A DNA stretch of 64,000 bases from an uncultured Sulfurovum sp. (GTDB lineage: Bacteria > Campylobacterota > Campylobacteria > Campylobacterales > Sulfurovaceae), in contig CAJXJN010000003.1 in NCBI GenBank assembly GCA_913055205.1, positions 1 through 64,000 on the forward strand, given 5' to 3'. Made by a program: the position numbers and the translations under genes. Under the pieces are notes generated by a model. That model had not been told where the DNA came from. It saw nothing but the letters and a program-made list of their open reading frames with translations, and ran no database searches. Shown here piece after piece: positions 1 to 64,000 of this stretch. Positions within the stretch are counted from its first letter, which is position 1, and every line of letters begins with the position of its first letter.

Positions 1-55
1 CCTGCTACCTGCTACCTGCTACCTGCTACCTGCTACCTGCTACCTGCTACCTGCT
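1..55. repeat. Heptanucleotide tandem array (CCTGCTA)n
   Basis: Seven full copies plus six bases of the 7-bp unit CCTGCTA, running from the window edge, so the true length is unknown. On the minus strand the unit reads TAGCAGG. It supplies the last codons (..E-Q-V-A-G-S-R) and the TAG stop of the siroheme decarboxylase gene and continues past it. Because 7 is not a multiple of 3 and the unit contains TAG, a run of three or more units stops every minus-strand frame. Confidence 0.97.
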
Positions 56-1037
56 CTTCCCACACTTCAAACGCATCATCAAAATAAACCAGTCTTTGTT
101 TTTTAAATTCAACAGTAGAATAGAGTTTTCCATACTCTGTCAAACCGCTCTCTTTTGCCATCTCTTCGATGAGGGTATCACACTCTTCTTGGGTTTTGGC
201 ATGCACCATGGCAAAGAGATTATAGGGCCAGTTAGGGTAGCTTGGTCTAAGGTAGCAGTGGCTTACAGCCGAGAAGCTTGCCATCTCTTGACCTATCTCT
301 TCACCTTTATCCTCCGGTACAGCCCAAACACTCATAGCATTGGCACCAAAACCGGCTTTTCTGTGGTTTAAGATAGTTGCGAAACGGCGCATGACACCAC
401 TCTCTTTAAGTGTGTTGGCTATCTCAAAAAACTGTTCATAAGAGAGTCCCAATTTTTCAGTTGCTGCCTTAAATGGTTCTGGAGTTATATCTATATCTTT
501 TTGTAACTCTTTAATTACAGAGATATGTAAAGGAGTAAGTTCTATCTCTTTATGGGCTACCTTTTTGACTTTCTCTTTTTTAGCTCTTTTACCAGTGGTA
601 TCCATCTTTACGGAGATCTTGAACATCTTAAGTGTAGGTAGTGTGATGGCATCATCAGCACCTGTTCTTTCTTTGAGTATCTCAATGGTTTTTTCCAGTC
701 CAAGCTTGGAGTCTGGAGCCACAGCCATCGTAAACCAGATGTTGTAGTCATGGTTACGTAAGTAGTTATGGCTCACCCCTGGATGTTGGTTGATGATATC
801 GGCTGCTTGATCTACTTTGTCTTCAGCCACTTTAAATGCAACCAATGAGGATTTGTAGCCTAATCTTTTAGTATCAAAGATGGCAGAAGTTTGTCGGATG
901 ATTTTTTCATCCTTGAGTTTTTGTACCACAGAGAGTATTTCATCTTCTGTCGTATCCAGTTCTTTGGCTAAAATTTCAAAAGGTCTTTGTGTCATAGGAA
1001 AGGCATTTTGCATTTGAAAGAGTAGTTCGTTTTCCAT
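33..1037 (-). CDS. Fused two-module siroheme decarboxylase (AhbA/AhbB or NirDLGH type)
   Basis: Predicted 334-aa cytoplasmic protein made of two Lrp/AsnC-like modules, each a winged helix followed by an alpha/beta domain (about residues 5-150 and 168-325), joined by a Lys-rich linker near 148-165. This is the architecture of AhbA/AhbB and NirD/L/G/H, which decarboxylate siroheme to didecarboxysiroheme for heme d1 or alternative heme synthesis. Those proteins are often encoded as separate or paired halves; here both are in one chain. Motifs such as VSHNYLRNHDYNIWF and VSHCYLRPSYPNWPYN occupy equivalent places in the two modules. It is divergent from a precorrin-2 dehydrogenase gene, which supplies the siroheme route. 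The C-terminus runs into a heptamer array. Heme d1 versus heme b pathway cannot be decided from the window. A plain AsnC regulator is less likely. Confidence 0.85.
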   Translation of the reverse strand: MENELLFQMQNAFPMTQRPFEILAKELDTTEDEILSVVQKLKDEKIIRQTSAIFDTKRLGYKSSLVAFKVAEDKVDQAADIINQHPGVSHNYLRNHDYNIWFTMAVAPDSKLGLEKTIEILKERTGADDAITLPTLKMFKISVKMDTTGKRAKKEKVKKVAHKEIELTPLHISVIKELQKDIDITPEPFKAATEKLGLSYEQFFEIANTLKESGVMRRFATILNHRKAGFGANAMSVWAVPEDKGEEIGQEMASFSAVSHCYLRPSYPNWPYNLFAMVHAKTQEECDTLIEEMAKESGLTEYGKLYSTVEFKKQRLVYFDDAFEVWEEQVAGSR

Positions 1038-1152
1038 ATAGTATAGCTCCAGTTAAATATAGTAGACTTCTTTCTAAACGATTTATTTTTTGACTCCGTT
1101 TTGAAAGAAATTTAGTGATTTTAGATTATAGTTAATCATAGTTTATCAAAGA

Positions 1153-1166
1153 TTGATACATATCAA
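1153..1166. promoter_or_regulatory. FNR/CRP-family operator TTGATACATATCAA
   Basis: A perfect dyad TTGAT-N4-ATCAA, the consensus of FNR-like regulators. It lies 116 bp upstream of the siroheme decarboxylase start and 327 bp upstream of the precorrin-2 dehydrogenase start. In Campylobacterota such sites are used by CRP/FNR members that respond to nitrogen oxides or low oxygen (NssR type). The regulator itself is not in the window. Confidence 0.7.
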
Positions 1167-1199
1167 AGCTATTATGTTAAACTTTTGTTATATTAAATC

Positions 1200-1470
1200 T
1201 ATTACGCCAATATGTAAACACTTAAACCGTTAAAAGAACGAGAAGAGGCAATAAGTGGGTGAAAAAAGATGAAGGACTACCCGCAGGTAATTCAGATATT
1301 TTTTCGCTTGCAGATCACCTCTTCTCGTTTTTCCGAAGGGTGTAGTGTTTTCACCCATACTCTGCGTTAGATTTTCTTGAATCCGCTAAGGCGGGTCCTT
1401 CAAAAATCTGTCTTGATTATGAATGAGATCACTGCATTAAAGATTCAGGTGTTTGCATAGTGGCGTAATG
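1200..1470. repeat. MITE-like structured element with terminal inverted repeats
   Basis: Ends 1200-1225 and 1445-1470 are inverted copies (shared blocks attacgcca, tatg, aaacac). Inside are a perfect 12-bp complementary pair (1237-1248 with 1318-1329), a perfect 10-bp pair (1256-1265 with 1348-1357), a gapped pair (1271-1284 with 1391-1401) and a local hairpin at 1369-1409 with CCGC-TAAG-GCGG at its tip. The pairs overlap in A-B-C-A'-B'-C' order, so they cannot all form at once. No transposase is encoded. It could be a non-autonomous element or a structured RNA. Confidence 0.6.
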
Positions 1471-1492
1471 ACAATCGACATAAAGGAACAGA

Positions 1493-2059
1493 ATGTCTTT
1501 TTTTCCTATGTATATGGATATGCAAAATCTTAAAGTTTTAGTAGTTGGCGGTGGGACTATTGCTACTGAAAAACTTGAAAAACTGCTTGATTTTACCAAA
1601 GAGATCACTGTTATTGCAAGCGAAGTAAGTTCAGAAGCTCATATGCTTATTAAAGAACACTGTTTAACGCTTTATCAAAGAGCTTACAAGGTAGGAGATA
1701 TAGAAGGTTTTGATATTGTTATTGTTGCAACAGACACAGTAGAACTTCATAAATCGATTTATGAAGAGTCAAGAGGAAGTAGGATTTTAGTCAATAGTGT
1801 CGACAATACAGACTATTGTGATTTTATATTCCCTTCCTATGTACAAAAGGGAGATCTGACCATTGCTTTTTCTACAGGAGGAGCTTCACCGGCATTTGCG
1901 AAACAGATACGCCGTCATTTTGAAAATATTATCCCGGACAGTGTAGGGGAGTTTCTACAAAAGATGAAGTCTTTACGCTCAGAGATGCCCAAAGGCAAAG
2001 AGCGCATGAAGTATTTTGATGCATTGGTGGAAGAATATTTTAAAAAATATTTTAAATGA
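1493..2059 (+). CDS. Precorrin-2 dehydrogenase / siroheme synthase N-terminal type (Met8-like)
   Basis: A 188-aa protein matching the NAD-binding half of CysG or Met8p: a Rossmann motif VVGGGTIATEK at residues 16-26 and the conserved FSTGGASPAFAKQIRRHFE segment near 127-145. It oxidises precorrin-2 to sirohydrochlorin, and Met8-type proteins can also insert iron to give siroheme. The uroporphyrinogen methyltransferase half is absent, as is usual for stand-alone enzymes of this type. AAAGGAA before ATG fits as a ribosome site. The product would feed the neighbouring siroheme decarboxylase and the siroheme reductase at 16.7 kb. Confidence 0.9.
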   Translation: MSFFPMYMDMQNLKVLVVGGGTIATEKLEKLLDFTKEITVIASEVSSEAHMLIKEHCLTLYQRAYKVGDIEGFDIVIVATDTVELHKSIYEESRGSRILVNSVDNTDYCDFIFPSYVQKGDLTIAFSTGGASPAFAKQIRRHFENIIPDSVGEFLQKMKSLRSEMPKGKERMKYFDALVEEYFKKYFK

Positions 2060-2082
2060 TTTTGACAAAATTTGACATAATC

Positions 2083-2096
2083 TTGATATAAATCAA
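2083..2096. promoter_or_regulatory. FNR/CRP-family operator TTGATATAAATCAA
   Basis: A second perfect TTGAT-N4-ATCAA dyad, extended by flanking bases (atcTTGAT..ATCAAgat). It starts 66 bp before the ATG of the DUF2249-like gene, a suitable place to drive the three-gene cluster at 2149-4106. Confidence 0.75.
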
Positions 2097-2148
2097 GATT
2101 ATTTTAAATATAAGTCATTACAATAACAAAAACTAAATAGGAGATAAA

Positions 2149-2490
2149 ATGTCTGAATTAAACAAAGAAGAAATTGAAGTAATGGGAGCGACAGTTCCAT
2201 TTTTTACATATACATTAGGAGAAGATCAGGTTCTTGAATTTGATACTTCAAAATGTGGACCACCGGATCCAATGGTCAATGCAATGGCAGGATTGAAGCT
2301 TATTGACAGTCCTAATAAAAAGCTTGTTATGATCAACCATAAAAAACCGGGTGGATTATTGGAGAAGATCGGTGAGAATTATGATACAGAAATTGAACAA
2401 CTTGAAGATGGTCGTGTAAAACTTACTTTTTCCTACAAATCAGGTGAGAGTGAGCAAGCTGATCTTACTCAAAATTCTTGTCATGGATAA
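2149..2490 (+). CDS. Small TusA/DUF2249-like protein
   Basis: A 113-aa soluble protein. A CGPPDP motif (Cys37) precedes a helix, followed by LVMINHKKPGGLLEKI, the pattern of the TusA/DUF2249 fold, in which a Cys-Pro element starts the first helix. A second Cys is next to last but one (..NSCHG). TusA proteins relay sulfur as a persulfide. DUF2249 proteins are often found near denitrification genes without an assigned reaction. It has a strong ribosome site (AGGAG) and is first in a cluster with a membrane protein and a MIP18/DUF59 protein behind an FNR box. Family assignment is by pattern only. Confidence 0.65.
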   Translation: MSELNKEEIEVMGATVPFFTYTLGEDQVLEFDTSKCGPPDPMVNAMAGLKLIDSPNKKLVMINHKKPGGLLEKIGENYDTEIEQLEDGRVKLTFSYKSGESEQADLTQNSCHG

Positions 2491-2496
2491 TGAATA

Positions 2497-3738
2497 ATGT
2501 TCTCTATCTCTAAAGATTTTGCCCCACCTCTTAAACTTATCGCCCCATTCTTTCGGTTAGGGGTGATCTTTTATCTACTTTCGATGTTAGCTCTGCTCTT
2601 TTTTGAACCTACATTTAGTTATCAACAGATGGATGTAGCAGGGTGGATACACCTCTTTTTGCTAGGTTTTGTCATGATGATCATCTTTGGAGCGATGGCA
2701 CAGCTCATCCCTGTAGTGCTTGAAGTAGGGCATGTAGTGGTGGATGTCTATTATATCATTCTTCCACTTTTGGGTGTAGGGACCATAGTAATGATCTTTG
2801 GTTTTTGGATGATGCCATCCCTGCTTCCCTATGGAGGGTTGCTGGTACTTGTCGCAATGATCATTTTTGCTTTTGAAAATATTGCTACACTGAAAAAGAG
2901 TACACTGAATAACCTGACAGTCAGTACAGTAAAGTGGAGTAATGCATATTTATTGCTTGGTATTTTAACAGGTTTCTCTATTGCATTGGGATTTGCAGGA
3001 AGTTTGAACGTAAATATTTCACTCATGTTGAAGGCACATGTCTATGCAGTACTTGGCGGTTATGTTCTATTGACCATTATGGGTTTGTCTTTAACACTGA
3101 TTCCTATGTTTTCACTGGCACACGGTTTTGATGAAAAGGCAATTCAAATAGCATTTAAGTTGGTTGTTGCCGGAGTAGGTACTGTTTTTGCAGGTGCATT
3201 GCTCGGTTTTGAATGGTTCATGCTGCTTGGATATCTTATTACGTTTGGCGGAGTGGCATTCTACCTTTGGCAAATTTATATTATTGCAAAATTAACAGTA
3301 AGAAAAGAGTTGGATGTTTGGGCAAAATCTATGATATTTGCTTTTGGAACATTGATATTTTCTATGATGACAGGAGTGGTATTTCTTTTAAGCAATTCCG
3401 AAGTGATGCTGCATACCACAGTATGGTTTTTTCTTTTGGGATTTGTATCGTCAATGATCACAGGACATCTTTATAAAATTGTTCCATTTTTGGTATGGTT
3501 TGAACGCTTTGCTCCATTGGTAGGTAAAGAGAAAGTGCCCATGTTACATGAAATGTACTCAAAAGAGGGTGCCGCAATGATGTTTAACTTTACTGCTTTA
3601 GGTGTTATATCGGGTGGTTTTGGATTGCTTTTTGAGAGCAATATCATGTTTAAGGCAGGAGGAAGTTTTCTGTTTGCAGGAGCAATATTCCTCTATATTA
3701 CGATGAAGAAAATGTTAGCATACGGAAGTGAAAATTAA
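2497..3738 (+). CDS. Twelve-TM membrane protein, NnrS/heme-copper subunit I-like
   Basis: A 413-aa hydrophobic protein with about twelve predicted membrane segments. His residues sit at the start of helices in H-x-F-L-L-G (about residue 52), H-x-x-x-L-G-G (about 180) and G-H-L-Y-K-I-V-P (about 323), a pattern reminiscent of NnrS and of subunit I of heme-copper oxidases, though without the full set of His ligands that I can identify. It starts six bases after the DUF2249-like stop, so the two are probably translationally coupled. NnrS proteins protect against NO-derived iron-nitrosyl species. A similar role is an inference from its FNR-boxed context. The exact family is uncertain. Confidence 0.6.
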   Translation: MFSISKDFAPPLKLIAPFFRLGVIFYLLSMLALLFFEPTFSYQQMDVAGWIHLFLLGFVMMIIFGAMAQLIPVVLEVGHVVVDVYYIILPLLGVGTIVMIFGFWMMPSLLPYGGLLVLVAMIIFAFENIATLKKSTLNNLTVSTVKWSNAYLLLGILTGFSIALGFAGSLNVNISLMLKAHVYAVLGGYVLLTIMGLSLTLIPMFSLAHGFDEKAIQIAFKLVVAGVGTVFAGALLGFEWFMLLGYLITFGGVAFYLWQIYIIAKLTVRKELDVWAKSMIFAFGTLIFSMMTGVVFLLSNSEVMLHTTVWFFLLGFVSSMITGHLYKIVPFLVWFERFAPLVGKEKVPMLHEMYSKEGAAMMFNFTALGVISGGFGLLFESNIMFKAGGSFLFAGAIFLYITMKKMLAYGSEN

Positions 3739-3797
3739 AATTTGCAGGGTGCGTGTTCCAACACACCATTTATTTAATAAAAAAAGGAAATAAAATA

Positions 3798-4106
3798 ATG
3801 TGTGATATAAGTAAAGAAAAAGTATTTGAAGCTATAAGTACAGTCATCGATCCGGAAGTAGGATTTAACCTGGTTGAAATGGGGCTTATCTATGATGCAA
3901 TCGTCGATGAAGCATGTAATGTACATGTCATCATGACACTCTCAACACAAGGCTGCCCTCTGCATCAGATGATTAAACAGTGGGTTTATGAAGCAGTAGA
4001 AAAACTCGATGGTGTTGGTACCATTGAAGTAGAAGTAGTGTGGGAGCCGGCTTGGAATATTTCAATGGCAGATGATAATGTAAAAAAAGCTTTAGGCGGA
4101 ATGTAG
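3798..4106 (+). CDS. MIP18/DUF59-family Fe-S assembly protein (PaaD/SufT-like)
   Basis: About 102 aa from the ATG at 3798, which has AAAGGAAA upstream; an upstream ATG at 3753 lacks a ribosome site and is not used here. It carries the DUF59 hallmarks: V-x-D-P-E-V-G-F-N-L-V-E-M-G-L-I-Y near the N-terminus and T-L-S-T-Q-G-C-P-L-H in the middle, whose Cys is conserved in this family. Members help mature Fe-S or other metal centres. As the third gene of the FNR-linked cluster it may serve the neighbouring proteins or the nap Fe-S proteins. The substrate is unknown. Confidence 0.85.
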   Translation: MCDISKEKVFEAISTVIDPEVGFNLVEMGLIYDAIVDEACNVHVIMTLSTQGCPLHQMIKQWVYEAVEKLDGVGTIEVEVVWEPAWNISMADDNVKKALGGM

Positions 4107-4133
4107 ATTTCCAATCTATGATATACACTAAAT

Positions 4134-4155
4134 AGGAGTCAAAAGCTCCTCTTTT
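4134..4155 (+). terminator. Rho-independent terminator after the DUF59 gene
   Basis: AGGAG-tcaaaag-CTCCT followed by CTTTTC, 28 bp beyond the stop codon. The stem is short but well placed. Confidence 0.5.
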
Positions 4156-4269
4156 CATCAACATAATTTAATCATTGATCCTAGTTCATTTTTATAGTTT
4201 ATCTAAGACTTTTTTACTCCAAATTAAAATGTTACATATTTGTTAGATTTATAACATTATTCACTTTTC

Positions 4270-4318
4270 TTGATGCAAATCATTTTTTATATAGGTATCA
4301 CTATGCTAAACTATATAC
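4270..4318 (+). promoter_or_regulatory. nap operon promoter with FNR-type box
   Basis: TTGATGCAAATCAT (4270-4283) matches the FNR dyad with one mismatch. A -10-like TATGCT lies at 4303-4308. A start near 4317-4318 would place the box centre at about -41.5, the position of a class II FNR-activated promoter. The leader to the napA ATG is about 50 nt and ends in GGAGGAAG. Confidence 0.7.
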
Positions 4319-4367
4319 GTTGTTATATATTGTATAACTAAAAAAATTAATTTACGGAGGAAGTAAT

Positions 4368-7184
4368 ATGGCTTTAAATAGAAGAGAATTTCTTAAAAGT
4401 GCAGCGGCAGCATCTGCAGCTAGTGCAGTGGGAATTGCTGTTCCATCTAGTCTGAATGCAGCAGCAACTGATGCACAGAAAGATTGGAGATGGGATAAAG
4501 CAGCTTGTCGTTTCTGTGGTACGGGTTGTGGGATCATGCTTGCAACTAAAGGTGGTAAGATCGTAGCGGTTAAGGGTGACCCTGCAGCACCGGTAAACAG
4601 AGGTCTTAACTGTATTAAGGGTTACTTTAACGCGAAGATCATGTATGGTGCGGATAGACTTAAAACACCACTTCTAAGAATGAATGACAAAGGTGAGTTC
4701 GATAAACACGGTAAATTTAAACCTGTAAGTTGGGAAAGAGCTTTCGATGAGATGGAAAAACATGCTAAAAAAGCACTTAAGGCAAGTGGTCCTGAAGGAG
4801 TAGCAGTATTTGCATCGGGTCAATATACCGTTATGGAAGGGTATGCAGCTCAGAAAATGATGAAGGGTGGATTCAGATCAAACGCTATCGATCCAAATGC
4901 TAGACACTGTATGGCATCTGCGGTTGTTGGTTTCTACCAAACGTTTGGTGTGGATGAGCCATCAGGTTGTTATGATGATATCGAGATTACAGATACGATT
5001 GTTACTTGGGGTTCAAATATGGCAGAAATGCACCCAATCCTCTGGTCAAGAGTATCAGATAGAAAACTCTCAAATCCAGATAAAGTAAAAATTGTTAACA
5101 TCCAAACCTATACACATAGAACGTGTGATATTGGTGATATCAATATTATCTTCTCTCCAAGTACAGACCTTGCTATCTGGAACTATGTCGCTCATGAGAT
5201 CGTTTATAATCATCCAGAAGCTATTGATTGGGATTTCATTAAAAAGAACATCGTCTTTACAGCAGGACCGGTAAACATCGGTTACGGTATGAGAAGAGCA
5301 GGTGAGAAATCACTTAAAGATGGTAAATATTCAGCGAAAGAAATGGAGACTATCTCTAAAGAGATGGAAACGACAGTTTCAGCTAAAGAAGCACCGGCAC
5401 TTGCACCATACGGGTATAAAGAGGGTGACAAGATGAAACACACTCCTGGTACACTTAAGCACTGGCACATCTCATTTGAAGAGTACAAAAAATCTCTTGC
5501 ACCATTTACACTTGACTATGTAGCCAAGATCGCTAAAGGTGATCCAAATGAGGATATCGAAGAGTTTAAGAAAAAACTTCAAGGTTTAGCAGATCTTTAT
5601 GTTGAAAAAGGAAGAAAAGTAGTTTCATTCTGGACAATGGGTATGAACCAACACACTAGAGGTACTTGGGTAAATACACTTTCATATAATGTTCACTTCC
5701 TGCTTAACAAACAAGCACTTCCAGGAAATGGTGCGTTCTCCCTTACAGGACAGCCATCTGCATGTGGTACAGCAAGAGAGGTTGGTACATTCTGTCACAG
5801 ACTTCCAGCAGATATGATGGTGAAAAACCCTAAGCATAGAGCTATTGTTGAGAAAAAATGGAAAGTTCCAGCAGGTACACTGAATCCGGTAGGAAATCAG
5901 CACATTATGAAGATTCATAGAGATATCGAAGATGGTGTGGTGAAGTTTGCATGGGTCAATGTATGTAACGCTTACCAAGATTCTGCGAGTGCTTCTCACT
6001 GGATCAAGGCTGCAAGAGAGATGGATAACTTCATTGTAACTTCAGATGGTTACCCAGGTATCTCAGCAAAAGTGTCTGACCTTGTACTTCCATCAGCGAT
6101 GATCTATGAAAAATGGGGTGCATACGGAAATGCAGAGAGAAGAACACAACACTGGAGACAACAAGTACTTCCTGTAGGTGATGCGATGTCAGATACATGG
6201 CAGTGGGTTGAGTTCTCTAAAAGATTTACAGTTAAAGATCTTTGGGGAGAGTACACACTTAGAAATGGTAAAAAACTTCCAAATGTTATTGCTGATGCTA
6301 AGAAAATGGGTTACAATGAAAATACAACTATGTATGAGATTTTATATGCTAATGATAGAGCAAAAAAATATAAAGTTGATTTAACCAAGTTCCCTCAAAA
6401 AGGCTATGACAATTCAGAGTGTATAGGTGACAGCAGAAATGTGAAAGGTTCAGACGGAAAAGTCTTTAAAGGGTATGGATTTATGATTCATGAATACCTC
6501 TTTGAAGAGTATGCATTCTTTGGTAGAGGTCATGGACATGACTTGGCACCATTTGAAGTGTATCACAAAGTAAGAGGACTTAAGTGGCCTGTAGTTGACG
6601 GTAAAGAGACACAGTGGAGATTTAATGCAAAATACGATCCGTATGCAGCAAAAGCAGTTAAAGCATCCGGTAGCGGAAGTACACATGCATTCTATGGTCC
6701 ATTGGCGAAAAACCTTCTCCAAGGTACCTTGACTGGTCCGGATAAAAAACTAGGTAAAAAAGCATTGAAAAACAAAGCGAAGATCTTTGCTAGACCTTAC
6801 ATGGATCCACCGGAAATGCCAGATGCAAACTACGATACTTGGTTATGTACAGGTCGTGTACTTGAACATTGGCATAGTGGTACGATGACGATGAGAGTTC
6901 CTGAACTATTTAGAGCGGTTCCTGAAGCACTCTGTTATATGCATCCGGCAGATGCAAAAGCAAAAGGTCTCAAAAGAGGTGAACTCTGTTGGGTAGAATC
7001 AAGAAGAGGCAAAGTCAAAGCAAGAGTTGAGACCAGAGGTAGAAACAGACCTGCTCAAGGCTTGGTATTTGTACCTTGGTTTGATGAAAAAGTATTTATC
7101 AACAAAGTATGTCTCGATGCTACTTGTCCGATGTCTAAACAGACAGACTACAAGAAGTGTGCAGTTAAGATCTATAAGGCGTAA
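4368..7184 (+). CDS. napA: Periplasmic nitrate reductase catalytic subunit NapA
   Basis: A 938-aa molybdopterin enzyme that reduces nitrate to nitrite in the periplasm. The N-terminus has a Tat signal ([16 protein letters not shown], residues 4-19) ending near SLNAAA. The 4Fe-4S ligands are C47, C50, C54 and C82 ([14 protein letters not shown]). The Mo-ligand Cys lies in [10 protein letters not shown] near residue 181. The C-terminus has the MopB segment and a [19 protein letters not shown] ending. Length fits epsilonproteobacterial NapA. It begins an operon of tightly packed genes in the order A-G-H-B-F-x-L-D, behind an FNR-type promoter. Confidence 0.98.
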
Positions 7185-7188
7185 CTAG

Positions 7189-8016
7189 ATGGCAAACTCC
7201 GGCAACAATAGACGAAAGTTCATGGCGACAACCCTTCAAAGTGTAGGCCTAACGGCTCTTGGTGGATTGTTGTGGAGTGGTTATAGTGATGAAGTGAAAG
7301 CATCACCATTGGTTCTTAGACCACCAGGTGCACTTCCAGAGGAAGATTTTCTTAAGGCATGTATCAAGTGTGGACTCTGTGCTGAGGCGTGTCAAAACCG
7401 TGAGAGCAACATAGACAGAGATACAGGAAAAGCAAGACCGGGAACACTCCAGATGGCGAAGGGTGGTGACCATCGTATGATAGGTACACCATTTTTTATA
7501 CCTACGGATGTTCCCTGTTATATGTGTGAGGATATTCCATGTGTACCGGTGTGTCCGTCGGGTGCTTTAGATATGCCAAGCCTTCTCAATGAAAAAGAGG
7601 AGCTTGAGATTAACAAAGCACGAATGGGACTGGCAGTTGTACACAAAGAGTCGTGTATCGCCTTTTGGGGCATACAGTGCGATGCTTGCTACAGAGCGTG
7701 TCCTCTTTTGGATGAAGCGATCACTCTGGAGTATCAAAAAAATGAACGTACAGGGAAACATGCATTTTTACTTCCTATCGTTCACTCTGATGTTTGTACA
7801 GGGTGTGGACTTTGTGAAAAAGCGTGTGTAACAGAAAAACCTGCTATCTTTGTACTTCCTATAGAGCATTCTACAGGAAGAGCAGGTTCACACTATGTAA
7901 AAGGTTGGGATATAAAAGATCAAGAGCGTGTCAAAGATGCCGAAGAGATAAAAACCAAGAATGTGCGAAGCGAAAAAGAGGCTGCTGATTATCTTAATGT
8001 GGAGGTAGAGTACTAA
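7189..8016 (+). CDS. napG: Periplasmic ferredoxin NapG
   Basis: A 275-aa Tat-exported Fe-S protein (RRKFMATTLQSVGL near residues 8-21). Four Cys-rich 4Fe-4S clusters follow: CIKCGLCAEAC, CYMCEDIPCVPVC, CDACYRACP and CTGCGLCEKAC. NapG works with the membrane NapH as a quinol dehydrogenase that feeds NapB and NapA when the cytochrome NapC is absent, as in Wolinella and Campylobacter. No napC is seen in the window. It starts 4 bp after napA. Confidence 0.96.
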   Translation: MANSGNNRRKFMATTLQSVGLTALGGLLWSGYSDEVKASPLVLRPPGALPEEDFLKACIKCGLCAEACQNRESNIDRDTGKARPGTLQMAKGGDHRMIGTPFFIPTDVPCYMCEDIPCVPVCPSGALDMPSLLNEKEELEINKARMGLAVVHKESCIAFWGIQCDACYRACPLLDEAITLEYQKNERTGKHAFLLPIVHSDVCTGCGLCEKACVTEKPAIFVLPIEHSTGRAGSHYVKGWDIKDQERVKDAEEIKTKNVRSEKEAADYLNVEVEY

Positions 8017-8819
8017 TGAAAAACATAAAGTATCTACTCCTTAGAAGAGTAACACAGATTACACTTTTAGTGCTTTACTTTGGTGCCAATGCTTATGGAT
8101 GGCATATTTTAGAAGGTACTTTTGGTTCCTCTCTTCTCTTTGGTATCATTCCATTGGCTGACCCTTATACAACTCTGCAAGTACTTGCAACCGGGTTTGT
8201 TTTAGGTGCAGATGTGCTTTTAGGGGCATTGATCATTACACTTTTCTATTTTGTAGTAGGCGGTAGAGCTTTTTGCAGCTGGGTGTGTCCTATTAACATG
8301 GTGACAGACTTGGCCAACTGGCTTAGACGCAAACTCAACTTAGATAAAGAGGAAGTGAACTATCGTTTTATTAAGAGAAGAGCACGTTATTGGATCATGG
8401 TGCTGGGTCTTATTGTCTCTGCCATAGTGGGCGTTGCTGCGTTTGAAGTGTTGAGCCCTATCACCATTATGCAAAGAGGAATTATCTTTGGTTTTGGTGC
8501 AGGGATCGCGGTGATCGTTGCGATATTCCTTTTTGATCTCTTTGGGGTTAAAAATGGTTGGTGTGGACATTTATGTCCTTTGGGAGCAAGCTATTCACTC
8601 ATCGGTAAAGCAAGTTTTATCAGGGTAGATCATGATCATGAAGCTTGTACAAACTGTATGAAATGTAAAGTAGTTTGTCCAGAGAATCATGTATTGTATA
8701 TGGTAAACAAAGAAAGTATTATGGTGACGGATGGAGAGTGTACCAACTGTGGTCGCTGTATTGATGTCTGTGATGATGATGCTTTAAGATTCAGTATTAG
8801 AAGTTTTATAAAAAAGTAA
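8016..8819 (+). CDS. napH: Membrane quinol dehydrogenase subunit NapH
   Basis: A 267-aa polytopic protein with about four TM helices, two conserved CxxxCP motifs on loops (CSWVCP and CGHLCPLG) and a C-terminal pair of 4Fe-4S sites (CTNCMKCKVVCP and CTNCGRCIDVCDDD). It oxidises menaquinol and passes electrons to NapG. Its ATG overlaps the napG stop, which implies translational coupling. A hairpin follows in the gap before napB. Confidence 0.96.
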   Translation: MKNIKYLLLRRVTQITLLVLYFGANAYGWHILEGTFGSSLLFGIIPLADPYTTLQVLATGFVLGADVLLGALIITLFYFVVGGRAFCSWVCPINMVTDLANWLRRKLNLDKEEVNYRFIKRRARYWIMVLGLIVSAIVGVAAFEVLSPITIMQRGIIFGFGAGIAVIVAIFLFDLFGVKNGWCGHLCPLGASYSLIGKASFIRVDHDHEACTNCMKCKVVCPENHVLYMVNKESIMVTDGECTNCGRCIDVCDDDALRFSIRSFIKK

Positions 8820-8853
8820 AATTTTTGAGCGAAGGCTAAGCTAGAGAGATGAA

Positions 8854-8879
8854 TTGAAGATAGACGTGTTCATCTTCAA
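8854..8879 (+). other. Intra-operon hairpin between napH and napB
   Basis: TTGAAGAT (8854-8861), a 10-nt loop and ATCTTCAA (8872-8879) form a perfect 8-bp stem in the only sizeable gap (89 bp) of the nap operon. No T-run follows, so it is more likely a processing or mRNA-stability site than a terminator. Confidence 0.55.
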
Positions 8880-8908
8880 GAAGAAGATATAATAAAAAAG
8901 GAGAAGAA

Positions 8909-9880
8909 ATGACAAAAGTTATAAAGGTAATTGCACTAGGTTCACTGCTTGCATCCTCAGCACTTTATGCAGCAAGTACAGCTGCATGTGCAGGGTGCCA
9001 CGGGCAGCATTTTGAAAAAGTGGCAATGGGCAAATCCAAAATCGTAAAAGATATGAGTAAAGCAGATATCCTTGTGGCACTTAAAGGCTATAAAAAGGGT
9101 ACTTACGGTGGTGCGATGAAAGGATTGATGACAGGACAGGTTGCTAATTTGTCTGATGCAGATATGGAATCTATCGCAGCATCTATCAAAGGCGGAGCAG
9201 GTGTCGCGACAGATAAGGCAACAGCTCATGCGGCAGCTGCGGCAGTAGCAGAAGCAAAGGTTATTGATATCAATGCAAAAGTATGTGATACTGCAAGGAT
9301 CAACAAAGAAGATTTGGGTAATAAAAAAGTAGTGACTGAAGAGGCACTGGGACTTAGAAAAACGAATCTTTATGCAGAAGGAGGTGAGACAGAAGGTGTG
9401 AAAGCGGATTACAGCAGACCAGCTCCTGGTAGTTCTACAAAATTTGAGAGAGCATATGTCAATGCACCACCGATGATCCCTCACTCAGTAGAAGGATTGC
9501 TTCCTATTAAACAAAACAACAACCAGTGTCTTGGATGTCATATGCCTGAAATGGCTGCGGCTGTGAAAGCAACGCCGATCCCGGTATCTCACTTTACGAA
9601 CTACAGACCGAAGACGGTACTTAAAGGTGGTGAGTTGGTTAAAGAGGGCAAAGTGGTTGGTCTTAAGGGAGATATTGGAAATGTTGGTGATATTAAAATT
9701 GCCAAAGCTAAAAAGTCTGATAAACTCTACCAAGGTAGATTCAACTGTTCTCAGTGTCATGCACCGCAAGCAAAGATTGATACAGTTGTAGGAAATACGT
9801 TTACACCTGATTTTGGTGAAGGTAATGAAATGAAATCACACTCAAGCTTGGCAGATGCGATGAATGAAGGTGTACAATAG
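8909..9880 (+). CDS. napB: NapB with an extra N-terminal cytochrome c domain (triheme)
   Basis: A 323-aa protein, about twice the length of typical NapB. A Sec signal (to about residue 22) is followed by a class-I cytochrome c domain with CAGCH at residues 27-31 and an alpha-helical body to about 95. An Ala-rich linker (about 96-120) leads to the canonical NapB part, with PPMIPHSVEGLLPI, CLGCH (about 209) and CSQCH (about 285). Three CxxCH sites imply three hemes c. It takes electrons from NapG/H and delivers them to NapA. It ends one base inside the napF start. The extra domain is unusual for NapB; it might replace a soluble mono-heme carrier. Confidence 0.9.
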   Translation: MTKVIKVIALGSLLASSALYAASTAACAGCHGQHFEKVAMGKSKIVKDMSKADILVALKGYKKGTYGGAMKGLMTGQVANLSDADMESIAASIKGGAGVATDKATAHAAAAAVAEAKVIDINAKVCDTARINKEDLGNKKVVTEEALGLRKTNLYAEGGETEGVKADYSRPAPGSSTKFERAYVNAPPMIPHSVEGLLPIKQNNNQCLGCHMPEMAAAVKATPIPVSHFTNYRPKTVLKGGELVKEGKVVGLKGDIGNVGDIKIAKAKKSDKLYQGRFNCSQCHAPQAKIDTVVGNTFTPDFGEGNEMKSHSSLADAMNEGVQ

Positions 9881-10419
9881 TGGCAAGCAGAAGGGATTTT
9901 TTTAAATCTTTTACAAAACCATTAAGTCAAACTAAAGAGGAGTCCCTCCTCTTAGTGAGACCGCCTTATGGAAAAGATGAATCTCTTTTTCAGAACAAGT
10001 GTCCCTCTTGTGAGAGTAAGAGTTGTGTCACTTCTTGTGATGAGAAGATTATTTTTATTGCGGATGATGGTACGCCCACACTAAGTTTTAAGCAGAATGG
10101 ATGTACCTTCTGTGATGAGTGTGCCAATGCCTGTGATGAGGGGGTGCTGTCCCTTGAAAACAGTCATACGGCAGAGCAACTTAATGCTACTTTTCGTATC
10201 TCGTTAGAGGGGTGTGTGGCACATCATGGTGTCATATGTTCCTCATGTAAAGAGCCATGTATCGATGATGCCATACTCTTTAACGGAATGTTCGCTCCCG
10301 TAATAGATGAGGATAAATGCACAGGATGTGGTTTCTGCATGTCAAGATGCCCCACACAGGCGATTAGTTATAGTACACATGAGATCAACAATGATACTAA
10401 TAGAGAGGATATAGAATGA
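9880..10419 (+). CDS. napF: NapF-type ferredoxin
   Basis: A 179-aa cytoplasmic Fe-S protein starting at a GTG that overlaps the napB stop. The N-terminus has a twin-Arg-like ASRRDFFKSF stretch as in other NapF. Cys motifs include CPSCESKSC, CTFCDECANAC, CSSCKEPC and CTGCGFCMSRCP. NapF interacts with immature NapA in other bacteria and is thought to help its maturation. The next ORF starts within its stop codon. Confidence 0.92.
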   Translation: MASRRDFFKSFTKPLSQTKEESLLLVRPPYGKDESLFQNKCPSCESKSCVTSCDEKIIFIADDGTPTLSFKQNGCTFCDECANACDEGVLSLENSHTAEQLNATFRISLEGCVAHHGVICSSCKEPCIDDAILFNGMFAPVIDEDKCTGCGFCMSRCPTQAISYSTHEINNDTNREDIE

Positions 10420-10754
10420 ATTTAGAAGAGCAATACCCTAAACTTTTTGAAAAATTAGAAGATAAAGAGCTGGAGTTAAGACACCTTTTAAGTGTTGATG
10501 AGAATTATGAGGATTTTGACTCAGAAGAGTATGAGTTTGAAGTAGATGAGTATAACTTTGTTATTTATGTAGCTGAACCTATTCAACAGGCATTGGGTGA
10601 AGAAAAAATGCAAGAGTTGATGGTCAAACTTAACGAAAAGGAAGAGTTTGAGAACTTTTTACCTACAGAGTCGGATCTTTATGGGATAAAAACAACACTT
10701 AATGAAGAGCAGATTGTTGCTCTTGTGTTAAATCAGACGGAAGAGATCATATGA
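10416..10754 (+). CDS. Unknown small acidic protein inside the nap operon
   Basis: A 112-aa protein, strongly acidic, with no Cys, no signal peptide and no membrane segment. Its ATG overlaps the napF stop (ATGA) and its own stop overlaps the napL start in the same way, so it is translationally coupled on both sides. I do not recognise the family. The position between napF and napL suggests a cytoplasmic maturation or chaperone role for Nap proteins, but nothing in the sequence proves this. Confidence 0.8.
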   Translation: MNLEEQYPKLFEKLEDKELELRHLLSVDENYEDFDSEEYEFEVDEYNFVIYVAEPIQQALGEEKMQELMVKLNEKEEFENFLPTESDLYGIKTTLNEEQIVALVLNQTEEII

Positions 10755-11707
10755 AAAAGTTAATTCTCTTATGTCTATTGACTCTTTCGATTTGGGCAGT
10801 ACCTACGTTTACTCCTGTTGAATCTATAGAGATCAATGGAACAGCAAAAGATATGATTTTGGCAGGTAATAATCTTATCATCGCTACAGATATGGGACAT
10901 ATAGAGGTGTATGATATTGCCAAAAAGCAAAAGATCAAAGAAATTTCCATCCCGGATGTTAAAGATTTCATGGGTGACATAATGCCCGCGAGAGTGATGA
11001 GTACAGATGTGATAGATAGTATGTATCTCCTACTTAGTGACAGTGGAAAAGGAGGTTATGCGAATCTTTTCCTTTATGAGAACAATAGTATCAAACAGCT
11101 TATCGGTCCTGAAGATAAAAAAGCGATTATAAAAGCTCGTTTTATAGATAAAACGCATATACTTTTAGGTTACCTGAGCAATGAAGTTTCACTTTTGGAT
11201 ATTCAAAGTAAAAAAGAGCTTTACAGGGTTCAGTTGAGTGAATCGAAATTTTCCGATTTTGCACTTAATGAAGATAAGAGTCAAGTTGTCTTTTCCTGTG
11301 AGAGTGGTGTATTGAATGTGGTAGAGGTTAAGAGTGGAAAGATACTGGGGGAACTCAAAGGACAAAATGTTGACAATGTCTATAAAGTTGATTTTAAACA
11401 TGGTATGGTTTCTGCAGCAGGTCAAGATAGAAGAGGAGCACTTTATGATGCCAAGAGTGGGAAAGGGGAGTATATAGAGGGAGAATTCCTTATCTATGCA
11501 ACTGCTCTGAGCCCATCAGCGTCCAAAGTAGCATTTGCTATGGATGAAAAGAACAATATCTCTGTCTACAGTACATCAAGCAAGTCAAAAATAGCCTTGC
11601 TTAAGGGGCAAAAGAGTACACTTAATGTCATTATTTTTAAAGATGAAAACAGGATTTTTTCAGCAAGTGATGACAATACCATCATGGTATGGGATTTAAA
11701 GAATTAA
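10751..11707 (+). CDS. napL: NapL, periplasmic beta-propeller-like protein
   Basis: A 318-aa protein with a Sec signal (MKKLILLCLLTLSIWAVPTF) and WD40-like repeats, clearest at the C-terminus (FSASDDNTIMVWDLKN). NapL is specific to epsilonproteobacterial nap operons. It is not essential for activity in Wolinella and its exact role is unclear. It is coupled to the preceding acidic protein by an ATGA overlap. Confidence 0.88.
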   Translation: MKKLILLCLLTLSIWAVPTFTPVESIEINGTAKDMILAGNNLIIATDMGHIEVYDIAKKQKIKEISIPDVKDFMGDIMPARVMSTDVIDSMYLLLSDSGKGGYANLFLYENNSIKQLIGPEDKKAIIKARFIDKTHILLGYLSNEVSLLDIQSKKELYRVQLSESKFSDFALNEDKSQVVFSCESGVLNVVEVKSGKILGELKGQNVDNVYKVDFKHGMVSAAGQDRRGALYDAKSGKGEYIEGEFLIYATALSPSASKVAFAMDEKNNISVYSTSSKSKIALLKGQKSTLNVIIFKDENRIFSASDDNTIMVWDLKN

Positions 11708-11726
11708 ATTAAAATAGGAGAATAAA

Positions 11727-12086
11727 ATGAATATATCAAGTATTGTAGTACAAGCACTGCCAGAGTATATAGATGGGTTGATTGAGACTTTTAAGAGTTC
11801 AGAAATTTGTGATTACCATCTTCATGATAAAGAAAAAGGAAAGATCATCGTTACAGTTGAAGGCAAGGGTGTAGAAGAAGAGATAGAAAAACTCGTTAAG
11901 ATACAGCAACTTCCTCATGTGATAGCAGCTGATATGATGATGACCTATCAAGAGGATCAGCTTGATGAAGAGATCAAAAAATTAGAAGCAGAGGGACCTG
12001 TTCCTGAAATGCTTAATGATGATACTTTAGATGCAAGAGATATTGTCTATAATGGTGACTTGAAAAAGAAAGATTTTGGATTTTAG
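11727..12086 (+). CDS. napD: NapA maturation chaperone NapD
   Basis: A 119-aa cytoplasmic protein. The first 80 residues match NapD (NISSIVVQALPEY, then a ferredoxin-like alpha/beta fold ending near ADMMMTYQED). NapD binds the Tat signal of NapA to prevent premature export. It has an acidic C-terminal tail of about 35 residues. A clear AGGAG ribosome site precedes it. Confidence 0.92.
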   Translation: MNISSIVVQALPEYIDGLIETFKSSEICDYHLHDKEKGKIIVTVEGKGVEEEIEKLVKIQQLPHVIAADMMMTYQEDQLDEEIKKLEAEGPVPEMLNDDTLDARDIVYNGDLKKKDFGF

Positions 12087-12095
12087 GAGAGTTTT

Positions 12096-12404
12096 ATGGC
12101 AGGAGTAATTGAATCAGTAATTAAAAACAGTCCTTTGGGACGATGGTATATTGAACTAAGCGATACAATGAAAGAGGATAGCCAAGAATTTTGTATGGAT
12201 ATCTATGAGTATGCAGACAAGATAGAAGAGATGGGCAAAGAGTATGATGGTGTAGTTGAAGTGATCTGGTCAAGTGATGACAATGTAACCCCGGAACAGA
12301 TCAATGAAGTGCGTATGCAGATGAATGCCTACGAAGCAGAACAGGAAGCAAAAAAAGAGGGTGACAGCCATCTGGCAGACGGCACACCAAACTTTCAAGG
12401 CTAA
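12096..12404 (+). CDS. Unknown 102-aa protein after napD
   Basis: Acidic, soluble and without signal or TM segments. It begins 9 bp after napD with GGAGAG upstream. A motif PLGRWYIELSDTMKEDSQEF opens the chain, and the C-terminal 35 residues look helical and then disordered. I do not recognise the family. Operon position suggests a link to Nap maturation or nitrate metabolism. Confidence 0.75.
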   Translation: MAGVIESVIKNSPLGRWYIELSDTMKEDSQEFCMDIYEYADKIEEMGKEYDGVVEVIWSSDDNVTPEQINEVRMQMNAYEAEQEAKKEGDSHLADGTPNFQG

Positions 12405-12406
12405 AG

Positions 12407-12661
12407 GTGTCCAAAGTTTTTAAAGAGATCTATGGTGTTGGGATACTTTTTTTCTATTACATGAAGTATATCATCCTCATAGGCTGGCCTCTGCTTCTCT
12501 ATGGTCTTGAGTATAAACCTAACATCATTATGGATCTTTTATGGGTTTATTGTTTGGCACTGATGACCAAAGATATTATCTATAAATTTGTATTGAAAAA
12601 GCGTTATTGTGATAGTAACTCATGTAGTCATACAGCCAAAAAAAATAAAGAGCATCTTTAA
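12407..12661 (+). CDS. Small membrane protein at the end of the nap operon
   Basis: An 84-aa protein from a GTG start two bases after the previous stop, with AAGG upstream. Two hydrophobic segments (about residues 10-32 and 38-56) are followed by a basic tail with KKRYCDSNSCSH. The family is unknown. A start further in is possible, but the reading frame and position support a real gene. Confidence 0.65.
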   Translation: MSKVFKEIYGVGILFFYYMKYIILIGWPLLLYGLEYKPNIIMDLLWVYCLALMTKDIIYKFVLKKRYCDSNSCSHTAKKNKEHL

Positions 12662-12706
12662 ACTTCCATTTCACTCCTTTACCACAACCTTTTATCCCCA
12701 ATTTGC

Positions 12707-12712
12707 TATAAT
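12707..12712 (+). promoter_or_regulatory. -10 box of the aldehyde dehydrogenase gene
   Basis: TATAAT in the context tttgctataatcaaac, 30 bp before the ATG. There is no clear -35, as is common for the main sigma factor in Campylobacterota. Confidence 0.55.
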
Positions 12713-12741
12713 CAAACAATTTCATATACAAGGTATATATT

Positions 12742-14181
12742 ATGTTTAGAATATTTGATGATGAAGTAGAAGCAAAGATATTTTTTGGTTCTACCGAAGA
12801 GACTAAAGAAGAGAAAGTAGAACGATGCAGTCCTTATAATGGAATAGTGGTGAGTATTGCACCGCTGTGTGATGCTGAAGATACAAAAAAAGCACTCTCT
12901 ATCGCTAAAGAGGCAGCGAAAGTTGCAGCTAAAACACCACTGTCTCAACGTATTTCATGGCTTGAAGATGTAGCCGGTAAGTTGCAAGAGAATAAAGAAA
13001 CATTTGCGACGATGTTGGCAAAAGAGGTAGCAAAACCGATCACTTTTTCTCGTATAGAGGTAGATAGATGTGTAGAGACCATTAAGCTTACGGCAATGGA
13101 ACTTTCCAACCTTCATGGAGAGACCATTCCTACAGATATTATGCCAAGCGGCAAGAAAACGTTGGCGTATTATAGACGTGAACCAGTGGGAGTAGTAGCA
13201 TGTATCACTCCGTTTAATTTCCCTCTTAACCTGGTTGCCCATAAGATAGCACCAGCTCTTGGTGCAGGGAATGCTGTGGTGCTTAAGCCCACACCTGAAG
13301 CACCTATGACAGCCTATATGCTGGCTAAACTTTTTGTGGAGTCAGAGTATGCTGTTCAAGATGCACTCTCCGTGGTTTATGGTGATGCTGAGGTAGGTTC
13401 TACATTGGTAAAAAGTAATATCCCAAGAGTCATCAGTTTTACAGGTTCTGTTCCTGTGGGAAATATTATCACAAAACAGGCAGGTATCAAAAAAGTAAGT
13501 CTTGAACTGGGTGGTAATGCCGCAACGTATATCGACAAAAGTGCAGATCTGGAAATGGCTGCAAAACGTTGTGCTTTTGGGGCATTTTATAACTCCGGGC
13601 AAGTCTGTATCTCACTTCAACGTATCTATGTGAATGAAGAGGTGTATGAGAAGTTTGCAGCACTTATTGCAGAAGAGACTAAAACACTTAAAGTAGGTTC
13701 ACCATACGAGGATGATACTTTTATGGGACCGCTCATTGATGATGAGTCAAGGCACCGTGCCAAGTCATGGATAGCATCAGCTAAAAATGAAGGTGCAAAA
13801 GTGGTGGCCGGTGGTGAAGAGGTAGAGGGTATCTTCCCTCCAACAGTGATGGCAGATGTGACTGATGAGATGAAGATCATCTGTGAAGAGGTCTTTGCTC
13901 CTATCGTAAGTTTGGTCTCTGTTCCTAACTATGAAACAGCAGTAGAGAAGATGAATGACTCTCCTTACGGTTTACAGTTCTCTATCTTTACGAATGATTT
14001 ACGACAAACACAAAGCTTTATAGAAGATGCACAGTGTGGCGGGGTGGTGATCAATGATATTCCAACTTTACGTTTTGATGTGCAGCCCTATGGGGGTTCT
14101 AAACTTTCAGGTGTGGGAAGAGAAGGTCCTAAGTGGGCACTGGAAGAGTTTACAGAGATTAAGTCGATTGTGATATGCTAG
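12742..14181 (+). CDS. NAD(P)-dependent aldehyde dehydrogenase
   Basis: A 479-aa ALDH-superfamily enzyme. The catalytic Glu is in VSLELGGNAATYID (about 253) and the catalytic Cys in NSGQVCISLQRIY (about 287); ITPFNFPLN and FTGSVPVG form the cofactor site. The sequence resembles the lactaldehyde/succinate-semialdehyde/non-phosphorylating glyceraldehyde-3-phosphate subgroups, and the substrate cannot be fixed by reading alone. It stands behind its own promoter and is not obviously part of the nap operon. Confidence 0.92.
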   Translation: MFRIFDDEVEAKIFFGSTEETKEEKVERCSPYNGIVVSIAPLCDAEDTKKALSIAKEAAKVAAKTPLSQRISWLEDVAGKLQENKETFATMLAKEVAKPITFSRIEVDRCVETIKLTAMELSNLHGETIPTDIMPSGKKTLAYYRREPVGVVACITPFNFPLNLVAHKIAPALGAGNAVVLKPTPEAPMTAYMLAKLFVESEYAVQDALSVVYGDAEVGSTLVKSNIPRVISFTGSVPVGNIITKQAGIKKVSLELGGNAATYIDKSADLEMAAKRCAFGAFYNSGQVCISLQRIYVNEEVYEKFAALIAEETKTLKVGSPYEDDTFMGPLIDDESRHRAKSWIASAKNEGAKVVAGGEEVEGIFPPTVMADVTDEMKIICEEVFAPIVSLVSVPNYETAVEKMNDSPYGLQFSIFTNDLRQTQSFIEDAQCGGVVINDIPTLRFDVQPYGGSKLSGVGREGPKWALEEFTEIKSIVIC

Positions 14182-14209
14182 CTTTATTAAAAATAAATCA
14201 GGATTTTAA

Positions 14210-14692
14210 ATGAACTATATGTTTCAAGCAGGTTTTTTAGGGACAAAAGCACCCTTTTTTATGGATTTTGTTACGCTTATCGTTGCAGTTTTGCCTTTGT
14301 TGGTCGGGATTGCGATCACCTTTGCCAAAAAGAAAAATTATACACTGCATGCGTTTATGCAAACATCGATCTTTATTGTTTCTGTAGTAGTGGTAGGATA
14401 TTTTGAATATGGTGTACGTTTGGGAGGAGGATACGAAGCATTTGTACAAAATACACATGTTTCCCATTCTTATCTGTTTATTGTACTGGTGGTGCATATC
14501 ATCATCTCGGTACTTACGCTTGGTATATGGACAAATACGCTGCTCCATGCAAGAAAAGATGCCAAAAGAGGAGGTATTTTGCCCGGTACTCATTCGATAT
14601 CACATAAAAAAGCAGGTTTACGTACTTTCACAGGTATTGTACTCACATCACTTACGGGAATATGGGTCTATCTGCTCCTGTTTGTGTTTTAA
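14210..14692 (+). CDS. DUF420-family membrane protein
   Basis: A 160-aa protein with four predicted TM helices. It starts with FLGTKAPFFMDF, the typical opening of DUF420 proteins, and has conserved His residues in TLHAFMQ, SHSYLF and HKKAG. DUF420 genes are often near cytochrome oxidase assembly genes; no such genes are adjacent here. Its stop is directly followed by the DUF523 start. Confidence 0.8.
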   Translation: MNYMFQAGFLGTKAPFFMDFVTLIVAVLPLLVGIAITFAKKKNYTLHAFMQTSIFIVSVVVVGYFEYGVRLGGGYEAFVQNTHVSHSYLFIVLVVHIIISVLTLGIWTNTLLHARKDAKRGGILPGTHSISHKKAGLRTFTGIVLTSLTGIWVYLLLFVF

Positions 14693-15151
14693 ATGAAAAA
14701 GAAAAAAATTGCTATTTCTGCCTGTCTGCTGGGTGAAAAGTGTCGTTATGATGCGACAGACAATAAAAATGTGAAACTTTTAGCAAAGTTGGAAAATTGT
14801 GAGCTTGTCCCTTTTTGTCCAGAAGATCATGCCTTTGGTTCTCCTCGTCCTACGATGGATCTGATACAGACGAAAGAAGGACAAAAAGCCATCTCAAATG
14901 GGACGGGAGCAGATCTGTCTGATCCGATAAAACAATATGCTACGGTATTTTTTGACAAACATTCGGATATCGATCTGTTCATAGGCAAAGACAGAAGCCC
15001 AAGCTGCGGTGTCTGTTCTGCCAGACTTTATGATAAAGAGAAGAATCTTATCAATACCAAAGAAGCAGGGCTCATGGCAAAAGAGGCTAAAATACGAGGT
15101 ATCAGATCTTTCGATGCAGAAGTATTTATCTGTCCGGAAACAATGCTTTAA
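14693..15151 (+). CDS. DUF523-family protein
   Basis: A 152-aa cytoplasmic protein with the DUF523 signatures ISACLLGEKCRYD at the N-terminus, PFCPE, GSPRPTMDL and KDRSPSCGV. The conserved Cys residues suggest metal or Fe-S binding. Biochemical function is not established. It starts directly after the DUF420 gene. Confidence 0.85.
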   Translation: MKKKKIAISACLLGEKCRYDATDNKNVKLLAKLENCELVPFCPEDHAFGSPRPTMDLIQTKEGQKAISNGTGADLSDPIKQYATVFFDKHSDIDLFIGKDRSPSCGVCSARLYDKEKNLINTKEAGLMAKEAKIRGIRSFDAEVFICPETML

Positions 15152-15224
15152 CACTGAAGAGAGCTTCAGGGGAAGTTTCAAGGTATTGCTTCCCTGATGC
15201 ATTAAATTAAAAGGATAACCGTTT

Positions 15225-16670
15225 ATGAGATTATTATTTATTGTATGTTTAAGTACACTTTTGCTGAGTGCAGATATACAGCAGGAAGATCTGACGAAAC
15301 AAGCTATAGTCAAGATATATACAGTCTCCAAAGTACCGAACTATCAGGAACCGTGGAACAGTTCCATGCGCCGTTCTACAGGTTCGGGTGCCATTATAGA
15401 AGGAGATAGGATACTTACCAATGCACATGTAGTAGCCAACCATACTTTTATAGAAGTAGAACGCTACGGACAACGAAAACGCTATATTGCAAAAGTGATC
15501 TCTGTTTCCCATCAGGCGGATCTGGCCCTTTTAAAGGTGGAAGATAAGACATTCTTTTCAAATGTAAAGCCTTTGACCTTTGGTTCTCTTCCCAACATAG
15601 AGCAAAAGATCGTTGTTTACGGTTATCCGATGGGGGGGAGTACACTTTCTGCAACCATAGGTGTTGTCTCACGTATAGAACACCATCGTTATGCGCACAG
15701 TGGAGAAGCATTTTTAGCGATACAGGTCGATGCAGCAGTCAATCCCGGCAACAGTGGAGGACCGGCACTTTCTGATGGCAAGATAGTAGGTGTAGTGATG
15801 CAGGTTATCCAAAAGTCTCAGAATATAGGATATCTGGTACCTGTTTCAATGGTGAGACATTTTCTGGAAGATATGAAAGATGGAAAATATGACGGGTTTG
15901 CCGATCTTGGGCTGACTACACAGAATATGGAAAATCCGACATTAAGACACTACTATCATCTTGATGAAAATACGACAGGAAAACTTGTAGACGATATTGT
16001 TTATAACTCTTCTCTAAAGGGGGTACTTCAAGAAGGAGATATCCTTATAGCTATAGATGGGCATAAAATAGAAAATGATGGTACCGTGGCATTTAGAGCC
16101 CATGAATATACAGATTTTAACTATTATGTAGATAAACATCAGATGTATGAAAGTATCAAACTGGATATTGTCCGGGATAGAAAGAAGATAAGTGTAGATG
16201 CAAACCTGTCACATACTGCAGATGATATTTTATTGGTAAAAACAATACAATACGACAGAATGCCAACGTATTTTATCGAGGGTGGATATGTATTTTCTCC
16301 ATTGAGCAGAAATTTACTCTTATCAACCAATCGCAATAGACTGACTTTGAGTTATTTTGCATCACAATGGCCAACAGAAAAAAAGAAAGAGGTCGTTGTC
16401 CTGCTTAAGGTCCTGGCTTCAGATATGAGTAGAGGAAATAACAGTTTTGCTATGTGGCCTATAGAAAAGATCAATGGTGAAACCTTTACTGATTTTCAAA
16501 CTTTTTTTCAAAAGATAGAAGATTTTCAGGGGCAATATATTGTTTTGGAAGATAAGGATGGGGTGAAAGTGGTGATCGATAAAAAAGAGGCTCAGGAAAA
16601 ACAGAGTGGGATACTTAAAAAGTATAATATTGAGTTTGACAAGTCAATTGATTTGAGAAAAAGTAAATAG
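15225..16670 (+). CDS. HtrA/DegP-like serine protease with PDZ region
   Basis: A 481-aa protein with a Sec signal (LLFIVCLSTLLLSADIQ). The trypsin-like S1C domain shows the full triad: His in ILTNAHVV (about 71), Asp in ADLALLKV (about 101) and Ser in NPGNSGGPALS (about 180). A PDZ-like region follows around 225-330 (GVLQEGDILIAIDG). The C-terminal 150 residues are not a clear second PDZ. It resembles plant Deg-type rather than canonical DegP. It is predicted to act in the periplasm in protein quality control. Confidence 0.88.
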   Translation: MRLLFIVCLSTLLLSADIQQEDLTKQAIVKIYTVSKVPNYQEPWNSSMRRSTGSGAIIEGDRILTNAHVVANHTFIEVERYGQRKRYIAKVISVSHQADLALLKVEDKTFFSNVKPLTFGSLPNIEQKIVVYGYPMGGSTLSATIGVVSRIEHHRYAHSGEAFLAIQVDAAVNPGNSGGPALSDGKIVGVVMQVIQKSQNIGYLVPVSMVRHFLEDMKDGKYDGFADLGLTTQNMENPTLRHYYHLDENTTGKLVDDIVYNSSLKGVLQEGDILIAIDGHKIENDGTVAFRAHEYTDFNYYVDKHQMYESIKLDIVRDRKKISVDANLSHTADDILLVKTIQYDRMPTYFIEGGYVFSPLSRNLLLSTNRNRLTLSYFASQWPTEKKKEVVVLLKVLASDMSRGNNSFAMWPIEKINGETFTDFQTFFQKIEDFQGQYIVLEDKDGVKVVIDKKEAQEKQSGILKKYNIEFDKSIDLRKSK

Positions 16671-16698
16671 TCTGTAAGTGATTTATAACAGGTTTTAA

Positions 16699-18333
16699 AT
16701 GAAACTAAACAAGATTGAAAGAGTCAAAACTGCCTTCTCTCCTTATGATTTTCGTAGTAAATTAAAGTTACTTGACTTTACGGATTTGAGTGAAGAGGAG
16801 CGTTTTTACCTTAAAAACTACGGTATCTACAATAGCAAACTGCAGCCTGAAAGGTTTATGCTTCGTATCCGTATCGCAGGTGGAAGGATAGATACAGATA
16901 AACTCCACTTTATTGCAGAGATCACCCGAAAATATCATTTAGAACTGCTCCTTACCGCACGTGCTCAGATAGAGTTACATGCACTAAGTGCCAAAAATAT
17001 TCTGGAAGTGTGGGAACTTTTACTGGAGGAGGGGATCAGTACACTTCAGACACTGACGGATAATTTTCGTAATATCGTTACCGATCCTTATGATGGCAGG
17101 GATGAACGCAGTCAAATAGAAGTCTATCCGCTTATTGTCCAGATGCAGAATATTTTTCTGGGACACAAAGAGTGGATGGGGATGCTTCCTCGAAAGTTCA
17201 ATACAGCGATCTGCGGTACCGGGTTGAGTCATGTACACTTTTTTGGAAATGATCTCTTTTTTGGTCTTGCCCGTAAAGAAGATGTATGGGGATTCAATCT
17301 CTACCTTGGAGGGAAAAATTCAGAAGTAGCAAAAGATGCGGATATCTTTGTAACACCTGGTGAAGTACCTGCAATGTTTGAAGCAGTCGGAAGGGCATAT
17401 ATGAAATATGGGCTGAGGGGAAGCAGGTCAAAGACGCGGCTTTTTCATCTGCTAACAGAAATCGGTATGGATGCATTTGTGGAAAAAATAGCCGAATTTT
17501 ATCCGAAAGAGATTGTAAAAAAGGGTGAGTTTCAGATAATCAAGGCACCTTTTTCAGATTTTCAGGAACTTAAAAAGCAGATATTCGGTTACTGTTATCA
17601 AAGCAACTTCGGCAAAATAGACGCTGCTTCACTACTGAAAGTTGTCCACTATGCAAAGGAGCAGAACATTGAGATAAGAGTCGGGATCGACCAAAACCTC
17701 TATTTTTTAGGATTTAAGGAGAAGAATAACCCTTTCAAGCGTATCAACGGTGCTTCACATATCACTGCATGTGCGGGAAGTCACTACTGTGCACTCTCTC
17801 TTTGGGATATCAAAGCAGAAACTGCATATCTGCCTTTAGAGAAGATCGAAGCAGATCATATACAAGTGGGTTTCAGTGGCTGTCTGAAAGGCTGCGGCAG
17901 ACACCATCATGTGGATATCGGCCTGGTGGGTCTTCGTACCAATCTTTTCGGAGAGACACAAAAAGCTGCCAGAGTTTTTCTGGGTGGGAACTACAGTAAA
18001 GGTGAGTGTACCGCCAGACTGATCTTTCCCGCTGTACCGCTCGTGCATCTAAAAGGTTTGATCGAAGTGATCATAGAGGAGTTTGAAGTAAGTGGTGAGA
18101 GAGATTTCGAATGTTTTAGTCAGAACTGTTTAAATCCACTCAGCAGTGGTTTTGTGATGTTATGGTTTTTGTCAAAACTCTATTTAAACGTGAAGATCAC
18201 TTTGGAAGCATTGTCAGAAGAAGCGCTTTACCAAAAACTTTCAGCACTACCTGGTTTTCCGGAATTGGAGAAAGATGAGAATTATTTAAAAAGCATCAAT
18301 GTGATGAAACATGTACTTTGGGATGATAAATAG
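16699..18333 (+). CDS. Siroheme- and Fe-S-containing nitrite/sulfite reductase
   Basis: A 544-aa ferredoxin-type reductase with two ferrodoxin-like half-domains and the siroheme-4Fe-4S ligand set: C-x5-C in ACAGSHYC (about 361-367) and C-x3-C in SGCLKGCGRHHH (about 395-399). An NFRNIVTDPYDGRDE segment lies in the N-terminal half. It reduces nitrite to ammonia or sulfite to sulfide by six electrons. Which is the physiological substrate is open, but nap genes and siroheme genes in the same window make nitrite plausible. No partner ferredoxin is adjacent. Confidence 0.87.
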   Translation: MKLNKIERVKTAFSPYDFRSKLKLLDFTDLSEEERFYLKNYGIYNSKLQPERFMLRIRIAGGRIDTDKLHFIAEITRKYHLELLLTARAQIELHALSAKNILEVWELLLEEGISTLQTLTDNFRNIVTDPYDGRDERSQIEVYPLIVQMQNIFLGHKEWMGMLPRKFNTAICGTGLSHVHFFGNDLFFGLARKEDVWGFNLYLGGKNSEVAKDADIFVTPGEVPAMFEAVGRAYMKYGLRGSRSKTRLFHLLTEIGMDAFVEKIAEFYPKEIVKKGEFQIIKAPFSDFQELKKQIFGYCYQSNFGKIDAASLLKVVHYAKEQNIEIRVGIDQNLYFLGFKEKNNPFKRINGASHITACAGSHYCALSLWDIKAETAYLPLEKIEADHIQVGFSGCLKGCGRHHHVDIGLVGLRTNLFGETQKAARVFLGGNYSKGECTARLIFPAVPLVHLKGLIEVIIEEFEVSGERDFECFSQNCLNPLSSGFVMLWFLSKLYLNVKITLEALSEEALYQKLSALPGFPELEKDENYLKSINVMKHVLWDDK

Positions 18334-18334
18334 A

Positions 18335-18388
18335 TCATTCATACTTTCTGAACTGTTCCAGCCATTTCTTATCTTCTTCCTTAAGAAA
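18335..18388 (-). pseudogene. C-terminal fragment of a paralogue of the 71-aa protein at 19388
   Basis: Minus-strand reading gives KEEDKKWLEQFRKYE and a stop, almost identical to the C-terminus of the intact 71-aa protein (SEEDKAWLEQFKKYE, 19388-19603). An in-frame TAA lies immediately upstream, so no complete gene is left. It begins two bases after the stop of the siroheme reductase gene. The outer-membrane gene sits between fragment and intact copy, which points to an old tandem duplication. Confidence 0.75.
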
Positions 18389-18417
18389 TTAAAATTAAAT
18401 TTTACGTAAAGAAAAGT

Positions 18418-18450
18418 AAACACTCCGGCCTTTCGGCCATATGAGTGTTT
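18418..18450 (-). terminator. Terminator of the outer-membrane protein gene
   Basis: AAACACT...GGCC-TTTC-GGCC...AGTGTTT forms a two-part hairpin seven bases beyond the stop of the minus-strand barrel gene. On that strand it is followed by a U-rich run. Confidence 0.75.
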
Positions 18451-18456
18451 TGAAGA

Positions 18457-19188
18457 TTAGAAACGATAGCTCAGACCCACAGTAAGCATGTGAGCGTTGT
18501 ATTCGATTTTTCCTGTATCAGGGTCATTATTCGGGTCCAACTGCCAAGTGTCGTCTCCATAGTCACTATAGCGGTACTGGATGCGGGCATGGAGGTTATC
18601 ATCGATCTTCTTTTCAACCCCTGCTCCAAGTGTCCAGCCTGTAAGGGTTGCATCATGGTCATCTGATGAACCCCAACTAGTAAATCCATGTGACTCAACT
18701 CTTGCCCATGCGACACCTCCGGTGATATAAGGCATATAATCCCCCATATCCTTTCCTGCTCTCAGCCTGAGTGAAGCATCCCATTTTTGTTCAACTTTTG
18801 CTCCCCATGACCATTGCTCTCCATCTATTCCCTCATTTTCTGTAATGGTGTCATCTGCTGATACATAGTTCCATTCTCCCTCTATACCGAGAATAATATC
18901 ATTATTGACCCGCCAGTTATAGCCGGCAAAGATACCGCCTGTGAATCCATCTACATTAAAGCCATTGAGAGAATATGCTTCGCTTCCATCTCTCCAATAA
19001 GAACTTACATCTGCATCTCCCCAGATATATCCTGCCTGTAGACCTACATAAGGTCCGGCCCACGCATCTGCCACCGGAGCAATTACGACTTCAGCTACCG
19101 GCTCGACTATTGGTTCTATATCCCCACCTGCCATTGCGAATGCACTCATTGCCAAAACCGCTGTTACTGAAAGACTAAACTTTTTCAT
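18457..19188 (-). CDS. Outer-membrane beta-barrel protein
   Basis: A 243-aa protein with a Sec signal (MKKFSLSVTAVLAMSAFAMA), a Pro/Val-rich spacer (EPIVEPVAEVVIAPVADAW) and then GPYVGLQAGYIWGDA, typical of the OmpA-like/opacity 8-strand barrel family. Alternating hydrophobic strands run to a C-terminal aromatic (..VGLSYRF), the usual recognition signal for barrel insertion. Specific function is unknown. AAGGAG precedes its ATG and a strong terminator follows. Confidence 0.88.
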   Translation of the reverse strand: MKKFSLSVTAVLAMSAFAMAGGDIEPIVEPVAEVVIAPVADAWAGPYVGLQAGYIWGDADVSSYWRDGSEAYSLNGFNVDGFTGGIFAGYNWRVNNDIILGIEGEWNYVSADDTITENEGIDGEQWSWGAKVEQKWDASLRLRAGKDMGDYMPYITGGVAWARVESHGFTSWGSSDDHDATLTGWTLGAGVEKKIDDNLHARIQYRYSDYGDDTWQLDPNNDPDTGKIEYNAHMLTVGLSYRF

Positions 19189-19387
19189 AATTAACTCCTT
19201 TTTTACTGTTTAATTACAATATCCATAGTAACATATACAATCTAAATTATTTCTTTGACTATAATAATTTTATAAAAAAATGTTATAATATGCCTTTTCT
19301 ATCAAAAAAGAAGTTAAATACAACATTTTTAAATTACTCTATTTGAGTCTGTGCGGTCAGTATTGGCTATTTGTTCCTTTTGACAGC

Positions 19388-19603
19388 TTATTCATACTTT
19401 TTAAACTGCTCCAGCCATGCCTTGTCTTCTTCACTGAGCTTTCCTACTTTTTCAAGCAGTTTTTTCTTTGTAGAGATGAGGTCATCTATTTCCAAGTATG
19501 CTAAAAGGGCAGGATTGATTGTCGGTTCTTCCCTGCCATAAGAGATAAGTTTTTCAATATCTGCAAGTAATTCTTCTTTTGAATGTTCATTTTCTTTATT
19601 CAT
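19388..19603 (-). CDS. Small helical hypothetical protein
   Basis: A 71-aa charged, helical protein (start NKENEHSKEELLADIEK) with no Cys and no TM segment. I do not recognise the family. A decayed copy of its C-terminus lies about 1 kb away at 18335-18388 on the same strand, which supports the frame as a real gene. Confidence 0.7.
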   Translation of the reverse strand: MNKENEHSKEELLADIEKLISYGREEPTINPALLAYLEIDDLISTKKKLLEKVGKLSEEDKAWLEQFKKYE

Positions 19604-19682
19604 TCTGTTATACTAGCGAAAAAGAAATAAAATCTTCGGAAGTTCCCGATTCCGAATTAAAAAGAAATAATAAAGGATACCC

Positions 19683-20150
19683 ATGCTAGAAGTAGGAGCA
19701 CAGGCACCGGATTTTTGTCTGCCAAACCAAGATGAAGAAGAGATCTGTCTTAGAGATATAAAAGGACGCTGGATAGTGCTTTATTTTTATCCAAAAGACA
19801 ATACTCCAGGATGTACCACAGAGGCTTGTGATTTTACAGCAGCACTTCCAAATTTTGAAGATCTGAATGCTATTGTTTTGGGTGTCAGTCCGGACAGCCC
19901 TCAAAAACATAGAAATTTCATAGAGAAAAAAGACCTTAAAATCACACTGCTTGCAGATGAAGATAAGTCACTGTGTAATGCTTTTGGTGTATGGCAACTT
20001 AAAAAGTTTATGGGCAAAGAGTATATGGGGGTAGTCAGAAGTACCTTTATTATTGACCCGGATGGAAAAGTGGCTGCTGTATGGCAAAAAGTGAGAGTAA
20101 AAGGTCATGTGGATGAGGTGAAATCTAAACTTGAAGAGTTACAAGGATAA
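19683..20150 (+). CDS. bcp: Peroxiredoxin, Bcp/PrxQ type
   Basis: A 155-aa thiol peroxidase. The peroxidatic Cys is in DNTPGCTTEACDF (about residue 43), with a second Cys five residues later as in PrxQ/Bcp proteins with an intramolecular disulfide. The PGCTTEAC motif and the GKVAAVWQKVRVKGHVDEV ending are typical. It reduces hydroperoxides using thioredoxin. Confidence 0.94.
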   Translation: MLEVGAQAPDFCLPNQDEEEICLRDIKGRWIVLYFYPKDNTPGCTTEACDFTAALPNFEDLNAIVLGVSPDSPQKHRNFIEKKDLKITLLADEDKSLCNAFGVWQLKKFMGKEYMGVVRSTFIIDPDGKVAAVWQKVRVKGHVDEVKSKLEELQG

Positions 20151-20258
20151 TACGATCCAGGGGGGAGAGTAATTACCCTCCATTATAAATTGAACCAGTT
20201 GATTAACAATCTGAAATAAGAGTATAATGAAAGAGAAGATTATGAAGGAGGTTTTTTT

Positions 20259-20489
20259 ATGGAATATCACAGTAAATTGTCTAACAGAAGGAGAGCCTCA
20301 GTTGTGAAACCGCTTTTTTATCTTCTGATAGAAGGTATTATATTGGTAAGTTTGTGCTGGTTTGTCTCTTTTTTACATATTTTGCTTTTAACTATACTGG
20401 TTTGCCTTGCAGCAATATATTTCTTTGTTACTTCTTCCTTATCACGATACAATAAAATAAAAAAGCGTCAAAAATATTATAAGCGTTAA
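20259..20489 (+). CDS. Small two-TM hypothetical protein
   Basis: A 76-aa protein with a strong ribosome site (GAAGGAGG) before ATG. A basic N-terminus is followed by two adjacent hydrophobic segments (about 19-40 and 42-60) and a very basic tail (RYNKIKKRQKYYKR). It stands alone between bcp and rpsB. Function is unknown. Confidence 0.7.
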   Translation: MEYHSKLSNRRRASVVKPLFYLLIEGIILVSLCWFVSFLHILLLTILVCLAAIYFFVTSSLSRYNKIKKRQKYYKR

Positions 20490-20511
20490 CTTTTTACATT
20501 TATAGATGTGT

Positions 20512-20535
20512 GCGTGTGCTTGATACGCTTTTTTC
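20512..20535 (+). terminator. Possible terminator before rpsB
   Basis: GCGT, a 9-nt loop, ACGC, then TTTTTTC, downstream of the small membrane protein gene. The stem is only 4 bp, so confidence is modest. Confidence 0.4.
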
Positions 20536-20580
20536 TGTTTCCTAGAGATATCTATTTTATCTATTTTTAAACATCACTTC

Positions 20581-20596
20581 GGTATAATCGCGTTCC
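20581..20596 (+). promoter_or_regulatory. rpsB promoter GGTATAATCGCGTTCC
   Basis: An extended -10 (TATAAT) directly followed by a GC-rich discriminator TCGCGTT. Nearly the same 16-mer precedes rpsP (54998) and a shorter version precedes ffh (53380). GC-rich discriminators are characteristic of promoters under stringent (ppGpp) control. Confidence 0.65.
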
Positions 20597-20736
20597 TTAT
20601 TTCTATTTGAAATCCGGAAATACTCATGTAGTTATTCCTTGAAAGGTTGCACGTTGTGTGTTTAGGGCTACAGAGGACCAAACCTAGTTGAAGTGAAAAC
20701 TTCCAATATATAAATGACTTATACCAAGGAGACAAA
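20597..20736 (+). other. rpsB 5' leader
   Basis: An untranslated leader of about 140 nt lies between the -10 box and the ATG, longer than needed for a ribosome site. It contains a GAAGT-GAAA-ACTTC hairpin at about 20690-20703 and a GGTT..AACC pairing upstream of it. S2 autoregulates through an rpsB leader in other proteobacteria; whether this one does is not shown by the sequence. Confidence 0.4.
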
Positions 20737-21750
20737 ATGGTAACAATGAAAGACTTACTCGAATGTGGTGTACACTTCGGGCACCAAACAAGAAGATGGA
20801 ATCCAAAAATGAAGAAATTCATTTTCGGTGCAAGAAAAAACATATATATTATCGACCTTCAAAAAACGCTTAGATATTTCAAGTATACATACAATGTAGT
20901 AAGAGATGCAGCAGCTGAAGGACAAACAGTACTTTTCGTAGGTACTAAAAAACAAGCTAGATCAGCAGTGAAAGAGCATGCAGAGAGATGTGGTATGCCT
21001 TACGTTGCTACAAGATGGTTAGGCGGTATGTTAACAAACTACCCAACAATGAAAAAATCTATCAGAAAACTTGAAATCATCGAGCAAATGGAAGAGACTG
21101 GTCAACTTGATATGCTTACAAAAAAAGAAGCATTGATGCTTTTAAGAAAAAAAGAGAAATTAAGCTCATATCTTGAAGGTTTCAGACACATGAAAAAACT
21201 TCCGGATATGATGTTTGTTGTCGATGCTGTTAAAGAGCATATCGCTGTTAAAGAAGCAAGAAGACTTGGTATGAAAGTAGTTGCACCACTTGATACAAAC
21301 TGTGATCCGGATGTAATCGACTACCCAATCCCGGGAAATGATGATGCTATCCGTTCAATCAACCTTTTCTGTAAAGAGATGGCTGAAGCGATCATTGAAG
21401 GTAAAGCAGCATATGATGAAACACAAGGGAAAGAGGTAGAAGAGGTTGTGACAAGCGAGGAAGTGGCAGAAGTTATGGCTGAAGCAGCATCTGAAGAAGA
21501 AGTAGCAGCACTTGCAGAAGAAAAAGCAGCTCCTGCTCCTAAAACTGAAGCTAAAAAAGGTGATGATCTTACTAAAATTGCAGGTGTTGGTAAAGTATAC
21601 CAGGGAAAACTCAACGATGAAGGTTTCTATACTTATGCAGACGTAGCAAACATGACTGAAGCTCAAATCCAAGTGATGGAAGAGAAGTATAGTTTTAAAG
21701 GTGACTTTAAAGACGTTGTAGCATCTGCAAAAGAATTGGCGGAGGCGTAA
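20737..21750 (+). CDS. rpsB: 30S ribosomal protein S2 with C-terminal extension
   Basis: A 337-aa protein; S2 is normally about 230-270 aa. Residues 1-230 are a standard S2 ([50 protein letters not shown]). A Glu/Ala-rich linker follows (about 228-275), then a helix-hairpin-helix-like unit with [17 protein letters not shown] (about 279-295) and a further helical tail. Such HhH units usually bind nucleic acids non-specifically. It is co-transcribed with tsf two bases downstream. Confidence 0.96.
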
Positions 21751-21752
21751 TC

Positions 21753-22814
21753 ATGGCAAACTTTGGACCTAAAGACATTAAAAAACTCAGAGAGATGACT
21801 GATGCAGGAATGATGGACTGTAAAAAAGCACTCACTGCAGCTGATGGAGATATGGACAAAGCTGTTGAGTGGCTCAGAGACCAAGGTCTTGGAGCAGCTG
21901 CCAAAAAAGCCGGTAAAGTAGCAGCGGAAGGTGCTATCGCTGTTAAAGTTGAAGGTCATAAAGCAATGATCGTTGAGATCAATTCACAAACAGACTTCGT
22001 TGCACAGAATGACAAATTCAAAGCAGTGATGGATGAAGTTGTAAATCATGCATTTGATAATGAGCTGGCTGATGCAGAAGCAATTAACGCATCAGAGATC
22101 AATGGTCAATCATTTTCAGATTATCTCTCTTTGCAGATCGCTACTATCGGTGAGAACCTTGTAGTAAGAAGAGCAGCATTGATCGTAGGTGATGAAACAA
22201 CAGCGGTAAACGGTTATGTGCATTCAAACGGTCAAAACGGTGTGATCATCGCTGCAAAATGTGATTCTGAAAAAACAGCTGATGCAATGACACCTGTACT
22301 TAGAGAAGTTGCAATGCACGCAGCAGCAATGGCACCGTCAACTCTTTCTTATAAAGATTTTGATCCTGCTTATGTAGCAGAAGAAACTAAAGGAAGAATC
22401 GTTGCTATTGAAAAAGAGAACGAAGAACTTAGCAGACTTGGCAAGACACTTAAAAATATTCCTCAGTACATCTCTATGAGCCAATTGACTGAAGAGGTTA
22501 TGGCTGAAGCTGAAGCTGTACTCAAAGAAGAGCTTAAAGCTGAAGGTAAACCTGAGAAGATCTGGGACAGAATTCTTCCGGGTAAGATCGCTAGATTTAT
22601 TTCTGACAACACAACACTGGATCAAGAGCAATGTCTCCTTGACCAAAAATTCGTAATGGATGACAGCAAAACAGTTGCTGAATATATCCAGGAGAAAGCC
22701 AAAGCAGCTGGTGGATCAGCTGAGATCATCACTTTTGTAAGACTCGAAGTGGGTGAAGGTATCGAAGTTGAAGAAGAAGACTTCGCTGCTGAAGTTGCCA
22801 AACAAATGGCATAA
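21753..22814 (+). CDS. tsf: Elongation factor Ts
   Basis: A 353-aa nucleotide-exchange factor for EF-Tu. It has the N-terminal UBA-like motif (LREMTDAGMMDCKKAL) and the signature VEINSQTDFVAQN near residue 72. The length is at the long end for the family, with a complete core and C-terminal module. It follows rpsB in the usual order. Confidence 0.97.
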   Translation: MANFGPKDIKKLREMTDAGMMDCKKALTAADGDMDKAVEWLRDQGLGAAAKKAGKVAAEGAIAVKVEGHKAMIVEINSQTDFVAQNDKFKAVMDEVVNHAFDNELADAEAINASEINGQSFSDYLSLQIATIGENLVVRRAALIVGDETTAVNGYVHSNGQNGVIIAAKCDSEKTADAMTPVLREVAMHAAAMAPSTLSYKDFDPAYVAEETKGRIVAIEKENEELSRLGKTLKNIPQYISMSQLTEEVMAEAEAVLKEELKAEGKPEKIWDRILPGKIARFISDNTTLDQEQCLLDQKFVMDDSKTVAEYIQEKAKAAGGSAEIITFVRLEVGEGIEVEEEDFAAEVAKQMA

Positions 22815-22829
22815 ACAAGAAGCGTAAAG

Positions 22830-22853
22830 CAAACAACAACTGCCTGTTGTTTG
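22830..22853 (+). other. Hairpin downstream of tsf
   Basis: CAAACAACA-actgcc-TGTTGTTTG forms a perfect 9-bp stem 15 bp after the tsf stop, with outer AAAGC/GCTTT able to extend it. No T-run follows; the T-run terminator comes about 50 bp later. Confidence 0.55.
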
Positions 22854-22900
22854 TAGCTTTGAAACCTAAACAGCCGGAACAAAGTAAAGCTGTGCAGGAA

Positions 22901-22920
22901 GCTCCTTTTGGAGTCTTTTT
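22901..22920 (+). terminator. Terminator of the rpsB-tsf operon
   Basis: A CTCC-TTTT-GGAG stem followed by TCTTTTT. It is short but has a good T-run and correct placement after tsf. Confidence 0.6.
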
Positions 22921-22995
22921 GAATTAAAATCTTTTATTCCCCTCTTCCTATCTTTTTTATGTTAAAATATGCAAAATATTTTAAAGGCTCTATGC

Positions 22996-23646
22996 ATGTC
23001 TCAACCCCTATTGGTAGCTAGAAATCTTTCTCATAGTTTTGATTATCCTCTTTTTACACATATAGACTTTAGCATAAACCCTGCCCAGAGTGTAGCCATT
23101 GTAGGGCGAAGTGGATCCGGGAAATCAACACTTTTACATATATTTTCTACTTTTATGAAACCCAACGAGGGGGAAGTAACGCTCTTGAACCATGATCTTT
23201 ACACACTGAGTGATGAAGCCATAGAGTCAGTGCGTCGTTATGATGTAGGGATCATTTTTCAGTTCCATTATCTTTTTAAAGGGATGAGTGCTCTAGAGAA
23301 CATCAGTGTAGCTACGATACTTTCCGGTGAAGAGATAGATTACAGTATTCTGAAAAAACTGGAGATAGAACATTTAATAGAGCATAAGACATCAGAGCTG
23401 TCAGGAGGAGAGCAGCAAAGGTTTTCTATTGCCAGAGTGTTGAGTAAAAAACCCAGGATCATCTTTGCAGATGAGCCTACAGGAAATCTTGACAAAGAAA
23501 CCGCTGAGCTTGTTATGGATGTGTTGTTGGATTATATCAGGGAGAATGCTGCGGCATTAGTCCTTGTAACACATGATGAAAGCATGGCTGTACGCTGTGA
23601 TATGATGTATAGGCTGGAAGATAAGGTTTTAAAGGAAGAAGTATGA
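22996..23646 (+). CDS. ABC transporter ATP-binding protein, LolD/FtsE-like
   Basis: About 216 aa from the ATG at 22996 (start SQPLLVARNLSHSF); an in-frame ATG at 22969 is possible but adds an atypical leader. Walker A is GRSGSGKS, the signature is LSGGEQQRFSIARVL, Walker B is RIIFADEPTGNLD and a switch His is in LVTHDE. It matches the MacB/LolD/FtsE group that powers extraction of lipoproteins or other envelope work. No permease gene is adjacent. Instead a 44-aa single-TM protein overlaps its stop. Confidence 0.88.
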   Translation: MSQPLLVARNLSHSFDYPLFTHIDFSINPAQSVAIVGRSGSGKSTLLHIFSTFMKPNEGEVTLLNHDLYTLSDEAIESVRRYDVGIIFQFHYLFKGMSALENISVATILSGEEIDYSILKKLEIEHLIEHKTSELSGGEQQRFSIARVLSKKPRIIFADEPTGNLDKETAELVMDVLLDYIRENAAALVLVTHDESMAVRCDMMYRLEDKVLKEEV

Positions 23647-23777
23647 AGATAGATATTATGAATGTACTTTATACCACGACTATGATCATACTTGCTTTTG
23701 TTACAGCGCTTGTTGTAACAAAAACCATCTCTAAATATATTGAAAAGAAGAAAGGATCATCTAAAGATGATGAATAA
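23643..23777 (+). CDS. 44-aa single-TM miniprotein coupled to the LolD-like ATPase
   Basis: The ATG overlaps the stop of the ABC ATPase gene (ATGA). The product is MKIDIMNVLYTTTM, one hydrophobic helix (about residues 9-27) and a polar Lys/Asp-rich tail. The coupling and clean single-pass topology support expression, and the ATG-to-TAA frame is unbroken. It might anchor or regulate the ATPase. Function is unknown. Confidence 0.55.
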   Translation: MKIDIMNVLYTTTMIILAFVTALVVTKTISKYIEKKKGSSKDDE

Positions 23778-23948
23778 TGATTTTTATTATATTCCTCAAA
23801 TATACTTCATATAAACCTTTTACCTCTTACTCTAATAAATGTTGACCTAAATATTTCTTTTATCTCTATTTTCCCTTTTTTTGACATGTTTTTGACATAC
23901 TACATAAGTATAATATAAACGTGTCTATTTATAAAAAGGGGAAGAAAC

Positions 23949-25406
23949 ATGTTAAGATCAATCATATTATCCGGTTTATTGTTGAGTGGTGTCTATACAG
24001 GAGCATTAGAAGATGGGGATGATACTTATAATAAAGGTGATATTAAACAGGCTATTGTGTATTATCAGAAAGCTGCAGATGAAGGGAATGCAAATGCAAT
24101 ATATAATCTTGGTGTCATGAATGCACAGGGTATCTGTGTTAAAAAAGATCTGAAAAAAGGATTGGAATATTACCAAAAAGCAGCACAAATGGGTTATAGA
24201 TCTGCTTTATTGAATCTTGGAACCATGTATGAAGAGGGGAATGGTGTAGAAAAAGATTATCAAAAAGCCATGAAATTATATAGAGAAGCAGCTAATAAAG
24301 GAAGTACAGCCGCACTGAACAATATCGGGATACTTTATCGATTTGGTAAAGGTGTCAAGCAAGATATAGCTGAGGCAATAAAGTGGTATGAAAAAGCTGC
24401 ATCTCAAAACTACGCCCATGCTTTTTATAATATGGCACTGTTGAATTATCATGCCATAGGTGTAGCCGAGAACAAAGCGGAGGCATTGAAACTGTATACA
24501 AAAGGAGCAGAGCTTGGTGATGCAGATTGTCAAAACAATCTTGCCTTTATGTATCGCAATTGTATTGTGGTCAAACAAGATTACACCAAGGCTGTAGAGT
24601 GGTATAAAAAAGCATCCAAGCAGGGGCATGCAATGGCAAAGCATAATTTAGGGCAGATGTATGAAGCCGGTGCAGGAGTACCTAAAGATATAGTCACAGC
24701 AAGAGTATACTACTTGGAAGCAGCACAGGGTGGTGATGCCGATGCACAGTTTAAAGTAGCCAACATGTTTGAGAAAGGAGAGGGTGTCGAGCAGGATATT
24801 CCAGAATCCACACAATGGTACATTAGATCCGCAAACAACGGAAATGATGAAGCACAATTGATTGTGGGTTTTTTCTATGCTACAGGTCAGGGTGGGCTCA
24901 AGAAGGATATCTATAAAGCAATACAGCATTTTACTGCCTCATCAAATGCAGATGCCCAAAAGAATCTTGGAGTGATATACAAAGATGGACTTGGGGTAAA
25001 AAGAGATCTTAATAAAGCCGTTGATTGGTTTAAAAAGGCTGCTTCGCAGGGAAATAGTGATTCTATGTATTCTCTCGGACAGATATATGATAATGCAAAA
25101 GAGTTTAAAGATGCACAGTTTTGGTATAAAAAGGCGGTAAAAGAACAGCATATTCTTGCTCAGGAAAATCTGGCAAGACTCTATGAAACAGGAAGAGGTA
25201 CCAAAAAAGATCTTAAAAAAGCAGTTAGTCTCTATACCCAAGCTGCAAAAAAAGGAAGTTCCTATGCTCAATACTATCTGGCTATGATGTATTATAACGG
25301 CAGAGGCATTACAAAAGACAGAAAAAAAGCAAAAAAATGGATGATGAAGTGTGCGAAACAGGGAGATTCAGACGCAAAAAAATTCCTGGCACAAAATAAA
25401 TTTTAA
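23949..25406 (+). CDS. Sel1-repeat protein
   Basis: A 485-aa protein with a Sec signal (LRSIILSGLLLSGVYTGA) and about a dozen 36-residue Sel1/TPR-like repeats of the type A-x-x-x-L-G-x-M-Y-x-x-G-x-G-V-x-K-D-x-x-K-A. It is predicted to be periplasmic or secreted. Sel1 proteins are helical-solenoid adaptors; in Helicobacter relatives (Hcp proteins) they are Cys-rich and secreted, but here Cys is sparse. GGGGAAG precedes the ATG. Confidence 0.92.
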   Translation: MLRSIILSGLLLSGVYTGALEDGDDTYNKGDIKQAIVYYQKAADEGNANAIYNLGVMNAQGICVKKDLKKGLEYYQKAAQMGYRSALLNLGTMYEEGNGVEKDYQKAMKLYREAANKGSTAALNNIGILYRFGKGVKQDIAEAIKWYEKAASQNYAHAFYNMALLNYHAIGVAENKAEALKLYTKGAELGDADCQNNLAFMYRNCIVVKQDYTKAVEWYKKASKQGHAMAKHNLGQMYEAGAGVPKDIVTARVYYLEAAQGGDADAQFKVANMFEKGEGVEQDIPESTQWYIRSANNGNDEAQLIVGFFYATGQGGLKKDIYKAIQHFTASSNADAQKNLGVIYKDGLGVKRDLNKAVDWFKKAASQGNSDSMYSLGQIYDNAKEFKDAQFWYKKAVKEQHILAQENLARLYETGRGTKKDLKKAVSLYTQAAKKGSSYAQYYLAMMYYNGRGITKDRKKAKKWMMKCAKQGDSDAKKFLAQNKF

Positions 25407-25416
25407 GGAGGTAGCC

Positions 25417-25909
25417 ATGGCAACACAATGGTTTTTAGAGTATGACAATGGTCAAAAATATGGTCCGGTATCTACAGAAGAGGCAAGAGGGTACGTCAGT
25501 CAGAATGCCCATGGGTATGCGTGGACAGAGGGATTCAGTGCATGGAAACCTATGGCTGAGGTGGTGGAGCTGACAGAAGCAGGCAATTTTCTCTCTTTGC
25601 ATTCCGGCCCTCCTTCAAGAATGGCAGGAAGCAGCCTTAACAGAGCAGATGAGATCGACTACACCATTTTTGGAGAAGATATCCAGTATGTAGAGATAGA
25701 GCTTGACCCGGGAGAGAGTGCCATTTCTGAAGCGGGTGCGATGATGTACAAAAACAATCATATTGTGATGGATACAGTCTTTGCCGTTCTCCAGACTTGC
25801 CGGAAGAATGCTCTCTGCCGCACCGCAGGGTGGAGGAAGTGACAAAGGGGAAGGTTCAGCTCTTGGTATGTTAGGTGATCTTGCTATGGGCGACAGATTT
25901 AACTTTTAA
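25417..25909 (+). pseudogene. Broken GYF-AIM24 family gene (internal deletion with frameshift)
   Basis: The start at 25417 has AAGGAGG upstream and gives a GYF_2-like domain (WFLEYDNGQKYGPVSTEEAR) and the first part of an AIM24/TIGR00266 domain (IFGEDIQYVEIELDPGESA, then [19 protein letters not shown]). The frame then changes at about 25775 and stops at 25842. In another frame the DNA continues as [15 protein letters not shown] and [18 protein letters not shown] to a stop at 25907, which is the usual C-terminus of AIM24 proteins. The middle of the domain is missing, so this is a deletion of the central part with loss of frame. Confidence 0.85.
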
Positions 25910-25923
25910 AGAGGAGAAGAGAG

Positions 25924-27258
25924 ATGGATAAATTTACAGAGACGACCTATACCAGTTACGGACAAAATATAGGGAACTCCTTTAAGGGGATTTTTTTTGG
26001 TATTGTATTTATTATCGGTTCCATTGTACTGTTGTGGTGGAATGAGGGAAGAAGTGTAGAGCAGGCTACCGCACTTAAAGAGATGGAGGAGAAGATCATA
26101 ACACTTCCTGCACCCAAGTATGATGCTGCCGTTGATGGGAAAGCGGTGCTGGTACAGGGAGCAGTGAAACCGATGAGTGAAGTGGTGGATCCTGAGTTCA
26201 ATGTGAAGACAGACGGATTGGTCTTGAGACGACAGGTTGAGATGTATCAGTGGAAAGAGAATAAAGAGAGCACCACAAAAGACAAGCTCGGCGGAGGAAC
26301 AGAGACAACAACAACCTATGAGTATGTCAGAACATGGTCCCCTTATCGCATCGATTCCTCCTCTTTTCAGCATCCGATGAATCATGAGAATCCGATGATG
26401 AACTACAAGAGTGAAAGTTTTAACACTGATGCCATGCTGGGTGACTTCTACCTTGACAGAAGCATGGTGGGTTATGTGCGTGCTTCAACAACCTATGCGG
26501 GGTTGAACAGTATGCCCAATCAGGCGGGAGTGGCAAGAAATTATAAAAGCTATCTCTATATCGGTATGAATCCTCAAACACCTATGGTCGGGGATATCAA
26601 GATCACCTATACCTACGCACCGGCAGGAGAGTATACATTTGCTGCTAAAGAAGAGGGAAAAAAATTGACCCATTATGTAACAGAGAATGGGAAAGAGTTT
26701 GTTTTTGTACGTAGCGGCAGAGTCTCTGCAAAAACCATTTTCAAAGAGGAGCTGGATGCCAATGCGGCACTGACATGGATACTCAGAGGGGTAGGACTGT
26801 TGGTAATGTTCTTTGGCTTTACGATGATCATGGGACCGATCGCGGCATTGGCAAAAGTGATTCCTGTACTCGGTTCACTTGCAAGCGGTGTGACAAGTAT
26901 CGTTGCCGCCGTATTGACATTGATCTTGGGTTCTGTCATCATCGCACTGGCATGGTTTGGTTCGCGTCCAATGCTCTCTTTGGGGATCATTGGGATAGGG
27001 ATCGCACTAGCTGTACTACTTGCGAAGTTCGGTAAGAAAAAAGTTCCATCAACATCGCCACAGGCTGCAACAGCAACTGCTTCAACACCTCCAGCAAGGC
27101 CTGAAAGTACTCCGCCGCCACAAAGAGATACCACTCCGCCACAAAGAGAAGATACGGTCACAGCTCCCGATAGAGAAGAGGGTGCTGCATCTTCAGAAAC
27201 TGAAGAGAGTACATCGCCTTCAAGAAAAGCTGTTACACCTCCGCCCAGAGAGTCTTAA
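25924..27258 (+). CDS. TMEM43-family membrane protein
   Basis: A 444-aa protein. It has an N-terminal TM helix (about 24-40) ending in LLWWNEGRSV, a large extramembrane region with PMSEVVDPEFNVKTDGLVLRR-like TMEM43 features (about 75-260), then three to four clustered TM helices (about 280-365) and a Pro/Thr/Glu-rich disordered tail. TMEM43 is a widespread bacterial and eukaryotic family without an agreed bacterial function. It directly follows the broken AIM24 gene and probably shared its transcript. Confidence 0.85.
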   Translation: MDKFTETTYTSYGQNIGNSFKGIFFGIVFIIGSIVLLWWNEGRSVEQATALKEMEEKIITLPAPKYDAAVDGKAVLVQGAVKPMSEVVDPEFNVKTDGLVLRRQVEMYQWKENKESTTKDKLGGGTETTTTYEYVRTWSPYRIDSSSFQHPMNHENPMMNYKSESFNTDAMLGDFYLDRSMVGYVRASTTYAGLNSMPNQAGVARNYKSYLYIGMNPQTPMVGDIKITYTYAPAGEYTFAAKEEGKKLTHYVTENGKEFVFVRSGRVSAKTIFKEELDANAALTWILRGVGLLVMFFGFTMIMGPIAALAKVIPVLGSLASGVTSIVAAVLTLILGSVIIALAWFGSRPMLSLGIIGIGIALAVLLAKFGKKKVPSTSPQAATATASTPPARPESTPPPQRDTTPPQREDTVTAPDREEGAASSETEESTSPSRKAVTPPPRES

Positions 27259-27267
27259 GGCGATAGA

Positions 27268-27393
27268 GTGAAACCTCTTAGCTCCTCATGGCATGCGGTG
27301 CAAAAGAGTATCGTTGCCCTTTTTCTGGTCGGGGTAACGGCAGTCATCGTCGTGAACTTTCCGGAAATGAAAAGGGGTGAAAAAAGCGGATGA
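27268..27393 (+). CDS. Possible 41-aa single-TM miniprotein
   Basis: From a GTG at 27268 (TAAGG upstream), 41 codons encode a short basic start, one hydrophobic helix (SIVALFLVGVTAVIVVNF) and a charged tail. It follows the TMEM43 gene by 9 bp. Its 3' end overlaps the convergent minus-strand gene at 27344. The call is tentative because the frame is short. Confidence 0.35.
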   Translation: MKPLSSSWHAVQKSIVALFLVGVTAVIVVNFPEMKRGEKSG

Positions 27394-27601
27394 GAAGTTC
27401 TATTTTTGATCTGAAATGCAGGAGATAGTAGCTTAATGCTGTGAATAAAAATGCAGAAAGATTAATGGTGGCATTAAAAAAGTTTCCAAATCCAATGTCC
27501 CTCAGTGTGGCAAGAGCAAAAATGAACAAAAAACTGAAATGAAAACCATACAAGAGGATCTTACGGTGGTCCATCTCTTTGTATGGAAAATATTGATACA
27601 C
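27344..27601 (-). CDS. Small membrane protein downstream of prfB
   Basis: An 85-aa protein from a GTG with a good ribosome site (AAGGGG), 24 bp after the prfB stop on the same strand. Two hydrophobic segments (about 15-33 and 43-62) lie between basic ends. Function is unknown. It probably shares the prfB transcript. Confidence 0.6.
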   Translation of the reverse strand: MYQYFPYKEMDHRKILLYGFHFSFLFIFALATLRDIGFGNFFNATINLSAFLFTALSYYLLHFRSKIELLIRFFHPFSFPESSRR

Positions 27602-27625
27602 CCAAACCCCTTGTAATTCTATTTT

Positions 27626-28720
27626 TTATTTTGCCTGGGTGATAAGTACACCCTCTAAAAGTTTGTCTATGTCCCCATCCAAAATAGCATCCACATTTGT
27701 AAAAGCCTGGTTGCTTCTGGTATCTTTGACCTGCTGATAGGGCTGCATGACATAGGAGCGTATCTGGTGTCCCCAGCCGATGTCTGATTTCTCTACACCG
27801 TCTATGGCAGCCTGTTTCTTAGCCATCTCATACTCATAAAGGCGTGATTTAAGCATTTTCATGGCAGCAGCTTTGTTCTTATGCTGGCTTCGGTCATTTT
27901 GGCACTGTACAACTATACCTGTAGGTTCATGGGTAATACGTATGGCTGATTCAGTTTTGTTGACGTGCTGTCCTCCCGCTCCGGATGCACGGTAAGTGTC
28001 TATTCGTATATCTTTATCTTCAATATCAATGTCAATATCATCATCGATCTCCGGTGAGACCATCACGGAAGAGAATGAGGTATGACGTTTGGCATTGGAA
28101 TCAAACGGGCTGATGCGTACAAGTCTGTGGATACCGTTCTCTACTTTAAGGTATCCATAGGCATTCTCACCTTTGATGATGAAGCTTACATCTTTGATCC
28201 CCGCCTCTTCTCCTGCCTGATAGTCAAGTACTTCGACTTTAAAGTCATGACGTTCAGCCCAGCGCAGATACATTCGGTAGAGCATACTTGCCCAGTCCTG
28301 GGACTCAGTACCTCCGGCACCCGGATGGATGGAAACAATGGCGTTGTTCCCGTCATGTTCTCCGCTGAGCATCATTTGTACTTCAAGAGCATTCGTACTT
28401 TCCTGAAGAGAATCCGCATCTTCGTACAGCATCTCCAACGTATCTTCATCTTTTTCAGCTTTAGCCATTTCAAAATATTCTATGGCATCATGTACAGCAT
28501 CATTGGCACTGTTGTACGTCTCCAATATACGTTCTGTTTTTGTTTTTTCCTGGGATATCTTCCCTGCATTGGCCGCATCATTCCAAAAGTTGGGATCTTG
28601 CTGCATCTGTTCTATCTCTTTGAGCCTTTTTTCCAAAAGGTTAGGTTTGACAATATTGGTAATGTTTTCCATCTTGACAGAAAGAGATTTTAAAAGTTCA
28701 CTGTATTCGTATGCATCCAT
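27626..28720 (-). CDS. prfB: Peptide chain release factor 2
   Basis: A 364-aa class-I release factor that recognises UGA and UAA. The GGQ motif is in [18 protein letters not shown] (about 239-256) and the SPF anticodon-like motif in [16 protein letters not shown] (about 194-209), which marks RF2 rather than RF1. The reading frame is continuous from the start; the programmed +1 frameshift site with in-frame UGA near codon 25, known in many RF2 genes, is absent. Confidence 0.96.
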
Positions 28721-28781
28721 TCTTTATTCACTACTTTTTTGGTATGATTTTACCAAAATATAGCGAAATATGAGGTTAGGG

Positions 28782-29606
28782 ATGATAATAGCCAGAACAA
28801 TAGATGAACTTCAGGAGGCAAAGAGAGAACGTAAAGGCAGCATAGGGTTTGTGCCGACCATGGGTGCCCTGCATCAAGGACATCTTTCTCTTATACAGCA
28901 AGCCAGAAAAGAAAATGAACACCTTATCGTCTCTATTTTTGTAAATCCTACACAGTTCCTGGAAGGTGAAGATCTGGATTCCTACCCACGTAAAAATGAA
29001 GCAGATACCAAGATATGCGAACTTGCAGGCGTAGATATTCTTTTCATGCCGAACATAGATGCTATGTATGAAGCGGATGAACTCTGTATCGGTGCCCCGG
29101 CAATTCGTGGTTACATTCTTGAGGGGGAAAAGCGTCCGGGTCATTTTGACGGTATGCTGCAAGTGGTGATGAAACTGCTTAACCTCAGTGGGGCGACCAA
29201 TGCCTATTTCGGTAAAAAAGATGCCCAGCAGTTAGCCCTTATTACACAAATGGTCAGGAACTATTTCATGGATGTCAATATTATACCCTGTGAGATCGTA
29301 CGTGATGAAAGAGGACTGGCTTTGAGTTCCCGTAATGTGTACTTGCAGGGTGATGAAAAAGAGAGAGCCCTTTGTCTGTCACGTTCTTTGAAAAGAGCCA
29401 CAAAGATGGTCATGGCAGGAGAATTGAACGTGGAAACCATCAAAAGAGAGATGTTCAATGTACTTAAAGATGCTGATAAGGTGGAGTATGTCGCCATTGT
29501 CGACAGAGCCTTTAATGCCTTGGAAGAAGTGGAGATAGGCAATACCATTATATTGGTAGCTGCATGGGTAGGAAAGCCCAGACTGATCGATAATATATGG
29601 ATCTGA
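28782..29606 (+). CDS. panC: Pantothenate synthetase
   Basis: About 274 aa from ATG 28782 ([11 protein letters not shown]), preferred because GAGG lies upstream and homologues start here; an ATG at 28770 is in frame. Signatures: [16 protein letters not shown] (ATP site), VNPTQF, and FGKKDAQQL with a conserved KDxQQ segment. It condenses pantoate and beta-alanine with ATP for coenzyme A synthesis. Confidence 0.95.
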
Positions 29607-29607
29607 T

Positions 29608-31674
29608 CTAAAACAGATCCTCAAAAAGTTCATGGGTTGACCTGTTCACCGTGGTTTTAGGTTTGGGTTGTGGTTTCAGGTCGTGTTTTATTTTTGGTTC
29701 TTTTTTGATCTTCGGTTTTTTTTCTATATGAAATAGCTCTTTTGCCGATCTTTTTTTTGCAGGCTCTTTTCGTTTTGGTTCGGGTATATCAGGTGGGGTA
29801 GGTACAGTCTGCTCTGTGACACTCTCTTCATTTCCATACAGAGGCTCCTCTTTTTGGGCTTCCAATACCTCTTTGGGATCGACTTTCAAATAGCCCTGTT
29901 CTACCAAGATCCTCACGATATTTTTAAAGGTAGGTACAGCCGATTGTGAAGCAAAGTATTTGTGATAGCCTTTGGCACGGATAACAAGTACACCAATGGT
30001 ATATTTATGACCCTCTTTATCGTTGGCAAAGCCGTAAAAGCTGCTATGGTATTCCCTGACATAACGACCATGTTTTGCAATGTGGGCAGTTCCGGTTTTA
30101 CCGCCTATCTCTAACCCCGGGTACCGGGCTTTTACTCCTGTTCCGCGTTTGACTACTTCCAAAAGGATATCGTGTATCTGCTCGGCAGCTTTTTTACTGA
30201 CCGCATTCATATCTCCTACTTTCGGTTCCAGTGTATAGTGGTTTCCTTTTGCATCCTGAAGGTAATCTACGATGCGGGGGGTTACTGCTATACCGTTATT
30301 GTTAAAAGCACTGTAGGCTTTGAAGAGCTGTGCAAAGGTTACAAGCATACCATATCCGTATGCACTGTTGGCTCTGTGCATATTGTTGTTAAGCAGACGG
30401 AGCGGCTTGAGTTGGCCAGGCAGATCGCGTGACAGGTCAATACCTGAAGGTCTTGCTATTCCGAATTTGAGCAGTCCCTCCCTGAACTCCTGCCCGGTCA
30501 GTTCCCACGAGATCTGGGAGATCCCTACATTGGAGGAATGTACAATGATGTCTGTAGCAGTGAGTGAGTCAAACTTTTCATCATCCGTAATCGTTCTTCT
30601 TTTACCTATCTTCATACGTCCGTTATAGGTGTTGAATACAGTCATGGGCTGAACGACTTTATGATCCAATGCTATTGCCAAAGTGATAGGTTTAAGTACA
30701 GAGCCTGCTTCATAAGGGTATTCAGAGAATTTAGGGTTCAGTGCGGGGATGTCTTTTTGGGTAATGTGTGCAGGATCATAACGTTCTGAGCTTGCCAGGC
30801 TAAGTACTTTTCCTGTTTTGCTCTCCATCACACCTACGAGGATCTCATCGGCATCGATACGTCTTTTCATAGCATCAATCATCAGCTCTATCCTGCGTTG
30901 AAGTGCCAACGGGATATTGAGATGCAGATCCATACCATCCACACGTTGGATTTCTACACTGTTCTTATCATGTATCACAGCACCTACAACATCTCTTTTA
31001 CCTTTGAAATAGCCATTTTTCTTTGAAGTAATATGTTTTTCATACTTTCGTTCAAGTCCTTTTTTCCCTTCAGGTCTAGTGTATCGTCCATCACTTTTTT
31101 TACCCACATATCCGAGGACAGGACTCATGACATCACCCAGCGGAAAGCGTCTGGTTTCACCATTTTCAATGATGTCCAGTCCGTAAAGCACTTCAATACC
31201 GTTACGGTTTTTGATGGAACGAAATACACCCAGTTTTCTGAGTTTATATGCAAGAGACTTGAGTTGCATAGCATGTCTTGAAGTAATACTGTTTGAAAGA
31301 ATGATATTACTTTTTATCTCTTTTCCTTTACGGTTCTTAAATCGTTTACGTATGTCCGTCTCGGGGATACCGCTGTAAATACTGAAGAGTTTAATAAAGA
31401 CTTCTTTTTTTTCCGGTACGATACTTGCACCGCGTATGACTGCCTGATAGGTTTTTTGGGAGCTGCTGAGCGTATAATTATCTGCAGAGATGATAGACCC
31501 GCGAAAAGATCTGTCATGGATAATAGTGTTATGATTGGGGATACGTCTGTCTGAAGTAACCGTTTTTAAAACAGATGATAAAAAGATTCCCATAGCAACT
31601 ACTAAAAAGAGAAAAAGACCTAAAATTTTATATTTTCTTTTGTGAATTGCATTATTCTGTATTTTTTTATTCAT
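29608..31674 (-). CDS. Class B penicillin-binding protein (FtsI/PBP2-like)
   Basis: A 688-aa septal or elongation transpeptidase. It has one N-terminal TM helix (about 15-36), a dimerisation domain and a transpeptidase domain with SxxK in AGSVLKP (about 323), SxN in HSSNVGIS and KTG in GGKTGTAHIAKHG. A basic Pro/Lys-rich tail of about 90 residues follows. The features resemble FtsI/PBP3 of Campylobacterota. Divergent ftsW-murG genes lie 87 bp away, which supports a cell-division role. Confidence 0.9.
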   Translation of the reverse strand: MNKKIQNNAIHKRKYKILGLFLFLVVAMGIFLSSVLKTVTSDRRIPNHNTIIHDRSFRGSIISADNYTLSSSQKTYQAVIRGASIVPEKKEVFIKLFSIYSGIPETDIRKRFKNRKGKEIKSNIILSNSITSRHAMQLKSLAYKLRKLGVFRSIKNRNGIEVLYGLDIIENGETRRFPLGDVMSPVLGYVGKKSDGRYTRPEGKKGLERKYEKHITSKKNGYFKGKRDVVGAVIHDKNSVEIQRVDGMDLHLNIPLALQRRIELMIDAMKRRIDADEILVGVMESKTGKVLSLASSERYDPAHITQKDIPALNPKFSEYPYEAGSVLKPITLAIALDHKVVQPMTVFNTYNGRMKIGKRRTITDDEKFDSLTATDIIVHSSNVGISQISWELTGQEFREGLLKFGIARPSGIDLSRDLPGQLKPLRLLNNNMHRANSAYGYGMLVTFAQLFKAYSAFNNNGIAVTPRIVDYLQDAKGNHYTLEPKVGDMNAVSKKAAEQIHDILLEVVKRGTGVKARYPGLEIGGKTGTAHIAKHGRYVREYHSSFYGFANDKEGHKYTIGVLVIRAKGYHKYFASQSAVPTFKNIVRILVEQGYLKVDPKEVLEAQKEEPLYGNEESVTEQTVPTPPDIPEPKRKEPAKKRSAKELFHIEKKPKIKKEPKIKHDLKPQPKPKTTVNRSTHELFEDLF

Positions 31675-31761
31675 ATATCCCTCATCTGATGTAGAATTTT
31701 ATCAAAGTTATCTATTAAATCTGATAAAATACTAATTAATATTATTCAAAGAGAATACAAG

Positions 31762-32943
31762 ATGATAGATAAACCCCTTTTAGCTGCAGTAATAACACTT
31801 TTAACACTTTCATTGGTAATGAGTTATTCTCTCTCTACCTATACAGTGTTACATTTTCATTATACAGACTTTCATTTTTTTATTAGACAAGGTATTGCTG
31901 TTTTTATCGGTTTTGTTATAATGGTAATACTGAGTAAAATGGATCCGGACAGATGGTTTTCTATCGTTGGATTATTGCTTTTTATTCTCTTTTTTCTCCT
32001 TATGATCGTAATGCAGTTCTTACCCTCTTCATTGGTTAATGCTGTAGGCGGTGCAAAAAGATGGATTCATCTTGGCCCTATGTCTATTGCACCGGTAGAG
32101 TTTTTCAAAGTAGGATTTGTCTTTTTTTTAGCATGGAGTTTTTCCCGCAAACTTCTCTATAAAACAAAAATGGGTTTTATGGAAGAGATACGTGCATTTT
32201 CTCCTTATCTTGCAGTGTTTTTTTTAGCTGTTGTGATCATTGCCGTGTTTCAAAAAGATCTGGGTCAGGTAGTAGTACTGGGTGCGACCCTTTTGGTACT
32301 CTTTTTATTTATCGGCAGTTCTATAAAATTTTTTATTACACTTATGTCGGGTGCTTTCATTGCTGTAGTAGGACTTATTCTTTTCGCCCCCCACCGTATG
32401 GCACGGATAAAGAGTTGGTGGGGAACCGTACAGGACAATATACTTTCTGTGCTTCCTTTTGAATCGGTACAAAATCTTCGTATTGAAGTAGGTAAAGAGC
32501 CTTACCAGATATCCAATTCACTCAACGCCATCCATAATGGCGGATTCTTAGGTCAGGGTTTGGGGAACGGACAGTTCAAACTTGGGTATCTTTCAGAGGT
32601 GCATACAGACTTTATATTGGCAGGTATTACTGAAGAGTTTGGATTTTTAGGGCTTTTTTTAGTGGTAGCAACGATTCTTTTTATTGTCTTCCGTATTTTT
32701 AAAATTGCCTCTAAAGTGAAAGATCCCATGTATTATCTTTTTAGTATAGGTATAGGATTGCTGATCGCTTTTTCCTTTATCCTTAACTCCTATGGAATCT
32801 CCGGTATTACACCTGTTAAAGGGATCGCAGTACCATTTTTAAGTTATGGAGGATCACATATTTTGGCTTCGTGCATTGCCATAGGTATGGTGTTGATGAT
32901 CTCAAAAAAAGTACCAAGAGACAGTCAAGGGAGAATATTATGA
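31762..32943 (+). CDS. ftsW: FtsW/RodA-family peptidoglycan polymerase
   Basis: A 393-aa SEDS protein with about ten TM helices. Conserved segments include GGAKRWIHLGPMSIAPVEF, KDLGQVV, HTDFILAGITEEFGFLG and the C-terminal ITPVKGIAVPFLSYGGSHI. It overlaps murG by ATGA and is divergent from a class B PBP gene, so FtsW is favoured over RodA. Confidence 0.93.
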   Translation: MIDKPLLAAVITLLTLSLVMSYSLSTYTVLHFHYTDFHFFIRQGIAVFIGFVIMVILSKMDPDRWFSIVGLLLFILFFLLMIVMQFLPSSLVNAVGGAKRWIHLGPMSIAPVEFFKVGFVFFLAWSFSRKLLYKTKMGFMEEIRAFSPYLAVFFLAVVIIAVFQKDLGQVVVLGATLLVLFLFIGSSIKFFITLMSGAFIAVVGLILFAPHRMARIKSWWGTVQDNILSVLPFESVQNLRIEVGKEPYQISNSLNAIHNGGFLGQGLGNGQFKLGYLSEVHTDFILAGITEEFGFLGLFLVVATILFIVFRIFKIASKVKDPMYYLFSIGIGLLIAFSFILNSYGISGITPVKGIAVPFLSYGGSHILASCIAIGMVLMISKKVPRDSQGRIL

Positions 32944-33944
32944 GTATTGTTATGACAGGTGGGGGTACAGGTGGACACCTTGCCATTATTAAAGCAGTAA
33001 AAGAGTATCTGAAAGATGACGAACTTATCTATATCGGTTCAACAAAAGGGCAGGACAAACAGTGGTTTGAAAATGATGATGACTTTACACATAAATATTT
33101 TTTTGAAACGCGTGGTGTAGTGAACCAGGGAGGCTTGGGTAAGATCAGATCACTCTTTATGATGTTCAAAGCAACATTGCAAGCGATCAAACTTTTGAAA
33201 AAGCATCAGGCAAAAGTTGTCTTTTCTGTAGGAGGATTTTCTTCCGCAGCAACAGCATTTGCAGCAAAGATCCTACGTATCCCTTTGGTGATACATGAAC
33301 AAAATGCAGCACTTGGTTCACTCAATAGACTATTGAAGCCTTATGCAACAGCATTCATCTCCTCTTATCTGGAAGAGAGTCCTGTTAAAGCTTATCCCAT
33401 AAAACAGATCTTCTTTGAGAATGCACGCATTCGTCATGAAGTAAAAACCATTATTTTTCTCGGTGGTTCACAAGGAGCAAAAGCCATCAATACCCTGGCA
33501 CTTGAAATGGCAGAGGAACTCCGGAAAAAAGGTATCAGTATCATTCATCAGGCAGGTGAGAAAAATATAGAAGAAGTACAAAAAGCGTATGACAATCTGG
33601 GTGTAAAGGCAGAGGTATTTGGTTTTACTACAAAGTTGGCAGAGTACATGAAAAAAGCAGATATCGCCATAGCAAGAGCAGGGGCTTCAACTTTGTGGGA
33701 GCTTTCGGCAACCGCACTTCCGACACTTTTCATCCCCTATCCTTATGCAGCCGGTGATCATCAGTATTATAATGCACAGTTCCTGGTTAAAAAAGATCTT
33801 GGATGGTTGATGAGAGAAAATGAAATAGACATAGAAAAAGTATTGGTACTTCTTGATGAAAACTTGGAAGCAAAGAGTAAAGGGCTTATGGAGATCGTTG
33901 AAAAAGAGGGTAGTAAGAAGATTGCAGCACTTTTAAAAAAATGA
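32940..33944 (+). CDS. murG: UDP-GlcNAc:lipid I GlcNAc transferase MurG
   Basis: A 334-aa enzyme starting at the ATG that overlaps the ftsW stop (MSIVMTGGGTGGHLAI); a longer frame from 32871 would run through ftsW coding sequence. The GGGTGGHL loop and a second glycine-rich motif (FLGGSQGAKAIN), with IARAGASTLWE and PYPYAAGDHQYYNAQ, are diagnostic. It makes lipid II on the cytoplasmic membrane face. Confidence 0.96.
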   Translation: MSIVMTGGGTGGHLAIIKAVKEYLKDDELIYIGSTKGQDKQWFENDDDFTHKYFFETRGVVNQGGLGKIRSLFMMFKATLQAIKLLKKHQAKVVFSVGGFSSAATAFAAKILRIPLVIHEQNAALGSLNRLLKPYATAFISSYLEESPVKAYPIKQIFFENARIRHEVKTIIFLGGSQGAKAINTLALEMAEELRKKGISIIHQAGEKNIEEVQKAYDNLGVKAEVFGFTTKLAEYMKKADIAIARAGASTLWELSATALPTLFIPYPYAAGDHQYYNAQFLVKKDLGWLMRENEIDIEKVLVLLDENLEAKSKGLMEIVEKEGSKKIAALLKK

Positions 33945-33998
33945 TAAAAAATTCTGATACAATAAATTTATTAAATTAAATTAATTTTATAAGGAGAA

Positions 33999-34390
33999 TT
34001 GATGAAAAAGATAATAACAGGTTTATTTATTTTAGCTTTATTAACGTTAAGCCTTCATGCCTATGATAAAGCAGATAGAATACAGGATATGCAGACTATG
34101 GAAGCATCGATGGCACAGATACAAAAAGGGATACTGTATAACAATAAAAAAATGGTACTCCGGGGTGTAGAAAATCTAAAACAGGCATCAAGTAAAGTAG
34201 AGGTATCCCAGAAAACTGATATGGACTACAGTGCTACCTTTGCAAAAAAGCAAGCAACATCATGAAATTTGCAGATAAAGTCAAAGCAAATATAAAGGCA
34301 GGACATAAACATGCTGCAGCTACAAACTATACCAAAGTCTTAGATCAGTGTATCTCTTGTCATAATAAAATCAGAAAGTGGAATCAATAA
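33999..34390 (+). pseudogene. Small cytochrome c split by a frameshift
   Basis: The first frame (33999-34265) encodes a Sec signal (MMKKIITGLFILALLTLSLHA) and a helical domain with no heme site, stopping at TGA. The second (34262-34390), overlapping by ATGA, encodes 42 aa ending DQCISCHNKIRKWNQ, with CxxCH close to the C-terminus as in cytochrome c'-like four-helix proteins. Together they look like one gene of about 130 aa with a one-base shift near 34262. Translational coupling could in principle make two peptides, but the second alone lacks an export signal and could not receive heme in the periplasm. Confidence 0.75.
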
Positions 34391-34468
34391 CAGAATAGCT
34401 TGAATCATTTACACAAATATGACACAATTTAGCGGAATAATATAAATATATTTTTAGACAAAGGAGAA

Positions 34469-34906
34469 ATGATGAAAAAGTTAATCCGTCTAGTATCTGC
34501 CGGAGTAGCTGTATTTATGTTAAATGGATGTGGCGGTAGTGGTGATGATACTCCTTCAGCAGTGACAAATTTTTTGCTGACTTATGATGATATAAATGAT
34601 ATTTATGTTGGTGTAGCAGGGATAGATTACAGTTGTGGTCCAGATGCAGGTATTACGGATATTGATGGTGCGTTTACTTTTGTTCCCGGTGATGATTGTA
34701 CCTTTTATGACCTAGATGATACATTGTCGCTTTCTGCCAATGAAGATGAACTTTATATCAGTGGAACAGCAGGAGGAGAAGTTGGAATAGCTGATATTTA
34801 TTATTATTGTGACTCTTCAATAGATGGCGTCACAGATATTGACGGACAGTTTATTTTTGATCCATTTTCGTTTCCTCAAGGAGATGCCTGTACATTTGAA
34901 TTTTGA
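34469..34906 (+). CDS. Lipoprotein with duplicated Cys-containing module
   Basis: A 145-aa protein with a lipobox (FMLNGC, Cys at about 21) followed by a GGSGDD spacer. Two similar units follow: each has a Cys, then (I/V)TDIDG-x-F-x-F, then (G/Q)GD-x-CTF. In unit 1 these are SCGPDAGITDIDGAFTF and DDCTF; in unit 2 YCDSSIDGVTDIDGQFIF and DACTF. Paired Cys in each unit may form disulfides. The composition is acidic. Family and function are unknown. Start ATG at 34469 has AAGGAG upstream. Confidence 0.75.
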   Translation: MMKKLIRLVSAGVAVFMLNGCGGSGDDTPSAVTNFLLTYDDINDIYVGVAGIDYSCGPDAGITDIDGAFTFVPGDDCTFYDLDDTLSLSANEDELYISGTAGGEVGIADIYYYCDSSIDGVTDIDGQFIFDPFSFPQGDACTFEF

Positions 34907-34916
34907 TTTTTTGCTT

Positions 34917-34940
34917 GTTATGCCTCTCCCAAGGCGTAAC
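34917..34940. repeat. Solo REP-like palindrome
   Basis: GTTATGCC-tctcccaa-GGCGTAAC is an 8-bp stem with one wobble. The core cctctcccaaggcg also occurs (reverse complement) in the paired element at 48046-48076. It lies 11 bp after the lipoprotein gene and might also act as its terminator. Confidence 0.5.
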
Positions 34941-35068
34941 ATATGCTGAAACATTCATATCATTACACATACCCTTTATCTCCCAATAACCACAATTTAG
35001 CTAAAATATCTTTCAATATACAATAAGATCTCATAAATGAGGTTGATATACAATTTTAGGGACATTTC

Positions 35069-37642
35069 ATGGATATCAGACAATCCTTTTTAGACTATTT
35101 TCAAAGTAAAGGACATCAGCTTGTACCAAGTTCTCCGCTTGTACCGGATGATCCGACATTGATGTTTACCAACGCAGGGATGGTACAGTTTAAGAACATC
35201 TTTACAGGGGATGCACCTATCCCAAATCCGCCAAGAGCTACTTCTTCACAAACCTGTCTAAGAGCGGGTGGAAAACATAACGACCTTGATAATGTCGGTT
35301 ACACAGCAAGGCATCACACTCTTTTTGAAATGCTGGGGAACTTCTCTTTTGCTGACTACTTCAAAGAAGAGGCTATCGCCTATGCATGGGAGTTCATTAC
35401 GGATGAGAAGTATTTGAACCTTCCTGTAGAAAAACTGTGGGTCACGGTACATGACAGTGATGATGAAGCATATGATATTTGGAAAAAATACGTTGCCGAA
35501 GATCGCATTATGCGTTTTGGAGACAAAGACAACTTCTGGCAAATGGGTGATACCGGTCCCTGTGGTCCCTGTTCCGAGATTTTCTATGATCAGGGTGAAG
35601 AGAATTTTAACAGTTCTGAAGATGTGATGGGTGGAGAGGGGGATCGCTTCCTTGAAATTTGGAATCTGGTTTTCATGCAGTATGAAAGAGATGAGAACGG
35701 TACACTGAACCCACTCCCTAAACCCAGCATTGATACCGGTATGGGACTGGAGCGTGTAGTTGCCATTAAAGAAGGTAAATTAAACAACTACCACTCTTCA
35801 CTTTTTATGCCATTTTTAGAGAAGATAGGTGAACTTGTAGGTATGCCTTATGATTATGAAGCAGATAACAGTGCCAGTTACCGTGTTATTGCAGACCATT
35901 TACGTTCCTGTTCTTTTTTACTTGCCCAAGGTGTAAACTTTGATAAAGAGGGGCGCGGGTATGTACTTCGCCGTATTATGCGCCGTGCCATTCGTCACGG
36001 ATATCTGCTTGGACTGCGCGAGCCGTTCATGTATAAACTTGTAGATACGCTGGTAGCACTTATGGGGAAACAGTATGACTATCTGAACAGCAAAGCAGAA
36101 GCGATCAAAACTTCTATGAAACTTGAAGAAGAGCGTTTCTTTGCTACCATTGAAGCAGGGATCAAACTCTTTAATGAAGAGCTTAAAAATACTTCTGACG
36201 TGTTCAATGGTGAAGTAGCCTTTAAACTTTACGACACTTACGGCTTCCCGCTTGACCTCACTGAGGATATGCTTAGAGAAAAGAACATCAAGCTTGATAT
36301 TGATGCATTCAATGCAAAAATGGAAGCCCAAAAAGCACAATCCAAAGCAAACTGGAAAGGTACAGGGGATGCTGCAGCGACCGGTGATTTTAAAGCACTT
36401 AAAGAGATGTTCGGTGTGAATGAGTTCACAGGCTATGAAAGTACTGCAGCTCAAGCCAAAGTACTGGCACTGCTGGATGAGGATTTTAAACAAGTAGACA
36501 GTATTGACGGTAAAGGCTGGGTACTGTTGGATAAAACACCGTTCTATGCCGAGTCAGGCGGACAAGTGGGTGATCGTGGGACGATCAAGGTAGCAGGTAG
36601 CAGTGAGCAGGTAGCAGTGAAAGATACCAAGAAATTCCTAGATATGAATCTTTCTGAAGTGGAAGGGAAACTAAGCGTGGGTGATGAGGTGGAGGTTGTG
36701 GTGGATAACAGCCGTGTTGAGATAGAAAAACATCACTCTGCGACACACTTGCTCCATGCAGCACTCAGAGAGATTCTGGGGGATCATATCTCTCAGGCAG
36801 GTTCACTCAATGATGACAAAAGACTTCGTTTTGACTTCTCTCATCCTCAGGCAATGAGTAATGAAGAGCTTCAAAAAGTAGAGGATTGGGTCAATGACAG
36901 GATAAGCCGAGCGATACCAAGAGAAACAAAGCTTATGAGTATTGATGAGGCAAAAAACTCCGGTGCAATGGCACTTTTTGGTGAAAAATACGGTGATGAG
37001 GTAAGAGTGGTAAGTTTTGGTGATGCTTCAGTGGAACTTTGTGGGGGTACACACGTAAGTAATGTCTCTCAAATAGGTCTTTTTATGATCACTAAAGAGA
37101 GTGGTGTGAGTGCAGGTGTCCGCCGTATTGAAGCGATCTGCGGCAGAGCAGCCGTAGAGAAGGTAAAAGCACTTAGAGATGAGATCACACAGATCAAAGA
37201 AGAAGTGAAAAATCAAAATCCGATAGCCGGTATCTCTAAACTCAAAGAGCAGATCAAAACACTTAAAAGTGAACTTCAAAGTGCACTTAGCAGTACAAAA
37301 AAAGAGTTGACCGCATTTGAGGTCAATGGTGTGACGGTCATCGTAGAAGAGGTAGAAGCCGGAGATATCAAAGAGCTTATCGATGAGGCGAAGAATAAGT
37401 ATGAGAACATTGCCATTATGCTCTTCCAGAAAAAAGGTGACAAAGTCATGCTTGCTGCGGGTGCTAAAGGTACATCTGTAAAAGCGGGTGACTGGATCAA
37501 ATCTATCGCACCGATCGTCGGCGGAGGCGGTGGCGGACGTCCTGACTTTGCACAGGCAGGGGGGAAAGACCCAAGCAAGATCACTACAGCGCTTGAAGAA
37601 GCAAAAACCTACCTTGCAGAGGTACTTGAAGGCGGGAACTAA
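35069..37642 (+). CDS. alaS: Alanyl-tRNA synthetase
   Basis: An 857-aa class-II synthetase that charges tRNA-Ala and edits mischarged Ser and Gly. The N-terminus is typical ([20 protein letters not shown]). The editing domain has [13 protein letters not shown] (about 556) and CGGTHVSN (about 660), and a C-Ala domain with [15 protein letters not shown] closes the protein. Codons 508-517 ([10 protein letters not shown]) coincide with four copies of the TAGCAGG heptamer, in a loop before the HxxxH motif. Confidence 0.97.
36591..36618 (+). repeat. Heptamer array inside alaS
   Basis: Four 7-bp units: TAGCAGG, TAGCAGT, GAGCAGG, TAGCAGT. They are variants of the unit at the window start (minus strand TAGCAGG). 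Read in the alaS frame, the third unit would place TAG as a codon, but it carries G instead of T, giving GAG (Glu). Confidence 0.8.
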
Positions 37643-37644
37643 CG

Positions 37645-38106
37645 ATGTATAGCCATACGATCGTTTTTTTGCATGTGCTCTCTGCTTTTATCTGGGTAGG
37701 GGGGATGATCGCCATTCGTGTGGCAGTTCATCCGGTACTGCAAAGCATAGAAGAGCCAAAGATCAAGCTGGGTAAGACTCTGGAGATCACCGGAAGACTT
37801 TTTCATCTGGTGATCCCCTTTATCATAATGCTTTTGGTAACGGGATTGATGATGGCTATCGCCACCAAAGGACATCACGGTGATCTAAAATCACTCTTTC
37901 TCTCCAAAGAGATCCTCTGGACGGTGATGTCACTGAATTTTAGTTATATGTACATGCGACGAAGAGTGGCATGGAAACTGTTTGAGGCAGGTAAACTACC
38001 TGAGGCTAAAGCGAAGGTGAAGCTTATTCCAAATGTGTTGCTGCCTGTTAATATCGGTTTGGGTCTGTTGGCTCTCTATCTGGGTGTGAGCCTTAGAGGT
38101 TTATAG
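37645..38106 (+). CDS. CopD-like four-TM membrane protein
   Basis: A 153-aa protein with four predicted TM helices. HVLSAFIWVGGMIA (first helix) and conserved His and Arg residues fit the CopD/YhhN-like copper-resistance D domain family. It is two bases after alaS and overlaps maf, so it sits in an alaS-copD-maf transcript. A role in copper handling is not proven. Confidence 0.65.
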   Translation: MYSHTIVFLHVLSAFIWVGGMIAIRVAVHPVLQSIEEPKIKLGKTLEITGRLFHLVIPFIIMLLVTGLMMAIATKGHHGDLKSLFLSKEILWTVMSLNFSYMYMRRRVAWKLFEAGKLPEAKAKVKLIPNVLLPVNIGLGLLALYLGVSLRGL

Positions 38107-38654
38107 TGATCTGTTTATGTTCATCTTCTGAGTCAAGAGCTTTACTTTTAAACCATTTTGGTGTGGATTTCATTCAAAAGTCTCCACAGTATGATGAAGA
38201 GCAGATCACAACAGGTATCGCCAAAGATTTTGTCTATACTGCAAGTAAAGGAAAACTTGAAGCTGCTATTCAAGAGTTTGGATTGGAAATACCGCTTCTA
38301 TGTGCAGATACAGTTATTGCAGCTTCAGATGGGACTATCTTACGTAAAGCAAAAGATATAGAGGATGCAAGACGCATTTTAAACATCCAAAGTGGCTCAA
38401 CCATTTCCATCATCTCTTCACTGCATTTCAGATCAAAAAAACTGCTTTTTACAGATATTTCAGCAACACATTATCATTTTGAAAAGTTCGAAGAAGATGA
38501 TCTTGAAGCTTATCTGCAAAGTGGACTTTGGCAAGGTAAAGCCGGAGGTTGTATGGTTGAGGGGTTTTGTAAAAAGTACATTAAGTCTGTAGACGGATAT
38601 GAGAGCACAGCAATGGGTTTACAGGTTGAAGTACTTTTGCCATGGATAAGATAA
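38106..38654 (+). CDS. maf: Maf-family nucleotide pyrophosphatase
   Basis: A 182-aa protein from a GTG that overlaps the previous stop. It has the Maf opening with CSSSESRALLLNHFG, the acidic motif LLCADTVIAASDG and a C-terminal GKAGGCMVEGFCKKYI segment. Maf enzymes hydrolyse non-canonical or canonical nucleoside triphosphates (m7GTP, dTTP or UTP). The exact substrate is uncertain. Confidence 0.88.
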   Translation: MICLCSSSESRALLLNHFGVDFIQKSPQYDEEQITTGIAKDFVYTASKGKLEAAIQEFGLEIPLLCADTVIAASDGTILRKAKDIEDARRILNIQSGSTISIISSLHFRSKKLLFTDISATHYHFEKFEEDDLEAYLQSGLWQGKAGGCMVEGFCKKYIKSVDGYESTAMGLQVEVLLPWIR

Positions 38655-38657
38655 TCC

Positions 38658-38726
38658 GTAGGGGTGCCCCTTGTGGGTACTCTTGGAGATTTGAGATAAA
38701 GGGCAACCACAAGGGATTGCCCCTAC
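38658..38726. repeat. REPIN-like paired palindrome, GTAGGGG family (copy 1)
   Basis: Arm 38658-38680 (GTAGGGGTGCCCCTTGTGGG..) and inverted arm 38701-38726 (GGGCAACCACAAGGGATTGC..) with 20 bp between them. It lies between maf and the BioF-like gene. The same arm sequence occurs at 49513-49577. The type matches REP sequences mobilised by RAYT (TnpA-REP) transposases; no such gene is in the window. Confidence 0.8.
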
Positions 38727-38741
38727 ATAAGAAGGTAACCT

Positions 38742-39836
38742 ATGTATGAAAATGAATTAAAAGCCCTGAAAAAAGCCGGACGCTTTAGAGAGCGTAAGCT
38801 TTTTGATGACAGATTGGATGATCTGGCATCCAATGATTATTTGGGATTGTCGCAGAATAAAAAGCAGTTCACCAAAGCAGTAAAGCTTGTAAAAGAGTAT
38901 CAGACTTTAAGTTCTAAAGCCAGTATGTTGGTCAATGGTTATCATCCAATTCATCGTATCTTTGAAGTGACCATGGCAGAGCAGAACGGTTTTGAAGAGG
39001 GGTTGGTGGTAGGAAGCGGATTTCTTGCCAATATGTCACTCATAGAGGCACTGGTGCGAAAAGGTGATAGGTTATTCATGGATGAGGAGTATCATGCTTC
39101 GGGTGTGATGGCAGCACAGCTTCTGGGTGACAGGGTCGTGACCTTCAAGCATAATGATGTAGATGATCTAAAGCAGAAATTAGTCCAATATCCGGCAAAA
39201 AGACAGATCATTGCTGTAGAAGGTGTTTACTCTATGAGTGGTGATCTCTGCCCAAAAGAGATATTTGATCTGGCAGATGAAGCGGGTGCATTGCTCATTG
39301 TCGATGAAGCCCACAGTGCAGGTGTTTTAGGAAAAAAACTTTTGGGTATCTTTGAGTATTACGGTATTACTGTCAATGAACTACATATTAAAATGGGTAC
39401 ATTGGGTAAAGCCTATGGGTCATATGGTGCATATATCCTGGCTTCGTCTGAGATCATAAGTTTTTTAGTCAATAGAGCAAAACCTATTATCTACTCCACG
39501 GCACCTTCTGTTTTTGATACAGCATTGGCACTGGTGAATGTAAAGCATATCCGTAAAAATGCAAAAAAATACCGAAAAAAGATCCAGGAGAGGCAAACTG
39601 TTGTAAGAAAAATGATGGGTGTTCCTTGTCATAGTTTGATCCTGCCTATTGTTATGCCAAGTAATGAGTATGCTCTGTATATGCAAAAAGGATTGATGTC
39701 TCAAGGCTATTTGGTGGGAGCGATACGTCAACCAACCGTAAAAATACCTATACTCAGAGTGATACTCAGCCTGGGTGTATCTAGCAAAAAGCTTCAGCAT
39801 GTATTAGCACTCATTAGTCATAACACGGTACAATAA
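38742..39836 (+). CDS. BioF-like PLP-dependent acyl-CoA transferase
   Basis: A 364-aa alpha-oxoamine synthase family member. The PLP Lys is in GTLGKAYGSYGAY (about 228), the PLP-ring Asp in LLIVDEAHSAGVLG (about 188), with ASNDYLGLS at the N-terminus and NGYHPIHRIFE. The family condenses amino acids with acyl-CoA: 8-amino-7-oxononanoate synthase (biotin), KBL or autoinducer-type enzymes. BioF is the most likely role, but no other bio genes are adjacent. Confidence 0.85.
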   Translation: MYENELKALKKAGRFRERKLFDDRLDDLASNDYLGLSQNKKQFTKAVKLVKEYQTLSSKASMLVNGYHPIHRIFEVTMAEQNGFEEGLVVGSGFLANMSLIEALVRKGDRLFMDEEYHASGVMAAQLLGDRVVTFKHNDVDDLKQKLVQYPAKRQIIAVEGVYSMSGDLCPKEIFDLADEAGALLIVDEAHSAGVLGKKLLGIFEYYGITVNELHIKMGTLGKAYGSYGAYILASSEIISFLVNRAKPIIYSTAPSVFDTALALVNVKHIRKNAKKYRKKIQERQTVVRKMMGVPCHSLILPIVMPSNEYALYMQKGLMSQGYLVGAIRQPTVKIPILRVILSLGVSSKKLQHVLALISHNTVQ

Positions 39837-39864
39837 TAGAATTATTTTAAAATGAAAGGTCTAT

Positions 39865-41985
39865 GTGTTTAATAGTCTAGTTAAAGGTTCCATTATCTTA
39901 GCGATGATCTTTGCTGTGGCACTTACTGCGGCATTTATCTATGCCTATGAAGAGATCTCTTTGGATGCTGATAAACTTATCAATTACAAGCCTGAAACCT
40001 CTTCTGTCATATTGGATAGAAATGGTGAAAAGCTTGCGTATGTTTTTAAAAAACAACATCGTCTTTATGCCCGTTATGATGAACTCCCGAGCTTCCTGGT
40101 TGAAGGACTTATCGCTATGGAAGATACAAAGTTCTTCGAACACAATGGTGTGAATCTCGATGCAATTTTAAGAGCTATAGTAAAAGATATTCAGGCAGGG
40201 AAGTTTGTAGAAGGGGGAAGTACTTTAACCCAGCAGCTTATCAAAAATAAAATTCTTTCCAATGAAAAGAAACTGGCACGTAAGATCAAAGAGGCGATAC
40301 TGGCACTGAAGATAGAGCATGAATTAAGTAAAGAAGATATTATTGAACGCTATCTTAATGAGATCTCCTATGGAAATAATTATTTTGGGGTAAAAACAGC
40401 TGCCAATGGGTACTTTCATAAAGAGCTGAATGAGCTGACACTCAAAGAAGCAGCTATTTTAGTTGGCCTACCCAATGCTCCAAGTTATTATAATCCGCTT
40501 AAGCATTATAAACGTGCTTTGAACCGTGCCAATAATGTACTTTATCGTATGAAAAGTATAGGGTGGATCACTCAAGATGCTTATCTGAAAGCGGTGAAAG
40601 AGTCACCTAAAATCTACAAAACATCACTCACACAAAATGTTGCACCTTACATTGTGGATGAAGTATTGAGACGTTTTAAGGGAAAACTTGGGGATATACG
40701 TACAGGCGGGTATCAGATCTATACTACCATTGATATGAAACAGCAAGCCATTGCAAGAGAAGCGGTCTCTTTTGCCTATAAAAAAGCATTGAAAAAATAT
40801 AAAGAAAAACCGGAAACTTCTACTCTCAATACAGCATTTGTGGCAGTAGAGAGCAAGACAGGTGATATCTTGGCAATGGTGGGTGGCGCAGATTATAAGA
40901 GGTCCGCATTCAACCGTGTGACACAGTCTGTACGACAGCCTGGTTCTGCATTTAAACCGTTCATCTATCAGACAGCATTGGATATGGGTTATAATCCTGC
41001 AAGTCCTTTGACCGATCTGGCACGAACATTTCAGTATTACTATAAGGGTAAGCCAAAAATCTGGTCACCCAAGAATTATGAACGTGACTTTAAAGGCTTT
41101 ATTAGTCTAAGAGAAGCACTGGTCCATTCAAGAAATCTTGCGACTATTAATCTTGTAGCGGATATAGGGGTGAATACGATCCGTAAACGGTTGGCATTTC
41201 TGGATGTCCCCCACATCCCCAGAGATATGTCTATTGCTTTGGGTAATCTTGGGCTAAGTCCTCTTAAAATGGCACAGATCTTTTCCGTATTTGCCAATGC
41301 AGGACATATGATCGAGCCAAGGCTGGTCAGTAAGATCATCTCCAAAGAGGGAGCTGTCCTGTATGAGACACGTCCTAAAGAGATAGCTGATTTCACAACG
41401 CCTGAACAGGCATATCTTATGACGGATATACTGAAAGATGTAGTAAAAAGAGGTACAGGTAGAAATGCACGTGTAGAAGGGTTAGAACTTGCAGGAAAAA
41501 CAGGTACAACCAACAATGGTGTTGATGCTTGGTTCTGCGGATATTCACCTACTGTTGAGGTGATTTCATGGTTCGGACGTGACAATAACAAACCCATAGG
41601 ACGCAGAGGAGCAACAGGGGGTGCTTTAGCAGCACCGGCATTTGCTTACTATTTCAAGAAACTGATCGAACTCTATCCTGATACAAAACGAACCTTTGAC
41701 ATACCTCAAGGAGTCTTTAGGGGAGAGTATGAGGGGAAGAGTGAATTATATACTGTAAATTCACCACTTCCAACACATAAAAAATCTCAAAATGGAGATG
41801 AATATATGTTGGCTGGAGATGAGAATGTGGAAGATATCAGTCCGGAAGAAGATATGGGATTGGCAGAAACGATTAATATAGATGAAGACCCTGAGGAGGA
41901 AATTCAAGAAGAAGATGATCCTTTACATCCAAAAAGAAATGTACCTAAAACACCAGTTTCAGAAGATAGCGGAACACTGTTCTAA
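39865..41985 (+). CDS. mrcA: Penicillin-binding protein 1A (bifunctional)
   Basis: A 706-aa class A PBP from a GTG start with GAAAGG upstream. An N-terminal TM helix precedes the glycosyltransferase domain (EDTKFFEHNGVN and GGSTLTQQLIKN, about 88-130). The transpeptidase domain has SxxK in QPGSAFKPF (about 362), SxN in HSRNLAT and KTG in AGKTGTTNNGVD. The tail is acidic. It polymerises and cross-links peptidoglycan in the periplasm. The next gene starts within its stop codon. Confidence 0.95.
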   Translation: MFNSLVKGSIILAMIFAVALTAAFIYAYEEISLDADKLINYKPETSSVILDRNGEKLAYVFKKQHRLYARYDELPSFLVEGLIAMEDTKFFEHNGVNLDAILRAIVKDIQAGKFVEGGSTLTQQLIKNKILSNEKKLARKIKEAILALKIEHELSKEDIIERYLNEISYGNNYFGVKTAANGYFHKELNELTLKEAAILVGLPNAPSYYNPLKHYKRALNRANNVLYRMKSIGWITQDAYLKAVKESPKIYKTSLTQNVAPYIVDEVLRRFKGKLGDIRTGGYQIYTTIDMKQQAIAREAVSFAYKKALKKYKEKPETSTLNTAFVAVESKTGDILAMVGGADYKRSAFNRVTQSVRQPGSAFKPFIYQTALDMGYNPASPLTDLARTFQYYYKGKPKIWSPKNYERDFKGFISLREALVHSRNLATINLVADIGVNTIRKRLAFLDVPHIPRDMSIALGNLGLSPLKMAQIFSVFANAGHMIEPRLVSKIISKEGAVLYETRPKEIADFTTPEQAYLMTDILKDVVKRGTGRNARVEGLELAGKTGTTNNGVDAWFCGYSPTVEVISWFGRDNNKPIGRRGATGGALAAPAFAYYFKKLIELYPDTKRTFDIPQGVFRGEYEGKSELYTVNSPLPTHKKSQNGDEYMLAGDENVEDISPEEDMGLAETINIDEDPEEEIQEEDDPLHPKRNVPKTPVSEDSGTLF

Positions 41986-42602
41986 TGTCAAAAAAAGAGC
42001 TTATATTCGTTGTAGATCCTATGTGCTCATGGTGTTGGGGATTTGCACCTGTCATGGAAGAGTTACGTGCTACACTGTCTGATAGCTATGATCTTTCATT
42101 GGTGATGGGCGGATTGCGTACAAAAGGTGAAATGATTTGGGATGCATCATCCAAAGAGTATCTCAAAGGACATTGGGAAGAGGTGGAAAAAAGAACAGGG
42201 CAAACTTTCCGCTATAGTTTATTTGAAAAAGAAGAATTTGAGTATGATACCTATCCTTCTTGCAAAGCGATTGTGACAGTACGTGAACTTTTTGGAATGA
42301 AAAGTGCATTTGATTATTTGCATACAATACAAGAAGCATTTTATACCAGAGGTGAAGACGTTACAAATGTAGATGTTTTAATCACTGTATTAAAAGAGAC
42401 AGGATTAGACAGCACATTGTTTAAAACATTTTTTCAAAGCGAGAGAGCTGAGCTTCTTATGCAACATGATTTTGCGAAAGCACGATCCATGGGAGCTAAT
42501 GCATTTCCTTCAGTTGTCATTATAGATGAAGAGGGACATATGGTATGCCAAAAAGGCTATAGAAGTCTACTTGAAATGAAAAAAAATATTGAAGGAATAT
42601 GA
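41985..42602 (+). CDS. DsbA-family thioredoxin-fold protein
   Basis: A 205-aa protein with VDPMCSWCWGFAPV (CxxC at about 14-17) and a helical insertion, then cis-Pro in NAFPSVVI. This matches the FrnE/DsbA-like oxidoreductase group. There is no signal peptide, so it is probably cytoplasmic. It overlaps the PBP1A stop by one base and the antiporter start by ATGA. Confidence 0.85.
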   Translation: MSKKELIFVVDPMCSWCWGFAPVMEELRATLSDSYDLSLVMGGLRTKGEMIWDASSKEYLKGHWEEVEKRTGQTFRYSLFEKEEFEYDTYPSCKAIVTVRELFGMKSAFDYLHTIQEAFYTRGEDVTNVDVLITVLKETGLDSTLFKTFFQSERAELLMQHDFAKARSMGANAFPSVVIIDEEGHMVCQKGYRSLLEMKKNIEGI

Positions 42603-43912
42603 TGCATAGTTTTGCACCGGAGATCATACTGATTACTATATTGGGATTGGTTGTCTTTTCAGATGCTGTTGCCAATAAACTGAAAATTCCTTCAGTCTTT
42701 TTACTTCTTATAGGCTCATATATAGTCTACACATATGTACCGATAGCTGTGCCCATAGATTTAAAACACTATTTTGATACGATCATTTTATTCTGTATTC
42801 CTCTTATTTTTATGGGTGATGCGCTGCATTTGCATTTCTCTGATATCAAAAAGTATGGTTTGGATATCTTTTATTTAGCGGTTGTAGCTGTAGCACTCTC
42901 CATCTCTATAGGTGCAAGTTTGTATTATTTTGGAGTATTTGAAGGCTTGACTTTGGGTGCCTATGTATCGCTCTTTGCGATCAATATGGCCACAGATGCC
43001 GTCAGTGTACAGTCAATACTATCCAGATTTAAGGGTATTTCTCACCATATCAAAGTGCTTATAGAAGGTGAATCTTTAGGTAATGATGCTACGGCTGTTA
43101 TTGCTTTTTTCTTCATAGGATTACCATGGATGATGAGCGGAGAGATAGACGCAGGCCATGCTGCCATGGACGCACTGCGTGTATTTATAGTGAGTCTGGG
43201 TATTGGTATTGCTATAGGCTTTTCTTTTTATATGCTGATGAAACTCTTTTCTGATAAAAGAGGTGAATTCTTTGCTTTTATTGTAGAAGCCTATCTTGCA
43301 TATGTTATTGCTGAAGAGATGCATGTGAGTGGGATCTTGACACTTATTACAGCGATTATTGCAACCAACGCCTGGATCGATATGGATATAAAAGCTATGG
43401 AAGATGCTGACGCGCATAAAAACAAAAGTTTTATGCGTACATTGCGTTTAGGAAATATAGGTGCTACGACAAAAGAGAGACTGGAATACATCTATGAAAT
43501 GGCAAAAGAGTTTGGATACATTGCAGCGGTCATGATATTTTTTGTGTTGGCAGAGATGGTGCATCCTCAGAAGCTTTGGGAGTACAAAACAGAGATACTG
43601 ATTATGTTCGGTATTACGACACTTATAAGAGCTGTCTCTATGGCAAAATTTGCATTTATCGGTGATAAAGTGAGACACATCGCACCTGTAGGCGTAGAGG
43701 GTTGGTTTATATTGACCTTCTCAGGTATGAAAGGAGCACTTTCCATTATACTTGTACATATGATCCCGGACAGCTTCGCGTATAAAGAACTTTTTGAAGC
43801 GGTAACAGTAGGTGTAGTGGTACTTTCTATCTTTGTATATGGTACGGTATTGTGGGTGTATTTCACATTTAAGCCTAAAACGGAAGCTTCGATATTTAAA
43901 GGGCACCTCTAA
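42599..43912 (+). CDS. Na+/H+ antiporter, CPA1-type
   Basis: A 437-aa protein with 12 or so TM helices. The hallmark acidic pair of cation/proton antiporters is in VLIEGESLGNDATAVIAF (N-D motif, about 161) and an earlier NMATDAVS. It exports sodium in exchange for protons or handles K+. It is coupled to the DsbA-like gene by ATGA overlap. Confidence 0.85.
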   Translation: MMHSFAPEIILITILGLVVFSDAVANKLKIPSVFLLLIGSYIVYTYVPIAVPIDLKHYFDTIILFCIPLIFMGDALHLHFSDIKKYGLDIFYLAVVAVALSISIGASLYYFGVFEGLTLGAYVSLFAINMATDAVSVQSILSRFKGISHHIKVLIEGESLGNDATAVIAFFFIGLPWMMSGEIDAGHAAMDALRVFIVSLGIGIAIGFSFYMLMKLFSDKRGEFFAFIVEAYLAYVIAEEMHVSGILTLITAIIATNAWIDMDIKAMEDADAHKNKSFMRTLRLGNIGATTKERLEYIYEMAKEFGYIAAVMIFFVLAEMVHPQKLWEYKTEILIMFGITTLIRAVSMAKFAFIGDKVRHIAPVGVEGWFILTFSGMKGALSIILVHMIPDSFAYKELFEAVTVGVVVLSIFVYGTVLWVYFTFKPKTEASIFKGHL

Positions 43913-44079
43913 ATATTAAAAGTAGAGAAAATAGCAAAACTTCCCTATGATAGATTTGATTTTATTAAATGCATTATAGAGTAAAACGATAAATATAAAT
44001 GAAGTAACTTTTTCCGGGATGTTCGGTAAAACTAAATTAACAATTGATTAGATGATGAAAGTGAGATAAGTATAAGAGT

Positions 44080-44099
44080 TTTCGGGCAGAAGCCCGAAA
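44080..44099 (-). terminator. Terminator of glnA
   Basis: TTTCGGGC-agaa-GCCCGAAA, a perfect 8-bp stem with a tetraloop, 5 bp beyond the glnA stop on the minus strand and followed there by AACTCTTAT. Confidence 0.8.
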
Positions 44100-44103
44100 G
44101 GTT

Positions 44104-45537
44104 CTAGCAAGAATACGTAGCAATGTACTCAAATGCTGTTGGACGACCCTCTACTGGGTAAACATGTCTGTCAAACATATATTGAGAATATTCCATAACA
44201 TAGTCAGAACTCATAATAGGAGCTAGGAAATCGTGATCTTTTTCAAGTCCTTCTAATGAATCTCTAAATGTACTTGGTAATTCAGGGATACCTCTTTCAG
44301 CAAGCTCTCTTCTTGAAATTTCAAAAAGATCTTCATTTACAGGACCGACCAATGGGTAACCGCCTTTTTTGATACCGTCAAGACCTGCCATCATTAATAC
44401 TGAGAATGCAAGGTATGGACATGCAGTAGAGTCTGGGAATCTTGTCTCAATTCTAACAGCTTTTTCACCTGCACCATAAGGGATACGACAAGCAGCTGAA
44501 CGGTTTTGGCTAGAGTAAGTAAGAATTCTTGGAGCTTCAAACCCTGGTAAAAGTCTTTTATAAGAGTTTGTACTTGGGTTTGTAAATGCTGCAACCGCTT
44601 CTTTGTGTGCAAAGATACCTGAAAGGTAGTCAAGTGCTGTTTTAGAAAGGTTTGCATATGCACCTTCTTCGTAGAACAGGTTAACACCGTCTTTCCAGAG
44701 TGACTGGTGTACGTGCATACCGTTTCCGTTGTCATTATAAATAGGCTTAGGCATGAATGTTGCAGTTTTACCGTTAAGATGGGCTACCATTTTAACAACA
44801 TATTTGTATTTTTGAACATTATCTGCAGCAGTGATGATGTCAGAGAATACAATACCGATCTCATGCTGCCCTTGTGCCACTTCATGGTGACCAAGTACTA
44901 CTTCAAGACCTACTTCTTCAAGAAGCATCATCATCTCAGCTCTAAGATCTACAGCAGAGTCAGTAGGCATTACTGGGAAGTAACCACCTTTGATTCTAGG
45001 TCGGTGACCCATGTTTCCATACTCACCGTAATCTTCAGCATCTGCCCAGTGACCTTCGTCTGTTTCTACTTTGAATGACTGGTGGTTGTCTTTGTCTACG
45101 ATCTTTACATCATCAAAGACAAAGAATTCATTTTCAGGACCGAAGTATGCAGCATCTGCAATACCTGCTTCATCCAGTGCTTTGAGGGCTTTTTTAGCGA
45201 TAGATCTTGGACATTTAGCATAAAGCTCATTTTTGTAAATGTCATATACATCACAGATCACACATACAGTGCTGTCTGCTGTAAAAGGGTCCAAAAATGC
45301 AGACTCTACATCTGGCTTAAGAAGCATATCGGATTCATTGATCGGCTGCCAGTTTTCGATAGAGGAACCATCAAACGGAAGACCGGCTTCAAGCATACCA
45401 TCATCTACAGCGCTCGCTCTGTATGAAATATGGTGCCATGCCCCTTTAATATCTGTAAATCTAAAGTCAATAAACTCAACTTCATTTTCTTCACAATATT
45501 TATTAAATTCTGCTACATTGTTTACGAATTTACCCAT
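44104..45537 (-). CDS. glnA: Glutamine synthetase type I
   Basis: A 477-aa enzyme that makes glutamine from glutamate, ammonia and ATP. Signatures: GLPFDGSSI, FGPENEFFVFD, GNGMHVHQSL, RLLPGFEAPR and NRSAACRIP. At the site of the regulatory adenylylated Tyr (NLYDLPPEE in enterobacteria) it reads DLFEISRRE, so Tyr is replaced by Phe, as in Helicobacter. Covalent control by GlnE is therefore not expected. It has a strong AGGAG site and its own terminator. Confidence 0.97.
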   Translation of the reverse strand: MGKFVNNVAEFNKYCEENEVEFIDFRFTDIKGAWHHISYRASAVDDGMLEAGLPFDGSSIENWQPINESDMLLKPDVESAFLDPFTADSTVCVICDVYDIYKNELYAKCPRSIAKKALKALDEAGIADAAYFGPENEFFVFDDVKIVDKDNHQSFKVETDEGHWADAEDYGEYGNMGHRPRIKGGYFPVMPTDSAVDLRAEMMMLLEEVGLEVVLGHHEVAQGQHEIGIVFSDIITAADNVQKYKYVVKMVAHLNGKTATFMPKPIYNDNGNGMHVHQSLWKDGVNLFYEEGAYANLSKTALDYLSGIFAHKEAVAAFTNPSTNSYKRLLPGFEAPRILTYSSQNRSAACRIPYGAGEKAVRIETRFPDSTACPYLAFSVLMMAGLDGIKKGGYPLVGPVNEDLFEISRRELAERGIPELPSTFRDSLEGLEKDHDFLAPIMSSDYVMEYSQYMFDRHVYPVEGRPTAFEYIATYSC

Positions 45538-45610
45538 GTTGTAATTCTCCTAATTAAATTTTATCCACAGATTATAACCATTATAAGATAAATATTTTCA
45601 GCATTTTTGC

Positions 45611-46390
45611 CTAAAAAGTAATCAATTCCTTATCTCTATCTTGAAAAGTAACAGCTTTAGTGTAACCTACCTCTTTTGCAAGGCTAATGACCTTGTCATA
45701 TCCAAAGCCGATCTGGTCTACCGAATGGGCATCTGAAGAGAAAGTAATAGGTATGTCAAGAGCATAAGCTTCCTGCAGTAACAACTTGGAAGGGTAGATC
45801 TCTGCTACAGGTTTGCGAAGACCTGCTGAGTTGAGTTCGAGCACCATGTTGGATTTTTTAATGGCTTGCAGTGCATCTTTTGCTAAAATACGTGTATCCT
45901 GTTTTGGCATGAATTTAAATACTTTGATAAGATCCAAATGTCCTGCTATGTCAAACTTCCCACTTTTTGCCATTGCTTCTGTGGCCTCAAAATAGGCTTT
46001 CCATATTTCATCGATATCTCTATTTTTATATCCACCGATGAATTCCGGATTGTCAAAGCTCCATTTGTCTATGAAGTGCACAGAACCTATAAGGTAATCT
46101 ACATTCGCGCCAAGTACACGTTCATCCATATGTCCCGGCAGGTAATCTACTTCATAACCTAAAAGGATGCGGATATCATTTTTATACTTCTTTTTAGCAT
46201 GCAAAACATCATTTGTATATGCTTGCATCTCGGAAAAAGCCAAACGATACTCGGGGTCAAAATCCATAGGTGCATGTTCAGAAAAACCATAGATGTCTAT
46301 GCCAAGGTCAATGGCTCTTTGGACGTATTCATCTACAGTACCTTCTGCATGGTTACAACGTGCGGTATGGTTGTGTAAGTCTATTCTCAT
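45611..46390 (-). CDS. PHP-domain phosphatase (histidinol-phosphatase-like)
   Basis: A 259-aa PHP-family metal hydrolase: DLHNHTARCNHAEG with the first metal ligands (about 4-17), GFSEHAPMD (about 35), GSVHF (about 101), AGHLDLIK (about 150) and SSDAHSVDQIGFG (about 218). The features fit the HisK/HisJ histidinol-phosphatases, but no his genes are near, so another phosphoester substrate is possible. It is co-directional with glnA but separated from it. Confidence 0.8.
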   Translation of the reverse strand: MRIDLHNHTARCNHAEGTVDEYVQRAIDLGIDIYGFSEHAPMDFDPEYRLAFSEMQAYTNDVLHAKKKYKNDIRILLGYEVDYLPGHMDERVLGANVDYLIGSVHFIDKWSFDNPEFIGGYKNRDIDEIWKAYFEATEAMAKSGKFDIAGHLDLIKVFKFMPKQDTRILAKDALQAIKKSNMVLELNSAGLRKPVAEIYPSKLLLQEAYALDIPITFSSDAHSVDQIGFGYDKVISLAKEVGYTKAVTFQDRDKELITF

Positions 46391-46489
46391 TTTATTATTC
46401 TTATTTGTTAATTTTTTATGTCTATTTTAACATAAAACCTGTTTTTTACTACTAATAGGGTAAAATAAGAGCAAAATTATAATGAGATT

Positions 46490-46597
46490 CGTCATCCTCG
46501 TACTTGATACGGGTGTCCAAAGCTGAAGTTACAGTTTGAATTATGGATGCTAGTGTGCCCAAGGAAATGCCCTTGGGGTGCAAGTCCGAGAATGACG
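46490..46597. repeat. MITE/REPIN-like element, CGTCATYCTCG family
   Basis: Left end cgtcatcctcgtacttgat (46490-46508) and inverted right end 46579-46597 match in 15 of 19 positions. Inside, CCCAAGG-aaatgc-CCTTGGG forms a hairpin near the right end and CGTA-cttga-TACG one near the left. It lies between a minus-strand PHP gene and a plus-strand U32 gene, and part of it could be misread as a 5' extension of the U32 gene. Confidence 0.7.
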
Positions 46598-46620
46598 CGA
46601 AATTATATTCTAGGAAAAAG

Positions 46621-47964
46621 ATGACAAATCAAAACAGAGTAGAACTTTTAGCACCTGCAGGTAATTTGGAGAAGATGAAAATTGCTCTGAACTATGGTGC
46701 AGATGCTGTTTATGGTGGTACGAGCACCTTTTCGTTGCGTATTCGTTCCGGTAAAGAGTTCGATATGGACTCTTATGCTGAAGGGATTGAATATGCACAT
46801 AAGTTAGGGAAAAAAGTTTACTGTACCATCAACAGTTTTCCTTTTAACTCACAACTGAAACTCTATGAAAAACACATTGCTAAAATGGCAGAGCTCAAGC
46901 CTGATGCACTCATTATTTCCAGCCCGGGAATCGTAAAAATGGCTTCTAAAATAGCACCGGATATTCCTCTGCACCTTTCTACCCAGGCAAATGTGATGAA
47001 TGCGCTTGATGCACAGGTCTATTATGACTTGGGCGTAAAGCGTATCATCGCAGCACGTGAGATCAGTTTGAAAGATTGTGAAGCGATCAAGTCTGTAATC
47101 CCGGACTTGGAGTTGGAAATATTTGTTCACGGTTCCATGTGTTTTGCCTATAGCGGACGTTGTCTTATCTCTACGCTTCAAACAGGGCGTGTGCCTAACC
47201 GCGGAAGCTGTGCCAATGACTGCCGTTTCCCTTATGAGATCTATGCCCATAATCCTGAGAGTGGTACGACCTTTAAGCTTGAAGAAGAGGGTGAACTAGG
47301 TACCTATATCATGAATGCAAAAGATATGAACATGGCGTCACATGTAGATGAGATCTTGCGTTCAGGTGTGATAGACTCACTTAAAATAGAAGGACGTACA
47401 AAGTCACCTTACTATGCAGGTGTGGTAACAAAAGCGTATCGTCATGCAATAGACGACTTCTATGCAGGTGACTTTGATGCAAAACGTTATCAGGCAGAGT
47501 TGAACACTACACAAAACCGTGGATTTACCGATGCCTATCTTATCTCTCGTCCTTTTGAGAAAAATGATACAGAGTCACATGGTTTTACGATTCAGAATGG
47601 TACCCATCAAGTCGCAGGGCTGGTAGGTGAAGATGGCAAGACATGGCGTTGTAAAGACAAAACCTGTGTGGGTGACTCAGTGGAGATCGTTCTACCCGTA
47701 GGTGCAAGTGTTGAAGAACTTGACAATGAGTATGGGAAGATAGATGAGGTAGCAGGGCGTTATTGGCTTACCTTTAAAAAGATCATCTCAACAACAGGCA
47801 AAGAGTTTGAGTGTATTCACAGCGGTGATCTTAATGACATCATTTTACCAACGACTTTACCGGGATATACCATCCTTAGACGTGGTATAGATGAGGCATT
47901 GGAGAAAAAGGGACTTGTAGAGTCAGATGAAGAGATGAAACAAATGTTTCAAGAGAAAAAATAG
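46621..47964 (+). CDS. U32-family peptidase / tRNA hydroxylation protein
   Basis: About 447 aa from ATG 46621, which has AGGAAAA upstream; the open frame extends to 46543 but that part is repeat DNA. Conserved segments: LLAPAGNLEKMKIALNYGAD, HGSMCFAYSGRCLIS and NRGSCANDCRFPY, with the Cys cluster of U32 proteins (about C199, C205, C221, C225). In other bacteria U32 proteins TrhP/RlhA take part in tRNA or rRNA hydroxylation. The substrate is not known here. Confidence 0.9.
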   Translation: MTNQNRVELLAPAGNLEKMKIALNYGADAVYGGTSTFSLRIRSGKEFDMDSYAEGIEYAHKLGKKVYCTINSFPFNSQLKLYEKHIAKMAELKPDALIISSPGIVKMASKIAPDIPLHLSTQANVMNALDAQVYYDLGVKRIIAAREISLKDCEAIKSVIPDLELEIFVHGSMCFAYSGRCLISTLQTGRVPNRGSCANDCRFPYEIYAHNPESGTTFKLEEEGELGTYIMNAKDMNMASHVDEILRSGVIDSLKIEGRTKSPYYAGVVTKAYRHAIDDFYAGDFDAKRYQAELNTTQNRGFTDAYLISRPFEKNDTESHGFTIQNGTHQVAGLVGEDGKTWRCKDKTCVGDSVEIVLPVGASVEELDNEYGKIDEVAGRYWLTFKKIISTTGKEFECIHSGDLNDIILPTTLPGYTILRRGIDEALEKKGLVESDEEMKQMFQEKK

Positions 47965-47970
47965 ATACTT

Positions 47971-48076
47971 GTTCCCAAGCTCCAGCTTGGGAATGCATAT
48001 TTGAGTTCACTAGGCTGAAAAAGTAATTTGTTTATTGAATTGAAGTATGCATACCGCCTTGGGAGAGGTGGAACGA
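47971..48076. repeat. REPIN-like paired palindrome, GTTCCCAAGCTC family
   Basis: The left arm holds TTCCCAAGCT-CC-AGCTTGGGAA (perfect 10-bp stem); the right arm at 48046-48076, in inverted orientation, holds CCGCCT..AGGTGG. Outer sequences ATGCATA and TATGCAT close the pair. It lies between the U32 gene and purE. A related solo arm is at 34917-34940. Confidence 0.65.
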
Positions 48077-48105
48077 GATGCTTATGGTAATTTAAAGGAA
48101 AAAAT

Positions 48106-48600
48106 ATGAAATTTGTATCGATTGTAATTGGAAGTAAAAGTGACTATAGCGTGATGAAAGAGTGTGGAGAGACATTAAAAAAGTTTGGTGTACCTTATGA
48201 ACTTATCATCTCTTCTGCACATAGAAGTCCGGAAAGAACAAAGAACTATATCAAAGAAGCTGAAAAAAAAGGTGCACAGGTATTTATAGCAGCAGCAGGT
48301 ATGGCAGCACACCTTGCAGGTGCACTTGCAGCAAGTACAACTAAGCCGGTTCTTGGCGTGCCTATGGCTTCCGGGGAACTTAGAGGAGAAGATGCTTTGC
48401 TTAGTACAGTGATGATGCCTGGCGGTATGCCGGTAGGTACACTCGCCATAGGTAAGGCAGGAGCTGTCAATGCTGCATACTTAGCGATACAGATCATGGC
48501 ACTTAGTGATGATGAATTGAAAGTGAAACTTCAGGAAGACCGTATCAGCAAAGCCAAAAAAGTGGAATTAGACTCTAGTGAGATAGAAACAATCCTTTAA
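48106..48600 (+). CDS. purE: N5-carboxyaminoimidazole ribonucleotide mutase PurE
   Basis: A 164-aa class I PurE for purine synthesis: [23 protein letters not shown] (catalytic His), [11 protein letters not shown] and [17 protein letters not shown]. Strong AAAGGAA before the ATG. It is followed 14 bp later by glyQ. Confidence 0.96.
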
Positions 48601-48614
48601 TAAAGAGAATATGA

Positions 48615-49508
48615 ATGAATAAAGACAGTATAACATTTAGTGAACTACTACTAAAACTTCAACAATATTGGGCAGATCAGGGGTGCAATATTGTACAACC
48701 GTATGATATCCCTTCTGGAGCAGGGACATTTCATCCTGCAACACTGCTTAGAAGTTTAGACTCTAAACCTTGGTCTGCTGCATATGTGGCACCGTCACGT
48801 CGTCCAACAGATGGACGTTATGGTGAGAACCCAAATAGACTTGGTGCGTATTATCAGTTTCAGGCACTGATTAAACCAAGCCCGGATAATATCCAAGAGC
48901 TTTATTTGAAGTCGTTGGAGTACTTGGGACTGAATCTGCAAGAACATGATATTCGCTTTGTTGAAGACAACTGGGAATCTCCGACACTTGGTGCATGGGG
49001 GCTTGGCTGGGAAGTATGGCTTGACGGTATGGAAGTCACACAGTTCACCTACTTTCAACAGGTAGGCGGTATCGCCTGTGATCCTGTAGCGGTGGAGATC
49101 ACCTATGGTACAGAGAGACTTGCAATGTATCTGCAGGGTGTTGAGTCGGTATTTGATATTGTCTGGAACAGAAACGGTGACGAAGTGACAACGTATGCAG
49201 ATGTACACAAAGAGAGTGAGTATGAGTTTTCCAAGTATCACTTTGAAGTAGCAACAGTAGAAAAACTGTTTCAACACTTTGAAGATGCAAGTGCAGAGTG
49301 TAGACTCTGTTTGGAAAAAGGGTTGCCTCTTCCGGCGTATGATCAGTGTATGTCGGCTTCACATGCTTTTAATGTACTTGATGCGAGAAAAGCCATCTCT
49401 CAGGCGCAGAGACAGAACTATATTTTGAAAGTACGTGAACTTTCTATAGGCTGTGCGCAGTTGTATAAAGCTCAGGAAGAAGAGCGCAACAAAAGAGTAA
49501 GAGGTTGA
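48615..49508 (+). CDS. glyQ: Glycyl-tRNA synthetase alpha subunit
   Basis: A 297-aa class-II synthetase alpha chain: [53 protein letters not shown] and [15 protein letters not shown]. It needs a beta chain (glyS), which is not in the window. It ends directly before a REPIN-like element. Confidence 0.97.
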
Positions 49509-49512
49509 GCAA

Positions 49513-49577
49513 GGGCAACCACAAGGGTTGCCCCTACAGGATATAAAAATATGTAGGGGTGCCCCTTGTGGGCACCC
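49513..49577. repeat. REPIN-like paired palindrome, GTAGGGG family (copy 2)
   Basis: Left arm 49513-49537 is GGGCAACC-acaag-GGTTGCCC plus CTAC; right arm 49553-49577 is GTA plus GGGGTGCCCC-ttgtg-GGCACCC. Each arm folds perfectly on itself although the stem sequences differ (CAACC versus TGCCC). It is the same family as 38658-38726, with the two arm types in the opposite order. Confidence 0.85.
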
Positions 49578-49595
49578 AAGATATGGGAAATAATA

Positions 49596-50324
49596 ATGAT
49601 ACTACAAGAAATATATGATTTTTTGGACAAAATCAGTCCCTTCGAACTTCAGGAAAAATGGGATAATTCGGGGCTTATTGTAGGTGATATGCGTAGAGAT
49701 GTTTCACAAATAGTAGTGGCATTAGATATAGATGAAGAGATGATAGAGAGTACAAAAGAAGAGACACTTTTTGTAGTCCATCATCCTCTTATCTTTGGGA
49801 AGATGAGACAGCTTGATTTTTCCAAATACCCTTCTAATTTACTTGAAAAAATGATACTGAAAAAGCAGTCACTCATTGCCCTGCATACCAACTTTGACCA
49901 AACCCATTTGAACAAATATGTATTTGAAAAAGTTTTGGGTTTCAAGTTGGAATCACAAAATGCCTTTGTGTGTACGACAAGAGGCAAGTGGCACTACAAA
50001 GAGCTTCTTGTGTTACTTAAAGAGAAATTAAATCTATCCACACTCAAAGTAGTGGGGAAGAAAGAGAATATCACTTCAATCGCACTTATTACAGGAGCAG
50101 GGGCTTCACTTATGGATGAGGTAGAGGCTGATTGTTTTTTAACGGGGGATATTAAGTACCACGATGCGATGAAAGCAATGAGTGAAGATTTGATGATGGT
50201 AGACATCGGACATTATGAAAGTGAGAAGTTTTTTGCCCAGGTTATTTTGGATGAGTTGAAAGTTTTACCTCTTTTGGCTATAATTTCAAATTCAAAAAAC
50301 CCATTTCATATTGAAACACTATAA
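49596..50324 (+). CDS. Nif3/DUF34-family metal-binding protein
   Basis: About 242 aa from ATG 49596 (MILQEIYDFLDKISPFELQEKWDNSGL); an in-frame TTG at 49566 lies in repeat DNA. The family motifs VHHPLIFG (about 64), ALHTNFDQ (about 92) and IGHYESE (about 213) carry the dinuclear-metal His/Glu ligands. Often annotated as type 2 GTP cyclohydrolase I, but the real function is unsettled. It is followed by the zinc-ribbon gene. Confidence 0.88.
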   Translation: MILQEIYDFLDKISPFELQEKWDNSGLIVGDMRRDVSQIVVALDIDEEMIESTKEETLFVVHHPLIFGKMRQLDFSKYPSNLLEKMILKKQSLIALHTNFDQTHLNKYVFEKVLGFKLESQNAFVCTTRGKWHYKELLVLLKEKLNLSTLKVVGKKENITSIALITGAGASLMDEVEADCFLTGDIKYHDAMKAMSEDLMMVDIGHYESEKFFAQVILDELKVLPLLAIISNSKNPFHIETL

Positions 50325-50388
50325 AATAGGTTAAAAAGTTTTGTAGAACCGCTACAGAAAATACCCGTAAATTCCAAAAGGACAAAGA

Positions 50389-51108
50389 TTGAATAAACAT
50401 CTAAATGAGCTGATAGAGCTTTCAAAAATTGATCAAGCGATCGATAGCTATAACCCACAACTGGAAGCTGCAGATAAAAAAGTAGCAAAAGTACAAAAGA
50501 AAATCAATACAGCAAAAGCTGAACTGGATGATCTTAATACTGCTATTGCGGAGAATGAAGAGAAAGTAAAAAGTTTTGAAGAACAGTTGGTATTGCTTAA
50601 CGAGCAACTCGTTTCAAATGCAAAAAAATCCAAAGATATCACAACAGAAAAAGAGATGAAAGCACTTTCTCTTGAAGAGGATATCGCTAAAGAAAAGATG
50701 ACATTTGCAAATGAAGAGATAGAGAGACTTCAAGGTATTAATGAAACAAAAACAGCACTTCTTGATGAGGCAAATGAAAAGCTGAAAGCACTTACAGCTG
50801 ATTTTGACAAGATCAATGAGGAAGTATCTGCCGAAAAAGCTGAAATAGAAAAAAGTAAAGGTGAACTCTTTGTAAAAAGAGAAGAGCTTAGCAGAAATAT
50901 TGAACAAAAAATACTTTCATTTTATGAAAAGATCCGTACATGGGCTGGTAATACAGCGGTAGTACCAGTGAAAAAACAGGCATGTTACGGATGTTACATG
51001 AAACTCAACGACAAGACTTACTCAGAAGTGATCAAAGCGGATGAGATCGTCAATTGTCCTCACTGTGGTCGTATTCTTTACATCGAAAGTGTTACAGAAG
51101 AGGCGTAA
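50389..51108 (+). CDS. Coiled-coil C4 zinc-ribbon protein (HP0958/FlgZ-like)
   Basis: A 239-aa protein from a TTG start with AAAGGA upstream. Residues 20-175 form a long coiled coil; the C-terminus carries a zinc ribbon CYGCYMKL..CPHCGRIL (about 203-230). This is the architecture of Helicobacter HP0958, a flagellar-expression factor that interacts with sigma-54 (RpoN) and flaA mRNA. No flagellar genes are in the window, so the role here may be more general. Confidence 0.85.
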   Translation: MNKHLNELIELSKIDQAIDSYNPQLEAADKKVAKVQKKINTAKAELDDLNTAIAENEEKVKSFEEQLVLLNEQLVSNAKKSKDITTEKEMKALSLEEDIAKEKMTFANEEIERLQGINETKTALLDEANEKLKALTADFDKINEEVSAEKAEIEKSKGELFVKREELSRNIEQKILSFYEKIRTWAGNTAVVPVKKQACYGCYMKLNDKTYSEVIKADEIVNCPHCGRILYIESVTEEA

Positions 51109-51115
51109 ACAATAG

Positions 51116-51145
51116 AGCGTTCAGCGTTTAGCGTTTAGCGTTCAG
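51116..51145. repeat. Heptanucleotide array (AGCGTTY)n
   Basis: Four copies of AGCGTT(C/T) plus AG, starting 8 bp after the zinc-ribbon stop codon and ending before its terminator. Confidence 0.85.
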
Positions 51146-51146
51146 A

Positions 51147-51174
51147 AGAGTGAGAAGAATTCTCACTTTATTTT
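51147..51174 (+). terminator. Terminator of the zinc-ribbon gene
   Basis: AGTGAGAA-gaa-TTCTCACT followed by TTATTTTG, an 8-bp perfect stem just downstream of a heptamer array. The waaA ribosome site GGAGG follows directly. Confidence 0.75.
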
Positions 51175-51183
51175 GGAGGCAGT

Positions 51184-52353
51184 GTGGATCAGTTGTTTTT
51201 TTTCTTCTATGCATTAGCTTCCATTATTATCTACCTGGTGGCATCCCCTCTCTTGCTGCTTTTTTCTTTTAAAACGAAATATAGAGATTCAATTCCTGCT
51301 AGGTTTTTTTTATGGAACAATAAGCCTTTAAGCCCCAATGGTATTTGGTTTCACTCTTGTAGTTTTGGTGAGGCGAAAGCCATCAAGCCTTTAGTGGATG
51401 CATTACCAAAGGATATTTTGCGTATGAGTACCACTACACATACAGGTTTTGAAGCTATTGGTGAGTATACGAAAGAGTGTAGATATCTTCCTTTTGAACC
51501 TTTACTTTTTGCTTGGTTGAAGCCACAAAAAGTATTGGTTGTGATGGAGGCAGAGTTTTGGTATCTGCTTTTTGCTTTGGCACAAAGAAGAGGAGCCAAA
51601 ACACTACTTATCAATGCACGTATGAGTGACAGGTCTTTTCCAAAGTACCAAAAGGTAGGGTGGCTCTATAGACATATTTTTAAACATATTGATGAAGTCT
51701 ATGCTCAAACCTCTAAAGATAAAGAGCGCTTGGAGTCTTTGGGTGCAAAAAATGTTGTGGTGACAGGTAATATCAAACTTTCACACTTGCCAAAAACGAC
51801 TAAGGATTTAGAAAAACCTTCTTCTTTGCTAGTCTGTGGGGCAAGCACACATGAGGGAGAGGAGTCTCTTGTCCTTGAAGCCTTTGCCAAGTTGAAAAAA
51901 GAGAAGCCTGAAGCAGTATTGCTTTTAGTGCCACGACACCCTGAACGCTTTGACAAAGTATCAACCATGGTAGAAAACTTTGCAAAAGTACATGGGCAGA
52001 GCTGGCAGAGGTACTCACAAAATACCAAGATGCAAAGTGATATTATCCTGGTGGATACTTTAGGTGAGTTGGTTAACATGTATGCTATTTCAGACATTGT
52101 TATACTTGGAGGAGCTTTTGAGCCTATAGGTGGACATAATGCAGCTGAAGCAGCGCAGTTTGGATGCAAGATCATCTCAGGTAAACACTACTTTAATCAA
52201 AAAGATATTTTTGATGCAGTAGAAGGAATCTCTATAGTGGAAGCTTCTAATCTTTCTCGTAGATTGTTGCAGTACACTGTACTGAAACCTACGAGGATAA
52301 AAAGCAAGAGTGATATCACTCTTATTGTAGAGAGTTTAAAAGATGTTTTATAA
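51184..52353 (+). CDS. waaA: Kdo transferase WaaA (KdtA)
   Basis: A 389-aa GT-B enzyme from a GTG start with TTTGGAGG upstream. It adds Kdo to lipid A at the inner membrane. An N-terminal hydrophobic anchor is followed by PARFFLWNNKP, WFHSCSFGEAKAIKPLV and MEAEFWYLL; the C-terminal half has GGAFEPIGGHNAAEAAQFG. It overlaps DUF167 by 11 bp. Confidence 0.93.
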   Translation: MDQLFFFFYALASIIIYLVASPLLLLFSFKTKYRDSIPARFFLWNNKPLSPNGIWFHSCSFGEAKAIKPLVDALPKDILRMSTTTHTGFEAIGEYTKECRYLPFEPLLFAWLKPQKVLVVMEAEFWYLLFALAQRRGAKTLLINARMSDRSFPKYQKVGWLYRHIFKHIDEVYAQTSKDKERLESLGAKNVVVTGNIKLSHLPKTTKDLEKPSSLLVCGASTHEGEESLVLEAFAKLKKEKPEAVLLLVPRHPERFDKVSTMVENFAKVHGQSWQRYSQNTKMQSDIILVDTLGELVNMYAISDIVILGGAFEPIGGHNAAEAAQFGCKIISGKHYFNQKDIFDAVEGISIVEASNLSRRLLQYTVLKPTRIKSKSDITLIVESLKDVL

Positions 52354-52636
52354 TATTGATGGAGATAGTGTAAGCATACGTATCAAGGCACAACCGGCAG
52401 CAAGTAAAAATGAATTTTGCGAAATCTATGGGGATGATGCCATCAAGATACGCATCAAGGCACCGGCAGTAGAGGGTGCAGCAAATAAAGAGTTGGTGAA
52501 ATTTCTTGCCAAAAGTTTTAAAATTTCAAAAAGTGATATACTTTTTAAAACAGGACAAAACAGCAAGATAAAAATAGTGGAGTTCCCGCTAAGTGATAAA
52601 TTTAAAGAATGGATAAAAGAAAATGGCTACAGATAA
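52343..52636 (+). CDS. DUF167/YggU-family protein
   Basis: A 97-aa protein with the family signature IKAPAVEGAANKELVKFLAK and a QPAASKNEF opening. Function unknown; structures show an RNA-binding-like alpha/beta fold. It overlaps waaA at its start and the pseudouridine synthase at its end, so it is part of a coupled cluster. Confidence 0.88.
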   Translation: MFYNIDGDSVSIRIKAQPAASKNEFCEIYGDDAIKIRIKAPAVEGAANKELVKFLAKSFKISKSDILFKTGQNSKIKIVEFPLSDKFKEWIKENGYR

Positions 52637-53360
52637 AGCATATAAAGTACTAGCGCAGGCAAAAGATATTTCAAATAAGAAAGCAAAAGAACTCATAGAC
52701 AGAGGGCTTGTCTATGTGGAAGATAAAAAAGTTAAGATAGCAAGAGCGGAGATCTCTACCGATACGAATTTTCGTATAGAGTACCCGGATGATATAGAGA
52801 TACTCTATCAAGATGAAAACATCGTTGCAGTCAACAAGCCTGCACAGGTAGACAGTTATGATATTCAAGATGCCATAGAGGGTGCAGAACTTCTCCATAG
52901 ACTAGACCGTGATACTTCAGGGGTTCTACTTCTTGGAAGAAACGAAGCGTTCATCAAACAAGCCATTAATGAGTTTAAAAACAGACGTGTTGAAAAGCAC
53001 TATGTGGCATGGGTAGAGGGTGTACTCTATGAAGAAATAGAGATAGATGAGCCTATCTTTACCATCAAAAAAGGGAAAGCTTTTTCAGTCATAGACCCTG
53101 TGCGTGGTAAAAAGGCCTACACAAAGGTAAAACCTGAAGAGATACAGGGTAAAAAATCCAAAGTATGCATAGAGATCACTACAGGAAGAACCCACCAGAT
53201 CCGTGTACACCTTGCAAGTATAGGGCATCCTATCGTAGGAGATGAGCAGTATGGAAGTCGTACACAGGCTAAACGTGTACTGTTACACTCATCACAAATG
53301 AAGATATTTGATTATGAGTTTAATGCCAGAGAGCCAAAAGATATAGCTAAATATAAATAA
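52623..53360 (+). CDS. RluA-family pseudouridine synthase with S4 domain
   Basis: A 245-aa enzyme. Residues 1-55 are S4-like (AKDISNKKAKELIDRGLVYV). The catalytic Asp is in LLHRLDRDTSGVLLLGRN (about 98), and GRTHQIRVHLASIGHPIVGD marks the C-terminal core. It modifies uridine in rRNA or tRNA; the site is not predictable here. A second RluA-type gene is at 59462. Confidence 0.92.
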   Translation: MATDKAYKVLAQAKDISNKKAKELIDRGLVYVEDKKVKIARAEISTDTNFRIEYPDDIEILYQDENIVAVNKPAQVDSYDIQDAIEGAELLHRLDRDTSGVLLLGRNEAFIKQAINEFKNRRVEKHYVAWVEGVLYEEIEIDEPIFTIKKGKAFSVIDPVRGKKAYTKVKPEEIQGKKSKVCIEITTGRTHQIRVHLASIGHPIVGDEQYGSRTQAKRVLLHSSQMKIFDYEFNAREPKDIAKYK

Positions 53361-53379
53361 TGATTTTAAGCCCGAGTAG

Positions 53380-53392
53380 GGTAAAATCGCGT
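53380..53392 (+). promoter_or_regulatory. ffh promoter GGTAAAATCGCGT
   Basis: An extended -10 TAAAAT followed by TCGCGT. It shares 12 of 13 bases with the rpsB promoter and all 13 with the rpsP promoter. It gives a leader of about 140 nt before ffh. Confidence 0.6.
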
Positions 53393-53441
53393 CAATATAA
53401 ATAATAAAAAATTTAAGAGATGTTCTATCATTTGACATTAA

Positions 53442-53515
53442 ATGCGACAAGTCGCATAAGCCAACTGCTGAAGTTGACATAGTGTCAGCGTAGATTTTTG
53501 GGCTTTGCTCAAAAA
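53442..53515 (+). other. Hairpin-rich ffh leader
   Basis: Four consecutive stem-loops: ATGCGAC-aa-GTCGCAT (53442-53457), CAACT-gctga-AGTTG (53462-53476), GACA-tag-TGTC (53476-53486, with the edge shared with the previous one) and TTTTTGGGC-ttt-GCTCAAAAA (53495-53515). They lie between the predicted -10 box and the ffh ATG. No T-run terminator is clear. Confidence 0.5.
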
Positions 53516-53542
53516 ACGTCCGAAATAATATAAGGGTGAAAA

Positions 53543-54901
53543 ATGTTTGATACTTTAACTGACAGTTTTAAAAATGCCATAGGCAAGATCCGTTTTCATG
53601 ATGATGACAAGGCGCTTAAAAAAGCAACAACCGAACTTAAAAAGTCTCTTCTCAAAGCAGATGTGCACCATAAGGTAGTCAAGGATCTCATTGCTACGGT
53701 TGAGACTGAGACGAAGAAAAATGGTGTAGGAAAGGATAACTTTTTAAAGGCACTGCAAGATAAACTTACGGATATTCTTACCATAGAAGGTGCATCTAAA
53801 GGGTTTACTTTTGCATCAAAGCCTCCTACTGTTGTCTTGATGATAGGTTTACAGGGATCCGGTAAAACAACTACAACAGGAAAACTTGCCTATTTCCTTA
53901 AAGAACAAAAAAAGAAAAAAGTACTTGTTGTTGCAGCCGATCTACAGAGACTTGCAGCGGTAGAGCAACTCAGACAGATCACTTCCGGGATAGAAGTAGA
54001 GCTTGTGGCAGATGAAAATGCGACACCTACGCAAATAGTAAAACAAGGTCTGGAAAAAGCTGAAAAAGAACTTTATGATGTTGTTCTCATCGATACAGCC
54101 GGTCGTTTGGCTATCGATGATGAGCTGATGGATGAGCTTGCAGAAGTTAAAAAAGTAGCCGATCCGGATGAACTTTTCTATGTAGCTGATGCAATGACGG
54201 GGCAAGATGCAGTCAGAACAGCACAAACTTTTAAAGAGAAGATCGGTATTACAGGTGTTATTCTTACAAAATTTGATGGTGATTCTAAAGGTGGGGTTGC
54301 ACTTGGACTTACGCAGCAAGTAGGTGCACCACTTCGTTTCATTGGTGCGGGTGAAAAGATGCCTGATCTTGAGCAGTTTATTTCAGACAGGATCGTAAGC
54401 CGTTTAATGGGTGCAGGAGATGTGGAATCACTGGCTGAGAAAGCAGCTGCAGCCATCGATCCAAAAGAAGCAAAAAGAATGACCCAAAAGATCAAAAAAG
54501 GTCAGTTTAACTTCAATGATTTCCTTGATCAGATGGAACAGATGAAAAAACTGGGAAGTATGAAATCCATTATGGGAATGATCCCGGGTATGGGAAATAT
54601 GGCAAAGCAGATCGGTGATATGGACTTAGAAAACTCTGATGAGATCAGAACGATCAAAGCAATGGTCTCTTCAATGACACCAAAAGAAAGAGAAAATCCG
54701 GATTTGCTCAACAATACACGAAAAAGACGTTTAGCTGCAGGGGCAGGTCTTGAACAAATGCAAGTAAACCGTGCGCTTAAACAGTTTAAAAATGCTGCAA
54801 AGATGGCAAAAAAAATGTCAACTAAAGGTGGGATGAAACAGATGCAGGATATGATGAAGCAGATGCAGGGTGGCGGTGGATTCCCAGGAATGCCACGTTA
54901 G
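53543..54901 (+). CDS. ffh: Signal recognition particle protein Ffh
   Basis: A 452-aa SRP54 GTPase for co-translational membrane targeting. GTPase motifs: GLQGSGKTTTTGKLA (G1), DTAGRLAID (G3) and TKFDGDSKGG (G4), plus the Met-rich M domain that binds 4.5S RNA and signal peptides (GMIPGMGNM and the MQDMMKQMQGG tail). It is upstream of rpsP, as in many bacteria. Confidence 0.97.
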   Translation: MFDTLTDSFKNAIGKIRFHDDDKALKKATTELKKSLLKADVHHKVVKDLIATVETETKKNGVGKDNFLKALQDKLTDILTIEGASKGFTFASKPPTVVLMIGLQGSGKTTTTGKLAYFLKEQKKKKVLVVAADLQRLAAVEQLRQITSGIEVELVADENATPTQIVKQGLEKAEKELYDVVLIDTAGRLAIDDELMDELAEVKKVADPDELFYVADAMTGQDAVRTAQTFKEKIGITGVILTKFDGDSKGGVALGLTQQVGAPLRFIGAGEKMPDLEQFISDRIVSRLMGAGDVESLAEKAAAAIDPKEAKRMTQKIKKGQFNFNDFLDQMEQMKKLGSMKSIMGMIPGMGNMAKQIGDMDLENSDEIRTIKAMVSSMTPKERENPDLLNNTRKRRLAAGAGLEQMQVNRALKQFKNAAKMAKKMSTKGGMKQMQDMMKQMQGGGGFPGMPR

Positions 54902-54997
54902 ATATGATCTGTAAGGACATTTTGTATATACGCCATTAGTATTTATTGGTATATTATATATCTATAGTGGCTTTAATAAAATTTTTATAATATTTAT

Positions 54998-55013
54998 GGT
55001 AAAATCGCGTTCC
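54998..55013 (+). promoter_or_regulatory. rpsP promoter GGTAAAATCGCGTTCC
   Basis: A -10 box TAAAAT plus discriminator TCGCGTTCC, identical except for one base to the rpsB promoter 16-mer at 20581. It lies 80 bp before the rpsP ATG and probably drives rpsP-khpA-rimM-trmD-rplS. Confidence 0.65.
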
Positions 55014-55092
55014 AAAAGTATTGATGAGTGTTTTAGTCATTAAAAAGCAGTTGTCAGTACTTAAACATTAAGAAACACATAAAGGAAACATT

Positions 55093-55323
55093 ATGACAAT
55101 GATCAGAATGACAAGAATGGGTAGAAAGAAAAAGCCATTTTATAGAATCGTAGTAACAGACAGCAGAAAAAGAAGAGATGGTGGTTGGATCGAAGCAATT
55201 GGTCACTATAATCCAGTAAGCGTGAACAAAGATCTTACTCTTGATGAAGAGAGATTGAACTACTGGTTAAGTGTTGGAGCACAAATGAGCCCGACAGTAA
55301 AAAGACTTGCTGGTAAAAAATAG
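55093..55323 (+). CDS. rpsP: 30S ribosomal protein S16
   Basis: A 76-aa protein with [19 protein letters not shown] and [19 protein letters not shown], typical of S16. AAAGGAAA precedes ATG. First gene of a translation cluster with khpA, rimM, trmD and rplS. Confidence 0.97.
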
Positions 55324-55328
55324 TCTTA

Positions 55329-55571
55329 ATGATTAAAGAATTTATACTCTCATATACCAAGCTCTTGGTAAACAATCCGGAAGATATCTCTGTAGAGATA
55401 GATGAGATTGATGAGGGTTTCGATGAGATCACCATTTTTGCGAACAGTGAAGATATAGGTAAACTCATCGGTAAAGAAGGAAGAATGATCAACTCGATCA
55501 AAACAGTCATCTCAGGCTGTAAAGCAAAAGGCGGTAAAAACTACCGTGTTAATGTAAAAGCTATAGCGTAA
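55329..55571 (+). CDS. khpA: KH-domain RNA-binding protein KhpA
   Basis: An 80-aa protein with the KH motif GKLIGKEGRMINSIKTVI at about 45-62. It is the usual small KH protein between rpsP and rimM; family members act in RNA binding and, in some bacteria, with KhpB. Confidence 0.92.
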   Translation: MIKEFILSYTKLLVNNPEDISVEIDEIDEGFDEITIFANSEDIGKLIGKEGRMINSIKTVISGCKAKGGKNYRVNVKAIA

Positions 55572-55579
55572 TATCTCTT

Positions 55580-56107
55580 ATGTCTCAACAACAATTTTTC
55601 ATTGCTCAAATTGGGCGAACTATTGGACTTTGGGGTGATCTCAAATTTCATCTGCATACAGATTTTCCGGAACAATTTAAAGTAGGAAATACCTATAAAA
55701 GCAGCCGTGGTGATCTTACCATTGCCGATATCAATTTTAAGCGTGGTATTATTCGTTTTAAAGGATATGAAAGTATTGACTCAGCGAAAAAACTTACAAA
55801 TACCAAACTTTACGCCACTGAAGAGCAGACCAAAGAGAATTGCGACTTGAATGAGGGTGAACATTTCTGGTTTGAAGTTATTGGCTGTGCAGTTAAACAG
55901 GATGATGAAGTATTGGGTATTATAGAAGATATCCAGCGTATGGCAGATACAGACTACCTCTCTATAAAGACAGATGATGCTTTGGTTGAAGCCGGATTGT
56001 CTAAAAACTTTTTACTTCCCTACATAGACCGTTATGTCATCAAGACAGATACTGAAGAAAAAATAGTTTATACTAAAGATGCCAAAGACATATTAGAGGC
56101 TAGTTAG
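55580..56107 (+). CDS. rimM: Ribosome maturation factor RimM
   Basis: A 175-aa protein with the N-terminal barrel ([19 protein letters not shown]) and C-terminal PRC barrel ([13 protein letters not shown]). It aids 16S rRNA processing of the 30S head. No strong ribosome site is visible, so it may rely on coupling to khpA. Confidence 0.94.
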
Positions 56108-56802
56108 TGCGTTTTTCTTTTGTCACACTTTTCCCAAATCTTATCAAAGGGTACTTCTCTGAGAGTATTTTAAAACGTGCTATCGAGGATGAAAAGATCT
56201 CTATTGATTTTTTTAATCCGCGTGATTTTACCACGGATAAACATAACCGTGTAGATGCACCGATGATAGGTGGTGGTGCAGGTATGCTTATGACCCCGCA
56301 GCCTCTTATGGATACCTTGACGCATATAAGAGGATCTTCACCTAAAGCACATGTAATATTTCTCTCTCCTGTAGCTAAACCATTTACCCAAAATGATGCA
56401 AAACGTTTAGCTAAAAAAGAGCATATAGTGTTTGTCAGTGGACGGTATGAAGGTATAGATGAACGTGTGATAGAAGCTCAGGCAGATGAAATCTTTTCTA
56501 TTGGGGATTTTATCTTGACAGGTGGAGAGTTAGCCAGTATGGTGGTGTGTGATGCTATTGCCAGAAATGTCGATACAGTACTTGGGAACAGAGAATCTCT
56601 GGAGATAGAGAGCTTTGAGTCTTCTCTTTTAGAAGCCCCTTCATTTACAAAACCGACAATTTACGAAAATAAAGAAGTTGTTTCAGAGTTCTTAAAGGGT
56701 AATCATAGTAAAATCACGGACTTAAAAAGAGGGTTGGCTTTGTGTAAGACAAAGTATTTCCGGCCAGACTTATACAAAAAAGGTATAACACATGAGAAAT
56801 AA
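56107..56802 (+). CDS. trmD: tRNA (guanine37-N1)-methyltransferase TrmD
   Basis: A 231-aa SPOUT enzyme from a GTG overlapping the rimM stop. Signatures: [30 protein letters not shown] and [16 protein letters not shown], the trefoil-knot SAM site. It makes m1G37 in tRNAs that read CNN codons. It overlaps rplS by 11 bp. Confidence 0.97.
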
Positions 56803-57151
56803 ATATATTGAAAGCTTTGAAAAAGCACAATTAGAAAACAAAAGCGTTCCTGATTTCAGAGCAGGTGATACTTTAAGAGTAGCTGTTAGAATTAAAGAAG
56901 GTGAAAAAACAAGAGTTCAGAACTATGAAGGTCTTTGTATCGCTATCAGAGGTCAAGGTACAGGTAGAACATTCATAGTAAGAAAGATCGGTGCCAACAG
57001 TATCGGTGTTGAGAGAATCTTCCCTCTTTATTCAGAAAGTATTGAAAGTATCGAAGTACTTAGAAAAGGTAGAATCAGAAGAGCGAAATTGTTCTATCTT
57101 AGAGAACTTAAAGGTAAAGCTGCAAGAATCAAAGAACTCAGAAGAAAGTAA
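56792..57151 (+). CDS. rplS: 50S ribosomal protein L19
   Basis: A 119-aa protein with [32 protein letters not shown] and a basic C-terminus ([19 protein letters not shown]). It closes the cluster; its ATG lies inside trmD. Confidence 0.97.
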
Positions 57152-57370
57152 TCTTTCTTTCTGCTTCCTTGCATCTCTGCAGGAGTTATTCAGTCACTTA
57201 CTGAACCTAAGCTCCTTCTCAACAACCTGCAGATCTACAATAAATCAAAAAGAAATATTTACTTTCTTTTATATATTTAGTATTTCACAACAACATCCAA
57301 ATCTAAAGCAAAATAATCTGTTGTATAAATGGAAAGTAATTTTTCTTGACAATCGACATGTTATGTGTCA

Positions 57371-57409
57371 AACTCTTAACTCTTAACTCTTAACTCTTAA
57401 CTCTTAACT
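57371..57409. repeat. Heptanucleotide array (AACTCTT)n
   Basis: Five copies plus four bases of AACTCTT, perfect throughout. The array ends four bases before the TATAAT box at 57413, so it occupies the spacer and -35 zone of that promoter. Confidence 0.95.
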
Positions 57410-57412
57410 AGC

Positions 57413-57418
57413 TATAAT
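57413..57418 (+). promoter_or_regulatory. -10 box next to a heptamer array
   Basis: TATAAT 35 bp before the GTG start of the membrane-protein gene, directly downstream of the AACTCTT array. Confidence 0.6.
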
Positions 57419-57452
57419 ACTCTTTCGAAATTATCAAGGATATTTTATTATA

Positions 57453-58025
57453 GTGTTCAAAATTAAAAACAGACTTATCTCGCTTTTGCAACTTATACTT
57501 GTGATCACCTACATCATCTTTGAAGAGCTGATCTGGGAAGGGATCGCAAAGCCTATTTATGAGGCAGTCCATGCGCTTAAGATCCTGCAAAAAATAGAAG
57601 AGAAGCTTCAAAAGGTGAATGCTTCGGTAATACTGGTTATTTTTGTACTTTTGCTTGGAATGGTCGAAACTTTGGGGATTTATGCAGGTATTCTTTTTGT
57701 AAGCGGTCATGTGCTGTTCGGTCTATTCTTGTATCTTGCAAAAATACCTATTGCGGCTTTTACCTTTTGGATTTTTAGAGTTACGGAAGATAAACTCATG
57801 CAGTTTGGATGGTTCAAGTGGCTTTATGAGTGGATTATGAAAGGGATAGACTGGTTAAAATCACGTGAGATATATGTACAAACAATGGAGCGTTTGGTTA
57901 TAGTGAAAGTGAGTATCAAGAAAAGTATCAAAGTTTTCAGGGTGAAATATTTTTCAAATGAGAGCCCTTTTATTAGCAAGATAAAACATCATTACAGGTC
58001 TGTGAAAGAGTTACTTAGGAAGTAG
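57453..58025 (+). CDS. Unknown membrane protein A
   Basis: A 190-aa protein from a GTG start (AAGGAT upstream). Hydrophobic stretches at about 8-25 and 56-105 suggest two to three TM helices; the C-terminal 80 residues are basic (KSIKVFRVKYF.., HHYRSVKELLRK). I do not recognise the family. It is four bases from the next gene, which is of similar character. Confidence 0.75.
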   Translation: MFKIKNRLISLLQLILVITYIIFEELIWEGIAKPIYEAVHALKILQKIEEKLQKVNASVILVIFVLLLGMVETLGIYAGILFVSGHVLFGLFLYLAKIPIAAFTFWIFRVTEDKLMQFGWFKWLYEWIMKGIDWLKSREIYVQTMERLVIVKVSIKKSIKVFRVKYFSNESPFISKIKHHYRSVKELLRK

Positions 58026-58028
58026 CGG

Positions 58029-58955
58029 ATGATGAAAAACAGATTATGGCTTTGGGGTACCCCTTTCGTATTGATTATTAGTCTGATTGTACTTTTTAGT
58101 ATAGAGGAAAGCCGTGTTTTCCTGCTTGCTTTACTTCTTCGCATGTTTATTTTTGTTAAAAAAAATATCCTTGCTGTCTTCGTTGCCTTTTTTCTGGTAA
58201 AAGGTAAGTTTATCTTAAAACTCTTTTTGAAAAAAATGCTCTTTCTTTTAGCTACTGGCTTGGGAAAACGATATATGATCGAACGTGTATTGACATATAA
58301 CTTTAAAATACATTTTCTGGATCATCTGAGCGATGATATCAAGCGATTGATCCAGCATGCGAAAAAGAATTTTCACAACTTTCCCTTAGTTAAAAAAGTT
58401 ATCGCTATTCTTGCTTTTATAGGCTCTTTAAGTTTTGTGGGTAAATTTATGGGTGGTATGCTTGCACTAAAAGTCCTGGTAGCCAAAGTGTGGAGCTTTT
58501 TACTGGCTATCTTCTTAAAAGTAAGTACAGCAATCGTCTACTTTTTTACAGATTATCTATGGGGAAGCTGGTTGGCACCTATTATTGAAGTACTTATCTT
58601 CTCCTGGCTCCTCTCCTTGATGGAAAAGGTACCTTTCTTAAATAAAAAACTTCGCAAAATATATACTTTTTTACTATCAGTCTTTGGATGGATGGAGTAT
58701 TATATTGAAAATGTATTTCATGTCCCCCTCAGACGTATCCTGAAATGGTCAGTAAAGAAGATACGCTCTTATATCTATGCCTTTATAGGGTATGAACGTG
58801 TTTCTCTTTTTAAACGCTTGAAAGAGAGAAGAGCGTTAAATCCAAACAGTTATACACGAGTTATTGAAAAACGAAAAAAGAGAATTAGGCAGAAAAACTA
58901 TCTCTCAGCAAGAGAGCGCCTAAAAGAGAAACGGGGGAAAAAGCAAATCTCTTAG
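58029..58955 (+). CDS. Unknown membrane protein B
   Basis: A 308-aa protein with roughly six hydrophobic segments (about 8-60, 68-82, 120-170, 180-205) and a strongly basic C-terminus (RVIEKRKKRIRQKNY, ERLKEKRGKKQIS). It forms a two-gene unit with the preceding membrane protein. Function unknown. Its 3' end overlaps the convergent smpB stop by 4 bp. Confidence 0.75.
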   Translation: MMKNRLWLWGTPFVLIISLIVLFSIEESRVFLLALLLRMFIFVKKNILAVFVAFFLVKGKFILKLFLKKMLFLLATGLGKRYMIERVLTYNFKIHFLDHLSDDIKRLIQHAKKNFHNFPLVKKVIAILAFIGSLSFVGKFMGGMLALKVLVAKVWSFLLAIFLKVSTAIVYFFTDYLWGSWLAPIIEVLIFSWLLSLMEKVPFLNKKLRKIYTFLLSVFGWMEYYIENVFHVPLRRILKWSVKKIRSYIYAFIGYERVSLFKRLKERRALNPNSYTRVIEKRKKRIRQKNYLSARERLKEKRGKKQIS

Positions 58956-59413
58956 TAAGATCTGTTTTTCATTGCTTGCTGGGCTTCCCGGTCAAGTGTC
59001 TTTGCTTTCATATCGGCACGTTTGTCATGCAGTTTTTTCCCTTTGGCTATGGCTATACTTACCTTGGCATAATTACGCTCATTAAAATAGATCATTAAAG
59101 GCACAATGGTCAGTCCGTCTTTATGCACTTTCATATGAAGTTTTTCCAGTTCTTTTTTGTGTAAAAGCAGTTTTCTGGGTACACGTGTATCTCGACTGAA
59201 GTGTTTGTGTGCAGTGTCAAGATGTGCAATATGTGCATTCATAATATAGAGTTCTCCCTGTATAAAACGACAGAACGCATCTGCAAGGTTGGCACGTTTG
59301 GCCCGAAGTGCTTTAACTTCAGCACCGGTGAGTACGATGCCTGCCTCAAACTTCTCAAGTATCTCATACTCATGTCTGGCTTTTTTGTTTTGTGCAACGA
59401 TATTGATAGCCAA
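58952..59413 (-). CDS. smpB: SsrA-binding protein SmpB
   Basis: A 153-aa protein that binds tmRNA for trans-translation: NKKARHEYEILEKFEAGIVL, GAEVKALRAKRANL and the basic tail KKLHDKRADMKAKTLDRE. The tmRNA gene itself is not found in the window. It is transcribed toward the unknown membrane protein B. Confidence 0.96.
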   Translation of the reverse strand: MAINIVAQNKKARHEYEILEKFEAGIVLTGAEVKALRAKRANLADAFCRFIQGELYIMNAHIAHLDTAHKHFSRDTRVPRKLLLHKKELEKLHMKVHKDGLTIVPLMIYFNERNYAKVSIAIAKGKKLHDKRADMKAKTLDREAQQAMKNRSY

Positions 59414-59461
59414 AATGTTCCTTCTATTGTATTTTTGTAGAATTATATCATATAATCATCT

Positions 59462-60208
59462 ATGGATAATATCAATTTAAATGCCTTAGAAATACTTTAC
59501 CAAGATGAGTACCTGATAGCTATCAATAAACCTTCGGGGCTACTGGTACACAAGTCTCCTATAGATCGTCATGAAACAGAGTTTGCTCTTCAGTTGGTTC
59601 GTGATCAGATAGGAAAATACGTTTACCCCATCCATCGTTTGGACAAGCCTACTTCAGGTGTGCTACTCTTTTCTCTTACATCAGAAATGGCACAAACAAT
59701 GTCTCTGCTTTTTCGTTCTCATGAAGTGCAAAAAGAGTACATTGCAATAGTACGTGGTTATACGAAAGATAAAGAGCTTATAGATTACCCACTTAAACAG
59801 ATGTTGGATACCAAAGAACAGAAAAAACAGGGAATTACAAGAGAAGCCCAAGAGGCACAAACCTATTATGAGTGTTTGGCTACAGTTGAGTTGCCATATG
59901 CGGTGAGTCGCTATCCTGCAGCACGCTATTCACTTGTAAAGCTTCTTCCAAAATCAGGAAGAAAACATCAGCTTAGACGACATATGAAACATATCTTTCA
60001 TCCTATTGTCGGAGATACAAAGCATGGCAGGGGAGAGCATAACACACTTTTTAGAGAAAAGTTTGATGTTCACCGTCTTTTGTTGCACTCGCATAGAGTC
60101 TCTTTTATTCATCCTGTTACAGAAAAGATGTTAGTTGTGGAAGCACAGATTGATAGCACTTTTCTGAAGCTGTTTGAACATTTTAAATGGAAAGGTATCC
60201 GCTATTAG
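59462..60208 (+). CDS. RluA-type pseudouridine synthase (TruC-like)
   Basis: A 248-aa enzyme without an S4 domain. The catalytic Asp is in YPIHRLDKPTSGVLLF (about 60) and GRKHQLRRHMKHIFHPIVGD lies near the C-terminus. The absence of S4 and the close TruC match (LEILYQDEYLIAINKPSGLLVHKS) suggest tRNA Psi65 modification. The exact target is inferred. Confidence 0.9.
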   Translation: MDNINLNALEILYQDEYLIAINKPSGLLVHKSPIDRHETEFALQLVRDQIGKYVYPIHRLDKPTSGVLLFSLTSEMAQTMSLLFRSHEVQKEYIAIVRGYTKDKELIDYPLKQMLDTKEQKKQGITREAQEAQTYYECLATVELPYAVSRYPAARYSLVKLLPKSGRKHQLRRHMKHIFHPIVGDTKHGRGEHNTLFREKFDVHRLLLHSHRVSFIHPVTEKMLVVEAQIDSTFLKLFEHFKWKGIRY

Positions 60209-60254
60209 GTTATAATATTATCACACCAACCATATACTTCAAAGGATAATATAT

Positions 60255-60476
60255 ATGAGTGAAGAACACAGGAATAATCCTCTACACGGGATAAACTTAA
60301 AACAGATCATGAATGAATTGGTTGAACATTATGGCTGGAGGGAGTTGGGAGAACGTATTAATATTCGATGTTTTAACTATGACCCCTCTATCAACTCCTG
60401 CCTTAAGTTTTTGAGAAAAACACCTTGGGCACGAACAAAGGTTGAAAATCTATATCTAGATACAATGAAAGATTAA
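60255..60476 (+). CDS. VF530/DUF2132-family protein
   Basis: A 73-aa protein with the family core [20 protein letters not shown] and [24 protein letters not shown]530 proteins have a DNA-binding-like fold of unknown use. A TATAAT box lies at 60211-60216 and AAAGGAT upstream of ATG. Confidence 0.9.
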
Positions 60477-60537
60477 AGTGAACAGAACCCTCTGAATAAC
60501 CCTAGCCATTTATCATAGGCTTTAAAAAGGTGGGATA

Positions 60538-61317
60538 TTATAAGAGATCTTTTATTTTAAAAAATGTACTTCCGCTTCCCGAGAAGAACCATCCATTTTT
60601 GGCTACATTCTTCAACTCAGGGTATGCTATAAGTGAAGCAGCGTAAAGATCGTTTAGTATGATGGGATCTGCCATGGCATCAAGCAGGGTTTTTGAATCC
60701 AGTCTCTCCCAACCCATGAAACTGCATAGAGTGATGTTGTCTAGTAGATATTCTTTAAATGTTTTGTACACCACAGCAGTGTCACATCCTATATCAGGGG
60801 TGAAAAGTTCCAGGCTTAATGCTTCTTCTTTAAAAGGTTCTACTATTTCGCCAAAGCCACTTACATTTGCAGAAGGGTAGTTGTAGATGAAGAAAGGCAG
60901 ATCAGCTCCTATGGTGCTTCCTATCTTGGCTAATTCTTCAGTGCTTATCATCAGGTTACATGCCTCTTTAACCAAACGCATAAATGCTGCGGCATCTGAA
61001 CTACCTCCACCCAGTCCAGCTTGACTTGGGATACGTTTTGTGACGACTACTTTATGTTTGTAGAAGAAGTTAAGTATGTCGAGGTCACCTGTATGAGCAT
61101 TGAGTGCTTTGTAGGCTTTATAGATGGTGTTGGACTCAAGAGGTACACCTTCACAGCCTTCTATAGTGAAGGTGTCACATTCGCATGGCTCAAAGGTAAT
61201 GGTGTCGTAGAGCTCTTCGACCCGCATAAATCTTGAGAGTAGGGTATGGTAACCGTCTTTATGACCGGTGATCTTTAAAAAGATGTTTACTTTGGCATGG
61301 GCTTTGATACTGTACAT
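60538..61317 (-). CDS. ispE: 4-diphosphocytidyl-2-C-methyl-D-erythritol kinase
   Basis: A 259-aa GHMP kinase of the MEP isoprenoid pathway: AHAKVNIFLKITGHKDGYH at the start and PSQAGLGGGSSDAAAFMR (ATP loop, about 97-114). Overlaps the stop of truB by one base, so the two are co-transcribed. Confidence 0.95.
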   Translation of the reverse strand: MYSIKAHAKVNIFLKITGHKDGYHTLLSRFMRVEELYDTITFEPCECDTFTIEGCEGVPLESNTIYKAYKALNAHTGDLDILNFFYKHKVVVTKRIPSQAGLGGGSSDAAAFMRLVKEACNLMISTEELAKIGSTIGADLPFFIYNYPSANVSGFGEIVEPFKEEALSLELFTPDIGCDTAVVYKTFKEYLLDNITLCSFMGWERLDSKTLLDAMADPIILNDLYAASLIAYPELKNVAKNGWFFSGSGSTFFKIKDLL

Positions 61318-62147
61318 TAAATATCCTCAAATTTTGGTATTCTATTGAACCTGTATTTTACTTCATTATCCGATATCTCGATAATAGAAAAAAAGTTTGA
61401 AGTCTCTATCAGGTAAAGGCCATTCTCTTTAGTCTCAAAATAATCAATGGTTAGTTTTTTTCCTAACTCCAAGTAATCCTCTTCACCTGTGTAAACATTG
61501 GAAGGAAGGGCCAAATGTGTAAAGGGATCCAGGGCTTTTTCATTATCATAGTAGAACTGTCCTTCATGGATGCGATGCAGACTGGAGAGGGTACCGTCTA
61601 CTTCAAGCTTATCTGCTATCAATGCACCTAGACTTCTGATATAGGTTCCTTCACTCACTTTGGCTTCAAAATGGACAAAGGGATGGTTGTAGTTTAGGAG
61701 TTTTATGTCATAGATGGTAGAAGTGATGGTTTTTAGTTCCACCTCTTTTCCCTCACGTGCAAGTTCATAGGCACGTTTACCGTTTATCTTCTTGGCACAA
61801 AACTTTGGTGGGTAGTAGGTGAGCTCTCCGAGTAGTGAATGCAGCACTTCTTTTATGTGGCTTTCATCAAAAGCCTCAACCTCTTTTATGCTATCTACTT
61901 TCTCTATATCAAGACTGGGAGAGTTTGCTCCAAGCCATAGGGTAGCCTTGTAGCTTTTAGGTGTTTTGTTGAGATATTGAAAAAGTTTGGTGTATTGACC
62001 CGTAGCTACGATGAGGCAACCTGTAGCAAAAGGGTCCAGTGTCCCGGAAAAACCTACTTTTTTAGTATTGTATTTACGTTTGACATAGCCCATATAGCCA
62101 TTTGAAGTACGGAAGATGGGTTTGTTTACGACGAAGAGACGGTTCAA
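61317..62147 (-). CDS. truB: tRNA pseudouridine-55 synthase TruB
   Basis: A 276-aa enzyme: VVNKPIFRTSNGYMGYVKR, KVGFSGTLDPFATGCLIVA with the catalytic Asp (about 38) and a SEGTYIRSLGALIADKL core. It makes Psi55 of tRNA. Followed by ispE. Confidence 0.96.
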   Translation of the reverse strand: MNRLFVVNKPIFRTSNGYMGYVKRKYNTKKVGFSGTLDPFATGCLIVATGQYTKLFQYLNKTPKSYKATLWLGANSPSLDIEKVDSIKEVEAFDESHIKEVLHSLLGELTYYPPKFCAKKINGKRAYELAREGKEVELKTITSTIYDIKLLNYNHPFVHFEAKVSEGTYIRSLGALIADKLEVDGTLSSLHRIHEGQFYYDNEKALDPFTHLALPSNVYTGEEDYLELGKKLTIDYFETKENGLYLIETSNFFSIIEISDNEVKYRFNRIPKFEDI

Positions 62148-62161
62148 AATATTATTTCCTT

Positions 62162-62259
62162 GTAGGTCGGGTTGCCCTCATCCCGACAATCAATTTTTAA
62201 TGCAATAAAACTTTTTTCTTTATGCAAACTAATGTCGGGATGAGGACAACCCGACCTAC
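62162..62259. repeat. REPIN-like inverted pair, GTAGGTCGGGTTG family
   Basis: Arms 62162-62188 and 62233-62259 are inverted copies with 26 of 27 positions identical (GTAGGTCGGGTTGYCCTCAT..), 44 bp apart with an AT-rich centre. It fills the gap between truB and the helicase gene, ending two bases before the helicase stop codon. It is unlike the GTAGGGG family in sequence. Confidence 0.85.
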
Positions 62260-62261
62260 GA

Positions 62262-64000
62262 TTAAATAGACTGAACAAAAGAGCTTAAGATCTCTTTCTT
62301 GTTCCCACCAAAATTAATGAGAAGTTTGTATTCTTTACCGGATTTATTGGCTGCCTGTACCCGTCCGATACCAAAGATCTTGTGTTTCACGAGATCACCT
62401 TTTTTAAAGGCTGAACTTTTGGTGATCTTTAAACTGGTATCTTGAATGAGACCTGCTTCACCCAGGAAACGGCTTTTATCTATCATTTTACGACGGCCTT
62501 TGTAGAAGCGACTGTCAACATAACAAAGGGTAAGGTCTGACTTGGCTCTGGTAATAGCCACATAGCCTAAACGGCGTTCCTCTTCCATGTTGCATCCTTC
62601 TCCAAGTAATGGGAAGAATTCTTCCTCCAGACCGATCACAAAGAGGTGTTCGAATTCCAATCCTTTGGCAGCATGGATACTCATGATAGTAATAGCATCT
62701 TCCTCTATCTGGTCCTGGTCACTCTGGAGTGAAATATCATTGAGGAACTCATCCAGTGTAAGATCAGGATTTTTAATGGCAGCATCTCTGAAATAGCCGT
62801 AAAATTCATCAATATTCAAAATACGGTCAAAACCGTCAACCATACCTGCATAATGGTCTTTGAGTTTAATACGTTCCTCGAACAGCGAGATAAAGTTGCC
62901 AAGTGAGCTCTGTATCTCTTCTTGTAACACTTTAATATCTTCGACAAGTTCGGTCAGTGCAGTAGATACTTTTTTACTGATAATCACAGGAAGTTGCCCG
63001 TTTATACTCTGTTCTATATAAGCATAAAGCGAAAGCTGGGCATCAAAAGCAGCTTTTTGAAGCTTTTCTATGGATGCTTTGCCAATGCCGCGTTTTGGTT
63101 TGTTAATAATACGCAGAAGTGAAAAATCATCATGAGGATTGGACAATACCCTGAAGTATGAGATAATGTCTTTGATCTCGGCACGTTCATAAAAACGCAT
63201 ACCGCCAATGAGTTTGAACCCCAGACCTTCTTTGGTAAAACCTTCTTCAAGAGAACGCGAAAGTGCATTAATACGGTAAAGCACAGCGATCTCGTCAGGA
63301 TCCACTCCCTGATCCAGAAGTTCGTGTATTTGATGGGCAATGGCTTTGGCCTCCATGGATTCATCAAGTGAGTGAAGCAGTTTGATCTCGTCACCTTCAC
63401 CTTTGTGTGAAGTCAGTGTTTTCCCCAGACGTGTTGAATTATGCTCTATAAGGGTATTGGCAGCTTTTAAAATGGGGTCGGTAGAACGGTAGTTGATCTC
63501 CAGTTTGACGGTTTTCGTGTTTTTAAAGCGGTCTGCAAATTCCAGGATATTGCGAATATTTGCTCCTCTCCATCCGTAAATACTCTGGTCATCATCACCT
63601 ACGACACAGAGATTCTCGTGTTCGCTGCAGAGATGTTCAAGAAGCCGGAACTGCAATTCATTGGTATCCTGGTACTCATCGACCATGATATACTTATATC
63701 TGTTACTGGTCTCTTTTCTCAGTTCATCATTTTCATCAAGTATTTTATAGGTCAGCATAAGAAGATCATCAAAATCGACAAGATTGTTCTCTTCGATATT
63801 TGCCTGATAACGTTCATAGATCTCTGCTACTTTTTTGTAGTCAGGCAGTTCAGCTTTTTGAATGACCACTTCAGGTGTAAGTAATGAATTCTTGTATTTT
63901 GAGATCTCACTGGCGATAAATGAGATGTTGAGGTCTATTTTTAATTCTTTGGCGATGGAACGTAAAAGACGCTTTTTATCATCACTGTCAATAATGACAA
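62262..64000 (-). CDS. UvrD/PcrA/Rep-type DNA helicase (5' end outside window)
   Basis: At least 579 aa; the frame continues past 64000 without a start, so the N-terminal Walker A region is missing from the window. Visible SF1A motifs: VDEYQDTNELQ (motif II), VVGDDDQSIYGWRGANIRN (III), INYRSTDPIL, GGMRFYERAEIKDI and SIHAAKGLEFEHLFVIGLE (V-VI region). It unwinds DNA in repair and replication restart. Partial at the window edge. Confidence 0.92.
   Translation of the reverse strand, partial: VIIDSDDKKRLLRSIAKELKIDLNISFIASEISKYKNSLLTPEVVIQKAELPDYKKVAEIYERYQANIEENNLVDFDDLLMLTYKILDENDELRKETSNRYKYIMVDEYQDTNELQFRLLEHLCSEHENLCVVGDDDQSIYGWRGANIRNILEFADRFKNTKTVKLEINYRSTDPILKAANTLIEHNSTRLGKTLTSHKGEGDEIKLLHSLDESMEAKAIAHQIHELLDQGVDPDEIAVLYRINALSRSLEEGFTKEGLGFKLIGGMRFYERAEIKDIISYFRVLSNPHDDFSLLRIINKPKRGIGKASIEKLQKAAFDAQLSLYAYIEQSINGQLPVIISKKVSTALTELVEDIKVLQEEIQSSLGNFISLFEERIKLKDHYAGMVDGFDRILNIDEFYGYFRDAAIKNPDLTLDEFLNDISLQSDQDQIEEDAITIMSIHAAKGLEFEHLFVIGLEEEFFPLLGEGCNMEEERRLGYVAITRAKSDLTLCYVDSRFYKGRRKMIDKSRFLGEAGLIQDTSLKITKSSAFKKGDLVKHKIFGIGRVQAANKSGKEYKLLINFGGNKKEILSSFVQSI

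Follow-up and report, generated by a model that had tools for sequence, protein, structure and literature searches.

Miniature inverted-repeat transposable elements (MITEs) are usually regarded as decayed transposons with a meaningless interior. Several families of small bacterial repeats bear comparison with the element analyzed here. The nearest published case in the literature searched is RUP of S. pneumoniae together with IS630-Spn1 (PMC2229807, PMC3049150), and a 2007 review treated RUP as the exception, bacterial repeats otherwise lacking a known IS counterpart (PMC2229807). Like our element, RUP is a small non-coding repeat with IS630-like terminal repeats, a TA target and a paired RNA structure that includes the terminal repeats, but it measures 107 bp against 267 bp here, where twin inverted hairpins, a mini-hairpin, strong covariation and, in the wider group, IS5-like ends are found as well. 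Mobilization by an IS, in this case ISNpu3-like elements, through shared terminal repeats has likewise been suggested for the Nezha MITE of cyanobacteria, in a different host (PMC3049150). Correia/NEMIS elements of Neisseria, whose stem-loop transcripts were proposed to be RNase III targets, are also TA-flanked MITEs but differ in host, sequence and architecture, and the CIR elements of Caulobacter and Brucella likewise consist of two long arms and a linker, although no terminal repeats are listed for them and their target duplication is given as unknown (PMC2229807). BOX of pneumococcus is also modular, structured and proliferated, with incomplete forms, but its length varies with its modules from 67 to 637 bp (PMC3049150), compared with a full form of ~270 nt here. 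By layout, the nearest known kind is the paired REPs. REP/BIME of the GTAG and CGTC superfamilies, which have been reported in Sulfurovum NBC37-1, also often occur as opposite pairs with unpaired foot letters and variable stems; their units are 20–40 bp long and either RAYT-linked (GTAG) or without known transposase (CGTC) (PMC3733652), whereas elements of the window type carry ~80-nt hairpins with GCGTTA/TGCCTTG feet within ~270-nt elements that have DDE-type ends and duplications. The family itself was undescribed in the literature searched, which included parts of PMC3733652, PMC2229807, PMC4853749, PMC3049150 and PMC12306157, most subscription papers lying outside it.

The window, a stretch of 64,000 nucleotides from an uncultured Sulfurovum sp. 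(GenBank assembly GCA_913055205.1, contig CAJXJN010000003.1), contains at 1202–1468 a non-autonomous mobile element (MITE) of the IS630 type, 267 bp long, between a nirD/L-like gene and a siroheme gene. A sequence-only reading of this DNA had placed a structured element between tetrapyrrole genes, just 5′ of a precorrin-2 dehydrogenase gene, and both statements held: siroheme-pathway domains were found on both flanking ORFs, namely on the divergent upstream NirD/L-like siroheme decarboxylase gene (33–1037, minus strand; PF17805, E 1.8e-56, and PF22451) and on the downstream precorrin-2 dehydrogenase-like gene (1493–2059, plus strand; PF13241, E 1.5e-28, and PF14824), whose ATG at 1493 is separated from position 1469 by 23 bases. 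No listed ORF of at least 60 aa overlaps the element, which is short, non-coding and framed by terminal repeats, as MITEs are. On the plus strand, it begins after the left TA of the target-site duplication (1200–1201) with the left terminal inverted repeat (1202–1233), which resembles the ends of complete IS630 elements and forms the 5′ strand of the closing stem P1. This is followed by hairpin 1 (P2, 1234–1331), a distant inverted relative of hairpin 2; by the 9-nt mini-hairpin P3 (1332–1340, TCC-GAA-GGG, in the family form CCC-NNN-GGG); by hairpin 2 (P4, 1345–1432), with the conserved motif GCGTTA(S1)..TTGAATT(S2)..AGTCCT(S1′)..TGCCTTG; and by the right terminal inverted repeat (1437–1468), the 3′ strand of P1 identified by inverted-repeat comparison, after which the right copy of the target duplication reads TG in place of TA (1469–1470). 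The terminal inverted repeats, previously put at about 26 bp, proved to be 33 nt long with 82% complementarity (1201–1233 and 1437–1469), their outermost 26 pairs being 97% canonical in 53 copies. The palindrome TTGATACATATCAA in the host promoter region (1153–1166), which from 1159 on is also present in the empty-site alignments described below, is by resemblance what we take to be an FNR/Crp-type box, and TATATT stands at 1189–1194, just upstream of the insertion. Since both lie directly upstream, the element was probably inserted at the transcription start of the siroheme gene, and it probably forms most of the leader of that gene. A promoter and terminator scan of 1030–1510 returned no terminators and two promoter-like sites, versus 1.7 in shuffles. 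Rfam gave no match in the window at gathering score and seven weak, chance-like ones (E 2–9.3), while on six other loci a neighbouring tRNA was the only match.

Copies of the window element were found in 17 of 60 genomes (its own and 59 relatives), a few of them with fragments only. When a copy from the complete single-contig genome G016 was used as query against six genomes, 13 full-length copies were detected in G016, 11 of them with 96–100% identity to the query. Public genomes were also scanned with a pattern, which yielded at least 118 stretches; among the matches listed, 100 had Campylobacterota titles, including Sulfurovum, Nitratifractor and Sulfurospirillum, and 18 titled as other groups were dropped for having no element-length match. 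Plasmid and phage records gave no match to the element DNA. In the loci examined, 79 pairs of IS630-type ends lay 240–285 bases apart, and TA was present on both sides in 53 of these and on one side, with a one-base change on the other, in 22 of the remaining 26; as the inner base of the TA adjoins the conserved TTAC end, it could partly be element sequence. When the flanks of the window copy (TA left, TG right) were joined without the element, they aligned across the junction to the orthologous spacer in 14 of 14 relatives (7 ungapped over 80 bases, the rest with small indels nearby; 19 loci were entered, the other 5 matching other parts of the query), indicating that the insertion belongs to the window lineage and is not a conserved leader. 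At another locus, G002 and G009 have full elements versus a short remnant in G078. Dispersed copies, target duplication and empty sites, the marks of a MITE, were thus all observed.

The segment 1200–1470 folded as RNA with −106.3 kcal/mol (z = −9.5; none of 200 shuffles was equally stable), and its minus strand with −89.6 kcal/mol (z = −7.5). The minimum-energy fold is fully nested and consists of the terminal-repeat closing stem P1, hairpin 1, the mini-hairpin and hairpin 2. We aligned 85 distinct full-length copies, of which 53 were left at 95% redundancy after removal of rows with more than 15 gaps; in the plus-strand consensus of these, 103 pairs comprised 4856 Watson-Crick, 478 G-U, 63 A-C, 52 other and 10 gapped cells. 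Counting as compensated those pairs in which Watson-Crick changes on both sides were seen at least twice, and restricting the count to the 89 pairs that the plus- and minus-strand folds share, we obtained 23/32 for P1, 18/29 for hairpin 1, 0/3 for P3 and 7/25 for hairpin 2. On a tree of 78 copies there were 236 double compensatory events (122 on internal and 114 on terminal branches), in comparison with 5, 5, 9 and 6 when the partners were slid by −2, −1, +1 and +2 columns, respectively. The search for covarying pairs across homologues that had been proposed as a check therefore gave a very strong signal. The sequence-only reading had also named the finding that would reduce the element to a plain transposon, namely dispersed copies with target duplications and no covariation; the copies and duplications were there, but the absence of covariation was not. 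Strong covariation alone, we caution, does not prove a cis-regulatory RNA.

The same reading had been built on complementary blocks in the order A-B-C-A′-B′-C′, and these are indeed present as perfect matches, A (1237–1248) with A′ (1318–1329) over 12 bp, B (1256–1265) with B′ (1348–1357) over 10 bp and C (1271–1277) with C′ (1395–1401) over 7 bp. A hairpin at 1369–1409, thought to compete for C′, also exists, but as the tip of the longer hairpin 1345–1432. What found no support was the idea of competing stems or a pseudoknot: the best fold is fully nested, and a pseudoknot is not needed to account for the blocks. A–A′ is itself part of the nested fold (93% canonical, 9/12 pairs compensated). 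Mutually exclusive pairings were rejected as the preserved structure, B–B′ being 73% and C–C′ 86% canonical, with 1/10 and 1/7 compensated pairs, respectively (53 copies); in the nested fold the bases of B, B′, C and C′ are 96–99% canonical, with 6/9, 1/7, 0/3 and 0/3 compensated pairs. Behind the crossed pairings lies a kinship of the two hairpins, hairpin 2 being similar to hairpin 1 in reverse complement: in G016 copies, one half shares 72.5% identity over ~100 nt with the reverse-complemented other half. Twin inverted related hairpins necessarily yield blocks able to pair between the hairpins. The element goes beyond a simple nested-arm MITE, as had been suggested, but its reading as a switchable RNA for the tetrapyrrole genes is not supported.

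As for the source of mobility, the ends of element copies (e.g. TATTACCGCACCAACAAATAATCTGAA in L231, or TATTACCGCACCAACTAAATACC) and their TA target are those expected of IS630 mobilization, apart from the TG of the window copy. Corresponding ends were found in an IS630 transposon of an Arcobacter/Aliarcobacter plasmid (TATTACTTCACCGATAAATAATCTGAA, L335) and in Pelobacter (TATTACCTCGGCAACTAAATA, L336), the former agreeing with the copies down to AAATAATCTGAA, which occurs also in Sulfurospirillum copies. Three complete IS630 transposons of 1,118–1,138 bp on Arcobacteraceae plasmids have this end type, and that of L335 encodes a DDE_3 domain; their genes begin at most 56 bases from one end and stop no more than ~32 from the other, so the hairpins do not lie inside those transposons. 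In G080, six contig ends with the same end type are joined to a transposase C-terminus, and a distant relative of this transposase (L309) is a DDE_3 protein (E 9.4e-31). DDE_3 (PF13358) was detected in none of the 16 element-bearing genomes tested, including the window's own genome and the complete G016, and the cognate transposase was for this reason sought in relatives; G132 is a partial counter-case, with transposase C-termini and IS630-type ends at three contig edges. Among the assemblies examined, none was found to hold a complete IS630 together with element copies. From the shared ends we infer that an IS630 enzyme would move the element.

Hairpin 2 was found to extend beyond these copies. 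We used a covariance model, R1, built from an alignment (A1) of 34 rows hand-picked from 65 candidates, 27 having been left out as near-duplicates or not chosen and four (L148, L222, L243 and L172) as false regular-expression matches; R1 took the place of regular expressions, which had given too much noise when used to look for further motifs. Rows L156 and L019 are first hairpins reversed, so that R1 is not a pure second-hairpin model, and its E-values are rough and its filters strict. The window copy, itself among the 34 rows, matched at 1350–1429 in hairpin 2 with 93.3 bits and weakly, on the minus strand, at 1263–1303 in hairpin 1 (E 0.012), the inverted pair being weakly detected by R1 in the window as in L263. 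Of the R1 pairs, 19/26 vary on both sides. At E 1e-4, R1 matched 96 of 298 genomes of the order and 33 of 81 genera, each match denoting a hairpin and not an element, with at least 15 matches in seven of the order's genomes; at 1e-7 it matched 59 of 397 phylum genomes, all 59 in the same order, the out-of-order share of the 397 not being given. The hosts of this wider element group are sulfur-oxidising relatives of Campylobacter. Several matches lie in three complete, related genomes of one genus, g75 (G350, G419 and G439), and the phage-contig loci L246–L248 gave none at E 0.1.

Elements with other ends then came to light. Of 21 loci sharing only the hairpin-2 core with the window, 12 were bounded by inverted repeats at 269–286 nt and had the same fold behind other ends, the remaining nine being three shorter forms (165–180 nt), two with inner arms only, two over-long misfits and two with nothing. 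Twenty further places, picked from R1 matches in 12 genomes, all lay between inverted ends, the spans being 263–274 nt in 18 and 244 and 248 nt in the other two, or 268–269 nt if measured from GGGCACC ends; the loose mini-hairpin string was present in 19/20 of these elements. For another 30 loci, a script found ends in 20 (18 at 259–278 nt, one 162-nt single-hairpin element and one spurious), and L381 and L382, which it missed or misread, are 268-nt elements. End types in the group include AAGTACC, TCACTACC, ATACCA, AAGGCTACTCC and the IS5-like GGGCACCTCTAA. The last encloses 265–269 nt in 16 places, with flanks identical for 4 bp in 8 of them, for 1 bp in 4, for 2 bp in 3, and for 3, 5 or 6 bp in none. 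Ends of this kind (6625, 7922) surround, on a viral contig, a transposase gene with DDE_Tnp_1 and DUF772, an arrangement that we take to be that of IS5-family transposases; the longest reading frame of this transposon starts 21 bases outside its ends. The link to IS5 is based on this single viral-contig transposon and the 4-bp duplications, and for the remaining end types a transposase was not found in the loci examined. Given the IS630-like ends with TA and the IS5-like ends with 4-bp duplications, it seems that a single structured cassette moves about with ends belonging to two or more transposase families. It is the interior that is conserved here, its fold being kept though its letters are largely unalignable, with a nearly constant full length and different ends. 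We tentatively propose, while holding the proposal somewhat doubtful, that a transposase-independent twin-hairpin cassette of ~200 nt, preserved in its shape and at a few loop positions, acquired ends from two or more unrelated DDE families and became widespread in the order as a selfish element in its own right, made of RNA (or ssDNA). If this is true, bacterial MITEs can bear a selected structured core independent of the transposase. The window's own genome (G000) also has twin-hairpin relatives with other ends at C35:3036–3114 (L070) and C1:31340–31419 (L003), one ~269 nt and one ~180 nt in size, and L197 (the same contig place as L372) and L201 are 162–168 nt single-hairpin derivatives with AAGTACC ends and hairpin 2 only.

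Taken as a whole, the locus is very probably explained best by an IS630-type MITE with a covarying nested fold that came to lie at a TA in the divergent nirD/L–siroheme spacer. Judging by sequence, the dispersed copies, IS630-like ends, TA flanks, empty site, covarying fold and occurrence of the cassette behind other ends belong to the observed part of this explanation. An IS630-family transposase acting in trans would cut and paste the element; elements in the plus direction within a 5′ untranslated region would fold co-transcriptionally into a closed domain, possibly trimmed by RNase III, that leaves the next ribosome-binding site free, and the insertion would thereby be tolerated. New lineages would be founded only by fold-keeping elements, single copies decaying freely after landing, and the terminal repeats would stay matched partly through conversion of one repeat to the other. 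The last point, that conversion helps to keep the repeats matched, has direct evidence: each of the G016 copies L042 and L087 shows a joint change at the two mismatched positions of the terminal repeats (columns 8 and 14) that brings them into agreement with the opposite repeat. The least certain step is that the cassette works as RNA, for which we see a nearly even chance. A hint comes from orientation, the plus strand being co-directional with the genes in 23 versus 8 tandem settings (23/31; two-sided binomial ~0.01) and the right end being nearer the gene start in 17/20 divergent settings (~0.003; median 22 bases), where 64/85 copies were classified (excluded were 16 copies whose flanks were short, 3 lacking neighbours, 1 located in an ORF and 1 flank duplicate) from crude ORF calls, with kinship ignored and comparisons chosen afterwards. 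A second hint is that terminal-branch changes in hairpin 1 on the plus strand went to G-U 44 times versus 18 to A-C, although this bias is weakened as proof of RNA by its absence in P1 (28:26) and in hairpin 2 (9:13 for shared pairs, and 117:178 when every pair in the folds of the two strands is counted). Among the 11 recent G016 copies, new stem changes freely break pairs (3 to G-U versus 9 to A-C in plus-strand columns), which shows that the host does not hold inserted copies to the fold; this decay and the inverted symmetry would fit a function in propagating the element itself. Our reading is that the fold is maintained since fold-keeping lineages keep spreading, with tolerance in 5′ leaders at the RNA level as the first guess as to how and help in transposition at the DNA level as the second.

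That second way, in which the fold acts as DNA, is a possibility that we take seriously but would not favour: hairpins in single-stranded or cruciform DNA, with each strand bearing one motif, would be recognised in transposition by a protein such as a transposase helper, a recombinase or a host factor, like paired inverted REPs. Inverted-relative hairpins suit DNA better than one RNA, and R1 detected its motif as an inverted pair, with a second hairpin on the opposite strand, in 16/20 of the further elements and 10/18 sources of another set, arranged around the centre with the symmetry of transposon ends. The missing strand bias of P1, the opposite lean of hairpin 2, the decay of fresh copies and a cassette common to elements with different ends also speak for it, but the G-U excess of hairpin 1 and the orientation bias would require another cause, and the ~55-bp elements that consist of terminal repeats only suggest that hairpins may be dispensable for mobility, unless these are internal deletions. 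An explanation without selection, in which mutation itself makes the paired changes as arms template each other's correction and terminal repeats convert, would fit the concerted changes in L042 and L087 and the 139 double versus 34 single pair-keeping changes in P1; however, seven G-U pairs stay G-U in 40–52 of the 53 copies, and all 53 have a C-A mismatch at columns 77/90, both of which count against correction alone since it would give perfect palindromes, and elements with different ends repeatedly combine conserved loop letters with variable stems, so that we consider it improbable. A metabolite or attenuation riboswitch, acting as a cis leader of the siroheme gene, could draw on the short distance to the ATG and on the alternative pairings, but copies occur in many gene settings, and together with the spacer empty in every relative aligned, the poorly kept crossed pairings and the negative Rfam result at gathering score this leaves it hardly any credit, and it was rejected. 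Should the preferred reading of an IS630-type MITE with a structured core be true, its many divergent natural copies make RNA versus DNA action of the core directly testable.

An attC-like reading of GCGTTAGAT was dropped on finding the complementary core missing from the partner arm. The terminal-repeat-only elements of ~55 bp are L108, L109, L110, L261 and L271, with ends equal to those of full copies in G021 and close to them in G016 and G022, and lone single terminal repeats are also present, often upstream of genes. The element end motif was found in 31/61 genomes of the genus, in comparison with 6 matches in total for a reversed-pattern control. Finally, the 3′ end of the NirD/L-like gene coincides with a perfect tandem array, at positions 1–55 of the window, in which the 7-bp unit CCTGCTA is repeated 7.9 times.
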